This document shows, one piece after another, positions 1-64,000 of a stretch of DNA of 64,000 bases (within the stretch, counting starts at the first letter, position 1; each line of letters begins with the position of its first letter). The translations under genes and the position numbers were made by a program. The notes under the pieces were generated by a model. The model saw nothing but the letters and a program-made list of their open reading frames with translations. It searched no databases and was not told the DNA's origin. This DNA is from Staphylococcus capitis subsp. capitis (GTDB lineage Bacteria > Bacillota > Bacilli > Staphylococcales > Staphylococcaceae), in the NCBI RefSeq assembly GCF_040739495.1, contig NZ_CP145263.1:2108001-2172000 (forward strand), read 5' to 3'.

Positions 1-536
1 ACACGATATACAGTTGACCTACTTACGCCAGTAGCTTCGGCTATTTGTTCACCGGTCATTTTTTGTTCATCATATAGGAACTTAATTTCTCTTTTTTTAT
101 GATCAGGCATGGGTGGACGTCCACCGACGCGCCCTCTCGCTCTTGCAGAAGCAAGCCCCTTTTTAGTACGTTCGCTTAAAAGATTGGCTTCGAGTTCAGC
201 AAAAGCACTCATCATCGTAAAAAACATTTTACCCATTGCATCTTTTGTATTGATATTCATATCAATAATTTGTAATTCAATATTATTATTTTCTAACCAT
301 TGAGCTAATTCTATTAATTGTTTCGTTGTTCGACCTAAGCGATCAAGTTTATAAACAACTAATGTATCTTCTTCACGTAAATATTCTAGACATTTGTCTA
401 ACTCTGATCGTTTTATTTTTCGCCCACTCACTTTTTCTTTAAATATTTTTGAACAGCCAAAGTTTTTTAAAATATCGATTTGGCTATCTAAACTTTGATC
501 TTGTGTTGAAACACGAGCATAACCAATTTTAGCCAT
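1..536 (-). CDS. Serine recombinase (resolvase/invertase family), C-terminus cut by window edge
   Basis: The reading frame runs from an ATG at 536 off the left edge, giving at least 178 residues. The product is a site-specific DNA recombinase that resolves or inverts DNA at res-type sites. The catalytic signature is complete: GYARVSTQDQ near residue 5 carries the nucleophilic serine, and KLDRLGR near residue 65 carries the active-site arginines. A GRVGGRPP linker leads to a helix-turn-helix (TGEQIAEATGVSRSTVYR). The start codon lies only four bases from the left repeat of the arsenic transposon, so the resolvase's own upstream promoter and res site have been displaced. It probably belongs to an older plasmid or transposon backbone rather than to the arsenic element. 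Confidence 0.9.
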   Translation of the reverse strand, partial: MAKIGYARVSTQDQSLDSQIDILKNFGCSKIFKEKVSGRKIKRSELDKCLEYLREEDTLVVYKLDRLGRTTKQLIELAQWLENNNIELQIIDMNINTKDAMGKMFFTMMSAFAELEANLLSERTKKGLASARARGRVGGRPPMPDHKKREIKFLYDEQKMTGEQIAEATGVSRSTVYR

Positions 537-540
537 TTGT

Positions 541-586
541 TGTCAGTTTTGGAGTTATATGGCACAATTTTGTTTTTTAAATGGCA
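541..586 (+). repeat. Left terminal inverted repeat of the arsenic transposon
   Basis: Reading inward it begins TGTCAGTTTTGGAGTTATAT and ends AAATGGCA. It matches the reverse complement of 11850-11896 apart from a few substitutions and one gap. The length and TGTCA start fit Tn552-family ends. Confidence 0.88.
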
Positions 587-619
587 AAACACCCCTTATT
601 TAGTTAATAAGAGGTGTTT
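587..619. terminator. Hairpin terminator of the ars operon
   Basis: The arms AAACACCCCTTATT and AATAAGAGGTGTTT are separated by a short loop and sit five bases after the arsC stop, just inside the left transposon repeat. Confidence 0.75.
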
Positions 620-623
620 ATTA

Positions 624-1019
624 TTATCTCAATTTAAACTTTTCTATAGCTAATTTAATCTCGTCTCTAACACGTTGAAATTCTGACCATTCTTTACCTG
701 CTGGATCTTCAAAACCCCAATGCTCTTTTTTAACGTTTGGTGGTAAAATAGGACAATTATCGTCTGCATCACTACATAACGTTACGACCAAATCTGATTG
801 TTTTAAAATATCATTATCAATCAAGTCTGACGTATGGTTTGATATATCAATATCTACTTCTTTCATAGCTTCTATTGCTTTAGGATTAACACCATGCGTT
901 TCAATACCAGCTGAATAGACATTCCAGTCTTCACCCAATATTTCCTTTCCCCAACCTTCAGCCATTTGGCTACGACAAGAGTTACCAGTACATATAAAAT
1001 AAATTATTTTCTTTGTCAT
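624..1019 (-). CDS. arsC: Arsenate reductase ArsC, thioredoxin-coupled
   Basis: This cytoplasmic enzyme of 131 residues reduces arsenate to arsenite, which is then exported. It is the low-molecular-weight phosphatase type known from plasmid pI258. The P-loop CTGNSCRS carries the first two active cysteines, and LCSDADDNC carries the redox pair that shuttles the disulfide to thioredoxin. I chose the ATG at 1019 because the GAGGTG ribosome site then has normal spacing; ATG 1022 and GTG 1028 lie too close. It is the last gene of the minus-strand arsenic operon, 16 bases after arsB, followed by a hairpin. Length equals the family norm and nothing looks damaged. Confidence 0.96.
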
Positions 1020-1035
1020 CATTGGCACCTCTTTT

Positions 1036-2638
<1,603 letters not shown>

Positions 2639-2642
<4 letters not shown>

Positions 2643-4303
2643 TTTTTCTTCTTCCTTTCTACTTGGAACCTTTTATAACGTTGATAATTTTTATTACCAC
2701 CTGACAAATTAAACACTTGTTTAAAACCTAAATTAATAAGTACGTTTTGTGCAGCATTCCCAGTAGTACCTTTATTACAATAAGTCACTATCTTTTGATT
2801 TTTATCTAATGTTTTTGCATAACTTCTCAACATTTTCAATGGGACGTTAATCGCTCCATCAACATGATTAACTTCAAATTGCTTTGGAGAACGTACATCT
2901 AAAATCAATAAATCATTATTTTGTTTTATGACTTCTTCAGGCGTTATAATTTTGCGTCCTCGAGTAATATTGTGTCCAATCATCCCTGTATAAATAACAG
3001 GATCTTTAGTTGTAGAAAAAGGAGGCGCATATGCTAAATCTAAATGAAATAAATCTTCTGCATTGGCACCAAACGTTATAGCAGTAGCTAGTACATCTAT
3101 TCTCTTATCTACACCTTCATACCCAATAATTTGGGCGCCCAGTAATTTAGAATTGTTTTTATCAAATATAGCTTTAATTACCATTTCTTGACCTTGCCTA
3201 TATTTTGGACGGTTCGGTTTCACATTGTGTAATACGTCAATATCAATATCTAAATCAATAGTTTCTTTTTCAGTTAAGCCAGTTTGGGCAATTGTCATAT
3301 CAAATATACGAACAATGCCTGTTCCTAAAATCCCTTTATGCTCTAGATTTCCACCAGTTAATCGATCTCCTAAAATACGTCCCATTTTATTTGCTGTAGA
3401 ACCTAGCGGTCTATATATAGGGTTCCCGGTAATTAAATTATAACTTTCTGCTACGTCACCAATTGCATATATATGAGGAATATTTGTTTCCAAATACTTA
3501 TTGGTTTGTATTGCTCCAGATTCTCCAATATTAATACCAATTTCTTTAGCTAATTTAGTATTTGGTGTCACACCAATCCCAATAATGATTAAATCTGTAT
3601 CAATTAATTCGCCAGTTTTTAAGCTCACTCTATTTATCGTATGATTCTCATCATAATCAATAATATCTATTTCATTATAGGTATATACGTTAGCTTTATC
3701 TTCAATATATTCTTGAATCATAAAACTCATATCGTGGTCTAAATGAGGCATAAAAGTACTGCGTTGAACAATTGAAGTGTTGTAATTAGATAATTGCTCT
3801 AACATCTCTAAACCAATAAATCCACCACCAATGATTGTTATATTCTGAACATCATTGCCTTCAATATAATTATAAATTGCTTTCGCATCATTAATGTTCT
3901 TAACTTTAAACACATTTTTATATTCTTCGCTATTTAGTTGAGGAAGTTCTTTAGGCGATGAACCTGTTGCTAATACTAATTCATCATATTCTTGAATCAT
4001 CGTTTTATCATTTACTAAATTGGTAACTGTTATTGTTTGATCAGTATCATTTATCTTATTTACTTCATATTCTGTATAAATATCTATATTAAAGCGCTCT
4101 TTAAACCATTTAGCATTTCGTGGCGTGAGTTCATCAATATCAGATACATTGCCGCCTATATAGTAGGGAATACCACATACGGAATACGAAATATCACTAT
4201 CTTTATCAAAAACGGTAATTTCAACATTTTCACTATTTCTTCTTGCTTTAGCCGCGACACTCGTACCGGCAGCAACTGAACCAATGATTACAATTTTTTT
4301 AAT
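2639..4303 (-). CDS. CoA-disulfide reductase fused to rhodanese (CoADR-RHD type), non-ATG start
   Basis: If read from the end of arsA the frame encodes about 554 residues, the usual length of the CoADR-RHD fusion. The N-terminus KKIVIIGSVAAGTSVAAKAR is the FAD-binding loop, followed by the redox cysteine in SYSVCGIPYY, an NAD(P) site (ITIIGGGFIGLEM) and YAIGDVAE. The last roughly 100 residues are a rhodanese domain with active loop CNKGTTG. The family reduces CoA disulfides, polysulfides or mixed thiols with NAD(P)H. The open frame contains no ATG, GTG or TTG before ATG 4000, which lies inside the protein; the best start is ATT at 4303-4301, overlapping the arsA stop and preceded by a run of six G. 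It overlaps arsR by four bases. A role in thiol repair during arsenic stress is inferred. Confidence 0.85.
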
Positions 4304-6030
4304 TATGATAACCCCCCATAAGGTATGACAAAATAATTATCAAGACTTTCATTTTTAATCTTGTTTATCCAAATTGATTCATCTTCTTTTTTGTTACTAA
4401 AAAGGTCATCACTTTGATTTAGCGTAACCAACGATTGATTAACCACCCACCAATTATGGCCTATATTAGCTCTATTTAAATCTTCTACTAAACGTTTAGA
4501 TTCTAAATAAGGTGTTTTTTCTGCTAGTGTTACGATTATCATCTGTGTTAAATTTTTATTTTGAATTTTAGGTAATAATGTTTCAACATTACTGGTAGTT
4601 TGAGTTGATTTTTTCTTTAATTCTTTATGATGATTTTCACTAGAATCAAGTAACAGCAAGGTATGGCCTGTAGGAGCTGTATCTACAATTACGTAATCCA
4701 TGTCTTCTTGATTCTCCATAATGTCACTAAAGGCTTTGAAAAATGCTATTTCTTCTGTACAAGGTGATTTTAAATCTTCCATAATATAATTAATATCGTC
4801 TTGTGGTGTGTCATCACTCACTGTGGCTAGTACTTCTTTTTTATACTTTTCTAATGCTTGTTCTTCATCAATATAAGTAGTATTTAAATTACTTGTGGTT
4901 TCAACATTAATTTCTTTAGTAGGATCAGTAGTTGCTAAAAGAACACGATATTCTTTATTAGATAATGCTGTAGCTAATTGCGTTGCTACTGTCGTTTTAC
5001 CAACGCCACCTTTTCCCATTGTAAATAAATATTGAACTTTACTATTTTCAATTTCATCTATTAATTTATTGAATTGCGGATGATCTTCAACAATAAAGTC
5101 ATCATTTTCAATTAAGTTATTATCATTTAATAGGTTAGTTAAACTTTCTATACCTTCTTCTTTCTGCTTTTTATATGGAACATAATAAGCATGATTGTTA
5201 TTTAACCATTCAGTAAAATGATTAATGTTTTTATCTTGTTCTAATTTCATCTGACTCGAAATTAAACCGTGACTTTCTTCTATATAATTGTTAATGATTA
5301 CTTTGAATTTAGAAATTGACAGTTGTTGTAATTCTCGTTGCGCTCTTTGAATTTCATATATAGAAGAGTGGCTAGGTCTAGCAATTAACATCATTGTCGT
5401 ATCTTTAGGATTACGTAATTTTTCCAATGCTAAGTTATACTTATCTCTATTTTCATCCAATCCTGATAATTGCCCTAGGCAAGAAGCGTCATTACTCGTT
5501 GTATTTAAATAATTTGTCCATGCAGAAGGTAATTCAAGCATTCTCAAGGTGTGACCTGTTGGAGCTGTATCAAATATAATGAAATCAAATTCTTGTTCTA
5601 AAGTTTTATCGGATAAAAAATTTGTAAATTCATTAAATGCTGCTACTTCAACTGTACACGAACCACTTAACTGTTCTTTCATCTCAGAAAGCACATCTTC
5701 TGGTAGAATACCCTCATAAGGTTCTATAGATTGTGCTTTATAATCGTCTGCAGCAACAATCGGGTCAAAATTGGCTATAGAGAGATTAGGCATAGGTTGA
5801 TATTTAGTTAATTTATTAGATAATTCCATTTGAAATACATCTTGTAAATTACTAGCTGGATCAGTACTTACTAAAGCTACTTTCTTTCCATTATCTGCTA
5901 AGTTTAAAGCAATAAAACTTGATATCGTCGTTTTGCCTACGCCACCTTTACCAGTAAAAAACAAATATTTTGTTAACTCAATGTTATCTAAATTCAATTT
6001 ATTTAAGTATTTAACAGCATCCATCTCCAT
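4303..6030 (-). CDS. arsA: Arsenical pump-driving ATPase ArsA
   Basis: This peripheral ATPase of about 575 residues binds ArsB at the membrane and energises arsenite export. It is an internal duplication: each half has a deviant Walker A (GKGGVGKTT near residues 28 and 340) and the signal-transduction motif DTAPTGHT. Cysteines expected to bind arsenite are visible in GSCTVEVAAF, DASCLGQL and SPCTEEIAFF. I prefer ATG 6030, because GGAGG at about 6043-6039 then has normal spacing; ATG 6045 has no site and ATG 6024 is also possible. It overlaps arsD by about 20 bases, so the two are coupled. Length is typical of the family. Confidence 0.95.
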   Translation of the reverse strand: MEMDAVKYLNKLNLDNIELTKYLFFTGKGGVGKTTISSFIALNLADNGKKVALVSTDPASNLQDVFQMELSNKLTKYQPMPNLSIANFDPIVAADDYKAQSIEPYEGILPEDVLSEMKEQLSGSCTVEVAAFNEFTNFLSDKTLEQEFDFIIFDTAPTGHTLRMLELPSAWTNYLNTTSNDASCLGQLSGLDENRDKYNLALEKLRNPKDTTMMLIARPSHSSIYEIQRAQRELQQLSISKFKVIINNYIEESHGLISSQMKLEQDKNINHFTEWLNNNHAYYVPYKKQKEEGIESLTNLLNDNNLIENDDFIVEDHPQFNKLIDEIENSKVQYLFTMGKGGVGKTTVATQLATALSNKEYRVLLATTDPTKEINVETTSNLNTTYIDEEQALEKYKKEVLATVSDDTPQDDINYIMEDLKSPCTEEIAFFKAFSDIMENQEDMDYVIVDTAPTGHTLLLLDSSENHHKELKKKSTQTTSNVETLLPKIQNKNLTQMIIVTLAEKTPYLESKRLVEDLNRANIGHNWWVVNQSLVTLNQSDDLFSNKKEDESIWINKIKNESLDNYFVIPYGGLS

Positions 6031-6358
6031 CACAGCATCCTCCATTTCTCATTTGATTAACCGTAATAATTTCATCGGCTTCTTCTTGGGTAATATAAGC
6101 GCCCGTTTTAGCTATATTTCCTTCTATAAAAGTGATTGGTAAAACTTCATTACCTTTTTCTTGAATCAAACGAATAGCTTCTTTATTTTTAATAAATTCA
6201 TTTGGATTATTACTCATATTATAACGTCGAACTTCTATTTGATTTTGTTTTAAATATTCATTTATTTGATTCACCTTTATAAGTGTTTCATCTGGTTCTG
6301 GACCACATACTCCAGTAGAACAACACATGGCCTCTTCGTATATTTCAATATTTAACAT
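6011..6358 (-). CDS. arsD: Arsenic metallochaperone ArsD
   Basis: ArsD (115 residues) carries arsenite to ArsA and raises its affinity; it is also a weak repressor. The essential triad is present as MCCSTGVCGP near residues 12-18, and two further cysteine pairs end the protein (GGCCDGDGCC), as in the classic R773 protein. ATG 6358 follows a good GAGGTGAG site. It is first in the minus-strand operon arsD-arsA-reductase-arsR-arsB-arsC, just downstream of an AT-rich promoter region with symmetrical repeats. Confidence 0.95.
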   Translation of the reverse strand: MLNIEIYEEAMCCSTGVCGPEPDETLIKVNQINEYLKQNQIEVRRYNMSNNPNEFIKNKEAIRLIQEKGNEVLPITFIEGNIAKTGAYITQEEADEIITVNQMRNGGCCDGDGCC

Positions 6359-6379
6359 TATACTCACCTCATATATTTA

Positions 6380-6426
6380 TTTTACATACATAGATTAACA
6401 TCTATATAGATATATGTCTATATAAT
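6380..6426 (-). promoter_or_regulatory. Probable ars operon promoter and ArsR operator
   Basis: The 68-base gap between arsD and the resolvase stop holds AT-rich near-palindromic sequence, including ACATCTATATAGAT. On the minus strand TAGACA and TAATCT are separated by 17 bases and could be the -35 and -10 boxes. Overlap of symmetry and promoter is what an ArsR operator would look like; this is inference. Confidence 0.5.
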
Positions 6427-7026
6427 TTATTTGCTATTTTTAATTCTATATATAGTTTGGCGTGTAATACCTACTTCTTTAGCGATAGTACTGATAGATT
6501 TACCTTGTTCAAGTAATTCAATAACTCGGTAATAAACTAAACGTTTTTGTGGGTCTTTGGCATTTGGTGAGTAAAGTACAGGTCTGCCTTTATATATCCC
6601 TTTTTCTTTGGCTACTTTAATACCTTGAGCTTGTCTACGTTTACTTTCATTTTTTTCTTGTTCTGAAATCATTGCTAAAATTTGAATGATTAAATCTTTC
6701 ATAAACTTATCAAACAGTGGATTTCCAATCACTTCATTCATCATAGGTAAACTCGTTATCATTAATTGAACTTCTTTATCTTTTAAATAATTAACTGTTT
6801 GAATTATTTCATCATAATTTCTTCCTAGTCTATCAATAGATTCGATAATCAAACGATCTCCCATTCTTAAAAAATTTAATACTTCTTGAAAAATAGGTCT
6901 GTTTTCTATAGATTTACCTGATTGTTTTTCTGTAAAAATTTTCTCAGCACCAAAAGAATACAAATTTTCAATTTGCCTATCTAAATTTTGATCAATGGTC
7001 GAAACTCTTGCATATCCAACTATCAT
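6427..7026 (-). CDS. Serine resolvase of the arsenic transposon
   Basis: This 199-residue recombinase should resolve the cointegrates formed when the transposon moves. The catalytic serine lies in [11 protein letters not shown], the arginines in SIDRLGRN, and the C-terminus carries a helix-turn-helix ([20 protein letters not shown]). ATG 7026 follows an AAAGGGTG site and is preferred to GTG 7035. Its upstream region contains repeated ACCCTAAT elements likely to be res. It lies between the two oppositely oriented arsenic units and looks fully functional, unlike the resolvase-like gene at 11247. Confidence 0.9.
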
Positions 7027-7044
7027 TTTTAACACCCTTTCTCA

Positions 7045-7118
7045 TACACCCTAATCATACAAATAGAAACAGCATTTTACAAAGGATTTTTATTGTTCGA
7101 TTAGGGTACACCCTAAAT
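7045..7118. promoter_or_regulatory. Candidate res site for the transposon resolvase
   Basis: TACACCCTAATC at 7045-7056 is repeated in inverted form as GATTAGGGTACA at 7099-7110, where it is part of the palindrome TTAGGGTACACCCTAA (7101-7116). Inverted binding sites directly upstream of a resolvase gene are the usual form of res and also serve autoregulation. Confidence 0.6.
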
Positions 7119-7165
7119 AACAGAATTTAGTAACTTGCAAAAGTTGCAATAATAATTTATATTCA

Positions 7166-7189
7166 ATACATCAAAAAAAGTTGATGTAT
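7166..7189. promoter_or_regulatory. Operator of the second ArsR-type regulator (first copy)
   Basis: ATACATCAA and TTGATGTAT form a perfect 9-base inverted repeat around six bases. The core ATCAA-N6-TTGAT recurs twice before the permease gene at 7857. It lies about 33 bases before the 66-residue gene, in the promoter region of the unit. Confidence 0.75.
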
Positions 7190-7221
7190 CATTTTAGTAT
7201 TTTATAAAGGAGTTCGATTTT

Positions 7222-7422
7222 ATGAGAATAAATCATGCAGGTACATTATCTGTTGATTATTTTGTTAGTTACTTAAATCTAATTATGATATCAAGAGAAG
7301 TTTCTTTAAAAGAAGCTATATCATATATGAAAAATGAGTTCTTTAAAGGAGAACCTGACATGTATGGTAAAATAACAGAAACTCATTTTAATCAAGCAAT
7401 ACAAGAACTTAAACAAAAATAG
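7222..7422 (+). CDS. Small protein of unknown function (66 aa) leading the arsP unit
   Basis: I do not recognise this protein. It is 66 residues, mixed hydrophobic and charged, with a hydrophobic stretch in VDYFVSYLNLIMIS, no cysteines and no clear membrane span. ATG 7222 follows an AAAGGAGT site at normal spacing. It is the first gene of a plus-strand unit, preceded by a palindromic operator and followed 24 bases later by an ArsR-family regulator, so it is presumably arsenic-induced. Its lack of cysteines argues against direct metal binding. Confidence 0.65.
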   Translation: MRINHAGTLSVDYFVSYLNLIMISREVSLKEAISYMKNEFFKGEPDMYGKITETHFNQAIQELKQK

Positions 7423-7446
7423 AAGTATATAAGAGGTGATTATTAA

Positions 7447-7767
7447 ATGGAAATTATTAAATCTAGTCCTAATAGAACTGAGGAAGAACAATTAGACTTC
7501 TATGAACAGATTTTTAATGCGCTCGCTGATAAAATTAGACTTAAAATTCTACATTCAATACGTCAAAGCGATTCAAAATCTTTATGCGTTTGTGATTTAG
7601 AAGAATTATTAGAGCTAAAACAATCTAAACTTTCCTATCATTTGAAAAAATTAGTAGATGCAAATATTCTTATTGCCGAAAAGCATGGCACATGGAATTA
7701 TTATAAAATTAATGAGCAACAAATACAGGTGGTTTTAAATGAAGATACTTGTTGCAAGATACTTTAA
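7447..7767 (+). CDS. ArsR/SmtB-family repressor of the permease unit
   Basis: This 106-residue winged-helix regulator differs clearly from the ArsR at 2328. CVCDLEELLELKQSKLSYHLKKL is the sensor and recognition-helix region, with a CxC pair in SLCVCDLE, and a further vicinal cysteine pair ends the protein (EDTCCKIL). Paired and C-terminal cysteines are seen in regulators that sense trivalent organoarsenicals, so this one may respond to methylated or aromatic arsenicals; that is inference. ATG 7447 follows AAGAGGTG. The stop overlaps a terminator hairpin. Identical palindromes before the unit and before the permease are its likely operators. Confidence 0.88.
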   Translation: MEIIKSSPNRTEEEQLDFYEQIFNALADKIRLKILHSIRQSDSKSLCVCDLEELLELKQSKLSYHLKKLVDANILIAEKHGTWNYYKINEQQIQVVLNEDTCCKIL

Positions 7768-7780
7768 GTATCTTCTTTTT
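7756..7780 (+). terminator. Terminator overlapping the end of the regulator gene
   Basis: AAGATACTT and AAGTATCTT pair almost directly, followed by CTTTTT. It separates the regulator from the permease, which has its own operator and probably its own promoter. Confidence 0.65.
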
Positions 7781-7789
7781 ACTATAGAA

Positions 7790-7833
7790 TTAATCAACTT
7801 TTTTTGATTAATATATCAAAAAAAGTTGATTAA
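7790..7833. promoter_or_regulatory. Double ArsR-type operator before the permease
   Basis: A perfect inverted repeat with 19-base arms and a 6-base spacer (left arm TTAATCAACTTTTTTTGAT). Each arm is itself a copy of the ATCAA-N6-TTGAT palindrome found at 7166-7189, so two regulator dimers could bind side by side. Confidence 0.78.
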
Positions 7834-7856
7834 ACAAATTCGGAGGCGTTATACTG

Positions 7857-8741
7857 ATGTTAGATTCAATTATGGAATTCATAAAAACATTTTCGATGTT
7901 GTTTTTTGAATTATTACTACTATTTATAGTAGTGAGTTTTATTGTAAGTCTGATTCAACAAGTAGTTTCAGAAGAAAAAATTAAAAAACTTTTAAGTAAA
8001 CCTAATAAGTCTATTAATTATATATTAGGTATGATATTTGGTGCTATTACACCATTTTGTTCTTGTTCAACTATTCCAATACTTGCAGGTCTATTAAATT
8101 CCAAAGTTCCTTTTGGTCCAGCGATGAGTTTTTTAATTGCTTCACCATTAATGAACCCATTAATGGTATTTATGTTATGGGTTTTATTAGGATGGAAGGT
8201 TGCTATTGTTTATTTTGTAGTACTAGCAATTTTTAGTATTTTAACAGGTTTAGTATTTTCAAAAATGAATTTAGCTAACACTTATAAAGGAGTTAATGTT
8301 AAAGGAGACGGATTTTTTGCTAATAAAACAAGGTCTCGTTTTAAACAAGCATTAAACGATGCGTGGGCATTTTTATACCCAATGTTACCTTATCTATTTA
8401 TTGGTGTGTTTATTGGCGCATTTATATATGGATTCATACCGGAAGCATTTATAACTAAGTATGCAAGTGGCGATGGTTTCATGTCGGTCTTGATTGCTTC
8501 TGTTATCGGTATTCCTATGTATATTAGACCCGAAACAATGTTACCTATAGCTGAAGCATTAGTATCAAAAGGTATGTCACTAGGAACAGTTGTGGCGTTG
8601 ATCATTGGTGGCGCTGGCGCAAGTATCCCAGAAGTTGTATTACTATCTAAGTTATTCAAGAAAAAATTTGTAGTATCATTTGTTATCGCAATTTTAGTTG
8701 TAGCTATTGCTACTGGTTTAATTGTGAACATCATTATTTAA
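7857..8741 (+). CDS. arsP: ArsP-type permease, probable organoarsenical exporter
   Basis: This 294-residue membrane protein belongs to the DUF318/permease family that includes ArsP. It has about eight hydrophobic spans and the family motif TPFCSCSTIPILAGLL, with paired cysteines, followed by PFGPAMSFLIASPLMNP. ArsP proteins export trivalent organoarsenicals such as methylarsenite; other family members handle other solutes, so the substrate is inferred from context. It sits behind a double operator matching the neighbouring ArsR-type gene and is followed 14 bases later by a Cys-rich peptide gene. It complements arsB, which handles inorganic arsenite. Confidence 0.85.
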   Translation: MLDSIMEFIKTFSMLFFELLLLFIVVSFIVSLIQQVVSEEKIKKLLSKPNKSINYILGMIFGAITPFCSCSTIPILAGLLNSKVPFGPAMSFLIASPLMNPLMVFMLWVLLGWKVAIVYFVVLAIFSILTGLVFSKMNLANTYKGVNVKGDGFFANKTRSRFKQALNDAWAFLYPMLPYLFIGVFIGAFIYGFIPEAFITKYASGDGFMSVLIASVIGIPMYIRPETMLPIAEALVSKGMSLGTVVALIIGGAGASIPEVVLLSKLFKKKFVVSFVIAILVVAIATGLIVNIII

Positions 8742-8755
8742 AGGAGGTGAGGTAA

Positions 8756-8890
8756 ATGGGTATTAAAGACGCATTAAAAAAATTAAAACCTCAAGAACAG
8801 TCATGTTGTTCGGTAGAAATTGAAGAAAATCAAGAAAACAAAGAAGAAAAGACAAATAAAGATCAACAGAATAATAAAGGTTGTTGTTAA
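8756..8890 (+). CDS. Cys-rich small protein (44 aa) behind arsP
   Basis: A short frame starts at ATG 8756 with an excellent AAAGGAGGTGAG site just after arsP. The 44 residues begin MGIKDALKKLKPQEQSCCSV, continue with a highly charged Glu/Lys/Asn stretch, and end KGCC. The two vicinal cysteine pairs at either end could chelate trivalent arsenic, as in ArsD. I know of no named family. Coupling to a permease suggests a chaperone or scavenger that delivers the metalloid, which is inference. Confidence 0.7.
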   Translation: MGIKDALKKLKPQEQSCCSVEIEENQENKEEKTNKDQQNNKGCC

Positions 8891-9006
8891 TCCCGTATCA
8901 TTAACAATTAAATTAAGGAGCATAAAAGTATGCTTTCTTTTTTTAATGGAGGTGCTGAAATGATTAAAATTTAGCTGACTTTACCGAAGAAGAACGTCAA
9001 AAAGCT

Positions 9007-10398
9007 ATGGAAAGGTATCATATACTTGAACCTTATTTTAAAAAATTAAAATCAGTAAGAGCAGTTAGTGAATCAGCAAAAGTACCGAATCGCACACTTT
9101 ATAATTGGATTAGTAGATACCAAAATGATGGATTAGCAGGTCTTATAGATAAAACGAGAAAAGACAAAAATCGTATAAAGATAGATGAAGGTACTATCAA
9201 ATTTGTTCAGAATGAGTATTTTAGTAACAGAGGAATTTCTATAGCTTCTATACACCGTAAAACAAAACAGTGGTGTAACAATAATACGCTCTCTGAACCT
9301 AGCTATTATCAAGTTTATAATATTATTAAGCGAATACCTGAAAATTTAAAAGCTTATTCAAATATGAATTCAAAAAATTATGCTGAAAAATACGATGGTA
9401 TTTACACACGTGAGTGCGAACGCCCTAATGAAATTTGGCAAGCTGACCATACCATGTTAGACATAGAAGTATTAAATGAAAAGAATGAAATTGAAAGACC
9501 ATGGCTAACAATCGTTTTAGATGATTATAGCAGAGCAATTGCAGGTTTTAGAATAGAGTTTGGAACACCAGATACCGAGAGAACAGCACTTGTTCTAAGG
9601 CAAGCAATATGGAAAAAGGGAAATTCAAATTGGCCAATTTGTGGGATACCAGAAAAATTCTATACTGACCACGGCAAAGACTATACCTCAGAACATATGC
9701 AACAAGTGTCAGCTAATCTCAAAATAGAACTGATATATTCCAAAATAGGTATACCAAAAGGCAGAGGAAAAATAGAACGTTTTTTTCAAACAGTTAATTT
9801 AATGTTTCTTGAATTACTCCCTGGTTATACCAAAAATAAAAAATCAAGAAAACATCTTACTTTGGAAGACCTTAATCATAAGTTTGAACACTTTATATTA
9901 AATGAGTATCATTATCGTCAACATGGAACAACAAAAGAAAAACCAATACAAAAATGGAATCAACCAGACTTTCTCCCCCAATTACCTGAATCGAGAGAAT
10001 TATTAGATTTACTACTATTAACTACAACTAAACCTAGAAAAATACACAAAGATGGTATTTATTTTAAAGGGTTAAGATATTTCTCCACTAATCTCATTGC
10101 TTATATAACAGAAGAAGTTTTTATAAGATATGATCCTCAAGATATTTCAGAAATTCGAGTTTATTTAAATAATCAATTTTTAAGTATTGCGTATTGCAGT
10201 GACTTAGAAAACCAAAGTATAAGTATAAAAGAAATCGAAAGACTAAGAGCAAATAAGAAAAGAGAATTAGGAAAAAGTATTACTCGGACACGTCACCTCG
10301 TTCAAAATCTCAATCACACTAAAACATCAAATGAAGAATTAAGTAATAACGCTAAACAAGTTAAAAAGTCAAAACTAAAGAGGTATAAAAATGACTAA
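9007..10398 (+). CDS. tnpA: DDE transposase (Tn552 p480/TniA type), start region frameshifted
   Basis: The 463 residues form an N-terminal helix-turn-helix region followed by an rve-type integrase core. Catalytic residues are visible in IWQADHTMLD, FYTDHGKDY and KGRGKIERFFQ (D, D, E). The family product is nearer 480 residues. The best ribosome site (GGAGGTG) serves ATG 8960, but that frame stops after four codons; the transposase frame continues upstream as LADFTEEERQKA without a start. One extra A in the AAAA run at 8966-8969 would join them. As it stands translation must begin at ATG 9007, with a weak site. It overlaps the ATPase gene by eight bases. Confidence 0.9.
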   Translation: MERYHILEPYFKKLKSVRAVSESAKVPNRTLYNWISRYQNDGLAGLIDKTRKDKNRIKIDEGTIKFVQNEYFSNRGISIASIHRKTKQWCNNNTLSEPSYYQVYNIIKRIPENLKAYSNMNSKNYAEKYDGIYTRECERPNEIWQADHTMLDIEVLNEKNEIERPWLTIVLDDYSRAIAGFRIEFGTPDTERTALVLRQAIWKKGNSNWPICGIPEKFYTDHGKDYTSEHMQQVSANLKIELIYSKIGIPKGRGKIERFFQTVNLMFLELLPGYTKNKKSRKHLTLEDLNHKFEHFILNEYHYRQHGTTKEKPIQKWNQPDFLPQLPESRELLDLLLLTTTKPRKIHKDGIYFKGLRYFSTNLIAYITEEVFIRYDPQDISEIRVYLNNQFLSIAYCSDLENQSISIKEIERLRANKKRELGKSITRTRHLVQNLNHTKTSNEELSNNAKQVKKSKLKRYKND

Positions 10399-11227
10399 TA
10401 AAATTTTTGTTGAAACGAAACAATATCGTCGATTTGAAGAATTTTGTGATAATTGCGCTAAATATAAATACATGGGAGTTTGTTACGGAAATCCTGGTGT
10501 AGGTAAAACATTTTCTGCACAATATTATGCAAATTGGGACTATGTAAACCCAATCATTACTGAATTTCAAAAAGCTGATGATAAAGGAAGTAATGTACAC
10601 GATGATCAATTTTTAAATTGTAAAACGATTTTTTATACAGCACCTCCAGTTAGATCTTCAAGAATTTATAAAGAACTATTGAACCTAGCTAGTGAATTAA
10701 CATTAGGAAAAATTGGGTATCGATCATTGAAAAAGCAAGAGGAGTTTAATGGATTAGAAGAACTTGTAAGATTGCAACCAAGGAATTATGAAATTGATTT
10801 AATTATCATTGATGAAGTTGATAGGTTAAATTATAAAACATTGGAAATTATTAGAGATATTTATGATCAACTTGATATTGGTGTTGTATTAATCGGTATG
10901 CCGGGCATAGAGAAACGATTATCAAGGTATCCTCAATTATATTCTCGCATTGGTTTCAGTCATCAATTTGAAAAATTAAGTAACGATGAATTAAAACACG
11001 TTTTAGAATATAGATGGAATGAACTTTCATTACCTTTAAGTTATGAGGATTTTGAAGATTATGAATCCATTAATACAGTAATAAAAATTACCAATGGTAA
11101 TTTCAGATTAGTACAAAGGTTATTTTCTCAAATTATACGAATTATGGAAATTAACGAATTGAATAAAATAAATGTTGAAGTGATAGAAACTGCGCGAGAT
11201 GGTTTACTAATAGGAGAAAATGAGTAA
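10391..11227 (+). CDS. tnpB: Transposition ATPase (Tn552 p271/TniB type)
   Basis: This 278-residue AAA ATPase partners the DDE transposase, probably activating it and helping choose the target. Walker A is YGNPGVGKTFSAQYY near residue 35 and Walker B is LIIIDEVDRL near residue 138, followed by sensor-like segments (GMPGIEKRLSRYPQLYSRIGF). The start overlaps the end of tnpA, so the two are coupled, and the resolvase-like gene follows after about 20 bases. The size matches the Tn552 protein and no damage is visible. Confidence 0.92.
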   Translation: MTNKIFVETKQYRRFEEFCDNCAKYKYMGVCYGNPGVGKTFSAQYYANWDYVNPIITEFQKADDKGSNVHDDQFLNCKTIFYTAPPVRSSRIYKELLNLASELTLGKIGYRSLKKQEEFNGLEELVRLQPRNYEIDLIIIDEVDRLNYKTLEIIRDIYDQLDIGVVLIGMPGIEKRLSRYPQLYSRIGFSHQFEKLSNDELKHVLEYRWNELSLPLSYEDFEDYESINTVIKITNGNFRLVQRLFSQIIRIMEINELNKINVEVIETARDGLLIGENE

Positions 11228-11246
11228 TTTGAAAGGGCTGTAGTAT

Positions 11247-11807
11247 ATGAGAAAAATAGGATATGCACGTGTACCTTATACTGATCAAAATTTAGATAAC
11301 GAGATAACTCATTTATTAATCAATGGATGTGATTTAGTTTTTTCTGAAAAAGTAAATGTTTATAGTAAAGAACAAATAGAACTTAAAAATTGCTTAGAAG
11401 AATTAAAAGAGAATGACATTTTAGTTATAACTGATTTAAAAGCTTTAGGCTTAACGCCTAAACAGTTTATAAACTTCCTAGACCACGAAATAATATCGAA
11501 AAACTTCCATTTAGAAGTACTTAACTTGGATATAAATACTCAAAATGAATATGGGCAATACTTTATTAGAATATTCAAAATGCTACTAGAATCCGAAAAA
11601 GTTCTAGTACAAGAGAGAACATCAAATGGTTTAAATGCTGCTCGAGAAAAAGGTCGAAAAGGAGGACGGCCTCAAAAAATTGAAAAAAGCCAAAAGCAAA
11701 ATATTAAACAACTATATGATAGTGATAAATATACAGGTGAAGAAATTGCTCAAATGACGGGATTAAGTAGGACTTCAATTTATAGAATAATTAGAGAAAC
11801 GTTATAA
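11247..11807 (+). CDS. Degenerate serine recombinase lacking catalytic residues
   Basis: The 186 residues align along their length with the resolvase at 1-536, including the linker (GRKGGRPQ) and the helix-turn-helix (TGEEIAQMTGLSRTSIYR). The chemistry is missing, however: the family ARVS motif reads GYARVPYTDQN, with proline for the nucleophilic serine, and the DRLGR motif reads DLKALGLT, without its arginines. It therefore should bind DNA but not cut it. The frame is full length and the C-terminal domain well kept, which argues against simple decay. It follows the ATPase by about 20 bases in the transposition operon. A regulatory or target-choosing role is my inference. Confidence 0.88.
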   Translation: MRKIGYARVPYTDQNLDNEITHLLINGCDLVFSEKVNVYSKEQIELKNCLEELKENDILVITDLKALGLTPKQFINFLDHEIISKNFHLEVLNLDINTQNEYGQYFIRIFKMLLESEKVLVQERTSNGLNAAREKGRKGGRPQKIEKSQKQNIKQLYDSDKYTGEEIAQMTGLSRTSIYRIIRETL

Positions 11808-11810
11808 AAC

Positions 11811-11849
11811 AAAGCAGGTAGACAATCATATAACTGTTTACCTGCTTTG
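11811..11849 (+). terminator. Terminator of the transposition operon
   Basis: AAAGCAGGTA and TACCTGCTTT form a 10-base stem directly after the recombinase-like gene and immediately before the right terminal repeat. Confidence 0.75.
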
Positions 11850-11896
11850 TGCCATTTAAAGAACAAAATTAATGCCATATAACTCCAAAAATGACA
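11850..11896 (-). repeat. Right terminal inverted repeat of the arsenic transposon
   Basis: Read inward on the minus strand it begins TGTCATTTTTGGAGTTATAT, matching the left end at 541-586. It ends at 11896, 25 bases from the adaptor pseudogene. Confidence 0.88.
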
Positions 11897-11920
11897 AAAC
11901 AAAGATTCATTATTACTTAG

Positions 11921-12322
11921 CTACCTATCTGTTTCAAAAACGTTCGTTATTGGTTTGTTTGTATTTTTATAGTCTTCATAAACTTCTCTTTGGCTTTCCT
12001 TTATCTTATCTACAAGGCGGGGTCTAATATTATGATTTGTATCATAATATATTAAAGGTGTTCCTTTTTTAACATTTTCTTTTTTCTTAACTTGAGGATT
12101 TATGTATGCACCTACATTTTTGTTTTCTTTATAAGTTTTTACAGGATCTGGATAAACTCACCTTGTCAATTTCAAAGGTTTTGTTTTTTCGACCTTATAA
12201 CTTTGGTATCCTTTATCTTGTTTTTCTCCTTTAGTATGAACTTAAGCATATACAAAATAAATTACTAAACAAGATAAAAATATAATTACAAGGACAAAAG
12301 TCCACATCTGTCTTTTGGTCAT
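11921..12322 (-). pseudogene. Broken HlyD/MacA-like membrane adaptor gene
   Basis: From ATG 12322 the translation begins MTKRQMWTFVLVIIFLSCLV, then meets two in-frame stops, and reads on as KKGTPLIYYDTN, RPRLVDKIKES and so on to a stop at 11923. The match is to the first 130 or so residues of the intact adaptor at 21008-22015, which has the same KKGTPLIYYDTN segment. The barrel and C-terminal parts are missing. Like the intact copy it lies downstream of a GH5 gene, so it is the remnant of a second GH5-adaptor pair, probably cut short near where the transposon ends. Confidence 0.8.
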
Positions 12323-12369
12323 CTTCTACTCTCCATTACTATTCCATAGTGTTGATAGTATATATATAG

Positions 12370-12399
12370 AAAGCTCTAGCCGCTATGGCTAGAGCCTTT
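12370..12399. terminator. Terminator after the first GH5 gene
   Basis: AAAGCTCTAGCC and GGCTAGAGCCTTT form a strong stem-loop about 20 bases downstream of the GH5 stop. Confidence 0.75.
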
Positions 12400-12421
12400 G
12401 ATATTTTATAATAATTCTTAT

Positions 12422-13678
12422 TTATTTACTAGCTGCTTTAAGCGCATTAAATACAATATCATTATATTTTGTATTTTCTTTTTCTCCAAATTTGTCAGAC
12501 TTCTCGTCAACATTTAAACCTTTATAATGAATAGGAGACCAATTACCTCTTTCTTGAGTATCATAATTCCATAATGTCCATGACATATCAGCATCTTTCA
12601 TTTTATCAAAAATATGTCTATAATCTTCTTCATTAGGTTCTACATTCTCATCTCCAGATACACTTGTACCATTAAATTCTCCCATGTAATTAGGCACATT
12701 ATAGTTAGCTTTTTTAATTCCATCTACTTTATTATCAAAACTTTCTCTAATACCTTGATGGCTTCTACCTTGGTCTTCAGTTGGATAGTTATGATATTCA
12801 TATACAACATTATTTTCATCCCATTTTTTGCCTTTTTTAGGATATTCACTTGGATTAGGCATATTTATTGGATCCCATGTTGCCTCTAAAAATGCAATGT
12901 GGTTATCTCCATTTTTTCTAATTGTATCAATTGTTTCCTTGTAGAATTTAGCAATTTGTTTTTTTACATTTCCATCATGTATTTTGCCTTTAGGTTCATT
13001 TAAAATATCATATCCTGCTACACCTGGATTATTTTTATATTTTTCAGAAATATGCCACCAAATTTCTTTGGCTTTTCCTTGTAGATTTGGGTCCTCCCAA
13101 AGGTCACCATTCTCAGCATTAGCATGTGTATCTCCTGAATGCTCTTGATTATTTTGAGAACCCGGTGCACCATGCATATCAATTATGACGTATAGACCGT
13201 GATCATTTGCTTTATTAATAAATCTATCAACTTCTTTAAAAGCATCGTTACGCACTTTTACATCTTTAGGATTCATACCTTTTTTATAGTTTGTTAAATT
13301 AATATAATTTAAAGGTAAACGAATTGTATTCCCCCCCATATCTTTTACATTTTGAAAATCTTTATCTTTCCATCGATTTTGTGCAAATTTATCCAAAAGA
13401 TCTCGGGTTTCCTTTGGACTATGACCTTCATCTTGAATTTTGTTAAATAAGTCTTTATAATCACTTGCTCCTTTGTTATCACTTAAACCTCCCATCCAAC
13501 TTTCAGTTGTAAATACATTACCTGCATTAACACCTTTAATTTTAAAATCTTTTCCATCTTTTTGGATTTCTTTACCTTTCGTTTGAAGCTGACTCATATC
13601 TTCGGCATGTGCTGAATGTGATATTAATGTAGTTAAAGCTGTTGCAGCTAAGACTGAACTAAACAGTATTTTTTTCAT
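12422..13678 (-). CDS. Secreted GH5 family glucanase/cellulase-like hydrolase (copy 1)
   Basis: About 418 residues with a Sec signal peptide (start MKKILFSSVLAATALTTLIS, cleavage after SAHA). The catalytic domain is glycoside hydrolase family 5: GYDILNEPKG carries the acid/base glutamate and NYMGEFNGTS the nucleophile, with NTIRLPLNYIN and YVIIDMHGAPGSQN as typical barrel strands. Family members cleave beta-1,4 or beta-1,3 glucans; the exact substrate is not clear from sequence. ATG 13678 has a good AGGTGAGG site, while GTG 13687 lies within that site. It is a diverged paralogue of 19607-20869 and lies 25 bases downstream of the chitosanase, probably in one transcript. Confidence 0.88.
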   Translation of the reverse strand: MKKILFSSVLAATALTTLISHSAHAEDMSQLQTKGKEIQKDGKDFKIKGVNAGNVFTTESWMGGLSDNKGASDYKDLFNKIQDEGHSPKETRDLLDKFAQNRWKDKDFQNVKDMGGNTIRLPLNYINLTNYKKGMNPKDVKVRNDAFKEVDRFINKANDHGLYVIIDMHGAPGSQNNQEHSGDTHANAENGDLWEDPNLQGKAKEIWWHISEKYKNNPGVAGYDILNEPKGKIHDGNVKKQIAKFYKETIDTIRKNGDNHIAFLEATWDPINMPNPSEYPKKGKKWDENNVVYEYHNYPTEDQGRSHQGIRESFDNKVDGIKKANYNVPNYMGEFNGTSVSGDENVEPNEEDYRHIFDKMKDADMSWTLWNYDTQERGNWSPIHYKGLNVDEKSDKFGEKENTKYNDIVFNALKAASK

Positions 13679-13703
13679 ATGCCTCACCTTTACTTTTTAA
13701 ATT

Positions 13704-14732
13704 TTATGCATTATCAAAATCTAAATCTTGGTCATTATAATGGTTAATTGCGTCCTGATCTAAGTGGAAATTTTCACCATTCATTTTAAAATCTAACGGA
13801 AGTTTTAAATCAAAGTTTTTATCTTTAATAAATCGTTGTTGCGTTTTAAGTCTGTCAAATACATCGTTATCATTACTTTCGTTATTTTCATTTTCTTTTT
13901 GGATAGATTTGAATCTACCATCAAGGAAAGCATTTAAGAAATCTTCTTCATTTACACCATTTTTAGGTGATTTACCACCACTTTTATCCATGGCCCTTTC
14001 ACGTAATTCATCAAAGCTCCAATCAGCAGGGTCTTTTCCTTTGTAACCACCTTGTTTAAATTCACCAGGGCCATGTTTAACAATAGCATCAAAGTAAACG
14101 TATTGGCCTAATTGTGATAATCCATCATCTTTGGCTGCTTGTACGGCTTTGTCCATATAATCATGCTTTAATACATAATTTTGTGCTTTAACAAAATTAT
14201 CTCTATCGTTTTTAGAGGCATTTTTCCATGCTTTATCAAATCCCTCTAAACCTTTATGTGATTCAGATCCTTCTTTAGATAATTGTTTTAATGCACCTTC
14301 ATATTTTTTCAAATCGTTATTAGGATTAATCTTATTGTAATGTTTTACTAAGTGAACCATGTCATCTGTTCCTGTTGTAAAGCCGATTATTCCTGCAGTA
14401 TAACCTCTATGGTCTCCAATATCTTCAATATAACTATAATTATTTGAGTAGTTACTGTCAGTATTTTCTGCTGCTCCAACTAAAGCCATAATTCGTTTTC
14501 TTAAGTCAAAATTTTGGTCCATATAATTGTTATTGTTTATCGCCATTTTGCTTTGTGCTTCTTTTGCTAGATTTTGAGAATTTGGTGAAATTGTTTGTTG
14601 ATGTTCACTATGATGATGTGTTTCGGCTGCGTTTGCTAATCCCATACCATTTGCTGCGATAAGTGTTGCTAATAGTGTTGAACTAGCTCCTAACGCAATT
14701 TTACGTACTGAGAAATTTTTTGAATTTTTCAT
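13704..14732 (-). CDS. Secreted chitosanase, GH46 family
   Basis: The 342 residues start with a YSIRK-like signal (FSVRKIALGASSTLLAT) and a cleavage site near ANAAE. The mature part carries the GH46 signature YIEDIGDHRGYTAGIIGFTT, whose aspartate is catalytic, and the preceding glutamate in VGAAENTDSNY matches the acid. The enzyme should hydrolyse chitosan, or partly deacetylated poly-N-acetylglucosamine, outside the cell. It is rich in Asn/Asp, has no cell-wall LPXTG sorting signal, and leads the transcript with the GH5 gene. Its own biofilm polysaccharide (PIA/PNAG) is a thinkable substrate, but fungal chitosan is the standard one. Confidence 0.88.
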   Translation of the reverse strand: MKNSKNFSVRKIALGASSTLLATLIAANGMGLANAAETHHHSEHQQTISPNSQNLAKEAQSKMAINNNNYMDQNFDLRKRIMALVGAAENTDSNYSNNYSYIEDIGDHRGYTAGIIGFTTGTDDMVHLVKHYNKINPNNDLKKYEGALKQLSKEGSESHKGLEGFDKAWKNASKNDRDNFVKAQNYVLKHDYMDKAVQAAKDDGLSQLGQYVYFDAIVKHGPGEFKQGGYKGKDPADWSFDELRERAMDKSGGKSPKNGVNEEDFLNAFLDGRFKSIQKENENNESNDNDVFDRLKTQQRFIKDKNFDLKLPLDFKMNGENFHLDQDAINHYNDQDLDFDNA

Positions 14733-15114
14733 AAATAAAACACTTCTCCCTTAATTGATATTTTAAAAGTTATAACTTTTAACAACTTAATAATAATTAT
14801 TAAACTGTTATTCGGTCAATTTCAAAAATCACTTTTAACTTAAGTTTATTATTAAATTTACATTTATAAAAAACAGTTTTAAAAAAATAAATAAAGTTAA
14901 TGATTTGGAAATTAAGTGAACTGTATATGAGTAATAAAATTTCAATTATGTATCAAATATGCTGTGACTTAACAGTTAAAAGTTTTAAAGATTATGAAAG
15001 AAAGGTAAATGGAAGCTTAAGAAAGTGTTAAAAAACTTATTTGAGTAGCTAAATAAGATAAAAATATGGATGTAAAAAGTGATATATAAGTCAATCATGA
15101 TCAATATAAATAGA
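14733..15114. other. Non-coding gap between chitosanase and mleR
   Basis: The stretch is AT-rich with no supported gene. AAAAGTTATAACTTTT near 14764-14779 is a perfect palindrome about 30 bases before the chitosanase start and could be an operator. The rest shows only scattered A/T runs. Confidence 0.5.
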
Positions 15115-16007
15115 TTATGACTTTTCAGATAGAGAATCTTCAAATACTCCAATAATCTTATTATAAAGTTCTAAGTTAAAAGAGACTTTTCGATATACTT
15201 TCGAAATTAAAAAGTGAGGTTGATTTTGATCGCATATAGGTATGGATACAATATCATCACTATCTTTTATTGCAGATTCTGTTAAGATACCAATTCCTAT
15301 ACCTTCAGATATCATTTTCTTATATAAGTTCAAATCTCCCATTTTATATATCACATTTGGAGAGTAATGATAATTTTTACATAGATGTCTTAATGCAAGT
15401 GAATGAGTGAAATGATCATTTAGTGAAACGAATTGAGCATTTTTAAGTTGTTTAAATGATATTTTATTAAATTGAGAGAAGGGATGATTTTCACTCACAA
15501 TGATTCTATAGTTATCTATTTTAATGATCTTGCTTATTAATCTATCTTCTTTAATTGGTTTAAGTGAACCGATTAACCCAATATCTATATTACCTGTTTT
15601 AAGTTCATTAATAAGGTCTTTAGATCCCTTATTAATAACAGATACACTATCCATTAAATTATTTTTAAATAAATTGATGGATATTTTATCGAAATATATA
15701 TCACCAATGATGGGTGGAATACCACACTTAATATTTTGTGTTTTTAATCTGTTGATATCAAAAGTCATTTCGCGTAGTTCATTTTCGATAATTTCAGTAT
15801 GATTAATAATCACTTGTCCCATTTCAGTTATATCAATGGAGTGGTGTTTAGGGTCTCTAACAATAACTTCTATATTAAATTCTTCTTCAATTCTTTTGAT
15901 GGCATATGAAATTGTAGGTTGGCTTACGTTGAAAAACTCGAAGTCTTCGTAAAGCTCTTTAAATCTGCTAATTTTTTAAAGTACATTAAATCTTGTAATT
16001 TCAACAT
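15115..16007 (-). pseudogene. mleR: LysR-family regulator MleR, frameshifted
   Basis: The gene lies divergent from mleS, the standard place for the malolactic activator. From ATG 16007 the frame reads MLKLQDLMYFKKLADLKSFT and stops after 27 codons. In another frame the remaining helix-turn-helix (FNVSQPTISYAIKRIEEE) and the whole effector domain continue to the stop at 15115. One base has been lost (or two gained) in 15925-15950. The effector domain with GCGIPP-like GIPPIIGDIYFDKISIN is otherwise complete. Translation from the internal ATG 15822 would give 235 residues with no DNA-binding domain. It is either a recent mutation or a sequence error. Confidence 0.82.
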
Positions 16008-16108
16008 TTATCCTCCGGTCATAAATAAAATTTATCGAAAAATGAAGTTTTGACTATATATATTTTAAAGCATTATTGTTTATTTACAATAAAAAAGGAG
16101 GATAAATC
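16008..16108. promoter_or_regulatory. mleR-mleS divergent promoter region
   Basis: TTGACT lies 17 bases from TTATTG upstream of the mleS AAGGAGG ribosome site. TAAATAAAATTTATC is a partly symmetrical AT-rich box of the kind LysR proteins bind. Assignment is tentative. Confidence 0.4.
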
Positions 16109-17749
16109 ATGAAAGGTTTAGAGTTACTGAACAATCCATTTTTAAATAAAGGGAGTGCTTTTACTAAAGAAGAAAGAGAAAAATTTAATCTAAATGGTTT
16201 GTTACCTACTAAAGTAAGAACAATAGAGGAGCAAGAAGCACAGACATATGACGAATTTACACGAAAACAAACTAATTTAGAAAAACGTTTATTTTTAATG
16301 GGAATTTTCTCTAGAAATAGAACGTTATTCTATAAACTATTATCAGACCATTTAGTTGAATTTATGCCAATTATTTATGACCCTGTTGTAGCTGAATCTA
16401 TAGAGAAATATAATGAAATCTTTTCAAGACCACAAGATGCAGCTTTCTTATCTATTAATGAACCTAATGATATCGAAAAGCAATTAAAAAATGTTACAGA
16501 AGATAGAGATATTCAATTAATTGTTGTAACTGATGCTGAAGGTATTTTAGGAATTGGGGATTGGGGGGTTAATGGTGTCGATATCGTAATAGGCAAATTA
16601 ATGGTTTATACGGCTGCAGCTGGCATTGATCCTAAAAAAGTTTTACCAGTATCATTAGATGTTGGAACTAACAATGAGAATTTATTAAATGACGATCTTT
16701 ATTTAGGTAATCGTCATCGACGAATCACTGGAGAAAGATATGATGCATTTATAGACAAATTTGTTAAAGCAGTTCAACGTCTATATCCAGATGCATTATT
16801 ACACTGGGAAGATTTTGGTCGTGATAATGCCACTAAAATATTAAAGAAATATGAGCCTGAAATGGCAACTTTTAATGATGATGTTCAAGGTACAGGCATT
16901 GTTGTCCTAGCAGGAATATTAGGTGGTTTAAATATTGCCAAAAAAAGCCTTACCCATCAACGTATATTAATCTATGGTGCTGGTACGGCTGGAATGGGGA
17001 TTGCTAATATTTTATTAAATGAAATGAAAGAACAAGGTTTAAATGACAAAGAAGCCAAAAATTTATTTTATTTCGTAGATAAACAAGGTCTGTTAAATTG
17101 TTATACTCCTAATTTGTCTGATGAGCAAAAAGAATTTATTAACGATAGTACAAATGTACAAAATACTTCATTTAAGTCATTAGAAGAAATTGTTTCAGAA
17201 GTGCAGCCAACTATTTTGATAGGTACTTCTACACAACCCGGTGCATTCAATGAACAAGTAGTCAAAACGATGAGTACGTATACAGAAAGACCGATTATTT
17301 TACCTTTATCTAATCCTACGAAGTTAGCAGAAGCAAAAGCAGAAGACTTGTTAAGATGGACTAATGGTAAAGCGCTTATTGGTACGGGTATTCCGGTAGA
17401 AAATATTCAATATAATGGTGTGGAATATCAAATTGGGCAGGCAAATAATGCATTAATGTACCCTGGATTAGGTCTAGGATTAATTGCTTCCAAAGCACAA
17501 AGAGTTAATAAAGATATTTTATCTCAAGCTAGTCACGCACTAGGAAATCTAGTAGATGTTGATAAACCGGGAGCACCCATTTTACCTCCTATTTCTAAAA
17601 TTGAAAGTTTCTCACAAAAAATAGCAGAGGACGTTGCACAAGCTGTTATTGATCAAAAATTAAATGGCTCAATTTCAACATATAATGTAAAAGATTTAGT
17701 AGCTCATTATAAATGGCAACCTATCTATGAATCTTTATTAGATAAATAA
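16109..17749 (+). CDS. mleS: Malolactic enzyme MleS
   Basis: This cytoplasmic enzyme of 546 residues belongs to the malic enzyme family and decarboxylates L-malate to L-lactate with bound NAD and Mn. Malic-enzyme landmarks are VTDAEGILGIGDWGVNG, the metal-binding FNDDVQGTGIVVLAG and the NAD loop YGAGTAGMGIAN. Length and the MLxxDxxLVxHYKWQP-like tail match MleS of lactic bacteria; an NAD-malic enzyme cannot be fully excluded. AAGGAGG precedes ATG 16109. It is followed after 31 bases by a 2-hydroxycarboxylate transporter, giving the classical malolactic unit, which raises intracellular pH and generates proton motive force. Confidence 0.9.
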   Translation: MKGLELLNNPFLNKGSAFTKEEREKFNLNGLLPTKVRTIEEQEAQTYDEFTRKQTNLEKRLFLMGIFSRNRTLFYKLLSDHLVEFMPIIYDPVVAESIEKYNEIFSRPQDAAFLSINEPNDIEKQLKNVTEDRDIQLIVVTDAEGILGIGDWGVNGVDIVIGKLMVYTAAAGIDPKKVLPVSLDVGTNNENLLNDDLYLGNRHRRITGERYDAFIDKFVKAVQRLYPDALLHWEDFGRDNATKILKKYEPEMATFNDDVQGTGIVVLAGILGGLNIAKKSLTHQRILIYGAGTAGMGIANILLNEMKEQGLNDKEAKNLFYFVDKQGLLNCYTPNLSDEQKEFINDSTNVQNTSFKSLEEIVSEVQPTILIGTSTQPGAFNEQVVKTMSTYTERPIILPLSNPTKLAEAKAEDLLRWTNGKALIGTGIPVENIQYNGVEYQIGQANNALMYPGLGLGLIASKAQRVNKDILSQASHALGNLVDVDKPGAPILPPISKIESFSQKIAEDVAQAVIDQKLNGSISTYNVKDLVAHYKWQPIYESLLDK

Positions 17750-17780
17750 AATTGAGAGTAAAGTCAGGAGATATTTAAAG

Positions 17781-19118
17781 ATGTTAAAATCAAGTAATTC
17801 TTCAAAATTTTCACAGAGACGTGAATTATGGAGTTATCTTTGGAATATTGACGTTAAAGGAATAAACTTACCCATTTATATTGGAATGATTATAGTTCTT
17901 ATTGCTACTATGGTTATTGGTAAAATTCCACATACGATTGTAGGAGCTATTTCAGTATTAGTTATTTTAGGTAACTTTCTCCACTATTTAGGAAATAAGA
18001 TTCCCATTATTAAATCTTACTTAGGTGGTGGCTCTGTATTTTGTATATTTGTATCTGCATTCTTAGCTACTTTTGGGATTTTACCAGCAAATGTAATTGA
18101 TACCACTAAAGATTTTGTTAGTAATATGGGATTCTTAGACTTTTATATTGCAGCACTTATTACCGGTAGTATTTTAGGAATGAACCGTTCATTGTTAATA
18201 AAAGCATCTGTGAGATTTATTCCTGTAGCTATTCTTTCAATGTTAAGCTGCTTTATTATGGTAGGGACTGTTGGTGCGCTTATAGGTAATGGATTTGGGA
18301 AATCCATATTATACATTGCCTTTCCAGTTATGGCAGGCGGTATTGGTGCTGGCGTAGTACCATTATCAACGATTTATGCGCATAGCTTAGGTGCTTCTGC
18401 AGGAAGTATTATTTCAAAATTAATCCCAGCATCCGCAATGGGTAATGTGTTGGCTATTATTGGTGCTGCACTATTAGTGAAGTTAGGAGAAAATTTTCCT
18501 AAAATCAATGGCCATGGTCAATTGATTAAAGAAAGTGATGAAAGTGGTGAAAAATTAGAAGATAAAGATACAAAACATCAAATTAATGTTATTCAAATTG
18601 GTGTTGGACTATTAATTTCTTTTTCATTCTTTATGATTGGCATTATATGTAATTATTTCGTACCTAAAATACATGCTTATGCCTTTATGATTATATTGGT
18701 TGTAATTGCTAAAATCACAAAAATTTTACCTAAATATTATGAAGAAAGTGCAATTATGTTTAATCAAGTTATTGTTAAAAATTTAACTCCCGCAGTACTT
18801 ACGGGCATAGGTATCGCTTTACTTAATTTAAACGTTTTAGGTCAGGCCCTAACTTGGCAATTTATTATATTATGCTTAACAAGTATTATAACTATTTCAA
18901 CAGCAGCAGGTATTTTCGGAAAATTATTTGGATTATATCCAGTTGAGTCAATCGTTACAGCAGGGATGTGTAATAATAGCATGGGAGGTACAGGCAATGT
19001 TGCCGTGTTATCTTCAGCGAAAAGAATGGAACTTATTGCGTTTGCACAAATGGGGAACCGACTCGGAGGAGCAACGATACTGATTGTATCGGGATTTTTA
19101 GCACAAGTTTTCTCTTAG
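17781..19118 (+). CDS. mleP: 2-hydroxycarboxylate transporter, malate/lactate exchanger MleP
   Basis: The 445 residues form about eleven membrane spans typical of the 2HCT family (CitP, MleP, CimH). Family motifs include GGIGAGVVPLSTIYA and the second reentrant-loop type sequence MCNNSMGGTGNVAVLS. A charged cytoplasmic loop (ESDESGEKLEDKD) divides the two halves. Exchange of malate for lactate makes malolactic metabolism electrogenic. The start at 17781 has a weak upstream CAGGAG site. A 17-base-pair hairpin follows at 19210. A citrate specificity is possible but the mleS neighbour favours malate. Confidence 0.88.
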   Translation: MLKSSNSSKFSQRRELWSYLWNIDVKGINLPIYIGMIIVLIATMVIGKIPHTIVGAISVLVILGNFLHYLGNKIPIIKSYLGGGSVFCIFVSAFLATFGILPANVIDTTKDFVSNMGFLDFYIAALITGSILGMNRSLLIKASVRFIPVAILSMLSCFIMVGTVGALIGNGFGKSILYIAFPVMAGGIGAGVVPLSTIYAHSLGASAGSIISKLIPASAMGNVLAIIGAALLVKLGENFPKINGHGQLIKESDESGEKLEDKDTKHQINVIQIGVGLLISFSFFMIGIICNYFVPKIHAYAFMIILVVIAKITKILPKYYEESAIMFNQVIVKNLTPAVLTGIGIALLNLNVLGQALTWQFIILCLTSIITISTAAGIFGKLFGLYPVESIVTAGMCNNSMGGTGNVAVLSSAKRMELIAFAQMGNRLGGATILIVSGFLAQVFS

Positions 19119-19606
19119 GTAATTAGGATTATAGAGTTGAGTAATATTTAATATTTCTACTAAGTTTATGAGGATAGTATAGTTTTATAAAAATATGATT
19201 TTTTCTGATGTACACTCCATAAAGTTGGACTAAAATTTAACTTTATGGAGTGTACTTTTATAAATGATATTATAATGTTGATTTTAAAATTAAGGCAAGA
19301 AAACTATTTTTCTTATTGAGAAAGCGTCAATGAATTTTAAATTGTTAATTCTTCTAACGAAATTACAGCACTAAAATTTCAAAGATAGATGGTGTTAGCT
19401 AGATATTAACAGTATTAAGTTGAATTAAATATAAATATTTAAAAGTTATTTTAAAATAATTGTAAATTTAATGTAAATTTATTGATTTAATTAAAATTAT
19501 TACATTAGTATTATATATGTACATTCACTTTATATCTTTATTCAAGTTAGAAAATTGTTTCAGTTTAATAACAATGATTTAGATTTATGAAAAAGGAGTA
19601 GTAATT
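19119..19606. other. Non-coding gap between mleP and the second GH5 gene
   Basis: Apart from the hairpin at 19210-19255 this is very AT-rich sequence with no supported reading frame. The last 100 bases should hold the GH5 promoter, for which no clear boxes stand out. Confidence 0.5.
19210..19255. terminator. Perfect 17-bp hairpin after mleP
   Basis: GTACACTCCATAAAGTT and AACTTTATGGAGTGTAC pair perfectly around a 12-base loop, followed by TTTTA. It works as a terminator on paper, but CTCCATAAAGTTGGAC also resembles termini of IS3-family elements, so it may derive from one. Confidence 0.65.
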
Positions 19607-20869
19607 ATGAAGAAATCTATAATTAGTTCTGTACTTGTAGCAAGTACTTTATTATCAAGCATTCCAGCTTTAAATTCAGGACATGTTGCTCATGCTGATA
19701 GTATGAGCCCATTAACTACAAAGGGTAAAGAAATACAAAAAGATGGCCATAATTATCGATTGAAAGGTGTAAATGCAGGCAATGTATTTACTACTGAACA
19801 ATGGTTAGGTGGTTTGGGAAGTGCTAAACATAAAGATTATAAATCAATTAACGATGAGATGGATGGTAAGTATGGAGCTAAAAAAACACATCAATTACTA
19901 GATAAATATACTGAAAATCGTTGGGAAGATAAAGATTTTAAAAATTTGAAAGATATGGGAATGAATACGATTCGTTTACCCATTAACTATATTAATTTAA
20001 CAAATTACAAAGCAGGTATGGCTCCTAAAGACTTGAAGATGAGAAAAGAGCCATTCAAAGCAATGGATAAATTTATTGATAAAGCTAATAGTCATGGACT
20101 GTATGTTATTATCGACATGCATGGTGTACCAGGTTCTCAGAATGGACAAGAACATTCTGCAGAAGCTAACGGTTCTATAGGTAATTTTTGGAAAGACCCA
20201 GATGCTCAGGGTAAAGCCAAAGAAATTTGGTATCAAATTGCTCAGCACTATAAAAATAACAATGGTGTAGCTGGATACGATTTACTTAATGAGCCTAAAG
20301 CTCCTGCCCAACACGTTGATGAGGAAGTCAAAGAGTTTTATAAAGGAGCTTTGAAGTCTATTAGAGACACTGGAGATAAACATATTGCTTTCTTAGAGGC
20401 TTGGTATCCTCAGGATTTAAAAGATCCTCAAGAATTCAATGATCCTACTAATAATATTGTCTATGAGTATCATAAATATCCTTACAATAAGGAAACGACT
20501 TCTCATAAAGGAATACAAGATACATTTGACCGTGAACTTGAAACTTTAAATGACAAAGCTAGTCACTATAATGTACCTACTTATTTAGGCGAATTTAATG
20601 CTCACTATGCAGGAAGTCCTGGTCCTGAAGGTAAAAATCCTGTAAATCCTAATAAAAACGACTTTGACCATATATTTAAAAGTTTCAAAAATAAAGAAAA
20701 TTCTAAGATAAGTTGGACACTATGGAATTACGATATTGAAAATAATCAATCTTGGGGACCAATCAACTTTAAAGGTATTAATGTCGATGAAAATTCTAAT
20801 GATTTTGGTAAAAAAGAAGGCGCCTATATAAATCATGATGTTTATGATACCATTAAAAATAATCAATAG
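19607..20869 (+). CDS. Secreted GH5 family glucanase/cellulase-like hydrolase (copy 2)
   Basis: The 420 residues carry a signal peptide (MKKSIISSVLVASTLLSSIP, cleavage after VAHA) and a GH5 domain. GYDLLNEPKA holds the acid/base glutamate and TYLGEFNAHY the nucleophile; NTIRLPINYIN and YVIIDMHGVPGSQN are shared with copy 1. By eye the two proteins are around 60 percent identical, so they are an old duplication. AAAGGAG precedes ATG 19607. A hairpin follows at 20940 and then an adaptor gene, repeating the gene order of the first copy. Confidence 0.88.
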   Translation: MKKSIISSVLVASTLLSSIPALNSGHVAHADSMSPLTTKGKEIQKDGHNYRLKGVNAGNVFTTEQWLGGLGSAKHKDYKSINDEMDGKYGAKKTHQLLDKYTENRWEDKDFKNLKDMGMNTIRLPINYINLTNYKAGMAPKDLKMRKEPFKAMDKFIDKANSHGLYVIIDMHGVPGSQNGQEHSAEANGSIGNFWKDPDAQGKAKEIWYQIAQHYKNNNGVAGYDLLNEPKAPAQHVDEEVKEFYKGALKSIRDTGDKHIAFLEAWYPQDLKDPQEFNDPTNNIVYEYHKYPYNKETTSHKGIQDTFDRELETLNDKASHYNVPTYLGEFNAHYAGSPGPEGKNPVNPNKNDFDHIFKSFKNKENSKISWTLWNYDIENNQSWGPINFKGINVDENSNDFGKKEGAYINHDVYDTIKNNQ

Positions 20870-20939
20870 TCAGATTCTAAGCAAGAAATATTAGATAAAA
20901 TTAATCATTTATTTTAAAGATGAATAAATAGTACATTTA

Positions 20940-20968
20940 AGTCTCAGTCATTGTGGCTGGGACTTTTT
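20940..20968 (+). terminator. Terminator after the second GH5 gene
   Basis: AGTCTCAGTCA and TGGCTGGGACT form an imperfect stem followed by TTTTT, 70 bases after the stop. Confidence 0.65.
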
Positions 20969-21007
20969 AAATATAATTATTTACTTTAATATAGGAGTCG
21001 TTAGTTG

Positions 21008-22015
21008 ATGAAAAAGATGTGGTTACCAATTATAACTATAATTATAGTAGTTATAATTATAGGATTAATCATTTTAAAAAAGACAAATCATTTATATTTT
21101 AACAACTTGGATACATATAAAGTTGTTAAAGTGGAAGATAGAAAAGACATTTCTGGTAAGGGTATCGTTTTTCCTGAACATGTTAAAGTGTATAAAATTA
21201 ATAAAAATATAGGAGAATATATTAGACCACAAATTAAAGATTTTAGAAAAGTGAAAAAAGGGACCCCCCTTATTTATTATGATACTAATAGTAGCAACAG
21301 GCCTAATCTAGTGGATAATATTAATAACGTTAAAGAAGATTTAAATCGTGATTATCAAAACGTAGCTAAACACAATAGCAGTAGTTATCAAAAGCAAATA
21401 TCTAATGATTACCAAAGGTTATTTAAAGCTCAACAAAAATTAAATCAGCATGACAATCTGTCTAGTAAAGATATATATGCAGCTTTTAATGGTGAAGTGA
21501 AAATTAGTAATTCAATTAGCGGTAAAAATGGTGACGAAATTTTAAAATTAGTTTCTACAAAGTCAGTTATTAAGATGAGAGCTTCACAATATATAGTTAA
21601 TAAGATAAAAAAAGGAAGTAACGTTAACTTTAAATTAGATAGTGACAGTGAAAATGTAAAAGGTAAGGTCCAGTCTATTGATAACTTACCTATAAATATG
21701 AAAAAAGAACGTTACTATAAAAACTATGAACCTAAATATATGATTACAATTTCTGATTTAAATCATGGTGTGAGAGCAGGATTTACTGGGAAAGTAACAA
21801 TTCCTTATAATATGATTGAAATTCCTCAAAATAGTATCATTAATAAAAATTATGTTTTTATAGTTAATAAGGATAATTATGTACAAAAACGTAGAGTTAA
21901 AATAGTAAAGATTAAAAATAAACTCATTGCTAAGAAAGGATTAAAATTAGGTGATCGAGTCATTGAAAAACCTAAAAGATCTTTACAAGAAGGACAACAA
22001 ATTAATATTAAATAA
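21008..22015 (+). CDS. HlyD/MacA-like membrane adaptor protein
   Basis: About 335 residues: an N-terminal transmembrane anchor (WLPIITIIIVVIIIGLIIL), then an extracellular part with a lipoyl-like hairpin, a short coiled-coil region near residues 115-155 (DNINNVKEDLNRDYQN, YQRLFKAQQKL) and a beta-barrel domain ending in GLKLGDRVIEKP. Such adaptors link an ABC or other exporter to the outside. No ATPase or permease gene lies nearby, so its partner is missing or encoded elsewhere. ATG 21008 fits the TAGGAG site better than TTG 21005. A broken homologue at 11921 also follows a GH5 gene, so pairing with the glucanase is recurrent. Confidence 0.7.
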   Translation: MKKMWLPIITIIIVVIIIGLIILKKTNHLYFNNLDTYKVVKVEDRKDISGKGIVFPEHVKVYKINKNIGEYIRPQIKDFRKVKKGTPLIYYDTNSSNRPNLVDNINNVKEDLNRDYQNVAKHNSSSYQKQISNDYQRLFKAQQKLNQHDNLSSKDIYAAFNGEVKISNSISGKNGDEILKLVSTKSVIKMRASQYIVNKIKKGSNVNFKLDSDSENVKGKVQSIDNLPINMKKERYYKNYEPKYMITISDLNHGVRAGFTGKVTIPYNMIEIPQNSIINKNYVFIVNKDNYVQKRRVKIVKIKNKLIAKKGLKLGDRVIEKPKRSLQEGQQINIK

Positions 22016-22023
22016 CTTTTACT

Positions 22024-22158
22024 ATAACTAACTATGAATCTATATTAGCTAATGTTAAAGCAAATAAGGGTATCATTTTGCCTTCTTCAATCGTTGGCTA
22101 CGAGACTTTAAGGTATGAACCTATATCAAAAAATTATAAAATCTTAAAAGAATCGTAG
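22024..22158 (+). other. Possible decayed coding remnant after the adaptor gene
   Basis: One frame reads ESILANVKANKGIILPSSIV and on to KILKES before TAG at 22156-22158, but it has no start codon or ribosome site. I do not recognise it. It could be the tail of a lost exporter gene. Confidence 0.25.
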
Positions 22159-22219
22159 ACATAGTATCAAATGATGAAGATAAGATGAATAAAATTATTA
22201 GTGAAGGAGGAATTTAAAG

Positions 22220-22309
22220 ATGTTAGTAACTATAGTAAGTTGGATACTTACATTTATAACTCTTGTAGCTATTGGCTCTTTAATTACAAAGTTTAAAAAT
22301 AAAAAATGA
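22220..22309 (+). CDS. Possible 29-residue membrane peptide
   Basis: A short frame with a strong GAAGGAGG site starts MLVTIVSWILTFITLVAIGS and ends ITKFKNKK: one transmembrane helix and a basic tail, as in type I toxins or small membrane regulators. No obvious antisense RNA or partner is visible. The call rests only on the ribosome site and composition. Confidence 0.4.
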   Translation: MLVTIVSWILTFITLVAIGSLITKFKNKK

Positions 22310-22535
22310 ATTATCTCAATGATTATTATACTGCTAATTATTATTCTAGGAGTTGCCATGCTAAATACTAATAAGAAAATTTTATCAATAGATTGTTAAA
22401 ATTTTCTTATTATCAATTCTGTGTATCGTAGCATAAATTTTCGCCTCTAATTTCATTATATCTTTAATCAATATATAATAATTATTATGTTTTTAGAATT
22501 CTATTTTAAATTTTTAAAATTTCCTCTCCTATAAA

Positions 22536-22549
22536 AGAACGTTTGTTCT
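22536..22549. promoter_or_regulatory. LexA (SOS) box before the yolD remnant
   Basis: AGAACGTTTGTTCT contains GAAC-N4-GTTC, the core of the Gram-positive SOS box. It lies 28 bases before the start of the decayed yolD copy, the same kind of position as the box at 23663. Confidence 0.7.
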
Positions 22550-22576
22550 ATTATATGGAAGAGGGAAAATTATGAA

Positions 22577-22773
22577 ATGCTTCCAAAGCAGTATGAAAGT
22601 GAGCACTATTACTGCAAAATATAAATGATAAGATGACTTATTATAATAAAATGTTAACGACTATAGATTATTGGGATGATAGTTATATAATTGATATGAG
22701 CATAATAGACCGACACATTCCTTTTAAGAATAATAATTTGAATACTACTCATAATAGTTCGTTTTTTACATGA
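22577..22773 (+). pseudogene. Decayed yolD-like gene
   Basis: From ATG 22577 the frame reads MLPKQYESEHYYCKI and stops, matching the start of the intact YolD-like protein at 23701 (MIPKQYEGETDYRKI). After a deletion, TIDYWDDSYIIDMSIIDRHI, near 22660-22720, resembles the C-terminal domain. The SOS box upstream is kept. This is a second, dead copy of an SOS-regulated gene. Confidence 0.65.
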
Positions 22774-22827
22774 TGTTGATTTATTAAAGAATCGAACTTT
22801 TTCTAATTATTATAGTTATTCTCTCCG

Positions 22828-22998
22828 TTACTTATATAGTCGTCGAAAAAGCTCTCTAATTTCTTTTTTTGTTTTTTGAGATGTATTTGGATCTTTATAT
22901 TTTTCAACAAGTGTTTTTGTTAGGTTTTTCGTATTTTCTTGACGCAATCCTGATTTATCTTTCAATAAATTTTCAATGAGTTCATCATTAATTTTCAT
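22828..22998 (-). CDS. Small protein (56 aa) at the end of the yefM-yoeB unit
   Basis: I do not recognise this protein. It is charged and helical (MKINDELIENLLKDKSGLRQ at the start, KEIRELFRRLYK at the end) with no cysteine or membrane span. ATG 22998 is preferred because AAGGAGGA lies at correct distance; ATG 23022 overlaps the yoeB end but lacks a site. It probably belongs to the toxin-antitoxin transcript and could modulate it or ride along. Confidence 0.6.
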   Translation of the reverse strand: MKINDELIENLLKDKSGLRQENTKNLTKTLVEKYKDPNTSQKTKKEIRELFRRLYK

Positions 22999-23014
22999 TA
23001 ACGAGTCCTCCTTT

Positions 23015-23281
23015 TCATTCATAATGAGACCAAGCTGCTAATATTAATACTTCTTTATTTTCCTCATCAATTGTATAGACAACTCTATGTTGATGATTGA
23101 TACGTCTTGAGTATCGTCCTAAATGTTTAGGGTGCAATTTTTCAAAGGATTGACTTTGTTGATATGGATCATATTTTAATATTTCTACGATTTTCAAAAA
23201 TTGTTCTTGTAAGTGAGAACGTTTTATCTTATTCAAATCTGTCTTCGCTGAATTCTTTATGTTGATTTTATATTTAGCCAT
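23015..23281 (-). CDS. yoeB: YoeB-type mRNA endoribonuclease toxin
   Basis: The 88-residue protein belongs to the Txe/YoeB family of ribosome-dependent RNases that cleave mRNA in the A site. YSRRINHQHRVVYTIDEE and the C-terminal AAWSHYE carry the basic and histidine/tyrosine catalytic residues. The start codon coincides with the end of the antitoxin gene (one-base overlap), the normal toxin-antitoxin layout. Length is typical. Confidence 0.92.
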   Translation of the reverse strand: MAKYKINIKNSAKTDLNKIKRSHLQEQFLKIVEILKYDPYQQSQSFEKLHPKHLGRYSRRINHQHRVVYTIDEENKEVLILAAWSHYE

Positions 23282-23538
23282 TAAAGTCTAGCCCAATCAA
23301 TATCATCTATGTTTGTATAACCACTGTTGTCATGCTCACGTTCTCTAACTTTGTCCATTGTGCCTGTAGCCTCAAGATATATCGTTTCATTAATGCTACG
23401 CCAATCTTCCATGCCTATAATAACAGCATTACTCTCATCATATTTGCCTTCAATATATACTGGTTCATGGTCATTATTCACACGTTTTAATAACTGATAA
23501 AAATCTTTACGAGCTTCTGTTGGTGTTTTACTTTTCAT
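23281..23538 (-). CDS. yefM: YefM-type antitoxin
   Basis: The 85-residue antitoxin has a Phd/YefM N-terminal DNA-binding fold (TPTEARKDFYQLLKRVNNDH, VIIGMEDWRSINETIYL) and a C-terminal acidic tail that wraps the toxin. It should repress its own operon, most strongly in complex with YoeB. GGAGG-type sequence (AGGGAGGCC) precedes the start, and two CGTACG palindromes lie upstream. Confidence 0.92.
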   Translation of the reverse strand: MKSKTPTEARKDFYQLLKRVNNDHEPVYIEGKYDESNAVIIGMEDWRSINETIYLEATGTMDKVREREHDNSGYTNIDDIDWARL

Positions 23539-23572
23539 TCAAGGCCTCCCTTTATTTATTATATATATTATA

Positions 23573-23593
23573 ACGTACGCTAATAACGTACGT
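23573..23593. promoter_or_regulatory. Operator pair for YefM-YoeB
   Basis: Two CGTACG palindromes (23574-23579 and 23587-23592) are spaced 13 bases, close to one helical turn, 35-50 bases upstream of yefM. Paired short palindromes are typical of this family's operators. Confidence 0.6.
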
Positions 23594-23662
23594 CAAAAGA
23601 TTAAGTAAAACACATTCAAAATTTTGAAAGCCATTTTATATGAAGGAGAGGGTTTACTAATA

Positions 23663-23676
23663 CGAACATACGTTCT
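23663..23676. promoter_or_regulatory. LexA (SOS) box before yolD
   Basis: CGAACATACGTTCT fits the Bacillus-type SOS consensus CGAAC-N4-GTTC. It lies 25 bases before the yolD start and predicts DNA-damage control. Confidence 0.82.
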
Positions 23677-23700
23677 ATTATATAGTTGAGGTGTTTGTAT

Positions 23701-24099
23701 ATGATTCCTAAACAATATGAGGGTGAAACAGATTATCGTAAGATTCCTAGAGAGTATTTAGATTCTAATGTTCCTAAAGGCAGAGGGTTTGTTAAGTGGA
23801 TAGCTTTTAAGACGATTCCTGAGCAATATCAACAAATAGAACAATATATGGAAGATCAAAATAAAACAGAACGTCCTACGCTTTTAGACGATCAACTTAA
23901 TGTTTTAAATGAAAAAGTAAACTGGAAAAAACACTTTAAAGAAAAAGCAGTTGTGACTTATTGGAAGCAGGGTTATTATTACCAGCATGAGGCTTACATT
24001 AAAACGGTAGATACATTCAATCAAGTTATTATTATTAGTAACGAAGATGGGAACGAAACCATGGAAATACCCATGAAAAATATAAAAGATATTGAATAA
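23701..24099 (+). CDS. YolD-like protein, SOS-controlled
   Basis: This 132-residue protein belongs to the YolD family, usually found beside Y-family DNA polymerases (UvrX/UmuC) in Firmicutes. PKGRGFVKWIAFKTIPEQY is the family N-terminal region, followed by a C-terminal beta domain (VTYWKQGYYYQHEAYIKT, QVIIISNEDG). No polymerase gene accompanies it here. ATG 23701 follows GAGGTG. An SOS box in the promoter fits a role in DNA-damage response; the molecular function is not settled. Confidence 0.8.
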   Translation: MIPKQYEGETDYRKIPREYLDSNVPKGRGFVKWIAFKTIPEQYQQIEQYMEDQNKTERPTLLDDQLNVLNEKVNWKKHFKEKAVVTYWKQGYYYQHEAYIKTVDTFNQVIIISNEDGNETMEIPMKNIKDIE

Positions 24100-24102
24100 G
24101 AA

Positions 24103-24125
24103 AAGCCACTCTATATGAGTGGCTT
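24103..24125. terminator. Bidirectional terminator between yolD and csbD
   Basis: AAGCCACTC and GAGTGGCTT pair perfectly around TATAT, serving the converging genes on either side. Confidence 0.8.
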
Positions 24126-24131
24126 AAGATT

Positions 24132-24311
24132 TTACTTTTTAAACTTGTCAACAACATCAGATGCTTTGTCTTTAACGTTATCAACGACTTCTTTGGCTTT
24201 ACCTGATGCTTTATCTTTTTTACCTTCTTGTTCTAAATTGTCATTGTTAGTAGCATCGCCAACAGTTTCTTTAATATTGCCTTTAACTTTATCTAATTTA
24301 TCTTCAGCCAT
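24132..24311 (-). CDS. CsbD family stress protein
   Basis: A 59-residue frame, [20 protein letters not shown] at the start and ending VVDKFKK, is a typical CsbD-like small hydrophilic protein. In other Firmicutes these are under the general stress sigma factor; the biochemical role is unknown. It was recovered from the strand opposite a spurious hydrophobic frame. GGAGGC lies upstream of ATG 24311. Composition is Lys/Asp/Glu-rich with no cysteine or tryptophan. Confidence 0.88.
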
Positions 24312-24440
24312 ATGTAAGCCTCCTTAAATTTAGAAATATCTTGATTGAAGTTGCCCAATGAGAAAACATTGACTACACTCTCAACGTAAGACATATAATA
24401 ATATAATTCAAGTAAAGAAGTTTAATTACTATTTTAACGG

Positions 24441-24472
24441 CAAGGTGCTAATGAAAATTCATTAGCACCTTG
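24441..24472. terminator. Perfect 15-bp hairpin
   Basis: CAAGGTGCTAATGAA and TTCATTAGCACCTTG pair around two bases, followed by TGTATTTTCTT. It isolates the csbD region from the peptide locus. Confidence 0.7.
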
Positions 24473-24507
24473 TGTATTTTCTTATAGAAAATACGAATGA
24501 AAATGAA

Positions 24508-24529
24508 GGAAAGTGAGAAATCACTTTCC
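24508..24529. terminator. Second hairpin before the peptide locus
   Basis: GGAAAGTGA and TCACTTTCC pair around four bases, followed by ATTTTATT. Confidence 0.6.
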
Positions 24530-24604
24530 ATTTTATTATGAATTTTTATTATTTATTTTTTTGTGTTGGCACGCTCACCCGCATCATCAAAGATGATGCT
24601 TTTA

Positions 24605-24709
24605 ACAAGTCTGTTCAAAATGACAAGGCACATAAATTTTTTCTTGATGGCTCAAGCCAGTCGAAAAATTTTATAGTTTGTCACCTTGTCATTTCTCCTA
24701 ACGACTTGT
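24605..24709. repeat. Long imperfect fold-back element
   Basis: Nested complementary segments meet in the middle: ACAAGTC with GACTTGT, AATGACAAGG with CCTTGTCATT, AAATTTTTTC with GAAAAATTT, and TGGCT with AGCCA. The stretch could fold into one hairpin of about 50 pairs with small bulges. No gene is convincing here. It may be a structured RNA, a replication-type palindrome from a lost plasmid, or a miniature element. Confidence 0.6.
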
Positions 24710-24769
24710 TGCAGTGGCTTTGCAACACAGAAAAAAATAAATAAATAATAAAAAAAAGAAAAGGAGGTG

Positions 24770-24820
24770 ATGCCATTCTCACTATGTGGTGGTTGGCTGG
24801 GTAGTGAGAGATTAATTTGA
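24770..24820 (+). CDS. Possible 16-residue leader peptide
   Basis: ATG 24770 directly follows AGGAGGTG, with very tight spacing, and reads MPFSLCGGWLGSERLI. Its TGA lies inside the ribosome site of the next peptide, so its translation could open that site. The evidence is weak and it may be non-coding leader. Confidence 0.25.
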   Translation: MPFSLCGGWLGSERLI

Positions 24821-24957
24821 AGGAGGTTGGCTCCACATTGAAAGAATCAACAAAAAAGCTCCTAATAAGATTAATTAACTTATTAAGAGCAATAATAACT
24901 TTAATTACTGAATTAGTAGACTAGTTCAGTAAGGGGGAGCCCTAACTCCTCCTTCAA
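24817..24957 (+). ncRNA. Long-range complementarity that could mask the peptide's ribosome site
   Basis: TTGAAGGAGGTTGGCTCC (24817-24834) includes the Shine-Dalgarno of the 28-residue peptide, and GGAGCCCTAACTCCTCCTTC (from 24936) can pair with it over 10 plus 6 bases. The pairing closes about 100 bases of coding sequence. Metastable 5'-3' pairing of this sort is a hallmark of type I toxin mRNAs. An antisense RNA is not demonstrated. Confidence 0.5.
24838..24924 (+). CDS. Candidate type I toxin or amphipathic peptide (28 aa), TTG start
   Basis: After GGAGG at normal distance a TTG begins a 28-residue peptide, MKESTKKLLIRLINLLRAII and then TLITELVD. It has a basic front and a leucine/isoleucine-rich helix, suited to membrane insertion or an amphipathic helix. 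Type I toxins and phenol-soluble modulins both look like this; I cannot assign it to a named family. The ribosome site can be masked by the sequence just after the stop. Confidence 0.5.
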   Translation: MKESTKKLLIRLINLLRAIITLITELVD

Positions 24958-24993
24958 TTTGGTTTTATTATAACATATAAAGGAGTTTTTACA

Positions 24994-25098
24994 ATGAAGA
25001 AAAGGAGTATAAACGTATTAAAAGTAGTAAACATTTTATTAGCATTAATAAATGTGATATTAGAAATTTCATTACTTACTGAAAGTAAAAATAGATAA
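24994..25098 (+). CDS. Small membrane peptide (34 aa)
   Basis: ATG 24994 follows AAAGGAG and encodes a peptide with one hydrophobic helix (VLKVVNILLALINVILEISL) flanked by charged ends. It resembles an immunity peptide, holin-like toxin or small membrane anchor. It lies between the candidate toxin and the 152-residue gene, 14 bases before the latter, so the last two may be one unit. Confidence 0.5.
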   Translation: MKKRSINVLKVVNILLALINVILEISLLTESKNR

Positions 25099-25112
25099 AA
25101 GGTGTGTGTAGC

Positions 25113-25571
25113 ATGACAAAAACTAAGGAGTTCATTAATGACTATTTGCTCATATGTAAAAATATAAGAAATTATAAATTGCGAGAATTTGAAGAGACAT
25201 TGAATATACAAGAAGGATTATTTGATTCAAATCTGAAATGTCCTTTGGCTTACACAACAATTGGAGAAGAAGAAAATATTGAAGTTCAAGTCACTTTAGA
25301 CCTTGAAAATACGAGAATAGTTAGAGAAGTAATATTTCGGTTTGATGAGCACAAACAATGTAAGAAAATACAAACTAATGTTTTTAAAAATACAAAAGAA
25401 GTTGTTGATTCCACTTCACATATTCACTTTGATGAATTAGTCAATGTAGATGAAAAATCAGTGTATGAAATTTTGAGAAGAATTTCATACACTGATTTTT
25501 CAGAGGACATTTTGAACAATAATCACATTCATTATGATTTAAAGTCTCTCTTAAGTCCATACTTATTATGA
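25113..25571 (+). CDS. Hypothetical cytoplasmic protein (152 aa)
   Basis: I do not recognise this protein. The 152 residues are soluble, with many charged residues, an N-terminal helix (KEFINDYLLICKNIRNYKLR) and a central beta-rich part (IEVQVTLDLENTRIVREVIF). ATG 25113 follows AAGGTG. No catalytic motif stands out. It directly follows the 34-residue membrane peptide and may be its regulator or partner. It ends in SLLSPYLL. Confidence 0.6.
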   Translation: MTKTKEFINDYLLICKNIRNYKLREFEETLNIQEGLFDSNLKCPLAYTTIGEEENIEVQVTLDLENTRIVREVIFRFDEHKQCKKIQTNVFKNTKEVVDSTSHIHFDELVNVDEKSVYEILRRISYTDFSEDILNNNHIHYDLKSLLSPYLL

Positions 25572-25645
25572 CGATAGGCATATCTTTTAAAATCTAATCG
25601 TTTATTATTTGGACAAATGTATTCATTATTAATTTCGTCATATTC

Positions 25646-26094
25646 CTAATTTTGTGTATTAAAGATGTCAACTTTATATTTTATATTTTTATTTTTAAGA
25701 AACATGCCGTAGGTTATAAGCGGTGTTCGATTAAAATCATCTATAATTGCCATATAATTGGGTTCACTGCCATAACCAGTATCCACTACAATATATTCAG
25801 ACAAGTAACCGTAGGCCTTTTGAATTAAATTTAAGAAAATAATTGATGAATTTAGTTCATTTGAAGTACCAAATAAGCTATTTAGATATTTTATTTCACT
25901 TTCCAATCAACTAGAACTTATAAACACCTCTTTATATCTTCAATAGAAATAATCATGGGAGCTATTTGCTTTTTTAATAAGTAAGAATTATTAAATATCA
26001 AAGAGGAACTCAAAAATTTTTCTAAATTACTTTCAATTACCTTTGAGGAGATATTACTTGGAAGTAAACATAACTTGGTTATATTCAACTTCAT
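25646..26094 (-). pseudogene. Broken hypothetical gene
   Basis: From ATG 26094 one frame gives MKLNITKLCLLPSNISSKVI to a stop at 25918; a second frame then continues with YLNSLFGTSNELNSSIIFLN to 25646. The two look like successive parts of one protein of about 145 residues, broken by a frameshift and stop near 25910. The family is not recognised. Confidence 0.5.
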
Positions 26095-26362
26095 TTTGCG
26101 ACCTTCAATATTTAATTTTCAATGTACATATTTATCTACAATTAAGTAGAGTTGGGTTAATTGATGTTGCTGACTAATTAAATATTCACAGAATATAGTA
26201 ATTAAGACAAAAAATTAAACCCTTAACTATTCTCAAAGTTAAGGGTCTAGACACAGCGAACGTTAATATAAAAGTCTTCTTGAGACTATTTAACTCAGAT
26301 ATGGACTTCCATATCCTCTTTAGCATCGGTTTTCTAACAGTATATAATCAATTATAAACGAA
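26095..26362. other. Gap before the yfcC gene end
   Basis: AT-rich sequence with a terminator-like hairpin at 26219-26246 (ACCCTTAACT with AGTTAAGGGT). No gene is supported. Confidence 0.5.
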
Positions 26363-27928
26363 TTAAGAATATATTAAAACTTGTGTAATTAGTAAGCCAC
26401 CACCAAATATTAAAACAAACGCGACAACAGGCCATACGAAACGTAACCAGTGTGAGTAGCGCATGTTTAACATTTGAAGTGTTGCCATTACAAGTCCAGT
26501 AGGCGCTAAGAACAACATTGCATACTGACCGAATTGATATGTTGTAACAATAACAAATCTTGGTATACCTACTGTATCAGCTAATGGCGCAAAGATAGGC
26601 ATAGATAGTAGTGCTAATCCTGATGATGATGGCACGATAAATCCTAAACAGAAAAAGATAAAGAGCAGAACAATGATAAATAAAGGCCCACTCATATGTT
26701 GCACGATAGATGATGAAAAGTGCAAGATTGTGTCAGAAATCATTCCTTTATTCAATACTAAGTTAATTCCTCGAGCTAAACCAATGATTAAAGATACACC
26801 TACTAAACTTGAAGCGCCATTAACGAATGCATCTACAGTACCTTTTTCACCTAAACCATATTGTCCTGTCCCAGCAATAAACATGATGACAATGGTAAAG
26901 ATTAAGAATGCAGATGCCATGACTGGGAACCACCATCCTTGTGTCATGACGCCCCAAACCATAATAGGGAACGGTAAGACGAAAAGCGTAAGAATAATCT
27001 TTTTACGTAATGTAAACTCAGAAGAACCGTCTTCATGGAGCACAGACCATTGTTTTTCAAATGCTACTTTGTCTTCATAAGAATAAGAGGATTTAGGATC
27101 TTTTTTAATTTTTTTACAATACCAGAACAAATAACTAATAACAAATATGGCACCGATGATACAAGCGCCTATTCTCCAATAAAGACCATCAGTAAAAGTT
27201 ATTCCTGCTGCATTAGAAGCAATGACGACTGAGAATGGGTTGATTGTTGAGAATGTACTGCCCACAGAGCTTGCTAAGAAAATTGCACCGACAGAGACAA
27301 TAGAATCATATCCGAGCGCAATAAATATTGGAACGAGTACAGGATAGAACGCTACAGCTTCCTCTTCAATGCCACATAGTGTTCCACCCAGAATCATTAA
27401 AATTGCTACGAACATAATCAACATAAATTCATGACCTTTGGTTTTTTGAGTAAGTGCTAACAACCCTGATTCAAAGGACCCACTCGCTTGAACAATACCA
27501 ATCAGTCCACCTAGAACAAGTATAAAGACCATAATATCGACGGCTTCGATGGTTCCTTTAACCATGCTGCTGGTAATTTGATCAAGACCAGCTGGATGTT
27601 GTTTTAGACGTTCGTAAGTATTAGGAATTGAAACGGATTTATTAATTGCACCAGATTTAAATTGTTCTATTTTGATTTTAACTCCTAATCGATCAAGCTC
27701 CTTTTGTGTTCCAGGAACTTTTTTTACCTGATGATGAGGATTGACAATTTTTAATTCTTGGGATGAAGGTTCATATGAAAGTTTTGAATATGCACCCGCG
27801 GGGATTATCCAAGTTGCTATAACTGCGACAACTGTTAGGATAAAAAGAATCATAAATGCACCTGGCATTCTAAAGTTAAAACGTTTTTTCTTTTTATTAT
27901 CATTGGTCGCTTGTTCCAACGGTTTCAT
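26363..27928 (-). CDS. YfcC family permease (AitC/C4-type), arc-linked
   Basis: The 521 residues form a multi-span transporter of the YfcC family, with about twelve helices after a polar N-terminus (NDNKKKKRFNFRMPGAFMI). An extracellular insert of about 90 residues (SYEPSSQELKIVNPHHQ onwards) follows the first helix. Signature stretches include SSVGSTFSTINPFSVVIASN and VPSSSGLALLSMPI. These proteins often sit with arginine deiminase genes and may carry arginine, ornithine or related amino acids; the substrate is not proven. ATG 27928 abuts AAGGAG; TTG 27919 would have better spacing. A terminator separates it from arcC. Confidence 0.82.
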   Translation of the reverse strand: MKPLEQATNDNKKKKRFNFRMPGAFMILFILTVVAVIATWIIPAGAYSKLSYEPSSQELKIVNPHHQVKKVPGTQKELDRLGVKIKIEQFKSGAINKSVSIPNTYERLKQHPAGLDQITSSMVKGTIEAVDIMVFILVLGGLIGIVQASGSFESGLLALTQKTKGHEFMLIMFVAILMILGGTLCGIEEEAVAFYPVLVPIFIALGYDSIVSVGAIFLASSVGSTFSTINPFSVVIASNAAGITFTDGLYWRIGACIIGAIFVISYLFWYCKKIKKDPKSSYSYEDKVAFEKQWSVLHEDGSSEFTLRKKIILTLFVLPFPIMVWGVMTQGWWFPVMASAFLIFTIVIMFIAGTGQYGLGEKGTVDAFVNGASSLVGVSLIIGLARGINLVLNKGMISDTILHFSSSIVQHMSGPLFIIVLLFIFFCLGFIVPSSSGLALLSMPIFAPLADTVGIPRFVIVTTYQFGQYAMLFLAPTGLVMATLQMLNMRYSHWLRFVWPVVAFVLIFGGGLLITQVLIYS

Positions 27929-27984
27929 CTCCTTCGATAGTTAACTTATAATGTTAGAAGGTATCAAATTAATAAATAAAAGAA

Positions 27985-28014
27985 CAAAAGAGCCTAGGGT
28001 TATAGGCTCTTTTG
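27985..28014. terminator. Terminator after arcC
   Basis: CAAAAGAGCCTA and TAGGCTCTTTTG form a near-perfect hairpin between arcC and the YfcC gene, so the permease is either expressed by read-through or separately. Confidence 0.78.
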
Positions 28015-28048
28015 TTTATAAAGGTAATTGAACTAAAGTATTATAATT

Positions 28049-28978
28049 TCAATTCTTAATTAATGTTCCTATTTTACCGTCTAAAGCGTCCCCTAAGCCT
28101 GCTAGAGATGTAATCAAAACACTGCCTTTAGTATTTTTTTCAAGAAATTGAAGTGCAGCTTCAACTTTTGGAAGCATACTTCCTTTAGCAAATTGACCAT
28201 CAGATATATGTTTTTTCATTTCATCCACAGATACTTCACCAAGACCTTTTTGGTTTTCTTTTCCATAGTTAATGTAAACATGATCTACAGCAGTTAATAT
28301 GATTAATTGATCAGATTGTAAATGTGCTGCTAATAAAGCGCTCGTTTTATCTTTATCAATAACTGCATCAACACCTTTATAAACTTCATTTTCCTTAATC
28401 ACTGGAACTCCACCACCGCCGGCAGCGATAACTAGTGTTCCATGCGTGATTAATGTTTCTATACTATCTAACTCGACTATATTTATAGGTTGTGGGGAAG
28501 GGACAACGCGACGATAGCCACGTCCAGCATCTTCTACAAAAGTATAACCTTTTTCTTTCGTGGTTTTATCAGCCTGCTCTTTTGTATAAAATAATCCAAT
28601 TGGTTTAGTAGGGTTATTGAAAGCAGAATCATCGCTTGCAACTTGAACTTGTGTTACTAGCGTAACAACTTGTTTATCTATGCCCATTGAATGAAGTTCG
28701 TTTTGTAAACTTTCTTGCATTTGATAGCCAATATAAGCTTGGCTCATAGCTCCACATTCAGGGAAAGGAAAAGGAGGACCTTGTTTGTGTTCCGCCGCAT
28801 AATTTAAACCTAAGTTAATACTTCCAACTTGTGGGCCATTACCATGACTAATTACAATTTCGTATCCTTTATTGATTAAACTTACTAGAGATTTAGCTGT
28901 ACTTTTTAATAAATCTAATTGTTCTTTAGGTGATTGCCCTAAAGCGTTACCACCCAAAGCTACGACGATTTTAGACAT
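28049..28978 (-). CDS. arcC: Carbamate kinase ArcC
   Basis: The 309-residue enzyme transfers phosphate from carbamoyl phosphate to ADP, giving ATP, ammonia and CO2: the last step of the arginine deiminase pathway. Motifs are [22 protein letters not shown], and [10 protein letters not shown] with the lysine-rich [15 protein letters not shown]. Length is normal. It follows arcB by about 20 bases with AAGGAGG upstream. Confidence 0.96.
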
Positions 28979-28997
28979 ATTTATATCCTCCTTTCAT

Positions 28998-29996
28998 TTA
29001 TTCTCCTAATGTTGCTACCATGACTGCTTTTATTGTATGAGCTCTATTCTCTGCCTCTTGGAAAACAACTGATTGTTCACTTTCAAATACTTCATTTGTT
29101 ACTTCCATTTCATTTAATCCATACTTCTCTTGAATCTGTTTACCGATTTTTGTTTCAGTATCATGGAATGATGGTAGACAATGTTCAAAAATAGTATCTG
29201 GGTTTCCTGTTTTTTTCATTAATTCTTTAGTTACACGGTATGGTTCTAACAGTTTAATACGTTTTTCCCAAACTTCATCAGGTTCACCCATAGATACCCA
29301 AACATCTGTATAAATTACATCAGATCCTTTGACTCCTTCATCGATATCATCAGTTACAAGGATTTTACCACCATTTTTCTCAGCTATATTATTACAACGG
29401 TTTAATAACTCGTCAGTTGGATTTAGTTCTTTGGGACATACGAGATGGAAGGTCATGCCCATAATTGCTGCTCCTTGCATTAAGGCATTTGCAACATTAT
29501 TACGTCCATCTCCAACGTATGTGAAATTAATTTCATTATATGGTTTCTTTAATACTTCTTTAGCTGTTAAAAAGTCAGCAAGTACTTGTGTTGGATGATC
29601 TTCGTCAGTTAAACCATTCCATACCGGTACGCCAGAATATTTTGCCAAGTCTTCAACTACTCGTTGTGAAAATCCGCGATATTCTATGCCATCATACATT
29701 CCGCCTAAAACACGAGCAGTATCTTTGGCAGACTCTTTTTTACCCATTTGAGAACCTGTTGGTCCAAGATATGTTACATGTGCACCTTGATCATAAGCCG
29801 CTGTTTCAAATGCACATCGAGTACGCGTTGAATCTTTTTCAAAAAGTAGAGCGATATTTTTACCTTTCATTTTTTGTTGTTCTATTCCTGCATATTTTGC
29901 ACGTTTAAGATCTTCAGATAAGTTAAGTAAAAATTCCATTTCTTTTTGTGTGAAGTCTAGCAAAGTTAAAAAGTTTCTATTTCTTAAATTTTTCAT
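28998..29996 (-). CDS. arcB: Catabolic ornithine carbamoyltransferase ArcB
   Basis: The 332-residue enzyme phosphorolyses citrulline to ornithine and carbamoyl phosphate. STRTRCAFE binds carbamoyl phosphate, [14 protein letters not shown] and EHCLPSFHD complete the active site. ATG 29996 (MKNLRNRNF) is chosen because AAGGAG lies at the right distance; ATG 30017 is upstream of that site and would add seven residues. It lies seven bases beyond the arcR stop if counted from the longer start, so the genes are one operon. Confidence 0.95.
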
Positions 29997-30024
29997 TTTA
30001 AATATCTCCTTTTTCATTAATTTT

Positions 30025-30714
30025 TTATTTTTTAATAATCCAATTTCTTTTATCTTGGTATATAATGTTTTCTGTTTTTAATTCTCTGATTATTTCACCA
30101 GTAGTTTTTCTGTTAAGTCCAGATAAATTACTTATTAATTGAACAGTCATAATTTGTTTTAATTCATAGAATTCTCCATTATCATCCCCAATTGAACAGC
30201 ATAAAATTTGTAGTATTCTTTCAATTCTTTCTTTAGCTGAATTAGCTCTTAACGCCATAATATATTCTACTTGAAATTGAATAGTCTCATTAAGCTTCTT
30301 GAAGAGACTTTCAAATATTTCTTTATGTTTTCTACATAAATACTCAAGTAAATCTTTCGGTAAAGTTATAATTTTACAGTCTGTTAAAGCTGTACATACT
30401 TCATAAGGTGCAAGGGTTTCATAAAATATGAGGTTCATTGGAAATATATTTTCATCTTTACTTAATCTTAAATAATTATCGCCAGTAATATTAGAAGATT
30501 CATGTAAAATACAACCATTGACTAAAAAGTATACAAATTTTATTTGATTAGTTGAATGATATATGACTTGTCCTTTTTTATATTGACAAAGTGTTAAGTC
30601 CTCCTTATAAGGTCTAATAATACTAACAGGAATATTTAAGTATGATGCTAATTGTTTAAGATTATTATCAAATTCATATTCTGAATTTTTAATATAAATA
30701 TTTTCTTCATACAT
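30025..30714 (-). CDS. arcR: Crp/Fnr-family regulator ArcR
   Basis: The 229 residues comprise an N-terminal cyclic-nucleotide-fold domain ([20 protein letters not shown]) and a C-terminal winged helix ([20 protein letters not shown]). No iron-sulfur cysteine cluster is present. Staphylococcal ArcR activates arc genes under anaerobic conditions by binding TGTGA-N6-TCACA, and such a box lies before arcA at 33559. Placement between arcD and arcB follows the mobile-element type of arc cluster rather than the native S. aureus order. Confidence 0.9.
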
Positions 30715-30755
30715 AACTATAAACCCCTTAAAAATTACTTAGTTTAAATCATAAC

Positions 30756-32177
30756 TTAAAATACAGAAATATTACCTGTAATCAAACGAATTATTCCCAT
30801 TATTGCAAGTACAATGATGAATATGAATAACGTATAATCCAATTTTGTCAAATGTTTGTTATTATCCCTTTGTACGTAGCTGTATACGAGTAATCCAGGT
30901 ATATATAACAACATTGTTAATAGTAAATAATCTAATCCAGCTGCATAAACCAACCAAATTGTGTAAATAGATGCAATAATTCCTATTATCCATTGTTTTA
31001 AACTAGCTTTAGATTTATTTTGAATAGTATATTTAACCTGGTAAAAAGCACTGAGTGTATATGGAATTAAGATTGCACTTGATGCAAGTGAAAACGCAAA
31101 CTGATAGGCACTATCTGTAAACAACATACTAATTAAAAATAACTGAACTAATATATTAGTAATAATTAAAGCGTTGACCGGAGCTTTATTCTTATTTTCT
31201 TTAGCAAACCATTTCGGGAAAAGTCCATCTTTAGCTACAATGAATGGTAATTCACCAGCTAGTAATGTCCATCCTAACCAAGCTCCTAAAACAGAGATAA
31301 TTAAGCCTATATTAACTAACACTGAACCCCAATGACCTACAATATGTTCTAATACTTGTGCCATTGATGGATTAGCAAGTTTTGAAATTTGGTTCTGCTG
31401 AATGACACCTTGGGCTAGTACAGTCATTAAGAAATAAATGACTAGTACAGAAATCAAACCAATAACGGTAGCAGTTCCTACATCCTTTTTAGACTTTGCA
31501 CGTCCAGAAAAGACAACGGCTCCTTCAATCCCTGTGAATACCCATACAGTTACTAACATAGTACTTTTTACTTGTGCCATTGTATCTCCCCAACTAAAAA
31601 CGCCAACACTTCCACTAGTCATACCATAAAAACCGGATTTAAAAGTACTGAAGTTGAATACAACTATCATGCATATAATAACTAGAAATATAGGTATTAA
31701 TTTAGCTACTGTAACAATACTATTTATAAACGCTGCAGTTTCTACACCTCTAAGTATTAAAAAATGTACGCCCCATAATAAAATTGATGCTACGATAATA
31801 CTTGGAAGTGTGTTACCTCCTTTAAATATAGGGAAAAAGTTACCCACGGCTGACATTAATAGGGTTGCATAAGCCACGTTACCTAGAAATGCTGCAAACC
31901 AATAACCCCAAGCACTTGAGAAACCAATAAAATCTCCAAATCCTGTTTGAGCATAACTATAAATTCCACCATCAAGATCTGGTCGCTCATTAGTTAAATT
32001 TTGAAATACGAAAGCAAGAGAAATCATACCGATAGCAGTTATTATCCAACCTATAATTATTGCAAGGCCACCAGCTTGACCGCCCATATCTGAGATGATA
32101 TTGAATGCACCACCACCAATCATAGATCCTATGACTAAACCAATTAAGGAAGTTTTACCTAATTTATTTTCATCCAT
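30756..32177 (-). CDS. arcD: Arginine/ornithine antiporter ArcD
   Basis: The 473-residue APC-superfamily transporter takes up arginine in exchange for ornithine without energy cost. Twelve or so helices start with KTSLIGLVIGSMIGGGAFNI, and GIEGAVVFSGRAKSKKDVG is the family loop. It is closely related in layout to the HdcC antiporter at 36344. A 13-base-pair stem-loop separates it from arcA, which probably sets the level of the downstream genes. Confidence 0.93.
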   Translation of the reverse strand: MDENKLGKTSLIGLVIGSMIGGGAFNIISDMGGQAGGLAIIIGWIITAIGMISLAFVFQNLTNERPDLDGGIYSYAQTGFGDFIGFSSAWGYWFAAFLGNVAYATLLMSAVGNFFPIFKGGNTLPSIIVASILLWGVHFLILRGVETAAFINSIVTVAKLIPIFLVIICMIVVFNFSTFKSGFYGMTSGSVGVFSWGDTMAQVKSTMLVTVWVFTGIEGAVVFSGRAKSKKDVGTATVIGLISVLVIYFLMTVLAQGVIQQNQISKLANPSMAQVLEHIVGHWGSVLVNIGLIISVLGAWLGWTLLAGELPFIVAKDGLFPKWFAKENKNKAPVNALIITNILVQLFLISMLFTDSAYQFAFSLASSAILIPYTLSAFYQVKYTIQNKSKASLKQWIIGIIASIYTIWLVYAAGLDYLLLTMLLYIPGLLVYSYVQRDNNKHLTKLDYTLFIFIIVLAIMGIIRLITGNISVF

Positions 32178-32196
32178 ATTAATCTCCCCTAATAAG

Positions 32197-32254
32197 GGTA
32201 GTAAAAATCTTGCTATTTAACTTAAAGATCGAATTACTTGTGATTTTTACTACC
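32197..32254 (-). promoter_or_regulatory. Intercistronic stem-loop between arcA and arcD
   Basis: GGTAGTAAAAATC and GATTTTTACTACC pair perfectly around a 32-base loop. It could be an attenuator or an mRNA-stabilising hairpin that keeps ArcA levels high. Confidence 0.65.
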
Positions 32255-32262
32255 TTACTAAT

Positions 32263-33498
32263 TTAAATATCCTCTCTAAATAATGGTTGACTCATACATC
32301 TTGGACCTCCGCGTCCACGTACAAGTTCACTACCGGTAATTTCAATTACTTTAATTCCTTTGTCGCGTAAAAGTTGGTTTGATACATAGTTGCGATCGTA
32401 TGTCACTACTACCCCTGGACGAATACATAATGTGTTTGAACCATCATTCCATTGTTCGCGTGCTCCATCAATCACGTCACCATTACCTGTTGGTATAAAG
32501 TCGACTTTTTCTACTTCTAAAACTTCAGAAAGTGTTTCACGTAACTTGCTAGAACGAGTAATTTTTATATCGTCCTTACCATCATTTTGTTCTATGGTAA
32601 ATATATTCATGTTATTTTCTTCTTTAAATATTGCTGCATGTACTGTAAACTTATCGTAGTCAATCATAGTTAGTACTGTATCTAGATGCATAAATGTACG
32701 TGTATTAGGTATTTCAATAGCTACGATTTTTTTAAAACTTGTGTTTGCATCTTTGAAAATATTACGTGCTAACTTTTCTATTGCTTGAGCTGATGTACGT
32801 TCTGATATACCAATAGCTAAAACATCTTCCGATAATACTAATTCATCTCCACCTTCAATATTAAATGGTGAGTTACGATCTAACCATACTGGTACATCTT
32901 TATCTTTAAATCTTGGATGATGTTTCAGTATATATGTCATAAAAATAGATTCTCTACGTCGTGCTCTCCAATACATTCTGTTAATTGTCATTCCTCTACC
33001 AATTGAAGCTTGGGGATCTCTTGTAAAATAAAGGTTGGGCATTGGATCTAAGTAAAATGGATATCTATCATCCATATACTCTACTAAATGAGTTGTTTCA
33101 AGTTGAATTTCTTCTTTACGTACGCCAGCCATGATTTTATTTACAAGTTCTTGGTCAGATAACTTTGAAAAGAATTCTTTAATTTCAGTTTCATGACCTA
33201 ATATTGTCTTTTTAGATTCTGTTAATATGTCGTTTATGAAGTTCTCGCGTACTTCTGGCTCAGTAATAGATTCTGCTGCAAGTTTTTCTAAATAAACTAC
33301 TTCGATTCCTTCATCTCTCAAAGTTTGAGCAAATTTGTCATGCTCTTCTTGTGCAACTTTTAAGTAGGGAATATCATCAAATAATAAACCACTTAAATGA
33401 TCTGGTACTAAATTTTCTAATTCTTTTCCTGGTCTTTTTAACAACACAGTTTTCAATTTGCCTATTTCACTATTTACTTGAATGGGTCCTTGTACCAT
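32263..33498 (-). CDS. arcA: Arginine deiminase ArcA
   Basis: The 411-residue enzyme hydrolyses arginine to citrulline and ammonia. [22 protein letters not shown] and the catalytic cysteine in [12 protein letters not shown] are present. ATG 33498 ([10 protein letters not shown]) follows AAGGAGG and matches the family start; an upstream frame to 33573 runs through the promoter and is not real. It is the first enzyme gene of the arc operon, with a CRP/FNR-type box 60 bases upstream. Confidence 0.97.
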
Positions 33499-33558
33499 AT
33501 TCAATTTCCTCCTTTGCTTTATTACATTTATATTATAAAGCGTTTTCAAAAAACATAA

Positions 33559-33574
33559 TGTGATTTTATTCACA
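33559..33574. promoter_or_regulatory. CRP/FNR-type box, probable ArcR site
   Basis: TGTGATTTTATTCACA is an exact TGTGA-N6-TCACA palindrome, 60 bases before the arcA start. This is the motif known for ArcR control of staphylococcal arc genes. AT-rich TGAATAAT-like boxes nearby (33655 region) could be ArgR sites. Confidence 0.85.
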
Positions 33575-33744
33575 ATAATTACTAGAGTGTTTTCACATAT
33601 ATAGATTTATTCAATTCAAAATTTTGTATAAATATGTATTTTGTGCTATATAATAGTGAATAATTTAAAAAAATATTGTTAAAACCTTATCTTATTCATA
33701 CAAAAAAATTTTTTATCCATTTTTTTGTATTAGTAATCATTTAA

Positions 33745-34194
33745 TTATGAAGGGAATAATTGATAACAAACAAATTCTGCCATTTCATTAGAAGAAGTCA
33801 AAATCATTAAAGTATCATTACCTCCAATAGTTCCTAGTATTTCTTTCATTTGTAATTGATCTATGTAATAACTTATACTTTGAGCAAATCCAGGAGCTGT
33901 TTTTATTAAGACATAGTTACTTAACGTTGTGAATTCAATAATTTCATCACTAAATATCTCTAATTGCTTTTTTGCACTTAATTGTTTTTTTTGATTTATT
34001 TTTTTGTAAATATACTTTTTATTTTCAACAGGGATTTTGTAAATTTCTAATTCTTGTAAATCACGAGAAATAGTTGTCAAGCTATAGTAAACTCCAAAAT
34101 GTTTTGCCATGTAGTCCACTATTTGTTGTTTTTTATTAAATTGATTTTGTTGTATAACAGTTAGTATGATACTTAAACGTTTTTCTTTTTTCAT
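33745..34194 (-). CDS. argR: Arginine repressor/activator ArgR
   Basis: The 149-residue protein has an N-terminal winged helix (NKKQQIVDYMAKHFG, TISRDLQELEIYKIP) and a C-terminal oligomerisation and arginine-binding domain (GTIGGNDTLMIL). It should sense arginine and control the adjacent arc genes. It reads in the same direction, with about 250 bases between its stop and the arcA start, so it may have its own promoter. One of several ArgR paralogues expected in staphylococci. Confidence 0.9.
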   Translation of the reverse strand: MKKEKRLSIILTVIQQNQFNKKQQIVDYMAKHFGVYYSLTTISRDLQELEIYKIPVENKKYIYKKINQKKQLSAKKQLEIFSDEIIEFTTLSNYVLIKTAPGFAQSISYYIDQLQMKEILGTIGGNDTLMILTSSNEMAEFVCYQLFPS

Positions 34195-34265
34195 TTTTAA
34201 CTCCGATATTAATTTTGATTAAAAAAGCTTATAAAGTGCGACTTTATAATCTTTTTAAAATATAA

Positions 34266-35177
34266 TTAATTAATTTGTTTGGAATAAAATTGCTTTGTAA
34301 ATGAAATGTTTAACCATTTATCAAAGTTATTAAAGTCTTTATTAATTATTTCTATAACTTCATTTCTATATTTGTCTGTTTGTTTTATTGTTTGGATTTT
34401 AGAAGTGTTATCAACTATATTCTGTAAATCTATATATATCATTTGACCAATTTTAGTTATCCTTAAATCTTCCTCTTTTATATAATATTTAGCATTCATT
34501 TCTTTAATAGTTTCATGAAGATTATATTGAATTTCATCTGAAGCAGACATTGATATAATTTCTTTGAAATTATTAAATAATAAGCGAATAGGCATAAAGA
34601 TGAGAATAACACCAGCCATTAAAACTAGCACAGGGTCTATATATGGAATAAACCAGCTAAAAGAAGTGCACTTGACAACAAAAATTATAGCAAAACCTAT
34701 AATAAGTTCAAAACTAACACAAGTATCTAATAGCCATTGAAGTTTTTCAGTGTAAATTAAATCAGATTTATTTTTAAACAAAATTAGATAGATTAATCCA
34801 CAACCTAAAAAAGAAAAGATTCCGTACCCTAAACCAATATTCGCATTTATTATACGTCCATTGTTTAAAATAGCATTTGCTGAAGATATCAAAGATAAAA
34901 TACATAATAATAATATAGATGAATTGAAAACAATAGTTAATGGTTGAAAAATATATTTGCCAAATGGAAATGAGTCTCGGTTAGGTTTTTTTATCATATA
35001 CGATGTAAATAATGACAATGATGAAATAACCAAACTAATAACTGAGTATAATCCATCTAATAAAACCATATCACTATTAGAAATAATTCATAAAAATATC
35101 CCAGATACTGAAAAAAGTAATGATCCAATTGTGGATATAACTAATATCCTACTTACTTTATTATTTAAATAATTCAT
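34266..35177 (-). pseudogene. Cation diffusion facilitator transporter with an in-frame stop
   Basis: From ATG 35177, behind AAGGTG, the frame reads MNYLNNKVSRILVISTIGSL and meets TGA as codon 30 (35090-35088). It then continues in the same frame through SDMVLLDGLYSVISLVISSL and KKPNRDSFPFGKYIFQPL, the CDF core, to a stop at 34266. The whole would be about 303 residues, a zinc/iron-type CDF exporter. A single nonsense change has disabled it unless translation restarts at ATG 35069. It lies between argR and the divergent hdcA. Confidence 0.78.
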
Positions 35178-35394
35178 TTAAATTTCACCTTCTAACAAGA
35201 GAAACTTACCGTTTAAATCTAAAATAATGATATCACAAACAAGTTAACAAAAGGTATTTAAGTTTATTTGAATTTAAATTTGTTTTATGTGTTTTTACTT
35301 GAAATATTTAATATTAGTGATACCGTTTAAATTGTAAAATGTACTGAAGCCAATAGCGAAAATTTTTAAGTCTTATCTAAAAGAAGGGTTAGTT

Positions 35395-36327
35395 ATGAAA
35401 AAAACGGATGAAATCTTAAGGGAAATTGGTATTAGTCGTGTAGCCTTAAACAAAGGAGCAAAGTATTCTAAAGGATTTATGGAAGATGGTAATATTGGCG
35501 AAGGTTATGTAGCCGGATTAAAAGTAGATGCAGGTACACGTAAAAAAACGGATGATAATGTACTAGATAATATTGTTTCTTACGATCGTGCTGAAGCTAA
35601 AAATGCATACATGGGACAAATTAACATGATAACTGCATCATCTTTCACTGGCTTGCAGGGTTCTACATTGGGATATGATATTTTAAGAAATCCGGAGGTA
35701 GATGAAGCTAGTTCATTGTTCTCTGTAAAACAATGGGATGGCAGTGAATTACCAATTTATGATTCAAAACCATTGCAAAATGCTCTTGTTGAATATTTCG
35801 GAACTGAACAAGAGAGACGACATCCTTTAACTCCAGGAGCAATGTCAATCTGTGCCAATAAAGGAGTTATAGCGTCAAGACCGAAAGAAAATAGAGAACT
35901 AAATGAAGATGAAGGTTATGGTGTTTGGTCAGCCATTGCTATTTCCTTTGCTGAGGATAATACAAAAGATTCAGATATGTTTGTTGAAGATGCTGGTATT
36001 TGGAAAGACCCTAGTGAAGATAAATTAGTGGAATACTTGAATGAAAAACGTCATGCTATAGCTAACTCAATAGCAGAATGTGGTGAAGATAACCATGTTC
36101 GTTACAAATCTTCATGGATTGGCTTTGCGTATACAATGATGGAGCCTGGTGAAATCGGTAACGCTATAACAGTGGGACCTTATTTCACATTTCCTATTAC
36201 TGCAATTCCAAATGGTGATATTAATAAACCTGAGGAAAGTTTTTATAGTTTACAAGATATAGATCTATCTGAATGGTTAGATAAAATGGGTTATGAGTCA
36301 CTTACTAAAAATGGAATTAAATATTAA
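35395..36327 (+). CDS. hdcA: Pyruvoyl-dependent histidine decarboxylase proenzyme HdcA
   Basis: The 310-residue proenzyme converts histidine to histamine and CO2. It cleaves itself between the two serines in ITASSFTGLQG (Ser82-Ser83), turning the second into the pyruvoyl cofactor. YGVWSAIAISFAEDNTKDS and GFAYTMMEPGEIGNAITVGP closely match the lactobacillus enzyme as I remember it. AGAAGGG precedes ATG 35395. It is followed 16 bases later by its antiporter. No hdcB maturation gene or hisS is present. Histamine formation with exchange consumes protons and gives acid tolerance. Confidence 0.94.
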   Translation: MKKTDEILREIGISRVALNKGAKYSKGFMEDGNIGEGYVAGLKVDAGTRKKTDDNVLDNIVSYDRAEAKNAYMGQINMITASSFTGLQGSTLGYDILRNPEVDEASSLFSVKQWDGSELPIYDSKPLQNALVEYFGTEQERRHPLTPGAMSICANKGVIASRPKENRELNEDEGYGVWSAIAISFAEDNTKDSDMFVEDAGIWKDPSEDKLVEYLNEKRHAIANSIAECGEDNHVRYKSSWIGFAYTMMEPGEIGNAITVGPYFTFPITAIPNGDINKPEESFYSLQDIDLSEWLDKMGYESLTKNGIKY

Positions 36328-36343
36328 TTCGGAGTGAGGATTC

Positions 36344-37831
36344 ATGTCACAACAAAAAGAAAATTCAAATCTTAATAATACAGAAAATCAGAAAAATGGC
36401 TCCAAAAAATTGGGATTATGGGCTTTGACTGCGGTAGTTTTATCAGCCATGGTTGGGGGAGGGATTTATGATCTTCCCCAAAATATGGCTGTTCATGCAG
36501 GAGTAATCGGACAAATATTTGCTTGGCTAATCACAGGATTTATTATGTGGTTCATAGTCAAAAGTTTTATGATATTAACTGATATATATCCAGAATATAA
36601 AACTGGTTTATATCAATATGTAGAAAAAGGGTTTGGTGGATATGCCGGTTTCTTTACGAGCTGGGGCTATTGGATTTGTGAGTGTTTTGCTAATGTAACC
36701 TATTCGGTTTTACTTATGTCTACATTAGACTTTTTTTTTCCTGGAAAATTTACTGGAGGAAACAATATAGGATCCATTATAGGTGGTAGTATTATCCTAT
36801 GGTTGATGAGCTTGTTAATATTGAATGGAGTTAAAACAGCTTCTTCCGTTGAAATAGCTGGAACGGTAGGTATGTTGTTAACAACAGCAATATTTTTAGT
36901 AGTAATGGCTATTTCCTTTAATTGGGGTAGTTTTACTACAAATATGTTTGCAAATCATGCGGTACCTCATCTTAATGATAGAGACTTAGGTTCATTGCAA
37001 CATCAAATATCATCAACAATGATGACTACACTTTGGGTATTCGGTGGTGTAGAAGGTGCGGTAGTTTTATCTGATAAAGCTAAGTCACAAGATGAAGTTA
37101 AAAAAGCAACGCACTTAGGGTTTGTTATCTGTTTAATCTTATATGCTTTGGCAACGTTGTTACCATTAGGTTTAAAAAGCTATGGTCAAATTGCAGCAAT
37201 GCAAAGTCCATCTTCAGGAGTTTTATTAAGTATAGTTATTGGACCAGCTGGAAGAATTATTATAGCTGTTGGTGTTATTGTAGCTATATTAGCTTCATGG
37301 TTAACATGGACTCTAATGTTATCTGAAATGCCTTATGCTGCAGCAAAAGCAAAGCATTTTCCAAAACAATTTGCTAGAACTAATAAGAATGAAATACCTT
37401 ATGTTTCATTGATTACGTCTTCAATTATTATGGAAATAATTATTATTTTAACCCATTTTTCTACTCAGGCTTTTAATACTATGTTAACTATTGTAGGAAC
37501 AATGACAGTTCCTCCTTATTTATTATCAATTTTATTTTTAGTGAAAAGTTCTTATAAAAAAGAAAATTGGCCAGGACATCATCAATATAGTAGAAAATAT
37601 GCACTTATTATTGGAATAATAGCTTTATGTGGCATTATGTACATGGGTATATCTGCTGGTATTAAATATACAGTGATATCATTTATAATATATGCATTAG
37701 GTATACCCTTTTATATCTATGCTAGACACCAATTTCAACCAAACGAAAAAGTTTTTACTAAAGTCGAAACAGGATTTGCTATTGCAATTGTTTTAATTGC
37801 AATTATTGGTGTCTTTATAGTAATTGTTTAA
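36344..37831 (+). CDS. hdcC: Histidine/histamine antiporter HdcC
   Basis: The 495-residue APC-superfamily transporter has a polar Asn/Lys-rich N-terminus and about twelve helices beginning LGLWALTAVVLSAMVGGGIY. WVFGGVEGAVVLSDKAKS is the family loop also seen in ArcD. Position behind hdcA with a shared terminator (37862) identifies the substrate pair by context. TCGGAGTGAGG precedes ATG 36344. Confidence 0.88.
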   Translation: MSQQKENSNLNNTENQKNGSKKLGLWALTAVVLSAMVGGGIYDLPQNMAVHAGVIGQIFAWLITGFIMWFIVKSFMILTDIYPEYKTGLYQYVEKGFGGYAGFFTSWGYWICECFANVTYSVLLMSTLDFFFPGKFTGGNNIGSIIGGSIILWLMSLLILNGVKTASSVEIAGTVGMLLTTAIFLVVMAISFNWGSFTTNMFANHAVPHLNDRDLGSLQHQISSTMMTTLWVFGGVEGAVVLSDKAKSQDEVKKATHLGFVICLILYALATLLPLGLKSYGQIAAMQSPSSGVLLSIVIGPAGRIIIAVGVIVAILASWLTWTLMLSEMPYAAAKAKHFPKQFARTNKNEIPYVSLITSSIIMEIIIILTHFSTQAFNTMLTIVGTMTVPPYLLSILFLVKSSYKKENWPGHHQYSRKYALIIGIIALCGIMYMGISAGIKYTVISFIIYALGIPFYIYARHQFQPNEKVFTKVETGFAIAIVLIAIIGVFIVIV

Positions 37832-37861
37832 AGTGGATTTTTATCAATGTACCACTAGAGT

Positions 37862-37898
37862 AGAGCATCCTTTATATTAAAATGAGGATGCTCTTATT
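37862..37898 (+). terminator. Terminator of the hdc operon
   Basis: AGAGCATCCT and AGGATGCTCT pair perfectly, followed by TATTTT. Confidence 0.82.
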
Positions 37899-37976
37899 TT
37901 ATTAAAACATTTTATCCTTCTACTTTGTTAATACCATTGATTTGTATAACTTGAAATATCTATTCAGAAACTACGA

Positions 37977-38320
37977 TTACATCTTTTGTATTATCGTTTT
38001 ATCAGTATCTGAAGAATATTTGAGTCTGAAACCTAAAGTTCTATCCATACTAATATGAGCTAACCATATTAAAGCAATCTGTAATAGTAACTTTCATCAA
38101 TGTATAAATATAATAGCGCGATAATTATAGGTGTGATATACGTGTGTCCAATATTGTAGACATAACTCCCTGTTTTTCTATTAATCACATATCCTAACAT
38201 AAATATATCTGGAACTAATAGTAAAAGTAAAAACAGCCATATAGAACATTCTAATTTAACATAAACGGCGATTGTGATTATGAATAAAAATGCATTTTCC
38301 AACTTAATTACACTACGCAT
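37977..38320 (-). pseudogene. DUF4260 membrane protein, frameshifted
   Basis: From ATG 38320 the frame gives 83 residues with several membrane spans (VPDIFMLGYVINRKTGSYVY, IGHTYITPIIIALLYLY). It stops at 38069, while another frame continues with LIWLAHISMDRTLGFRLKYS to 37977, the expected DUF4260 C-terminus. One base change near 38075 broke it. Function unknown. Confidence 0.65.
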
Positions 38321-38545
38321 ATTCCCCCCCTACTTTACTTTGAAGTATTTTAATTTAATAGTTACTACTACAATTTTAATAATTATCTCTTATTAAGGAT
38401 AAGCATCTTTTTAAATCTGATATAGTGGTTATACTCATTGTGAATAGTAAATATTTAAAAAGTTTAACAAGTTATTACATTTTAAAATTCACTTATGATA
38501 TTATCATCTTTGTTATATAACTCATATAAAGAATGGTGGAAATTT

Positions 38546-39853
38546 ATGAGCAAAGTAAATAAACCTTTATATTTCTATCTTATGTTATTTCTGTTGACAA
38601 CTTTAATTGGTGCTTTTCTACTCTATTTGCCCTATACAGGGAAGAAACCCATTAACTTTATTGACGCATTGTTTGTAGCTTCTAGCGCATTCACAGTAAC
38701 AGGTCTATCACCAGTTGATGTTGGAACACAATTTAATATTTTTGGAGAAATCATTATCTTATTACTTATACAAATTGGTGGATTAGGTATTGTCACTGTA
38801 GCAATGCTAACTCTCATCTTTTTAAATAAGAAAATATCAATTAACAATAGAATTTTATTTATGATTACTTGGAATATTGACGAACCCGGTGGTGTAATTA
38901 AACTTATTAAACATCTAGCCATATACAGCATCGCCACTGAATTATTTGGTACACTTTGTCTATGTTTATCGTTTATTCCAAAATTTGGCATAGGTAAAGG
39001 TCTATTTTTAAGTCTATTCACTTCAGTTTCCGCATTTAACAACGCAGGATTCGCCCTTTTTAAAAACAACTTAATCGATTTTTCAAATGATCCGGTAATC
39101 ATTATCACTATTCCAATACTTATCATTTTGGGAGGTTTGGGACATTTAGTCGTGGTTGATTTGTGGAACGCCAAAAGTTTTAGAAAATTATCCTTACACT
39201 CTAAACTCGTGTTAACTACCACTGGATTATTAATTTTGATAGGCACGGTTTTCTTCTTTTTACTAGAAAATCAAAACTCTATGCTACACATGGGATTAAT
39301 TGAAAAAATAGGAAATGCATTTTTCCAATCAGTGACAACAAGGACTGCAGGATTTAACACAATTGACGTTGGAAACATTAAAACACCGACAGCTTTATTA
39401 CTTATGGCTCTCATGTTTATTGGAGGTGCACCATTGAGTGCTGCAGGTGGTATAAAGGTTACAACTTTTGTTATTGCAACAATCGCTATTTTTAATACGA
39501 TACGCAAAGAAAAAAACAACTCTATATTTAATAGAGAAATATCAGAAAGATACATACAGTTGTCTTTCGTAACTATTCTCATTTCTATTGCATTTATCGG
39601 TATGGTTACGTTTATACTTACCATAATCAATTCCAATATACCTTTAATCAAAATACTCTTCGAAGTCGTATCAGCATTCAGTACAGTCGGTCTCACTATG
39701 GATTTAACTTCCGAATACTATAATTGGACTGAGTTTATTATTATCATCGTAATGTTATGTGGTAAAATTGGATTACTGAATATTAGTAGAGCGCTTGTTC
39801 CACCTAAAGACCCTAAAAATTATAAATATACCAAAGGACACATTCACTTATAA
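38546..39853 (+). CDS. KtrB-type potassium transporter subunit
   Basis: The 435-residue membrane protein of the Trk/Ktr/HKT superfamily has four pore repeats, with filter segments such as SSAFTVTGLSP, TSVSAFNNAGF, TTRTAGFNTID and VSAFSTVGLTM. It forms the sodium/potassium-conducting channel of the Ktr system. No regulatory KtrA gene is nearby, so it would rely on one encoded elsewhere. ATG 38546 (MSKVNKPLYF) follows a GGTGG site; the longer frame from 38495 has none. It sits just left of the first IS431. Confidence 0.85.
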   Translation: MSKVNKPLYFYLMLFLLTTLIGAFLLYLPYTGKKPINFIDALFVASSAFTVTGLSPVDVGTQFNIFGEIIILLLIQIGGLGIVTVAMLTLIFLNKKISINNRILFMITWNIDEPGGVIKLIKHLAIYSIATELFGTLCLCLSFIPKFGIGKGLFLSLFTSVSAFNNAGFALFKNNLIDFSNDPVIIITIPILIILGGLGHLVVVDLWNAKSFRKLSLHSKLVLTTTGLLILIGTVFFFLLENQNSMLHMGLIEKIGNAFFQSVTTRTAGFNTIDVGNIKTPTALLLMALMFIGGAPLSAAGGIKVTTFVIATIAIFNTIRKEKNNSIFNREISERYIQLSFVTILISIAFIGMVTFILTIINSNIPLIKILFEVVSAFSTVGLTMDLTSEYYNWTEFIIIIVMLCGKIGLLNISRALVPPKDPKNYKYTKGHIHL

Positions 39854-39969
39854 TGAGTTCCAATTATTGTAGAGTTAATATTCAAGGGTTAAAAAATATG
39901 AGGATAATTTCTAAGTTATTTAAAGCGTAATTGAAATGATTTTAAGTTCTAAAATTTTAACTATAAAAG

Positions 39970-40759
39970 GGTTCTGTTGCAAAGTAAAAAATATAGCTAA
40001 CCACTAATATATCATGTCAGTGTTCGCTTAACTTGCTAGCATGATGCTAATTTCGTGGCATGGGGAAAATCCGTAGATCTGAAGAGACCTGCGGTTCTTT
40101 TTATATAGAGCGTAAATACATTCAATACCTTTTAAAGTATTCTTTGCCGTATTGATACTTTGATATCTTGTCTTTCTTACTTTAATATGACGGTGATCTT
40201 GCTCAATGAGGTTATTCAGATATTTCGATGTACAAATGACAGTCAGGTTTAAGTTTAAAAGCTTTAATTACTTTAGCCATTGCTACCTTCGTTGAAGGTG
40301 CCTGATCTGTAACTACCTTTTGAGGTTTTCCAAATTTTTTAATGAGACGTTTGATAAACGCATATGCTGAATGATTATCTCGTTGCTTACGCAACCAAAT
40401 ATCTAATGTATGTCCCTCTGCATCAATAGCACGATATAAATAGCTCCATTTTCCTTTTATTTTGATGTACGTTTCATCAATACGCCATTTGTAATAAGCT
40501 TTTTTATGCTTCTTCTTCCAAATTTGATATAAAATTGGGGCATATTCTTGAACCCAACGGTAGACCGTTGAATAATGAACATTTACACCACGTTCCCTTA
40601 ATATTTCAGATATATTACGATAACTCAATGCATATCTTAGATAGTAGCCAACGGCTACAGTGATAACATCCTTGTTAAATTGTTTATATCTGAAATAGTT
40701 CATACAGAAGACTCCTTTTTGTTAAAATTATACTATAAATTCAACTTTGCAACAGAACC
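39970..40759. mobile_element. IS431: IS431/IS257 (left copy)
   Basis: A 790-base element with ends GGTTCTGTTGCAAAGT and its inverted partner. It is one base longer than the right copy because of an insertion in the transposase. The bases left of it (TATAAAAG) do not recur right of the second copy. Confidence 0.95.
40028..40703 (-). pseudogene. tnp: IS431 transposase, frameshifted
   Basis: An IS6-family DDE transposase that reads normally to residue 155, then shifts at ACAAATGACAG (about 40235), where the right copy reads ACAATGACCG. The resulting product of 163 residues loses the last part of the catalytic domain, including the third acidic residue. The right copy could still act on both elements. 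Confidence 0.92.
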
Positions 40760-41486
40760 ACTTTGGGATATACTTCAAACTAAATTTAAAGCTAAGGCGC
40801 TACAAGAAAAAGTTTATATTGAATATGACAAAGTAAAAGCAGATACGTGGGATAGACGTAATATGCGTGTTGAATTTAATCCAAATAAACTTACGCATGA
40901 AGAAATGCTTTGGTTAAAACAAAATGTTATCGACTACATGGAAGATGACGGTTTTACAAGATTAGATTTAGCTTTTGATTTTGAAGATGATTTAAGTGAT
41001 TATTATGCAATGACTGATAAATCAGTTAAGAAAACTATTTTTTATGGTCGTAATGGTAAACCAGAAACAAAATATTTTGGTGTTCGTGACAGTGATAGGT
41101 TTATTAGAATTTATAATAAAAAACAGGAACGTAGGGATAATGCAGATATTGAAGTTGTTTCAGAACATCTATGGCGTGTAGAAATTGAATTAAAAAGAGT
41201 TATGGTTGATTATTGGAACGATTGTTTTGATGATTTACATATATTACAACCAGATTGGAAAACTATCGAACGTACTTCTGATAGAGCAATGGTTTTTATG
41301 TTGTTGAATGACGAAGAAGAATGGGGAAAATTAGAAAGACGTACTAAGAATAAATATAAGCAATTAATTAAAGAAATATCTCCAGTTGATTTAACGGTAT
41401 TAATGAAATCGACTTTAAAAGCGAACGAAAAACAATTGCAAAAGCAGATTGATTTTTGGCAGCGTGAATTTAGATTTTGGCGTTAG
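40760..41486 (+). pseudogene. rep: Plasmid replication initiator Rep (RepC/RepD type), C-terminal part
   Basis: The frame enters from the IS end and reads [20 protein letters not shown] onward to [20 protein letters not shown], the catalytic and DNA-specificity parts of a pT181-type initiator. The active tyrosine region ([19 protein letters not shown]) is intact. The N-terminal part lies at 44696-44869, over 3 kb away, so no functional protein is made. Translation from inside the IS (ATG 40680) would create a short fusion, unlikely to matter. Confidence 0.9.
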
Positions 41487-41513
41487 TTGAAATTTTAAAA
41501 AAGGAGTAATTTT

Positions 41514-42098
41514 ATGAAAAAATCGATTTTTGAATGGGTTGTATCATTATTAATTGGAGTTGTTATAGCAATACTTTTAACTACATTTGTGGGTTCAAGA
41601 TATACTGTTAAAGGAGATTCAATGTATCCTACTTTTAAAGATGGCGAAGAGCTAATTGTTAACAAGTTATCTGTTCCATTTCATAAGCTAGATAGAGGAG
41701 ATGTGGTTATTTTTCATGCTACAAAAAAGAGAGATTATATTAAGAGATTGATAGGTAAGCCTGGCGACGAAGTTAAATATTATAAAGATAAATTGTACGT
41801 TAATGGTAAATATATAAAAGAACCTTATTTAAAAACTAATAAACAAACAAAAACTACAGAATTTCTTACTGAGAACTTTAATGTTTCGGATCTTAAAAAT
41901 TCGAATGGTAAAAATAAAATTCCTAAAAATAAATACTTAGTTTTAGGTGATAACCGATTAATTAGTAATGATAGTAGAAGAGATGTAGGTTTGTTAGATA
42001 AAGATAAAGTAGTTGGAAAAGTCTTTGTTAGACTATTACCGCTAAGTGATTTTAAATTTGATTTTTATTCGAAATCATTTAATAAAGTAAATAAGTAG
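41514..42098 (+). CDS. Plasmid-borne type I signal peptidase
   Basis: The 194-residue protein is an SpsB-type leader peptidase: one N-terminal membrane anchor (VVSLLIGVVIAILLTTFVGS), the catalytic serine in VKGDSMYPT and the general-base lysine in RDYIKRLIGKPGD, then VLGDNRLISNDSRR. It would cut Sec signal peptides outside the membrane. AAAGGAG precedes ATG 41514. It differs markedly from chromosomal SpsB as I remember it. Extra signal peptidase on a plasmid may serve a lost secreted product or add tolerance to peptidase inhibitors; both are inference. Confidence 0.88.
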   Translation: MKKSIFEWVVSLLIGVVIAILLTTFVGSRYTVKGDSMYPTFKDGEELIVNKLSVPFHKLDRGDVVIFHATKKRDYIKRLIGKPGDEVKYYKDKLYVNGKYIKEPYLKTNKQTKTTEFLTENFNVSDLKNSNGKNKIPKNKYLVLGDNRLISNDSRRDVGLLDKDKVVGKVFVRLLPLSDFKFDFYSKSFNKVNK

Positions 42099-42188
42099 TT
42101 TTTGTATGATCAATCGTAAAATTTATGAATATATAGCAACCACATTTTTGGTTGCTTATGTTTTGATTTTGAATTTGGTTTTGAACTA

Positions 42189-42213
42189 TGAGTGGCTAGC
42201 ATTTTGCCACTCA
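42189..42213. terminator. Terminator after the signal peptidase gene
   Basis: TGAGTGGC and GCCACTCA pair, followed by TTTTTT. Confidence 0.7.
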
Positions 42214-42242
42214 TTTTTTGCGTTAGCAAAAACATAAAGGGT

Positions 42243-42300
42243 CTGGGATTAATCCCAGCAAGCCGGTATATTCAGAACGAAGTGGCTAGAATATACGACG
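42243..42300. other. oriT: Candidate oriT upstream of mobC
   Basis: A perfect palindrome CTGGGATTAATCCCAG (42243-42258) is followed by GTATATTC and GAATATAC as an 8-base inverted repeat (42266-42296) enclosing AGAACGAAGTGGCTA. It lies 100 bases before mobC, the usual oriT position in pC221/pS194-like plasmids. Confidence 0.65.
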
Positions 42301-42397
42301 ATTGCCAAACCACTAAATGACTTGATAAAATCTGGCTTACCCTGTAAGCTAGATTTATATTAAGTCATTACTTTCGAAGAAAGCGTGGTGGGATTGA

Positions 42398-42787
42398 ATG
42401 AGCGAACAAAACACATTTGTGGCTAGCGACGAAACTGTTGGGCGAAACCGTAAACCCAACCGTAAGGCGCCGAAACAAATTAGTTTTCGTGTGAGCGAAT
42501 TGGAATATTCAAAGTTACAACAATCCGCTGAAACTTTGAATATGACTGTGCCTGCTTTCGTTAAGAAAAAGGCACAAGGCGCCCGATTGGTCGCACCCAA
42601 ATTGGATCAAGCAACGCGACAATCTGTAGCGAAAGATTTGAGTATGTTGGGCGCAAATGCCAATCAGATTGCGAAATATTGCAACCAACATCAACATGAA
42701 GCACCAAACTACGAAGCATTAGAACGTAATATCAGCGAATTACGTGAAAGGTTAGATGAAATATGGAAAACACTAAAGGAACAATGA
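42398..42787 (+). CDS. mobC: Mobilization accessory protein MobC
   Basis: The 129-residue protein is a relaxosome component that helps open DNA at oriT. RKPNRKAPKQISFRVSELEY is the ribbon-helix-helix start and LSMLGANANQIAKYCNQHQH the MobC family core. It leads the mob operon and overlaps the next frame. Confidence 0.88.
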   Translation: MSEQNTFVASDETVGRNRKPNRKAPKQISFRVSELEYSKLQQSAETLNMTVPAFVKKKAQGARLVAPKLDQATRQSVAKDLSMLGANANQIAKYCNQHQHEAPNYEALERNISELRERLDEIWKTLKEQ

Positions 42788-42960
42788 TTGTAAGTGCGGT
42801 ATTATTAGTTGTTTGTTTAGCAATTGCCAGTTTTTTAATTTTCCATGAACAACAAATTTTTCCAAGTTTGATTTTTTTAGGATTAGCTTTTATTGATGGC
42901 ACTAAATTTTATCTGTCTTATCAAAAATTGAAAGAACGTGATCATCATGGCGACAACTAA
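42763..42960 (+). CDS. Small membrane protein in the mob operon
   Basis: The 65-residue frame has two hydrophobic helices (MIVSAVLLVVCLAIASFLIF and FPSLIFLGLAFIDGTKFYL). It overlaps mobC at its start and mobA at its end, the tight packing of mob operons. Function not recognised. Confidence 0.6.
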   Translation: MENTKGTMIVSAVLLVVCLAIASFLIFHEQQIFPSLIFLGLAFIDGTKFYLSYQKLKERDHHGDN

Positions 42961-43789
42961 ATTAGGTAATACAAAATCGGCAAGTCGAGCAATCAATTAC
43001 GCAGAAAAGCGAGCAGAAGAAAAAAGTGGCTTAAATTGTGATATAGATTATGCAAAATCATCGTTTAAGCAAACACGAGCTTTATACGGCAAAGAGAATG
43101 GTGTTCAAGCACATACAGTGATTCAATCGTTCAAGCCTGGCGAGGTAACGCCAGAGCAATGTAATCAATTGGGTTTAGAATTGGCAGAAAAGATTGCACC
43201 TAATCATCAAGTAGCCGTCTATACGCACGCAGATACAAATCATGTACACAATCATATTGTGATTAATTCAATTGATTTAGAAACTGGGAAAAAATATCAA
43301 AGCAATAAAAAACAAAGAGAGTTCGTAAAACAAAAAAATGATGAAGTATGTAGAGAACATGGTTTGTCTATACCTGAACACAACGCAACAATGCGTTACA
43401 CTCAAGCTGAAAAAGGGTTGATTGAAAAAGGGAAAACATCTTGGAAAGATGAAATCAGAGAAAAAATTGAAGAAGCGAAACTTCGCACAAGCGATTTAGA
43501 GAGTTTCTCAGAGCATTTAACTCATTTAGGTGTGGAAATAAAGGTCAGAGGTAAAAACGTCTCATATAAGCTCTCAGAGGGGGGTAAATGGGTGCGTGGC
43601 AAAACGTTAGGAGAAGATTATACAAAGGAGGCACTGGAGAATGAGTTTGCAGTCAAACATGAAAAACAAAGCGCTGAAAGAACAATTGGAACAGCACCAA
43701 AAGACGCAAGCAGAGATATTGGACACCATCGAAGAACTCAAGTTCGAACTCAAGTGGTATCGAGAGAAGACGACTTTGAACTTGAGTAA
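42947..43789 (+). CDS. mobA: Relaxase MobA
   Basis: The 280-residue relaxase nicks the plasmid at oriT to start transfer. ATTKLGNTKSASRAINYAEK carries the N-terminal MOBP/MobA region with its tyrosine, and HADTNHVHNHIVINS is the histidine metal site. ATG 42947 gives the conserved MATTKLGN start. The end overlaps mobB by about 150 bases in another frame, as in pC221-like plasmids. A conjugative helper plasmid would be required for transfer. Confidence 0.92.
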   Translation: MATTKLGNTKSASRAINYAEKRAEEKSGLNCDIDYAKSSFKQTRALYGKENGVQAHTVIQSFKPGEVTPEQCNQLGLELAEKIAPNHQVAVYTHADTNHVHNHIVINSIDLETGKKYQSNKKQREFVKQKNDEVCREHGLSIPEHNATMRYTQAEKGLIEKGKTSWKDEIREKIEEAKLRTSDLESFSEHLTHLGVEIKVRGKNVSYKLSEGGKWVRGKTLGEDYTKEALENEFAVKHEKQSAERTIGTAPKDASRDIGHHRRTQVRTQVVSREDDFELE

Positions 43790-44252
43790 AGACGACAGAG
43801 CACTGCTACAAAGTATTAAAGCTGAACAATCAGAGAAAGTGACTGAAAAAGTTGAAGATGTCCTAACAAAGGCGGTCGATGAAAAGCTGAACGTTGAACT
43901 GATACAAAATCGAGTATATGACTCGATGCAAAAAAACGAAGAAAAGCTGTATCACACAGAACGGAGATTAGCGGAAGAACTACAAGAGAGTAAGAAGCAA
44001 TCAACGTTATTCAAAACAGGCTTAATGGGTATTTTGTTTGCGATATTATTTATTGGTGTTGTCGCTACATTCATGGGTGGTTTATTCAATGTTTTAGGAT
44101 TTGACCACATGTATAAAGGGCTAGAATATCAAATAAAGCACTCAGAGGGCTTTGTAGCGTTTTTATGGCATTTAGGATATATCATACCTTATTTAATGTT
44201 AGCAGGGCTTATATGGCTTCTATTTGCTTTGAATGACAAATTTAAATATTAG
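43641..44252 (+). CDS. mobB: Mobilization protein MobB, membrane-anchored coiled coil
   Basis: The 203 residues begin with a long coiled-coil region (KEQLEQHQKTQAEILDTIEE) and end with two membrane spans (FKTGLMGILFAILFIGVVAT; YIIPYLMLAGLIWLLFAL). This is the usual MobB plan in small staphylococcal plasmids, where it supports relaxase function. GGAGG precedes ATG 43641. The first third lies inside mobA in another frame. Confidence 0.85.
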   Translation: MSLQSNMKNKALKEQLEQHQKTQAEILDTIEELKFELKWYREKTTLNLSKDDRALLQSIKAEQSEKVTEKVEDVLTKAVDEKLNVELIQNRVYDSMQKNEEKLYHTERRLAEELQESKKQSTLFKTGLMGILFAILFIGVVATFMGGLFNVLGFDHMYKGLEYQIKHSEGFVAFLWHLGYIIPYLMLAGLIWLLFALNDKFKY

Positions 44253-44273
44253 CACGCATTTATGCCGAGAAAA

Positions 44274-44399
44274 TTTTTGGTTGGAATGAGCTATGTGTTA
44301 GCTAACTATGTTAGCGAGTTGGTTGGTGGTTTGTTGGGATTAATCCCAACGAAGTACCAACTCAACAACACATTATGCTCCGTTGGTTCCAACCAAAAA
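44274..44399. other. Candidate single-strand origin (sso)
   Basis: Nested palindromes fold the region into one large hairpin: TTTTTGGTTGGAA with TTCCAACCAAAAA outside, GAGTTGGT with ACCAACTC inside, and GTTGGGATTAATCCCAAC at the tip. Large non-coding hairpins beside mob genes are typical sso elements of rolling-circle plasmids. Confidence 0.6.
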
Positions 44400-44695
44400 G
44401 CAATTGGAATAAAGCAACAAAAATTAAGAGCTATCATAATTTGACATAGGCTTATAAACACCAAAAAGCTTGGTCATAATAGACCAAGCCTTTTGATAGT
44501 GTTATATTAATAAACAAATAAAAAGAAGTCGCTCACCCACCGACCAAAGTTTGTGAACGACAAAACCAAAAGAAAAAACACTGAGTTGTTTTTTATATTT
44601 TGTATATCTAGATATTAAACGATATTGAGATATACATCAAGATATATATTTGGGATTTGGGTGGACGACTTCTTAAATTAAGGAGTCGATTTTTT
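44400..44695. promoter_or_regulatory. rep leader region with attenuator hairpin
   Basis: AAAAGCTTGGTC and GACCAAGCCTTTT form a stem at 44463-44495. In pT181 plasmids this interval encodes countertranscript RNAs that attenuate rep mRNA. No gene is seen. A short hydrophobic frame at 44262 overlaps the sso hairpin and is not convincing. Confidence 0.5.
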
Positions 44696-44869
44696 ATGAA
44701 TAAAAAAGAACAAGAAATTCATTCAAAGCAAGGCACATCACAAGAAGTTACAAATTACACCTTAACCGGCTACTCTAATAGCCGGTTAAACCGACATACT
44801 ATGTACACCCCCGAACCAAAATTAAGTTTTGATGCTATGACTATTGTTGGAAATCTTAATAAAAACAAT
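44696..44869 (+). pseudogene. rep: Rep N-terminal part, cut by IS431
   Basis: ATG 44696 follows AAGGAG and the frame reads MNKKEQEIHSKQGTSQEVTN through LSFDAMTIVGNLNKNN, the known start of RepC/RepD-type initiators, before the IS begins. The remainder is at 40760. The nick origin lies inside this segment. Confidence 0.9.
44762..44789. other. pT181-type double-strand origin (dso)
   Basis: TTAACCGGCTA and TAGCCGGTTAA form a perfect 11-base stem around CTCTAA. In pT181 plasmids the initiator nicks within CTACTCTAATAGCC in this hairpin, inside the rep coding sequence, exactly as placed here. Confidence 0.88.
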
Positions 44870-45658
44870 GGTTCTGTTGCAAAGTAAAAAATATAGCTAA
44901 CCACCAATATATCATGTCAGTGTTCGCTTAACTTGCTAGCATGATGCTAGTTTCGTGGCATGGGGAAAATCCGTAGATCTGAAGAGACCTGCGGTTCTTT
45001 TTATATAGAGCGTAAATACATTCAATAGCTTTTAAAGTATTCTTTGCCGTATTGATACTTTGATATCTTGTCTTTCTTACTTTAATATGACGGTGATCTT
45101 GCTCAATGAGGTTATTCAGATATTTCGATGTACAATGACCGTCAGGTTTAAGTTTAAAAGCTTTAATTACTTTAGCCATTGCTACCTTCGTTGAAGGTGC
45201 CTGATCTGTAACTACCTTTTGAGGTTTTCCAAATTTTTTAATGAGACGTTTGATAAACGCATATGCTGAATGATTATTTCGTTGCTTACGCAACCAAATA
45301 TCTAATGTATGTCCCTCTGCATCAATAGCACGATATAAATAGCTCCATTTTCCTTTTATTTTGATGTACGTTTCATCAATACGCCATTTGTAATAAGCTT
45401 TTTTATGCTTCTTCTTCCAAATTTGATATAAAATTGGGGCATATTCTTGAACCCAACGGTAGACCGTTGAATAATGAACGTTTACACCACGTTCCCTTAA
45501 TATTTCAGATATATTACGATAACTCAATGCATATCTTAGATAGTAGCCAACGGCTACAGTGATAACATCCTTGTTAAATTGTTTATATCTGAAATAGTTC
45601 ATACAGAAGACTCCTTTTTGTTAAAATTATACTATAAATTCAACTTTGCAACAGAACC
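44870..45658. mobile_element. IS431: IS431/IS257 (right copy)
   Basis: A 789-base element in direct orientation with the left copy, with complete GGTTCTGTTGC termini. Flanks are AAAACAAT (left) and AAAAATCT (right), not a clean 8-base duplication. Confidence 0.95.
44928..45602 (-). CDS. tnp: IS431 transposase, intact
   Basis: The 224-residue IS6-family transposase has an N-terminal helix-turn-helix (YRNISEILRERGVNVHYSTV) and the DDE core (WRIDETYIKIKG; VVTDQAPSTK; LIEQDHRHIKVR). It moves the element by replicative cointegrate formation, the likely route by which the plasmid was captured. Confidence 0.95.
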   Translation of the reverse strand: MNYFRYKQFNKDVITVAVGYYLRYALSYRNISEILRERGVNVHYSTVYRWVQEYAPILYQIWKKKHKKAYYKWRIDETYIKIKGKWSYLYRAIDAEGHTLDIWLRKQRNNHSAYAFIKRLIKKFGKPQKVVTDQAPSTKVAMAKVIKAFKLKPDGHCTSKYLNNLIEQDHRHIKVRKTRYQSINTAKNTLKAIECIYALYKKNRRSLQIYGFSPCHETSIMLAS

Positions 45659-45660
45659 AA

Positions 45661-45765
45661 AAATCTTCTAAAAGTGGGTATATCACTATAACAAGTGGTT
45701 TAGCTCTTAATGAGAATGTAATCAAGCATCCTACTAATAAAATGGTAAGCGCTTTTAGTCATTAA
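45661..45765 (+). pseudogene. C-terminal fragment of an unknown gene
   Basis: Reading out of the IS, the frame gives 34 residues (KSSKSGYITITSGLALNENV, then IKHPTNKMVSAFSH) and stops. It has no start of its own. It looks like the tail of a chromosomal gene upstream of sarA that was cut by the IS431 event; the family is not recognised. Confidence 0.45.
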
Positions 45766-46166
45766 AAGTTGAAAATAACATTTCAAAATGTTTACTTTTC
45801 AGCATTATTTTTATTAAATTTAGAAAAATTATAAATATTTGTAATATTTTTGAATAAGGCAAATGCTATTTTACTAATTCAATCATAATGTACAAACAAT
45901 AATTAGTTTTATAAACACTTATTTGTTTACTTCTTATTTTTATTTAGTTATAATTAACTAAATAATATAGCATTAAATATATTTCTTGAAATTTTATTTA
46001 ATACTAAATTATGGCAGACACTTCGTATTTTTTCAAAAAAATAGATACAAATTAATAAATTCGGGTAGAGTATTCATATAGATCTTAATTTAATAACATA
46101 CAAAACTTGCTGAGTCATGTTATATGGGTCTTTAATGTTTACGCTATAAATAGGGAGGTTTCAATA
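45766..46166 (+). promoter_or_regulatory. sarA upstream region with a candidate promoter
   Basis: TTTACT at 45926-45931 and TATAAT at 45949-45954 have 17-base spacing, about 210 bases before the sarA start. In S. aureus three promoters spread over some 800 bases drive sarA; only about 500 bases remain here after the IS431 copy, so distal promoters may be lost or replaced. Confidence 0.6.
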
Positions 46167-46541
46167 ATGGCTATTTCAAAAATTAATGACTGCTTTGAAT
46201 TATTAGCTATGGTCACTTATGCTGACAGATTAAAAAGTATTATTAAGAAGGAATTCTCAATCAGTTTTGAAGAATTCGCTGTTTTAACTTATATTAGTCA
46301 AAATAAAGAGGAAGAATATTATCTTAAAGATATTATTAACCACTTAAATTATAAACAGCCTCAAGTGGTAAAAGCTGTTAAAAACTTATCTCAAGAGGAT
46401 TACTTCAATAAAAAACGTAACGAACACGATGAAAGAACAGTTTTAATCTTAGTTAACTCTAAACAACGTAAAAAAATTGACGAGCTATTAAAACGAGTTA
46501 ACAAACGTATCACTGAAGCGAACGACGATAACGAAGTTTAA
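46167..46541 (+). CDS. sarA: Staphylococcal accessory regulator SarA
   Basis: The 124-residue winged-helix protein is the global regulator of virulence and biofilm genes in staphylococci and binds AT-rich DNA as a dimer. The sequence follows S. aureus SarA nearly throughout: [51 protein letters not shown] and [15 protein letters not shown]. The single cysteine near residue 9 is a known redox sensor. AGGGAGG precedes ATG 46167; an extended frame from 46107 is not supported. A strong terminator follows. Confidence 0.97.
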
Positions 46542-46554
46542 TATGAAATTTGAC

Positions 46555-46607
46555 GAGAGTAAGATAGAAATCTGATTCTTAGGATTTCATAATCTTACTC
46601 TCTTTTT
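46555..46607 (+). terminator. sarA terminator
   Basis: GAGAGTAAGAT and ATCTTACTCTC pair, with GAAATC and GATTTC extending the stem, followed by TTTTT. Confidence 0.85.
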
Positions 46608-46652
46608 GTGGGGATATATAATTGAAAATACAATGTGTCTGACATAAATAAT

Positions 46653-46688
46653 AAAAGGCGACCAAATATTATTTTGATCGCCTTTTTT
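46653..46688. terminator. Second, convergent terminator
   Basis: AAAAGGCGACC and GATCGCCTTTT form a hairpin between sarA and the convergent hydrolase gene. Confidence 0.75.
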
Positions 46689-46751
46689 GATATATATTTA
46701 TGAAATGTAATACTAAATACTTATTTTAAATAATTTTAAATATAGTGAAAG

Positions 46752-47546
46752 TTATGCATTTTCCTCTAACTTAATAAAATCTAAGTAAATATCTAAAAAC
46801 TTATCTGTTTCTTCTATATGTGGTGCATGTCCTGATTCATCAAAGATGTACTTTTTAATATTTTCAAAGTAACTATCAATACGAAAATGTGTTTTATCCA
46901 TGATTAATAGATCATGTTTACCATTAACTAAAAGTGTTGGCACAGTTACTTTATGATGAACGTCCTTAATCATATCAACATGATTTAATAATGCCCTAAC
47001 AGCAATTGCACTATCTTCAGGTGTCGGTCTACTATATAACTTCTGACGTTGATACCACTTCATCGTATTGTCTTGTTGTTTAAATAATTTAGGAAATAGA
47101 ATAATCATTGCCTCTGCTTTATTAAAACCAGCAATTTCTTCTTGATTATCAACCATGAGTTTTGTGAATCCGTGAGTGATATCTTCCCTCTTCGCAGAGA
47201 TTATTGTTAGTGAAATTGTTCTGTACTGATATGTTTCAGTGAACTCTCTTCCAATTATGCCCCCCATGTCATGTCCTAGAATATGTGCTGAACTCACATT
47301 TAATGCATCCATTAAATGACTTAAGTCCTCAACATGATCTTTTAAATCATAAGATTCTGATCGTGAGGATTTACCATGTCCTCTCACATCATAAGTTATC
47401 ACTCTATGTGTTTGCTTGAGTTCATTTTTCAAATCCTGAAAGCCAGCTGAGTTACCGTCTAATCCATGAATTAAAATAATGGGGATGCCTTCTCCTTCAT
47501 CACTATAAGCAAGTTCAATTTGATTGCAAGTTTGAATTTTATTCAT
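46752..47546 (-). CDS. Alpha/beta hydrolase with Asp in the nucleophile position
   Basis: About 264 residues with the alpha/beta-hydrolase fold: IILIHGLDGNSAGF (oxyanion region), VITYDVRGHGKSSR, and the nucleophile elbow LGHDMGGIIG, where serine is replaced by aspartate as in haloalkane dehalogenases and epoxide hydrolases. LLVNGKHDLLI and DESGHAPHIEE supply the acid and histidine. Substrate unknown. ATG 47546 follows GGGAGG. It lies next to sarA in the core gene order. Confidence 0.85.
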   Translation of the reverse strand: MNKIQTCNQIELAYSDEGEGIPIILIHGLDGNSAGFQDLKNELKQTHRVITYDVRGHGKSSRSESYDLKDHVEDLSHLMDALNVSSAHILGHDMGGIIGREFTETYQYRTISLTIISAKREDITHGFTKLMVDNQEEIAGFNKAEAMIILFPKLFKQQDNTMKWYQRQKLYSRPTPEDSAIAVRALLNHVDMIKDVHHKVTVPTLLVNGKHDLLIMDKTHFRIDSYFENIKKYIFDESGHAPHIEETDKFLDIYLDFIKLEENA

Positions 47547-47729
47547 ACTGGCACCTCCCTTTAATAATTTGTTATACCCAATTCGAATCATCGTTACGCC
47601 TTTAATTCAATGAACGAAGAATTAAATTATGATTCAATTAAATTAATTATTTAAAACAGAATCACTTCTTATTCTTCAGTTTTTTAACGTGCATTCAACT
47701 TATTCTGACGAATTTTTAAGACATAAAAA

Positions 47730-47772
47730 AAGCCTTACATATAGTTAACTTAAACAACTATATATAAGACTT
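47730..47772. terminator. Terminator after the membrane protein gene
   Basis: AAGCCTTACATATAGTT and AACTATATATAAGACTT form a long imperfect stem downstream of 47798. Confidence 0.65.
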
Positions 47773-47797
47773 CTTCGAATTTAAGATTAAAGAAAAT

Positions 47798-48514
47798 CTA
47801 CGATCTCGTTCTCGCTGATAGTTTAATTGTATAAAAAATAATGAGTACCACTAATAATATCCAAATTGCTAACGAGAAAAATTGTGCAATTTTAGGATTT
47901 GTAATCATTGCATCTATTGTCTTCTGACAGAATAATAAACCAATTCCTGAAAATTCTAAGCGCTTAAAGAATATACCAATTAGACCCAAAATGATTCCAA
48001 CAAAGAATACAAATTGATGTCCATAAATATTGATTGGTATAATCGCCCAATTAAAATGAAAACCTTGCATAATGACAAGAATTAAAGCGATGATAGCAAT
48101 CACAATGCCTACCCACATCTCATATTTATTACTATATAGATAATTTTTCCTAGCTATCCTAGTATAGAGAATAATCGTGATAGGGAAAATCACAATACAA
48201 TAAAATAAACTTATTCCAGTAATCGCTTGGAACTGTACATACTGTTTATCATATAAATAAGAAATAAGTATAAAATTAGTGATAAAAAAGATGACGGGAT
48301 TGAGTTGTAAAACAAATAGATTACGTTGAATCGTTAATATAATTTGTGCTGGGGATTTACCTCTATATTCAATATAATCTTGATCTTTTTCTTCTGATTT
48401 TTTGATATCTGATCTGAATTTTTCTTTAATATCATCTATTAGCTTTGGTGACATGCCTTTATGGCTAAAATAATCATTAATGTTTTCGAGCAATACTTTA
48501 TCATTAGTACGCAT
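47798..48514 (-). CDS. Integral membrane protein of unknown function (238 aa)
   Basis: A soluble N-terminal part of about 60 residues (NINDYFSHKGMSPKLIDDIK), similar in kind to HAAS-type domains, is followed by six or so hydrophobic segments. No catalytic motif is seen. It lies in the conserved segment between sarA and argS. AAGGAG precedes ATG 48514. Confidence 0.75.
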   Translation of the reverse strand: MRTNDKVLLENINDYFSHKGMSPKLIDDIKEKFRSDIKKSEEKDQDYIEYRGKSPAQIILTIQRNLFVLQLNPVIFFITNFILISYLYDKQYVQFQAITGISLFYCIVIFPITIILYTRIARKNYLYSNKYEMWVGIVIAIIALILVIMQGFHFNWAIIPINIYGHQFVFFVGIILGLIGIFFKRLEFSGIGLLFCQKTIDAMITNPKIAQFFSLAIWILLVVLIIFYTIKLSARTRS

Positions 48515-48672
48515 GCATGATTAACTCCTTCTACATACAATCTTGATGCTAATACGAATTAAGCAATAAATTAAACTATTAATTTTCAGTTTAAAATTTT
48601 ACCATACTCTACGCAATATTTCTCAACCCCCATATTAAACTTTAACTATCTTTAAATCAATGGACATAGTAA

Positions 48673-48728
48673 AAGGAGCAAAAGTGAAACGTCAATTTTA
48701 AAAATTTCATTTCATCTTTCTGCTCCTT
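48673..48728. terminator. Stem-loop between convergent or tandem genes
   Basis: AAGGAGCA and TGCTCCTT pair at the base, with AAGTGAAA and TTTCATTT-like segments inside. Confidence 0.6.
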
Positions 48729-48798
48729 AATAATATCTACTATAGAGTGATTCATACTTAAAAATTAATTCTAAAGATTTTATACCGCTATTAGGTTA

Positions 48799-49308
48799 TT
48801 ATTTAGATAAATCAATACGATAAAGTTTTACATTTTTATCTTTAGGTGAGTTTGAACTGAATTGATAACTTGCTTTACCATTTTGGATGTAACCAAAGTT
48901 ACCAGTTACTCTATTATAATGTACGCGACTAACCGCTTTGTTACCAAATTTATTTTTAACAGATTTATAAGATGGACCGTTAGCTTCATTGTAAGTCATA
49001 GAAACACGAGTTACATGACCTCTATCTTTTTTACCATCTGCTGTAACAATTAAGACACCTTTATGTGTTCTAAACTCATAGTAGTGTTCAGTTCCTTGTT
49101 GATTATATGAATAAATTGGATGTTGATATTTATTTAAAACGTTTTTAATTGAATCGCCGATTTTAACATTTTCTAATGATTGATCACCTTGAGTAATTTG
49201 TTGAACTGTTTGCATTGTGTTACCAGATGCTGCTTCAGCATGATGACCAGCGCTTACTCCTGTTAAAACTAATCCTGAAAGAAGCAATGATGTCATTAGC
49301 TTTTTCAT
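48799..49308 (-). CDS. Small secreted protein (169 aa)
   Basis: A signal peptide (MKKLMTSLLLSGLVLTGVSA, cleavage near HAEA) precedes a 140-residue beta-rich domain with no cysteine (SIKNVLNKYQHPIYSYNQQG; VTRVSMTYNEANGPSYKSVK). This resembles the S. aureus secreted protein that sits in the same place between sarA and argS. The role is unknown. ATG 49308 is preferred over GTG 49314. Confidence 0.82.
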   Translation of the reverse strand: MKKLMTSLLLSGLVLTGVSAGHHAEAASGNTMQTVQQITQGDQSLENVKIGDSIKNVLNKYQHPIYSYNQQGTEHYYEFRTHKGVLIVTADGKKDRGHVTRVSMTYNEANGPSYKSVKNKFGNKAVSRVHYNRVTGNFGYIQNGKASYQFSSNSPKDKNVKLYRIDLSK

Positions 49309-49512
49309 AAGCACTCTCTCCTTTATTTCAATATCTCTATTTTGTGCTTAACTTGATTATACTACATATATTACTAAAACAACAATAATATTACAAAAGT
49401 ATTACAAATAAATATTTTTGTGATTGCTTTATTTCAATAAAAAGAAAAAATTGAACTAATGTTAGTTATATTTACCAACTTTAAGTTCAATTTAATCGTA
49501 TTAATGTGATTT

Positions 49513-50319
49513 TTATTCTTTTTTATGGGAAAAATGCTCTTTAATAAATGGAGTAATTTCATTAATGAACTGTTCTTGTTCTTCAACAAAAGGATATAAA
49601 CTTGATTGAGCGTAGACATTGAACTGACTATGATCAATTAAATCAGCGACTTCTTTCGCTTCTAAAGTTGTTGTTCTTTCCCCATATTCTCCAGCTATAA
49701 TTAATGTAGGAGCATGGACTTGTTTAAATACCTCTGAGATTTCTACAGTTTTAAATACATCTTCAACAGCTTGCGTTTCTTCTTTCGTAGATACTGAATT
49801 TGTATCTTCAACATGCTTTAAGAATTTATTCATTTTACGCGGTTTATAATATTTACGTTTATTTAAAAACTTGTCTTGCTTTTCATCATCCCAGTTTCTA
49901 ATCGTGTGTGCATACTTTCTGAATAATCGTTCTTCGGGTAGCTCTCCTTCAATAGATGTCGGATTAACTAATATTATTGAAGATACATAGTCTTCATATC
50001 TCACAGAGATATCTGAAGCTACTATTGCTCCCATTTCGTGACCAACAAACGCTGCATGGTCAATATAAATATAATCTAAGAGTGCTATCACATCATCAGC
50101 AAATTCATGAAACTCAATATTTCTTGGCTTATCAGAATAACCATGACCTCTTAAATCAATAAGCACAACTTGAAAAGATTTCGCTAACGCCTTAGCCACA
50201 TCATTAAATACTGAATAATTATCATAAGCTGTATGAATCAGTACAACAGGAAAGCCTTCACCCATTGTATTATAATGAATTGTCGTTCCATCTTTACTAG
50301 TAAATAAATCCATTGCCAT
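49513..50319 (-). CDS. Alpha/beta hydrolase with Glu in the nucleophile position
   Basis: About 268 residues: PVVLIHTAYDNYSVF, VVLIDLRGHGYSD, elbow FVGHEMGAIVAS, and TLIIAGEYGER near the end. The family GxSxG motif reads GHEMG, with glutamate replacing serine, and the final histidine motif is poorly kept (VYAQSSLYPFVEE). Ordinary esterase chemistry seems impossible, so it may be a binding protein or use different chemistry. It overlaps the HAD gene by about 20 bases; AAGGAG serves ATG 50319. Confidence 0.82.
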   Translation of the reverse strand: MAMDLFTSKDGTTIHYNTMGEGFPVVLIHTAYDNYSVFNDVAKALAKSFQVVLIDLRGHGYSDKPRNIEFHEFADDVIALLDYIYIDHAAFVGHEMGAIVASDISVRYEDYVSSIILVNPTSIEGELPEERLFRKYAHTIRNWDDEKQDKFLNKRKYYKPRKMNKFLKHVEDTNSVSTKEETQAVEDVFKTVEISEVFKQVHAPTLIIAGEYGERTTTLEAKEVADLIDHSQFNVYAQSSLYPFVEEQEQFINEITPFIKEHFSHKKE

Positions 50320-51025
50320 TGCGTTCTTCTCCTTCTGGTACAAAATTTTCAGGTAGAATAGTTAACAATTCTTCTATCGTAGTAATTGTAAAATCTACTT
50401 CTTCTTCAAGTGGTTCTAATTCCGCATCCTCTTGTTTATACCATACACTTACCATACCCATTGCTCGAGCGGGCGCAACATCGTTAAGTGCGTCGTCTCC
50501 AACATACATAATTTCACTGGGTTCTACATCGAGTTGTTCTATCATATCCTCAAATATTTTTGGATGAGGTTTGCGATATCCAACAGTTTCTGAGGTCGTT
50601 AGGTAATTAATAACATGCATAATACCTAGAGAATGTAATCTAAATTGTTTAATTTTGGATTTCCCGTTAGCGATAACGCCAATCTTATAATCATGGCTCG
50701 ATAACTTTTCCAAGGTATATAACGTATCATAATAAGGAAAGACATAACGGTAAAAGTGCATCTCAAAGTCATGAAACAAATCTTTCCAAGTTAATCGATC
50801 AATATGAAATTGTTTAATAATTTGTTTATACAATTCAGGTTTATCATTATCTTCATCATCATCAAGCTCGATAAATTTATTCTTAAAATCGGCTAATTGA
50901 ACATGAACGAAATAATCATGAAAACGTTCAAATTGCTCTTCAATAAATTTCTCACGTGATTTAACTCTATCTAACAAAGTTCCTTCTAAATCAAAGACTA
51001 TTGCTCTAATATGACTCAAATCCAT
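50297..51025 (-). CDS. HAD-family hydrolase
   Basis: The 242-residue protein has the haloacid dehalogenase motifs: FDLEGTLLDR (nucleophilic aspartate), a lysine in GYRKPHPKIF, and YVGDDALNDV. It should dephosphorylate a small phosphoester; the substrate is not predictable. A helical cap spans residues 17-90. It is translationally coupled to the alpha/beta hydrolase gene that follows. Confidence 0.88.
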   Translation of the reverse strand: MDLSHIRAIVFDLEGTLLDRVKSREKFIEEQFERFHDYFVHVQLADFKNKFIELDDDEDNDKPELYKQIIKQFHIDRLTWKDLFHDFEMHFYRYVFPYYDTLYTLEKLSSHDYKIGVIANGKSKIKQFRLHSLGIMHVINYLTTSETVGYRKPHPKIFEDMIEQLDVEPSEIMYVGDDALNDVAPARAMGMVSVWYKQEDAELEPLEEEVDFTITTIEELLTILPENFVPEGEERNGNGFIY

Positions 51026-51078
51026 TTTAAGTTACCTCTTAACTTTTTAATAGTTTCTATTTTAGCAAATGAATTCAC

Positions 51079-52029
51079 TTATCGTAATACCTTAGTTTGT
51101 GTAAAAAGAATATAAAATAAAACTGGAACGCCTAATAATGCCATAATAATACTTGCAGGGATTTGAACTGGTTGTATCATCGTTCCGCCTATAAAATCTG
51201 CCACGACCATAACTGTGCTACCGACAATAAGATTAAGTACCATCTGCGTTCCTAGCTCATATTGCCAATAAAAACGTCTTAGTAATTGCGGTACGATCAT
51301 ACCTATAAATCCTATAATCCCTACATATGCAACTACTACTGCAGTTATCATAGATGACACTGCCAACACAATGAACATAACATTTTGAACATTAAGACCT
51401 AAAGATTGGCTTTTTAACTCACCGACTTGCAGTAGTTTAATGCCATTTTTCATTGAAAATAAAATGACCATAGCAACTATCATTGTTAAAGCAATGATAA
51501 TGACATCGTGGTACTCTGCCGAAGCAAAACCTCCGAACAAGTAATTAGCTATTGAATTCATTTTCCGTGGATTAATTAAAACTAACATATACAGAAGTGC
51601 ATTGAATAAGGCACCAATCATTAAACCTAATATGATGAGCACACGTATAGGATAACCACGTGACAATATCACTGTTAGGCCAAGTACGAGTACAAGTGTA
51701 ATCAAACTGAATGCTATAGAGAAAAAAGGCACCCATAGAAAACTTAACCCGAGAAATAGTGCAAGTCCGGAGCCTAAAGAAGCACCACTTGCTAAGCCTA
51801 GTGTAAAACTATCAGCTAATGGATTATTCAAAATGGTTTGAAACATATGCCCAGCTATAGTGAGTGTCGCACCAGTAAGCATAGCTTCAAGAACTCTAGG
51901 AAGTCTTATCTTTAATAAAATAGTTTGATTAAATGCATCATTAAGGCTTCCTAAGTCCCACCATAAACTGACTAAAACACTAATTAATAGAATGATTAAC
52001 CATATGACTATACTTCGAATTCTTTTCAT
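51079..52029 (-). CDS. FecCD/BtuC-type ABC permease
   Basis: The roughly 316-residue membrane protein has nine to ten spans of the iron-siderophore/B12 permease family (LPRVLEAMLTGATLTIAGHM; GFIGMIVPQLLRRF; GVPVLFYILF). It imports iron complexes, haem or cobalamin with the binding protein at 52122. Several ATGs occur at the start; 52029 has acceptable spacing. No ATPase gene is adjacent. Confidence 0.9.
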   Translation of the reverse strand: MKRIRSIVIWLIILLISVLVSLWWDLGSLNDAFNQTILLKIRLPRVLEAMLTGATLTIAGHMFQTILNNPLADSFTLGLASGASLGSGLALFLGLSFLWVPFFSIAFSLITLVLVLGLTVILSRGYPIRVLIILGLMIGALFNALLYMLVLINPRKMNSIANYLFGGFASAEYHDVIIIALTMIVAMVILFSMKNGIKLLQVGELKSQSLGLNVQNVMFIVLAVSSMITAVVVAYVGIIGFIGMIVPQLLRRFYWQYELGTQMVLNLIVGSTVMVVADFIGGTMIQPVQIPASIIMALLGVPVLFYILFTQTKVLR

Positions 52030-52085
52030 CATAATCTCTTTTCTCATTTTTCTTTATACTTATAGTATCAAAATCATATTAAAAA

Positions 52086-52115
52086 AGTCAGTGTCTGAAA
52101 GGCCACTGACTTTTT
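52086..52115. terminator. Hairpin between binding protein and permease
   Basis: AGTCAGTG and CACTGACT pair, followed by TTTTTG on one strand. Between genes of the same operon it may limit permease expression. Confidence 0.7.
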
Positions 52116-52121
52116 GAGCTA

Positions 52122-53018
52122 TTATTTTTTATAAATTACATCCCTTAATTCTTTTAGGCCTTCATCAATTCGAGGACCTGGTCGAGAAATCTCGTCTCCA
52201 TTAACTGATTCAATTCGTGTATTTTTAACAGCATTAATTTTATCGAAGCCACCACGTTTTTTAATCATTTTAATATAATCAGATTTTGATTTACCTTCAG
52301 TAGAAATTAATATATCTGGATTATGCTTAATGATGCTCTCTTTACTGACTGATTTCCAACCATTTATATCTGAGAAGTTATTCTTCGCGTCTAGTTGATT
52401 TAACATATCATCGAAGAATGTGCCTTTACCTGCTGTATAAATATCTGGTTTAGATGAAACTTCCATAAATATACTTTGCTTTTTATGATGTTTAGGAACA
52501 GAATTAACTACTTTATCAACGTTCTTTTTCGTTTCATCTACTAAATCTTGAGCTTGATGCTCACGTCCTGTAATTTTACCGATAGTTTTGAAGGTGTCAT
52601 ATGTTTCATTAATTGATTGGGCGTCTTTAACATAAACAACTTTAACCCCATCTTTTTTAAGTGAGTTTAATACTTTTCCTGAAGAACTTTTTTGGGACTC
52701 ATGTGCTAAAATCAGATCTGGTTTAGCTTTGAGTAATTTTTCTTTATTCAAGTTCATCGCATCAAATTGTTTTTTACCTTTTTTAACATCTTTAGGGTAA
52801 TCATCAACCGTTGATACACCAACAATGTTATTCCCTAAACCAAGTCGATATAATATTTCAGTATTACTTGGCATTAGAGAAACAATTCTATGGTATTTTA
52901 CTTTATTATTCCCTTTTTTCGATGTTGAATTGCTATCTGATGATTGATTTGAGCCTTGACTACATGCTGCTAATGATAAAGCAAGCACGAGAATAACCAT
53001 CCATAGTTTATTTCTCAT
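52122..53018 (-). CDS. ABC transporter binding lipoprotein, B12/iron type
   Basis: The 298-residue lipoprotein has a lipobox (LALSLAACSQ) and a serine/asparagine linker, then a two-lobed BtuF/FecB-like domain beginning RIVSLMPSNTEILYRLGLGN and YPKDVKKGKKQFDAMNLNKE. RIVSLxPSxTEIL is the BtuF-like signature, pointing to cobalamin, but S. aureus homologues are annotated as iron binding. It leads the two-gene importer. Confidence 0.87.
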   Translation of the reverse strand: MRNKLWMVILVLALSLAACSQGSNQSSDSNSTSKKGNNKVKYHRIVSLMPSNTEILYRLGLGNNIVGVSTVDDYPKDVKKGKKQFDAMNLNKEKLLKAKPDLILAHESQKSSSGKVLNSLKKDGVKVVYVKDAQSINETYDTFKTIGKITGREHQAQDLVDETKKNVDKVVNSVPKHHKKQSIFMEVSSKPDIYTAGKGTFFDDMLNQLDAKNNFSDINGWKSVSKESIIKHNPDILISTEGKSKSDYIKMIKKRGGFDKINAVKNTRIESVNGDEISRPGPRIDEGLKELRDVIYKK

Positions 53019-53206
53019 TTAATGAGCATTCCCTTCTTATTCAGTAATATACATTCTTCGCTTCGTTATAATCATATCAAAATCGACAAAAATTTCATTA
53101 GAATTTTGAAATTTTAAATGATTATTTTTATTTGAATAATGTTTTAATTAAACATTTTCAAAAAAATAGTATCTTAGCCTTTTTGACGAAGATACTCAAT
53201 TTCATA

Positions 53207-53707
53207 TTATTCATAAATAGGTTTAGGATTCGGTCCATATTTATTGGAACCATCTTCACTATCAGCTACACAATATGCTAAAGCTACAAGTGCAGCGATG
53301 ATGGAGATGATATAGTAAGTGATGAATAAACCACTTAAAATCATCACAAATACGTGATTATGATCTAGATGTGTATGGTTTATAACAAGTTCTATCACAT
53401 TTTTTAAATAAGGTAGTAAGGTCAAAATTAAATAAAACACTGGGAATTTCTTAGTCATTCCGATATCATGAAATCTTCTTACAGATAATGAAAATGTTCC
53501 AATACATAGAATGAGTGAAATGACTTGATAAATAATTGATGAAATAATATGACCGTGAACCATAGAATTTTCTAAAAATTTTGTGCCATTTAAGACTATA
53601 ACTTCAATAATAGCATTGATGAAAAAGGGCCACCAAAAATCACGTCTTCTAGAGCGACCTTCTAGTTTAAAATAATTTTGCCAAAATAGCTTATACGCTT
53701 TAATCAT
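53207..53707 (-). CDS. DUF805 membrane protein (copy 1)
   Basis: The 166 residues have the DUF805 start LEGRSRRRDFWWPFFINAII, four membrane helices, the RRFHDIG motif and a tail ending SNKYGPNPKP. Function unknown. It is a tandem paralogue of the next gene, 33 bases downstream. Confidence 0.82.
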   Translation of the reverse strand: MIKAYKLFWQNYFKLEGRSRRRDFWWPFFINAIIEVIVLNGTKFLENSMVHGHIISSIIYQVISLILCIGTFSLSVRRFHDIGMTKKFPVFYLILTLLPYLKNVIELVINHTHLDHNHVFVMILSGLFITYYIISIIAALVALAYCVADSEDGSNKYGPNPKPIYE

Positions 53708-53740
53708 AATTAACCTCCATTAATTAAGACTTTTAACTAA

Positions 53741-54241
53741 TTATTGTTCTTTTGGATTCGGGCCGTATTTGTTTGTACCTTTTTGGCTATCTTTGACGCA
53801 ATACACCAGGCTCATAATACTAATTACTATTACTATTAAAGTAAACAGTATCGCGATAATACCTAATATAATATTTAAAACTTGATTATGTATTTCAAAA
53901 GATGAGTTTGCAGTACCATTGTCATACATTAACTCAACATAGCATCCATATAAACTAATAACAAAGAAAATACATGGTATGATCATTGTTTTACCTATGT
54001 CATGGAAGCGTCTAATTGAAACTGTAAACGTACCAATAAGGATAACTACATTGATGATAGTTGCGACTATATTATAAACAACATCACTATATGGAATTAT
54101 GCGTGTAACCCCAAAAATCATAAGGCCTAGAATACTCGAAAGTATTATGTTAATTAACATCGGCCACCAAAAATCGCGTCTTCTACTGCGACCTTTTAGT
54201 TTAAAGAAATTCAGCCAGAATAACTTATAGGCCTCAATCAT
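53741..54241 (-). CDS. DUF805 membrane protein (copy 2)
   Basis: Same length and plan as its neighbour (LKGRSRRRDFWWPMLINIIL; SIRRFHDIGKT; GTNKYGPNPKE). The two arose by tandem duplication and probably form one transcript. Function unknown. Confidence 0.82.
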   Translation of the reverse strand: MIEAYKLFWLNFFKLKGRSRRRDFWWPMLINIILSSILGLMIFGVTRIIPYSDVVYNIVATIINVVILIGTFTVSIRRFHDIGKTMIIPCIFFVISLYGCYVELMYDNGTANSSFEIHNQVLNIILGIIAILFTLIVIVISIMSLVYCVKDSQKGTNKYGPNPKEQ

Positions 54242-54362
54242 CGTATCACCTCTAAAATATTTATAATTTTAGTTACTACAAAAATCATTATATAATTAAT
54301 TAATCAAAATTAAAAATCTATATAAATTATAATATCTCCTATTCTATAGTTTTTAACCATAA

Positions 54363-54391
54363 AAAACGCCCTACTTTCTAAAAGGGCGTTT
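54363..54391. terminator. Terminator between the DUF805 pair and MerR gene
   Basis: AAAACGCCCT and AGGGCGTTTA pair around a short loop. Confidence 0.78.
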
Positions 54392-54437
54392 ATCGTTACT
54401 CATTAATAATTAAGATTAATATTTTTGAAAGAAACAA

Positions 54438-55193
54438 TTAGTACGTTATATATACATTTATGGCATTTGCAATATATCGATTTAATCCTTCATTACGGTT
54501 TTTATTAATATTTTTAGCAAATCGTTCATCATCAACATATGTTGTTGCAATATAGGACATAAATTGTTTATCGCAGTTAGGAACTTGTAGATTCAATATG
54601 TCTTCTAGTTTTTTTATTCTAGTGCTTGCCTCCTTAATCGAGACATCTTTAGAAAATAAATCACTCATCTCATCGAAAAATGTATTTAATTCAACATTAA
54701 TCTTTTTATAGTTCTCTTTTTTCTCAGAATCATTCATATCTTGTTGTTGTTCCTCATAAGATTGATAGTACTTAGTATCACCATACTTCAAAGCCGCTTC
54801 ATTTTCATATTGTTGATATAAATCAAATTCTTTCATATTCGTCACCTCAATTTCTTCATTGCTCTCTTGTTTAAAATGGTAGTCAAGATGTTCAATGATT
54901 ACATTCAACTTATCTCTTTTCTTAATTACATCATCGTAATTCTTACGCAACACTTCGTTTTTAGTATTTATATCACTTTTAAAATAATCATTAATTTCTT
55001 TTAATGTTAAATCAAGCTCCCTTAAAAATAAGATATATTGCAGTTTAGAAATATCTTCTACACTATAAAGACGATAACCATTGTCTTCAATATGATGAGG
55101 GATTAATAATTCTATATCGTGATAATAATGAAGTGTACGTAAACTCACTCCTGTGATGTCACAAAGATCTTTAGGACTAAAATACGCTTTCAT
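54438..55193 (-). CDS. MerR-family regulator with TipAS-like effector domain
   Basis: The 251 residues begin with the MerR helix-turn-helix (LCDITGVSLRTLHYYHDIEL), a coiled-coil dimer helix near residues 75-120 and a C-terminal TipAS-type domain (YQQYENEAALKYGDTKYYQS) that binds drugs in relatives. It should bend its promoter to switch on efflux or stress genes. No obvious target lies beside it. Confidence 0.85.
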   Translation of the reverse strand: MKAYFSPKDLCDITGVSLRTLHYYHDIELLIPHHIEDNGYRLYSVEDISKLQYILFLRELDLTLKEINDYFKSDINTKNEVLRKNYDDVIKKRDKLNVIIEHLDYHFKQESNEEIEVTNMKEFDLYQQYENEAALKYGDTKYYQSYEEQQQDMNDSEKKENYKKINVELNTFFDEMSDLFSKDVSIKEASTRIKKLEDILNLQVPNCDKQFMSYIATTYVDDERFAKNINKNRNEGLNRYIANAINVYITY

Positions 55194-55247
55194 ATCTTCA
55201 CCTCCTAAGCTGAAGTATGAGGTATGACGTTACGTAAAGGTCAATGT

Positions 55248-55883
55248 TTAATTTTCAAAAAATGAATCTAAAAATGTATAACGATGTTCTCCTTTACCGT
55301 TAAAATAATTTTTACCAAAATTATCGAGCAAAGCATGGAATTCATTCGCATCTTGGTTAGTGAAATTAGAAGGTAATTGAATGGTCTTCTTAAACTTATC
55401 GTAGGTTTCAGTCTGAGTATAGCCTAACTTAGCATATATACGGCGAGTATAACTGTCTGGAATAAATTCTATCCCTTTAAAAATATATACAATTAAAACA
55501 TCTGCCGTTTCACTTCCAATACCACGAATATTTAATAATTCCTTTCTTAAATTCTCACCATAGTATTGTGCGATATCTTTGTAATTAAAGTCATGTTGAT
55601 TTAACCAATTCATTAAAGCGTGAATCGCTTTACCTTTATTTTTATAGAAACCGCTCGAACGAATCGTTTGTTGCAAATCATCGAGTGACATATTTAATAT
55701 CTTTTTACCATTGAATTGCGTCTCTTCTTTGAGACGTGTTAATGCCATATCTGCATTTTTCCAATTAGTATTTTGAACAAGTATAGCCCCTAGCATCATC
55801 TCAATAGGACTTTGAGCTGGCCACCAATGTTGTGCACCCATATTTTTATATAGAATTCGATACAGTTCCATTGTAGATAGCAT
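55248..55883 (-). CDS. HhH-GPD base-excision protein, endonuclease III-like without Fe-S cluster
   Basis: The 211 residues carry the helix-hairpin-helix LLNIRGIGSETADVLIVYIF and the aspartate in FIPDSYTRRIYAKLG. Endonuclease III has a lysine in the hairpin (GxGxKTA) and four C-terminal cysteines; here the lysine is absent and the protein has no C-terminal cysteines, so it is a monofunctional glycosylase-type or diverged member. It is conserved in place next to argS. Confidence 0.85.
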   Translation of the reverse strand: MLSTMELYRILYKNMGAQHWWPAQSPIEMMLGAILVQNTNWKNADMALTRLKEETQFNGKKILNMSLDDLQQTIRSSGFYKNKGKAIHALMNWLNQHDFNYKDIAQYYGENLRKELLNIRGIGSETADVLIVYIFKGIEFIPDSYTRRIYAKLGYTQTETYDKFKKTIQLPSNFTNQDANEFHALLDNFGKNYFNGKGEHRYTFLDSFFEN

Positions 55884-55913
55884 GTTTACACTCCAATTCT
55901 TTATAAAATTAAT

Positions 55914-55941
55914 ACCCTCACAAATATAGATTTATGAGGGC
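55914..55941. terminator. Terminator after argS
   Basis: TACCCTCA and TGAGGGCA pair across a short loop between argS and the HhH-GPD gene. Confidence 0.65.
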
Positions 55942-55975
55942 ATAAGACTGTTTATTTAATTAAATATTTTTATAA

Positions 55976-57637
55976 TTACATAGACTCAGGTGCTGTAACG
56001 CCAACAAGTGTTAAAGCATTGTGTAATGTAATTCTTACTGCTTCAATCATAGCTACTAATGCTTTAGTCTTTTCAATATCATCAGTTAAAACTTTCTCGG
56101 CGTTATAGAATTTATGGAAAGCTGCAGCTAAATCTTGAATATAATTTGTTAAACGATGAGGCGCACGATGTTCTGCTGCGCTCTCAATTGTTGTTTCGAA
56201 TTCAGCAACTTTCTTTAATAAGTCTATTGCTTTTTCATTAGTAATTGTATCGAAATTAGCATTTGTTGTGATATCAACACCTTGCTCTTTCGCTTGTCTT
56301 AGTATTGAACAAATACGTGCGTGAGCATACTGAGCATAATAAATTGGGTTATCTTGTGATTGCTCCTTGGCAAGTTCAAGATCAAAATCAAAATGAGAGT
56401 CAGGACTACGCATTGTTAAGAAGTAACGCGCTGCATCAATGCCTACTTCATCCATAATTTCACGTAAAGTAATCGCATTGCCTGTACGTTTACTCATTTT
56501 CACTTCTTCACCATTTTGCATTAAACGCACCATTTGCATAATTTGAATTTCAAGACGATCACTATCTACACCAAATGTTTCAAGACTTGCTTTAAGACGA
56601 TTTATATAACCGTGATGGTCAGCACCCATTAAATCAATTAAGATATCATTTCCACGATTAATTTTGTTGTAATGGTATGCTGTATCAGGTGTAAAGTAAG
56701 TGTAGTTACCATCCTTTTTAATTAATACACGGTCTTTATCATCTTTAAAATCACTTGTACGTAACCATGTTGCACCATCAGCTTCATATGTGTAACCTAA
56801 TTCTTTCATTTTAGCTAATGTGTTATCGATTGCACCATTTTCATATAAAGACGTTTCACTGAACCAGTTATCAAAATGTACATTAAAATCAGCTAAGTCT
56901 CTCTTTAACTTATCCATTTCATAATCTACACCTAATTGTCTAAATGTTTTTAGGCGTTCTTCATCTGAATAATCCTTGATTTCTGGATGCTTATTAGCCA
57001 AATCTTTACCAATTTCAATAATGTCTTTACCATTATATCCATCTTCTGGCATTTCATGGCTTGTATCACCTAGAGCTTCAAAATAACGTGTCTCTATTGA
57101 ACGAGCTAAATTAGTAATTTGATTCCCTGCATCGTTAATATAGTATTCACGAGTGACATTGTACCCTGCGGCGATTAGAATATTGGCTAATGAATCACCT
57201 ACAGCAGCATTTCTAGCATGACCAATGTGTAAATCACCAGTTGGATTTGCAGACACATATTCTAATAAAATGTTTGTATTTTTAGATTGATCTGAATAGC
57301 CAAATTGATCGCCTTTATTAATCGCTTCTGGAATAATTTGAGTAAGATATTGATTATCTAAGTAAAAGTTAATAAAACCTGGGCCTGCAATATCAATTTC
57401 TTTAACGTGTGCTTTACTTGTATCAAGATTATCTACAATCGCTTGTGCTATTTCACGTGGATTACGTTTAGCAATTTTAGTTAATACCATCGCAATATTA
57501 GATGAGTAATCACCATTTTTAGTATCTTTAGGTATTTCAATTTTTATTTCGGGAATATCTTCAGCTAATCCCGCTTTTTTGATACTAGCTTCAATTTCTT
57601 CAATTAATGTCTGTTTCACTTGATCGATAATATTCAT
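55976..57637 (-). CDS. argS: Arginyl-tRNA synthetase
   Basis: The 553-residue class I synthetase charges tRNA-Arg. HIGH is present as [16 protein letters not shown] and KMSK as VKMSKRTGN; the C-terminal anticodon-binding domain ends [11 protein letters not shown]. Length is typical. It overlaps the DUF1934 gene by four bases, the same pairing as ywiB-argS in Bacillus. Confidence 0.98.
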
Positions 57638-58050
57638 TCGCTTATCTCCTTATAATTTAGTTCGTATTGATAAGAACCCATCTTTTCTTCATTTTGATAT
57701 AGTTCATAGTGAATTTTCAATTTCCCACCATTTGGCGTTACAAAGTGTAAAATACTCAGTGTTTTCACTGTTAAAGGTATCCGTCCTGCGGGTATATCAT
57801 ATAAAGTTGTCGTTTCTTCCCCTTCAACGAAATGTAGATTCATATTGAAATCGCCTTTACGAATCAACTTAACTCCGCTATCTTCAATTTTTATTGTAAC
57901 ATTGACTTTTGCTTCTTCAATTTCTTCTGTATACCGGATAAATTCTGCTCGTCGTTTCTGCCTAGCACCTTTTGTAGTAAACTCAAATTTTTGTTTTTCA
58001 TCATTCTGTTTCAAAACCTGTTTAGTTTGAATATTTATGTTTTTATCCAA
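57634..58050 (-). CDS. DUF1934 (YwiB-like) beta-barrel protein
   Basis: The roughly 138 residues match the DUF1934/YwiB family ([40 protein letters not shown]). TTG 58050 is preferred because AAGGTGAG lies at correct distance; longer frames have no site. Function unknown; always beside argS in related genomes. Confidence 0.82.
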
Positions 58051-58163
58051 TTTACTACTCACCTTAATCTTTACAATAATACATGTCATTATAGCATAAA
58101 AACACTATGGCTTGTAGTACGCTCCTACTTTCTAAGTATCGACTTATATTGTCTAAAATTAAA

Positions 58164-58203
58164 AAATCGTCTCCATATCTTATCGATATGAACACGATTT
58201 TAC
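58164..58203. terminator. Hairpin after the 39-residue gene
   Basis: AAAATCGT and ACGATTTT pair at the base with ATATC and GATAT inside. Confidence 0.6.
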
Positions 58204-58220
58204 ATAGGTTATCATTAGAA

Positions 58221-58340
58221 TTACTCGTTGAATTCAACATCAACGATATCCATGATATATTTATCTCGAATAGAACAATACTTTTTGAAATATACGATGC
58301 CGAATACAATTGCTGCAATGATGAATACATATTTTTTCAT
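58221..58340 (-). CDS. Small membrane protein (39 aa)
   Basis: ATG 58340 follows GAGGTAG and encodes MKKYVFIIAAIVFGIVYFKK plus a polar tail ending DVEFNE. One transmembrane helix with an exposed acidic end. It is followed by a terminator hairpin. I do not recognise a family. Confidence 0.65.
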   Translation of the reverse strand: MKKYVFIIAAIVFGIVYFKKYCSIRDKYIMDIVDVEFNE

Positions 58341-58446
58341 CTAACTACCTCATATTTCATAATTTTTGATGTACATCATCCTTTATTATATCATCTTCTT
58401 TTAAAATTGGTCACAACTATTGAATAAATATATAGTTTCTCATATT

Positions 58447-58968
58447 TTACTCACCAGGAATAAATACATTTGCTTCACTATCATTTGGATAATAATAACC
58501 ATTCGGAATGGATTGTAACTCAATTAAAGCGTTAAACGGTGCCTTAACATAAACACTCTTACTTCCTTCAGAATCCTCGTAAGTTGAATTACCATGTGTT
58601 TCAGATAATGGTTCTGCACCAGCACGTTTAACATTTTCTAATACGTCCTCAATATGATCGACCATTAATGAAATATGATTAAAGCCTAAATCTTCTAGTT
58701 TGAGTGGTTCTTTTTGATTATTACTTTCTATTTCAAACATTTCTATATTAGCTCCCTCACCAATCACTATCATTCTTTGACGAACGATTTTTGCTCCTTT
58801 TGAAAGACCTAACATGCGTTCAACTTCTTCTCCTTCACGAGGTTGGTCATTATATGTAAGCGCATCATACGCTATTTTAGCGTCAAACGCCTCTTTTAAG
58901 AACGTTGTTGCCTCCTTAATATCTAATACTGTTAAACCAATATGATTAATTCCCTTAATATGATTCAT
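58447..58968 (-). CDS. VOC-fold dioxygenase/glyoxalase family protein
   Basis: The roughly 173 residues form the vicinal-oxygen-chelate fold: GINHIGLTVLDIKEATTFLK and LGFNHISLMVDHIEDVLENV carry metal-binding histidines, NALIELQSIP the glutamate. Members act as glyoxalase, epimerase or ring-cleavage enzymes; the substrate is unclear. ATG 58968 has GGGAG upstream. Confidence 0.82.
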   Translation of the reverse strand: MNHIKGINHIGLTVLDIKEATTFLKEAFDAKIAYDALTYNDQPREGEEVERMLGLSKGAKIVRQRMIVIGEGANIEMFEIESNNQKEPLKLEDLGFNHISLMVDHIEDVLENVKRAGAEPLSETHGNSTYEDSEGSKSVYVKAPFNALIELQSIPNGYYYPNDSEANVFIPGE

Positions 58969-59185
58969 TGAACTTCTCCCTTTCATTATTTTAATGATGT
59001 TTACCCTAAATTTTAGATTTAAATATTTCACATCACTAATTTTGAATAAAGCTATTTATTTTCATAAATTAAAATATTCTAAAAATTGTGCTACAATTTA
59101 CATATAATAATTGCATTGCAACACTTTATTAAGAGTTTACATTTAATAGTAATTTATAATATTTAAATAAACGGAGGGAATGTTA

Positions 59186-60454
59186 GTGAAGACAGATGTG
59201 CTCTACGGCAAGTCTGAAATTAGTGTCAATGTACCTGATGATAGCACTATTATAGAACCTCAAAATATTGACGCTATTGAAGATTATAAAACAGCCATTA
59301 AAGACGTTTTAAGACATCCAACCAACTCAAAACCTCTTAAAGAAATGGTTAAAAGTGATGACATCGTATCTATAGTAATTAGTGATATCACTCGCCCAAC
59401 ACCAAACCATATTCTTGTACCTTTACTAATTGAGGAATTGAACCATGTGCCACGTGAAAATTTCGTAATTATTAATGGTACAGGAACACATCGTGACCAA
59501 ACGCGCGATGAGCTTATTCAAATGTTAGGTGAAGATATTGTGGACACAGTTAAAATTGTCCATAACCACTGTACTGAAGCAGATAGTCTTATAAAAGTTG
59601 GGGAGAGTAAATATGGTTGTGATGCATATCTCAATAAAGACTATGTTGAGTCAGATTTTAAAATCGTCACTGGTTTCATTGAACCTCATTTCTTTGCAGG
59701 ATTTTCAGGCGGTCCAAAAGGTATTATGCCAGGTATCGCTGGATTAGAAACTATTCAAACTTTTCATAATGCAAAGATGATTGGCGACCCTCGTTCTACA
59801 TGGGGAAATTTAGAAGATAACCCTGTTCAGGATATGGCTAGAGAAGTGAACCGTATGTGTAAGCCAGACTTTATGTTAAATGTGGCTTTAAACAAAAGGA
59901 AGGAAATTACAGCTGCATTCGCTGGAGAAGTTTTTGAAGCACATAAAGAAGGATGTGCTTATGTTAAAGAACACGCGATGTTTAAATGCCATCAACGTTT
60001 TGATGTCGTCATCGCTTCTAATTCAGGTTATCCTTTAGATCAAAACTTGTATCAGACTGTTAAAGGTATGAGTGCTGCTAGTAAAATCGTCAAAGAAGAC
60101 GGAAATATTATTATGGTCTCCGAATGTGCAGATGGCTTTCCAGATCATGGTAAATTTGCTGAAATCTTTAAAATGGCTGACACCCCTCAGGGAATTCTAG
60201 AGCTTATCCATAACCCTAATTTTAAAGAGATGGATCAATGGCAAGTTCAAAAACAAGCGAGCATTCAGACCTTTGCCAATGTTTATGTCTACTCAGAATT
60301 AACAGATCAACAATTGAAAGATTCAATGTTGAATCCAACTTCAAATATTGAACAAACGCTTCATGAGTTAGAAGAACAATATGGACGTAAATTATCAATT
60401 GGTGTCATGCCACAAGGACCACTAACCATTCCATATGTTGAAAATGAAGAATAA
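59186..60454 (+). CDS. larA: Lactate racemase LarA
   Basis: The roughly 422-residue enzyme interconverts L- and D-lactate with a nickel-pincer nucleotide cofactor. Conserved stretches are SDITRPTPNHILVPLLIEEL, NGTGTHRDQTRDE, and the cofactor-binding GFIEPHFFAGFSGGPKGIMP with lysine and histidines. GTG 59186 fits GGAGGG better than ATG 59180. It leads the larA-larE-larB-larC operon. Other 2-hydroxyacids are possible substrates in this family. Confidence 0.9.
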   Translation: MKTDVLYGKSEISVNVPDDSTIIEPQNIDAIEDYKTAIKDVLRHPTNSKPLKEMVKSDDIVSIVISDITRPTPNHILVPLLIEELNHVPRENFVIINGTGTHRDQTRDELIQMLGEDIVDTVKIVHNHCTEADSLIKVGESKYGCDAYLNKDYVESDFKIVTGFIEPHFFAGFSGGPKGIMPGIAGLETIQTFHNAKMIGDPRSTWGNLEDNPVQDMAREVNRMCKPDFMLNVALNKRKEITAAFAGEVFEAHKEGCAYVKEHAMFKCHQRFDVVIASNSGYPLDQNLYQTVKGMSAASKIVKEDGNIIMVSECADGFPDHGKFAEIFKMADTPQGILELIHNPNFKEMDQWQVQKQASIQTFANVYVYSELTDQQLKDSMLNPTSNIEQTLHELEEQYGRKLSIGVMPQGPLTIPYVENEE

Positions 60455-60472
60455 TTTGGGAGGATGATGAGA

Positions 60473-61300
60473 ATGACTGAATTATTAAATAAAGAAATGA
60501 AATTAAATCACTTACTTAAAGAAATGCAAAGTGTTGTCATTGCATATTCAGGTGGTGTAGATAGCAGTTTAGTACTTAAAAAAGCGATTGATGTTTTAGG
60601 TGTTAAAAATGTTAAACCTGTGGTTGTAAAATCAGAACTTTTCAGAAACGAAGAATTTTACCAAGCGATTGAATTAGTTCGAAGCCTAGGTGTAGAAGTG
60701 TTAGAGACTGAAATGGCTGAACTTGAAGACGATAATATCGTTAAGAATACACCCGAAAGCTGGTATTTCAGTAAACGACTTCTTTATGGAAAACTTAATG
60801 AAATCAAAGAGGAATTCAACTTTAATTATATCTTAGATGGCATGATTATGGACGATCTCGAGGATTTCCGTCCAGGCTTAAAAGCTAGAGATGAATTTGG
60901 AGTACGTAGTGTACTTCAAGAAGCACATCTCTATAAATCAGAAATTAGAGAATTAAGTAAACAACATGATTTACCTGTATGGAATAAACCGGCTCTATGT
61001 AGTTTAGCTTCACGAATCCCTTATGGTGAAACGTTAAGCTTTGCTAAAGTAAACAAAGTCAACGAAGCAGAGAAATACATTCTACAATTAGGAATCAATC
61101 ATGTCCGTGTACGCTACCACCCTAATATCGCTCGTATCGAAGTGGTTGAAGATGATTTAGCTACTGTAATAAAAAATAGAGACAATATCACTTTACGCTT
61201 AAAAGAACTTGGTTTCGACTATGTCACTGTAGATTTAGAAGGATACAGAACAGGCAGTATGAACGAAGTCATTGATACGAAAGCAACTAATTTAGTATAA
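60473..61300 (+). CDS. larE: LarE, sulfur-inserting enzyme for the nickel-pincer cofactor
   Basis: The roughly 275-residue PP-loop ATPase (VVIAYSGGVDSSLVLKKA) adenylylates and sulfurates the pyridinium precursor. KPALCSLASRIPYGE keeps the cysteine that in the lactobacillus enzyme is sacrificed as sulfur donor. ATG 60473 has GGGAGG at nine bases. Follows larA by 18 bases. Confidence 0.92.
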   Translation: MTELLNKEMKLNHLLKEMQSVVIAYSGGVDSSLVLKKAIDVLGVKNVKPVVVKSELFRNEEFYQAIELVRSLGVEVLETEMAELEDDNIVKNTPESWYFSKRLLYGKLNEIKEEFNFNYILDGMIMDDLEDFRPGLKARDEFGVRSVLQEAHLYKSEIRELSKQHDLPVWNKPALCSLASRIPYGETLSFAKVNKVNEAEKYILQLGINHVRVRYHPNIARIEVVEDDLATVIKNRDNITLRLKELGFDYVTVDLEGYRTGSMNEVIDTKATNLV

Positions 61301-61312
61301 GGAAGTTAACAC

Positions 61313-62071
61313 ATGAGTAAAGATCCAAACTTTATAGATGACTTACTCGAAGGTGTAAAATCAAATCAAATTTCTATAGATGAAGCTAAAGCCCAACTCA
61401 GTCACTATGACGAATTGGGCTTTGCTAAAATTGATTTACATCGAGCAAAGCGACAAGGCTTTCCCGAAGTCATCTTCGGTGAAGGTAAAACTAAAGAACA
61501 AATTAATCAAATTATTGAAAGCCTTACTCAACACGATAATGTGATTTTAGTGACACGTATTGATGAAACAAAGGCAAAGTTTGTACTCGAACATCACCCC
61601 TATCTCCAGTATCACTCAGTAGCTAATATTGTGAGTACGCCGATAGAAAAAATTAAAAAATCACAAAATTATATTTCTATCCTTTGTGCTGGAACTTCGG
61701 ACTTAGCAGTAGCCGAAGAAGCTGCTTTAACTGCTGAAGTAATGGGAATTCAAGTTAAACGCTTCTATGACGTTGGCGTGTCTGGCATTCATCGACTATT
61801 TAATCACATCCATGAGATACGCCAAGGTAAGGTATCCGTGGTCATTGCTGGAATGGAAGGAGCCTTGGCAAGTGTTGTAGGAGGACTTGTCGATCATCCC
61901 ATCTATGCCGTCCCTACCAGCGTTGGGTATGGTGCAAATTTAGACGGTGTCACTACACTACTTTCCATGATTAACGCATGTGCACCTGGTACCAGTGTAC
62001 TCAATATTGATAATGGCTTTGGAGGAGGATATAACGCTGGAATGATAGTGAAAATGATAGAAAATAACTAG
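61313..62071 (+). CDS. larB: LarB, pyridinium carboxylase
   Basis: The 252-residue enzyme carboxylates and hydrolyses nicotinic acid adenine dinucleotide at the start of cofactor synthesis. The C-terminal half is PurE-like (LCAGTSDLAVAEEAALTAEV; MEGALASVVGGLVDHPIYAV). It follows larE after 12 bases with AAGGAAG upstream. Confidence 0.92.
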   Translation: MSKDPNFIDDLLEGVKSNQISIDEAKAQLSHYDELGFAKIDLHRAKRQGFPEVIFGEGKTKEQINQIIESLTQHDNVILVTRIDETKAKFVLEHHPYLQYHSVANIVSTPIEKIKKSQNYISILCAGTSDLAVAEEAALTAEVMGIQVKRFYDVGVSGIHRLFNHIHEIRQGKVSVVIAGMEGALASVVGGLVDHPIYAVPTSVGYGANLDGVTTLLSMINACAPGTSVLNIDNGFGGGYNAGMIVKMIENN

Positions 62072-62085
62072 AATGGAGCATCAAT

Positions 62086-63273
62086 ATGGCAAATGCAATT
62101 TACTTAGATTGTCATGCAGGCATAGCCGGTGACATGCTATTGTCAGCTTTAGTCGATTTAGGGGCTGACCCACATAAAATTGAAAGCGAACTTAAAACGT
62201 TACCATTAGATAATTTTGAACTTCATTTTCAGAAGAAGGTAAAACAAGGCATACATGCAATGACCTTAAACATTGATTTCGATGAACCACACCATCACCG
62301 TCACGCGTCAGATATCTTTAAAATGATTGATGACAGCGCACTTTCAACACGTGTTAAAGCTCGAAGTAAAAGTATATTTGAAGTGATTGGTCACGCAGAA
62401 GCTAAAATTCATGGTATGTCATTTGAAAACGTCCACTTTCATGAAGTGGGGGCAATGGACTCTATCATCGATATTATTGGTGGATGTATTGCTTTAGAAT
62501 TATTAAATATTGACGAATTATATTGCTCGCCTATTCCTACAGGTAATGGCAAAATCAATATCGCCCATGGTATCTACCCCGTACCAGCACCTGCCACTGC
62601 TGAGATACTTAAAGACGTTCCATTAGCTAAATTTGATGTTCAAAGTGAGTTAACGACGCCAACTGGTGCGGCCTTTGCGAAAAGTTTAGTATCATCATTT
62701 GGCCCATTCCCATCTGCTACGATGAAAGAAATTGGGTATGGCGCAGGGAGTAAAGACTTTGACTTCCCTAATGTGTTAAGAGTTATTCAATTTGAAACTC
62801 AATCAAAAAAGCAAGATGACGTCCAGGTTATCGAATGCCAAATCGATGATATGTCACCTGAATCATTAGGACACTTCATGGATATATCACTCGAACATGG
62901 TGCACTAGATATTTACTACACTCCAATATTTATGAAAAAAGGACGTCCAAGTACACAATTAACCTTAATCTGTAAAACTGAGAACGCATCTAAATTTGAA
63001 ACTTTAATCCTACAAGAAACATCTTCTCTCGGAGTTCGCAGTTACGCAGTTCGTAGAAATATACTAGATCGAGAATTTAGAGACATTGATACCGACTACG
63101 GGAATATTTCTGTGAAATTCGCTTTGCAAGAGGGTAAAATTTTAAAAATGAAACCCGAATATGAAGATGTAAAACAAGCTACTAAAAGATTTGAAAGACC
63201 ATTTCATGTCATTCATAATGAAATTATAGAAGCTTTGTATCACACATATCAAATTGGTGAAGAATTAAAATAA
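62086..63273 (+). CDS. larC: LarC, nickel insertion protein
   Basis: The 395-residue protein inserts nickel using CTP. DCHAGIAGDMLLSALVDLGA and FHEVGAMDSIIDIIGGCIAL belong to the first part, and a histidine-rich stretch (EPHHHRHASD) probably holds metal. Unlike the lactobacillus gene, where a programmed frameshift joins larC1 and larC2, the frame is continuous to FERPFHVIHNEIIEALY. GGAGC precedes ATG 62086. Confidence 0.9.
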   Translation: MANAIYLDCHAGIAGDMLLSALVDLGADPHKIESELKTLPLDNFELHFQKKVKQGIHAMTLNIDFDEPHHHRHASDIFKMIDDSALSTRVKARSKSIFEVIGHAEAKIHGMSFENVHFHEVGAMDSIIDIIGGCIALELLNIDELYCSPIPTGNGKINIAHGIYPVPAPATAEILKDVPLAKFDVQSELTTPTGAAFAKSLVSSFGPFPSATMKEIGYGAGSKDFDFPNVLRVIQFETQSKKQDDVQVIECQIDDMSPESLGHFMDISLEHGALDIYYTPIFMKKGRPSTQLTLICKTENASKFETLILQETSSLGVRSYAVRRNILDREFRDIDTDYGNISVKFALQEGKILKMKPEYEDVKQATKRFERPFHVIHNEIIEALYHTYQIGEELK

Positions 63274-63296
63274 TTACTTTATAGAGGAGATAAGTG

Positions 63297-63694
63297 ATGA
63301 ATAGAGATGATTTAAAATCTACAATTGAAAAGCTTTATAATGATATTTTAATCAATCTTGATGTTAATAAAATTGATACGTACTTTGCCCCTTCTTATGT
63401 TCAAACCACAGAACATCAAACGTCTGATATTAATGAGTTCACAGATCATCTTAAGAAACTGAAAGAAGTTGTGGCTCGTCTTTCTATTGAAGAATTTAAA
63501 ACCATGCTCATAGATGAGTCTCAAAACACGATTTTTTACGCTACGATGTTCATGTAGAAAAGAAAAATGGTGATAAAGGTAAAGTAGAAGTTTATGCAGA
63601 ATTTGTCTTTAATGAAGATGGTAAAGTCATCACGTACAAAGAATTAACATTGCCTTATAATGAAGAACTTAACGGAATTGGCAGTGTGAAATAA
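63297..63694 (+). pseudogene. NTF2/SnoaL-like protein, frameshifted
   Basis: From ATG 63297 the frame gives MNRDDLKSTIEKLYNDILIN and so on to a stop at 63557; another frame continues with YDVHVEKKNGDKGKVEVYAE to TAA 63692-63694. Adding one T to the run of six at 63532-63537 restores a full NTF2-like domain of about 132 residues. The family includes small enzymes and binding proteins. Placed behind larC with an AGAGGAG site, it may have been the last gene of the lar operon. Confidence 0.75.
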
Positions 63695-63703
63695 TACTAT
63701 AAG

Positions 63704-63745
63704 AGCCTTTAAATGAATTTAGCAAACATTCATTTAAAGGCTTAG
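63704..63745 (+). terminator. Terminator of the lar operon
   Basis: AGCCTTTAAATGAAT and ATTCATTTAAAGGCT pair perfectly over 15 bases, followed by TAGATTTTATT. Confidence 0.85.
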
Positions 63746-63791
63746 ATTTTATTCGGATATATTTATTACAAAATGAATATATTTTTAATAG

Positions 63792-64000
63792 TTATTCAAA
63801 TGCTTGATATAATTCGTCGCTAGAATTATTCCACATGTCTTCGTTATGATCTTTTAAGAATTTTTTTAAGATTTTCTTATTTTCATTACCAATTTGATCG
63901 ATAATAAATTGATGTTTCATAGATTTATCCATCATATTTACATGTTCAGGCATACTCTTATAGCCACGGCGTATACTTCTATTCACTAATAAATAACAAG
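63792..64000 (-). CDS. C-terminal end of an unrecognised protein, cut by window edge
   Basis: The frame is open to the right edge (CYLLVNRSIRRGYKSMPEHV), so GTG 63986 is only one possible start. The visible part is hydrophilic and helical and ends SSDELYQAFE. I do not recognise it. Confidence 0.5.
   Translation of the reverse strand, partial: CYLLVNRSIRRGYKSMPEHVNMMDKSMKHQFIIDQIGNENKKILKKFLKDHNEDMWNNSSDELYQAFE

Follow-up and report, generated by a model that had tools for sequence, protein, structure and literature searches.

A serine resolvase without active site as third gene of a Tn552-like transposition operon, with a possible role in target choice

Why should a transposon keep, directly behind its two transposition genes, a serine resolvase that has lost its active site, and could such a protein take part in the choice of the insertion target? 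The question is raised by a Tn552-like element in a stretch of 64,000 nucleotides from Staphylococcus capitis subsp. capitis, referred to here as the window, to which all coordinates without a locus label belong. The finding bears on how Tn552- and Tn5053-type elements recognise a res site occupied by resolvase. If it binds DNA, a naturally occurring dead resolvase in a tniA/tniB operon would uncouple binding from catalysis. Such a protein would open the way to asking which surface of a resolvase is read by the transposition ATPase and whether targeting can be self-supplied. Such elements ride staphylococcal plasmids, whose res regions gather resistance cargo.

The element and its third transposition gene

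The element spans positions 541-11896 and is bordered on both sides by inverted repeats of the type TGTCA(G/T)TTTTGGAGTTATATGGCA. The left terminal repeat (541..587, plus strand, beginning with TGTCAGTTTTGGAGTTATATGGCA) and the right one (11849..11896, minus strand) match an inverted-repeat profile, which includes these copies themselves, with 1.6e-11 and 2.6e-13, respectively. An arsenic-resistance cargo block on the minus strand (624..6367) comprises ORFs that by their sequences presumably resemble ArsC, ArsB, ArsR, ArsA and ArsD, and a presumed oxidoreductase-like ORF. The active resolvase of the element follows at 6427..7035 (minus strand); it contains the serine and the DRLGR motif and is an ortholog of Sin (phmmer against PDB 2r0q, 1.6e-108), and it is the intact resolvase that a first-pass annotation had reported elsewhere in the element. 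Further cargo on the plus strand (7222..8741) consists of a small ORF without Pfam match, an ArsR-family regulator and an ArsP permease (Pfam HTH_5 and ArsP_1).

The transposition operon, on the plus strand, has a core of Tn552 type according to Pfam, with an rve/Mu-C transposase followed by an AAA ATPase. The gene tniA (9007..10398; rve and Mu-transpos_C) encodes a TniA-like DDE transposase and tniB (10391..11227; AAA_22 1.8e-18, TniB 2e-6) a TniB-like AAA ATPase. The dead serine resolvase, recognised by Pfam and by comparison of conserved columns, is encoded at 11247..11807 (plus strand); its gene starts 19 bp past the tniB stop and is preceded by an AAAGGG stretch. A hairpin immediately 3' of it (11808..11850, plus strand; inverted repeat I19 at 11809-11850) is likely the operon terminator. 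In this copy the frame of tniA is broken near the N terminus (8968-9007) in comparison to the sister copies, and the ORF restarts at 9007; tblastn aligns it from 8968 with the tniA of L005 at 97%, and the gene is intact in other copies. The earlier description of a third gene placed after both transposition genes in one unit thus holds for the order, although one member of the unit is interrupted here.

Outside the element, 4 bp from its left end, lies the gene of a plasmid-type resolvase with serine (3..536, minus strand). It belongs to the plasmid resolvases of about 184 aa that we label pRes, runs off the window, is complete in L043 and shows 43% identity to the dead protein. On the other side, the centre of the palindrome AAACGTTCGTTA (11938..11949, plus strand) is found 47 bp outside the right end. 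Farther to the right, two related genes (12422-13687 and 19607-20869) encode secreted, presumably cellulase-like proteins.

The ORF of the third gene is intact and encodes 186 aa, a full-length serine-resolvase homologue matching Pfam Resolvase (PF00239, 3.6e-18) and HTH_7 (2.3e-6; 28.1 bits at a cut-off of 23.8); the Pfam scan found no TniQ domain in this protein. We compared 10 distinct dead proteins at 36 columns whose invariance among 34 distinct active resolvases reaches at least 90%, a set from which pRes_L010, pRes_L047, res2_L017, res_L015t and L056 were left out. Twenty columns are kept in all ten (G5, Y6, A7, R8, V9, Q14, L16, L23, G27, D57, L67, G68, E115, R124, G128, A132, G136, G140, R141 and P142), eleven are changed in all ten (S10, T11, I31, S37, G38, R43, G56, D65, R66, R69 and L82), and the remaining five are changed in some. 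The nucleophilic serine is replaced by Pro or Ala throughout, and the Arg/Asp cluster of R43, D65, R66 and R69 is changed in every protein, with R8 and R124 remaining. Eight of the eleven universally changed columns, the nucleophile and seven others, are in or by the active site, where the positions, including the cluster, are assigned according to what is known of the resolvase family. The loss is thus coordinated, and the absence of both the nucleophile and the DRLGR arginines from an open frame, first noted for the single sequence, extends to all ten distinct proteins.

Sister copies, selection and ancestry

Thirteen copies of the element were compared, including the one in the window. The sisters are located on plasmids (L005, L006, L007, L008, L009, L010 and L011) and on chromosomes or contigs (L044/L054, L045/L053, L046/L055, L047 and L057); the set does not extend to H6 (NZ_CP054576) or to the majority of the 728 plasmid records in which TniB was matched. 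The order tniA, tniB, dead gene, right end occurs in 13/13 copies keeping the region. The dead frame is open in 12 of the 13, with L047 frameshifted, and the copies yield the 10 distinct proteins; in the truncated element L050 no dead gene was matched. By profile, terminal repeats were found at both ends in the window copy, L007, L008, L009, L010, L045 and L057, and at the right end only in L005, L006, L011, L044, L046 and L047. The complete element L057, a copy from Salinicoccus albus, carries a BinL-type resolvase together with a dead protein of the same kind, and none of its 7/7 listed proteins of at least 90 aa contains a TniQ domain.

The dead proteins fall into two clades, P with proline and A with alanine in place of the serine. 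Between the clades identity amounts to 60-61% for the dead protein versus 85-86% for TniB. Omega of the dead gene (Nei-Gojobori) ranges from 0.09 to 0.27 over the pairs given: 0.13-0.27 for the window copy against clade P rows, 0.09-0.10 within clade A and 0.22-0.24 across the clades, where synonymous divergence of about 1.2 is near saturation. For the window copy and L057, 18 nonsynonymous and 32 synonymous changes correspond to an omega of 0.13, with a Fisher value of 6e-11 that derives from approximate, hand-entered site counts. In comparison, omega is 0.035-0.066 for tniB (0.15 in one close pair), which is below that of the dead gene, and 0.10-0.26 for tniA; the dead gene of L047 and the interrupted tniA and tniB of L008 were omitted. 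By these estimates the dead gene is maintained about as strongly as tniA and less than tniB. The loss of its active site is old, and the gene has been retained under purifying selection.

Sisters with preserved serine or arginines, or relaxed selection, had been named as findings that would speak against a targeting role; instead, the residues are lost in 10/10 proteins under purifying selection. The accompanying expectation, that loss of the serine recurs with purifying selection on the HTH, came true for the recurrence and for the selection as such, but without any concentration of selection on the HTH. Similarly, the DNA-binding domain, initially regarded as well kept, is recognisable by its HTH_7 match, yet it is not the better-kept half: between the clades its identity is 55.7% compared to 61.8% for the N-terminal domain. 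A stronger constraint on the HTH than on the N-terminal domain is supported neither by omega nor by these identities.

In a tree of 56 resolvases, all 12 dead rows fall into a single clade (100/100), which a split (95/94) places with pRes and apart from Sin and BinL. The closest active kin are pRes proteins (WP_011304040, WP_001062591) with 43-46% identity in the best rows. These plasmid resolvases possess the active-site residues and are encoded by stand-alone plasmid genes, in contrast to the dead protein with its operon location. Sin (2r0q) belongs to the same superfamily and is not the nearest kin; identity is 28-34% and the C-terminal domain is different. An earlier designation of the target resolvase as Sin-like was dropped, as PDB sequence searches place Sin as the element's own resolvase. 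Dead and pRes proteins share on average 39-40% identity in the N-terminal domain and about 50% in the C-terminal one, compared to 78% and 64% among pRes proteins. In our reading, catalysis was lost on the stem and the N-terminal domain changed rapidly, the new form having been conserved since (62% between the clades). An exchange of the C-terminal domain with pRes was considered as well; the best C-terminal tree of the whole set splits the dead rows, yet their monophyly is still compatible with the data (p 0.06). The domain trees also omit dead2, L058, L060, L064 and L066, in addition to the exclusions made for the conserved columns.

Wider searches yielded 158 matches in phage records, all below 60% identity, and one distant relative in viral contigs, which has the serine and DRLAR. 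Among genome contigs, the other 10 loci scanned (L056, L058-L066) gave no tniA or tniB match, and the serine is kept in 8/10, with L056 and L065 lacking it. The protein of L065 (8001-8546, a Ralstonia record) is resolvase-like with both serine and arginine cluster changed and lies outside any matched tni operon. A second serine-less resolvase-like family, dead2 (WP_002458491 / WP_000873696), is encoded divergently from a SulP transporter gene (L009 8021-8563; L084 6001-6543; L085 6001-6543) and occurs in 104 plasmid records at an identity of at least 60%; it is possibly a repurposed regulator.

Landing sites and a palindrome near the ends

In six of the 13 copies, an end lies at a distance of 4 to about 260 bp from the start codon of a pRes gene. 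This is the right end in L005, L008, L009 and L047 and the left end in L010 and the window copy; at L010 and L047 the neighbouring pRes gene is broken. For L009, the uninterrupted site is present in plasmid pSSP1 and reveals an 8-bp duplication upstream of pRes. Target duplications of 6-8 bp were seen by eye in 5/7 copies with both ends (8 bp in L008, L009 and L045; 6 bp in L010 and L057; none in the window copy and L007), the one of L045 at a place where neither palindrome nor pRes was seen. The right flank of the window copy agrees in 42/50 bases with the region 180-229 bp upstream of pRes in host contig C1, a level reached by 4/600 random 50-mers of the window (median 24). Since the left end touches the pRes start and the right flank resembles the pRes upstream region, the DNA between the two seems to be gone at this locus. 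Judged from the flanks, the elements land at pRes regions.

In 8/13 copies the palindrome AAACGnnCGTTT, or the half of it that is conserved, lies 32-59 bp from an end. The centre of AAACGnnCGTTT (one mismatch allowed) is found outside the end at 33 bp in L010, 40 bp in L006 and L011, and 47 bp in the window copy, L047 and L057; the conserved half occurs at 41 bp in L008 and at 59 bp in L009. No palindrome was found at L005, L007, L044, L045 and L046. Across 20 ends with 2000 bp of flanking DNA in total, six matches (at most one mismatch) were counted, compared to 14 in 362,559 bp elsewhere; the P of 2.8e-10 overstates the case, because the motif was chosen from the same flanks and the copies share plasmid lineages, with background loci partly overlapping in addition.

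What the palindrome might be is suggested by two pRes loci, L086 and L087, chosen as a pair by pRes. From the pRes start to -200 their identity is 9-10/10 per 10-bp bin, and past the motif at -202 it is 0-8/10. Over seven sites, identity amounts to 93% on the pRes side versus 39% beyond the palindrome, a contrast biased by the selection of sites by their constant half. The centre of AAACGnnCGTTT therefore looks like site I, the crossover site, of pRes, because similarity breaks there as a site-specific crossover would leave it. An excerpt of PMC12217951 gives the interval from boxI to boxII as the main landing place of res hunters, and the copies on the gene side fit this description. With 6/13 copies near the pRes start and 8/13 near the palindrome or its half, the claim that such elements insert at res is corroborated, the palindrome counting as a putative part of res. 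The pRes plasmids are mosaic at the AAACGnnCGTTT centre also in L006, L008, L009, L010 and L047, as if the crossover were active between replicons. A different, perfect 32-bp palindrome, ATGGTACCATAAACG-GT-CGTTTATGGTACCAT with arms around two central bases, lies outside the right end of L011 (10354-10385).

The possibility that AAACGnnCGTTT serves as target exclusively for elements with the dead gene was rejected, as L026, L040 and the fosD element in L006, all dead-less, share the palindrome and end 37-39 bp from it. In a hand count of right ends, the palindrome or its half lies within 100 bp in 5/13 copies with the gene versus 3/~19 without, a difference that is not significant (p 0.15); for the latter, the count covers right ends only and leaves out L013 and L041 (unsure end) as well as L030, L031, L032, L035 and L036 (no end found). 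Because dead-less relatives end at the same palindrome and the same distance, the gene is dispensable for res targeting by the family at large. The res preference thus predates the dead gene or does without it. Second Tn552-like elements, near fosD or cfr, adjoin the dead-resolvase element in L006 (12645-17082) and L007 (11459-14580); in L006 the two elements flank the palindrome, whose centre is 40 and 39 bp from their ends.

Possible roles of the dead resolvase

A role as adaptor in target choice is, in our tentative opinion and with somewhat less than even confidence, the best explanation of the dead resolvase. One Tn552-like clade would have captured a pRes gene, lost the entire active site and kept the gene as third transposition gene. 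The protein would bind res-type DNA (AAACGnnCGTTT or flanking subsites) as a dimer via its resolvase-like C-terminal domain and present an inert N-terminal domain to TniB/TniA in place of the target's own resolvase. The adaptor idea is plausible, with DNA binding, contact to TniB/TniA and the effect on insertion as its inferred parts. In the Tn5053-type gene order, tniQ follows tniB, and a third gene after tniB is shared by Tn5053/Tn402 and the present operon. Possible, though doubtful, is the more specific reading that a copy of the target's resolvase was inactivated by the transposon and now serves it as its own homing factor, encoded in tniQ position. Placed at the res crossover site, this factor would call TniB/TniA to insert about 33-47 bp away and free the element from needing a target-bound resolvase. 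The family shows its preference without the gene as well. What is left is that the present clade carries its own inert form of the protein type marking its targets, encoded where tniQ would stand.

Alternatively, the protein could be a regulator that binds DNA to repress or time the transposition operon or the target pRes gene, without any part in target choice. We regard this as rather unlikely, even if an HTH-bearing resolvase fold without catalysis suits a repurposed repressor and the dead2 family, which in L084 and L085 stands by the SulP gene without tni genes in the stretch shown, makes repurposing conceivable. Inside six scanned elements (L011 partly), AAACGnnCGTTT with at most one mismatch was found only at 6097, in the ArsD-like ORF, and at 7430 of L045, and no convincing autoregulatory palindrome was seen among them; this weighs weakly against a regulator, as a repressor could use other sequences.

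A contribution to resolution, with the protein filling regulatory positions of site II type and helping Sin or the target pRes to resolve cointegrates, is clearly unlikely. It would agree with the regulatory role of Sin dimers at site II, cleavage occurring at site I (excerpt of PMC2428073), and with the replicative mode of Tn5053-type elements, which require resolution (excerpt of PMC7765201). However, the element's Sin is distant from the dead protein in sequence and C-terminal domain, and the dead protein does not track the resolvase of its element, because L057 combines the same kind with a BinL type. Very unlikely is a dominant-negative or occupancy factor that blocks the target pRes or rival elements at res after insertion: kinship to pRes may imply a common DNA specificity, but given the second elements adjoining in L006 and L007, rivals are not kept out. 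That a captured resolvase is merely decaying as a passenger is highly improbable and, in spite of the one frameshifted copy, largely refuted by the selection estimate, with 12/13 frames open in two clades at near-saturated synonymous divergence.

Among known transposons, Tn552 and Tn5053/Tn402 come closest to this clade. Tn552 (p480, p271, bin) shares with it the DDE transposase, the AAA ATPase, terminal inverted repeats, an own serine resolvase and insertion into plasmid res; the excerpt of PMC3276174 describes two genes for transposition, without a dead resolvase as third, in contrast to the three genes found here. According to the same excerpt, Tn552 duplications are 6 bp, with 10-bp repeats in some plasmids, compared to 6-8 bp in 5/7 two-ended copies here, and transposons, Tn552 among them, have hotspots at the res sites next to sin. 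Tn5053/Tn402 (TniABQ, TniR) have res-region insertion in common with the present elements and, according to the excerpt of PMC7765201, use the target-site resolvase together with TniABQ and duplicate 5 bp rather than 6-8 bp; here the third gene encodes a dead resolvase, and L057 is free of a TniQ domain. The excerpt of PMC8649781 mentions Tn552 in passing. No report of a dead resolvase in a Tn552-like operon was found in titles and abstract openings of the open-licence PMC matches listed, which is weak evidence of absence. A Tn552-type res hunter with a dead resolvase as third gene is a new form, the mechanism of which we infer.

Finally, Sin itself was observed inside transposons: the rows of L007, L008-L011, L044 and L045 are 88-96% identical to the copy at 6427-7035, in L009 in two pieces. 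This transposon-borne location differs from the excerpt of PMC3276174, which denies sin any association with a transposable element.
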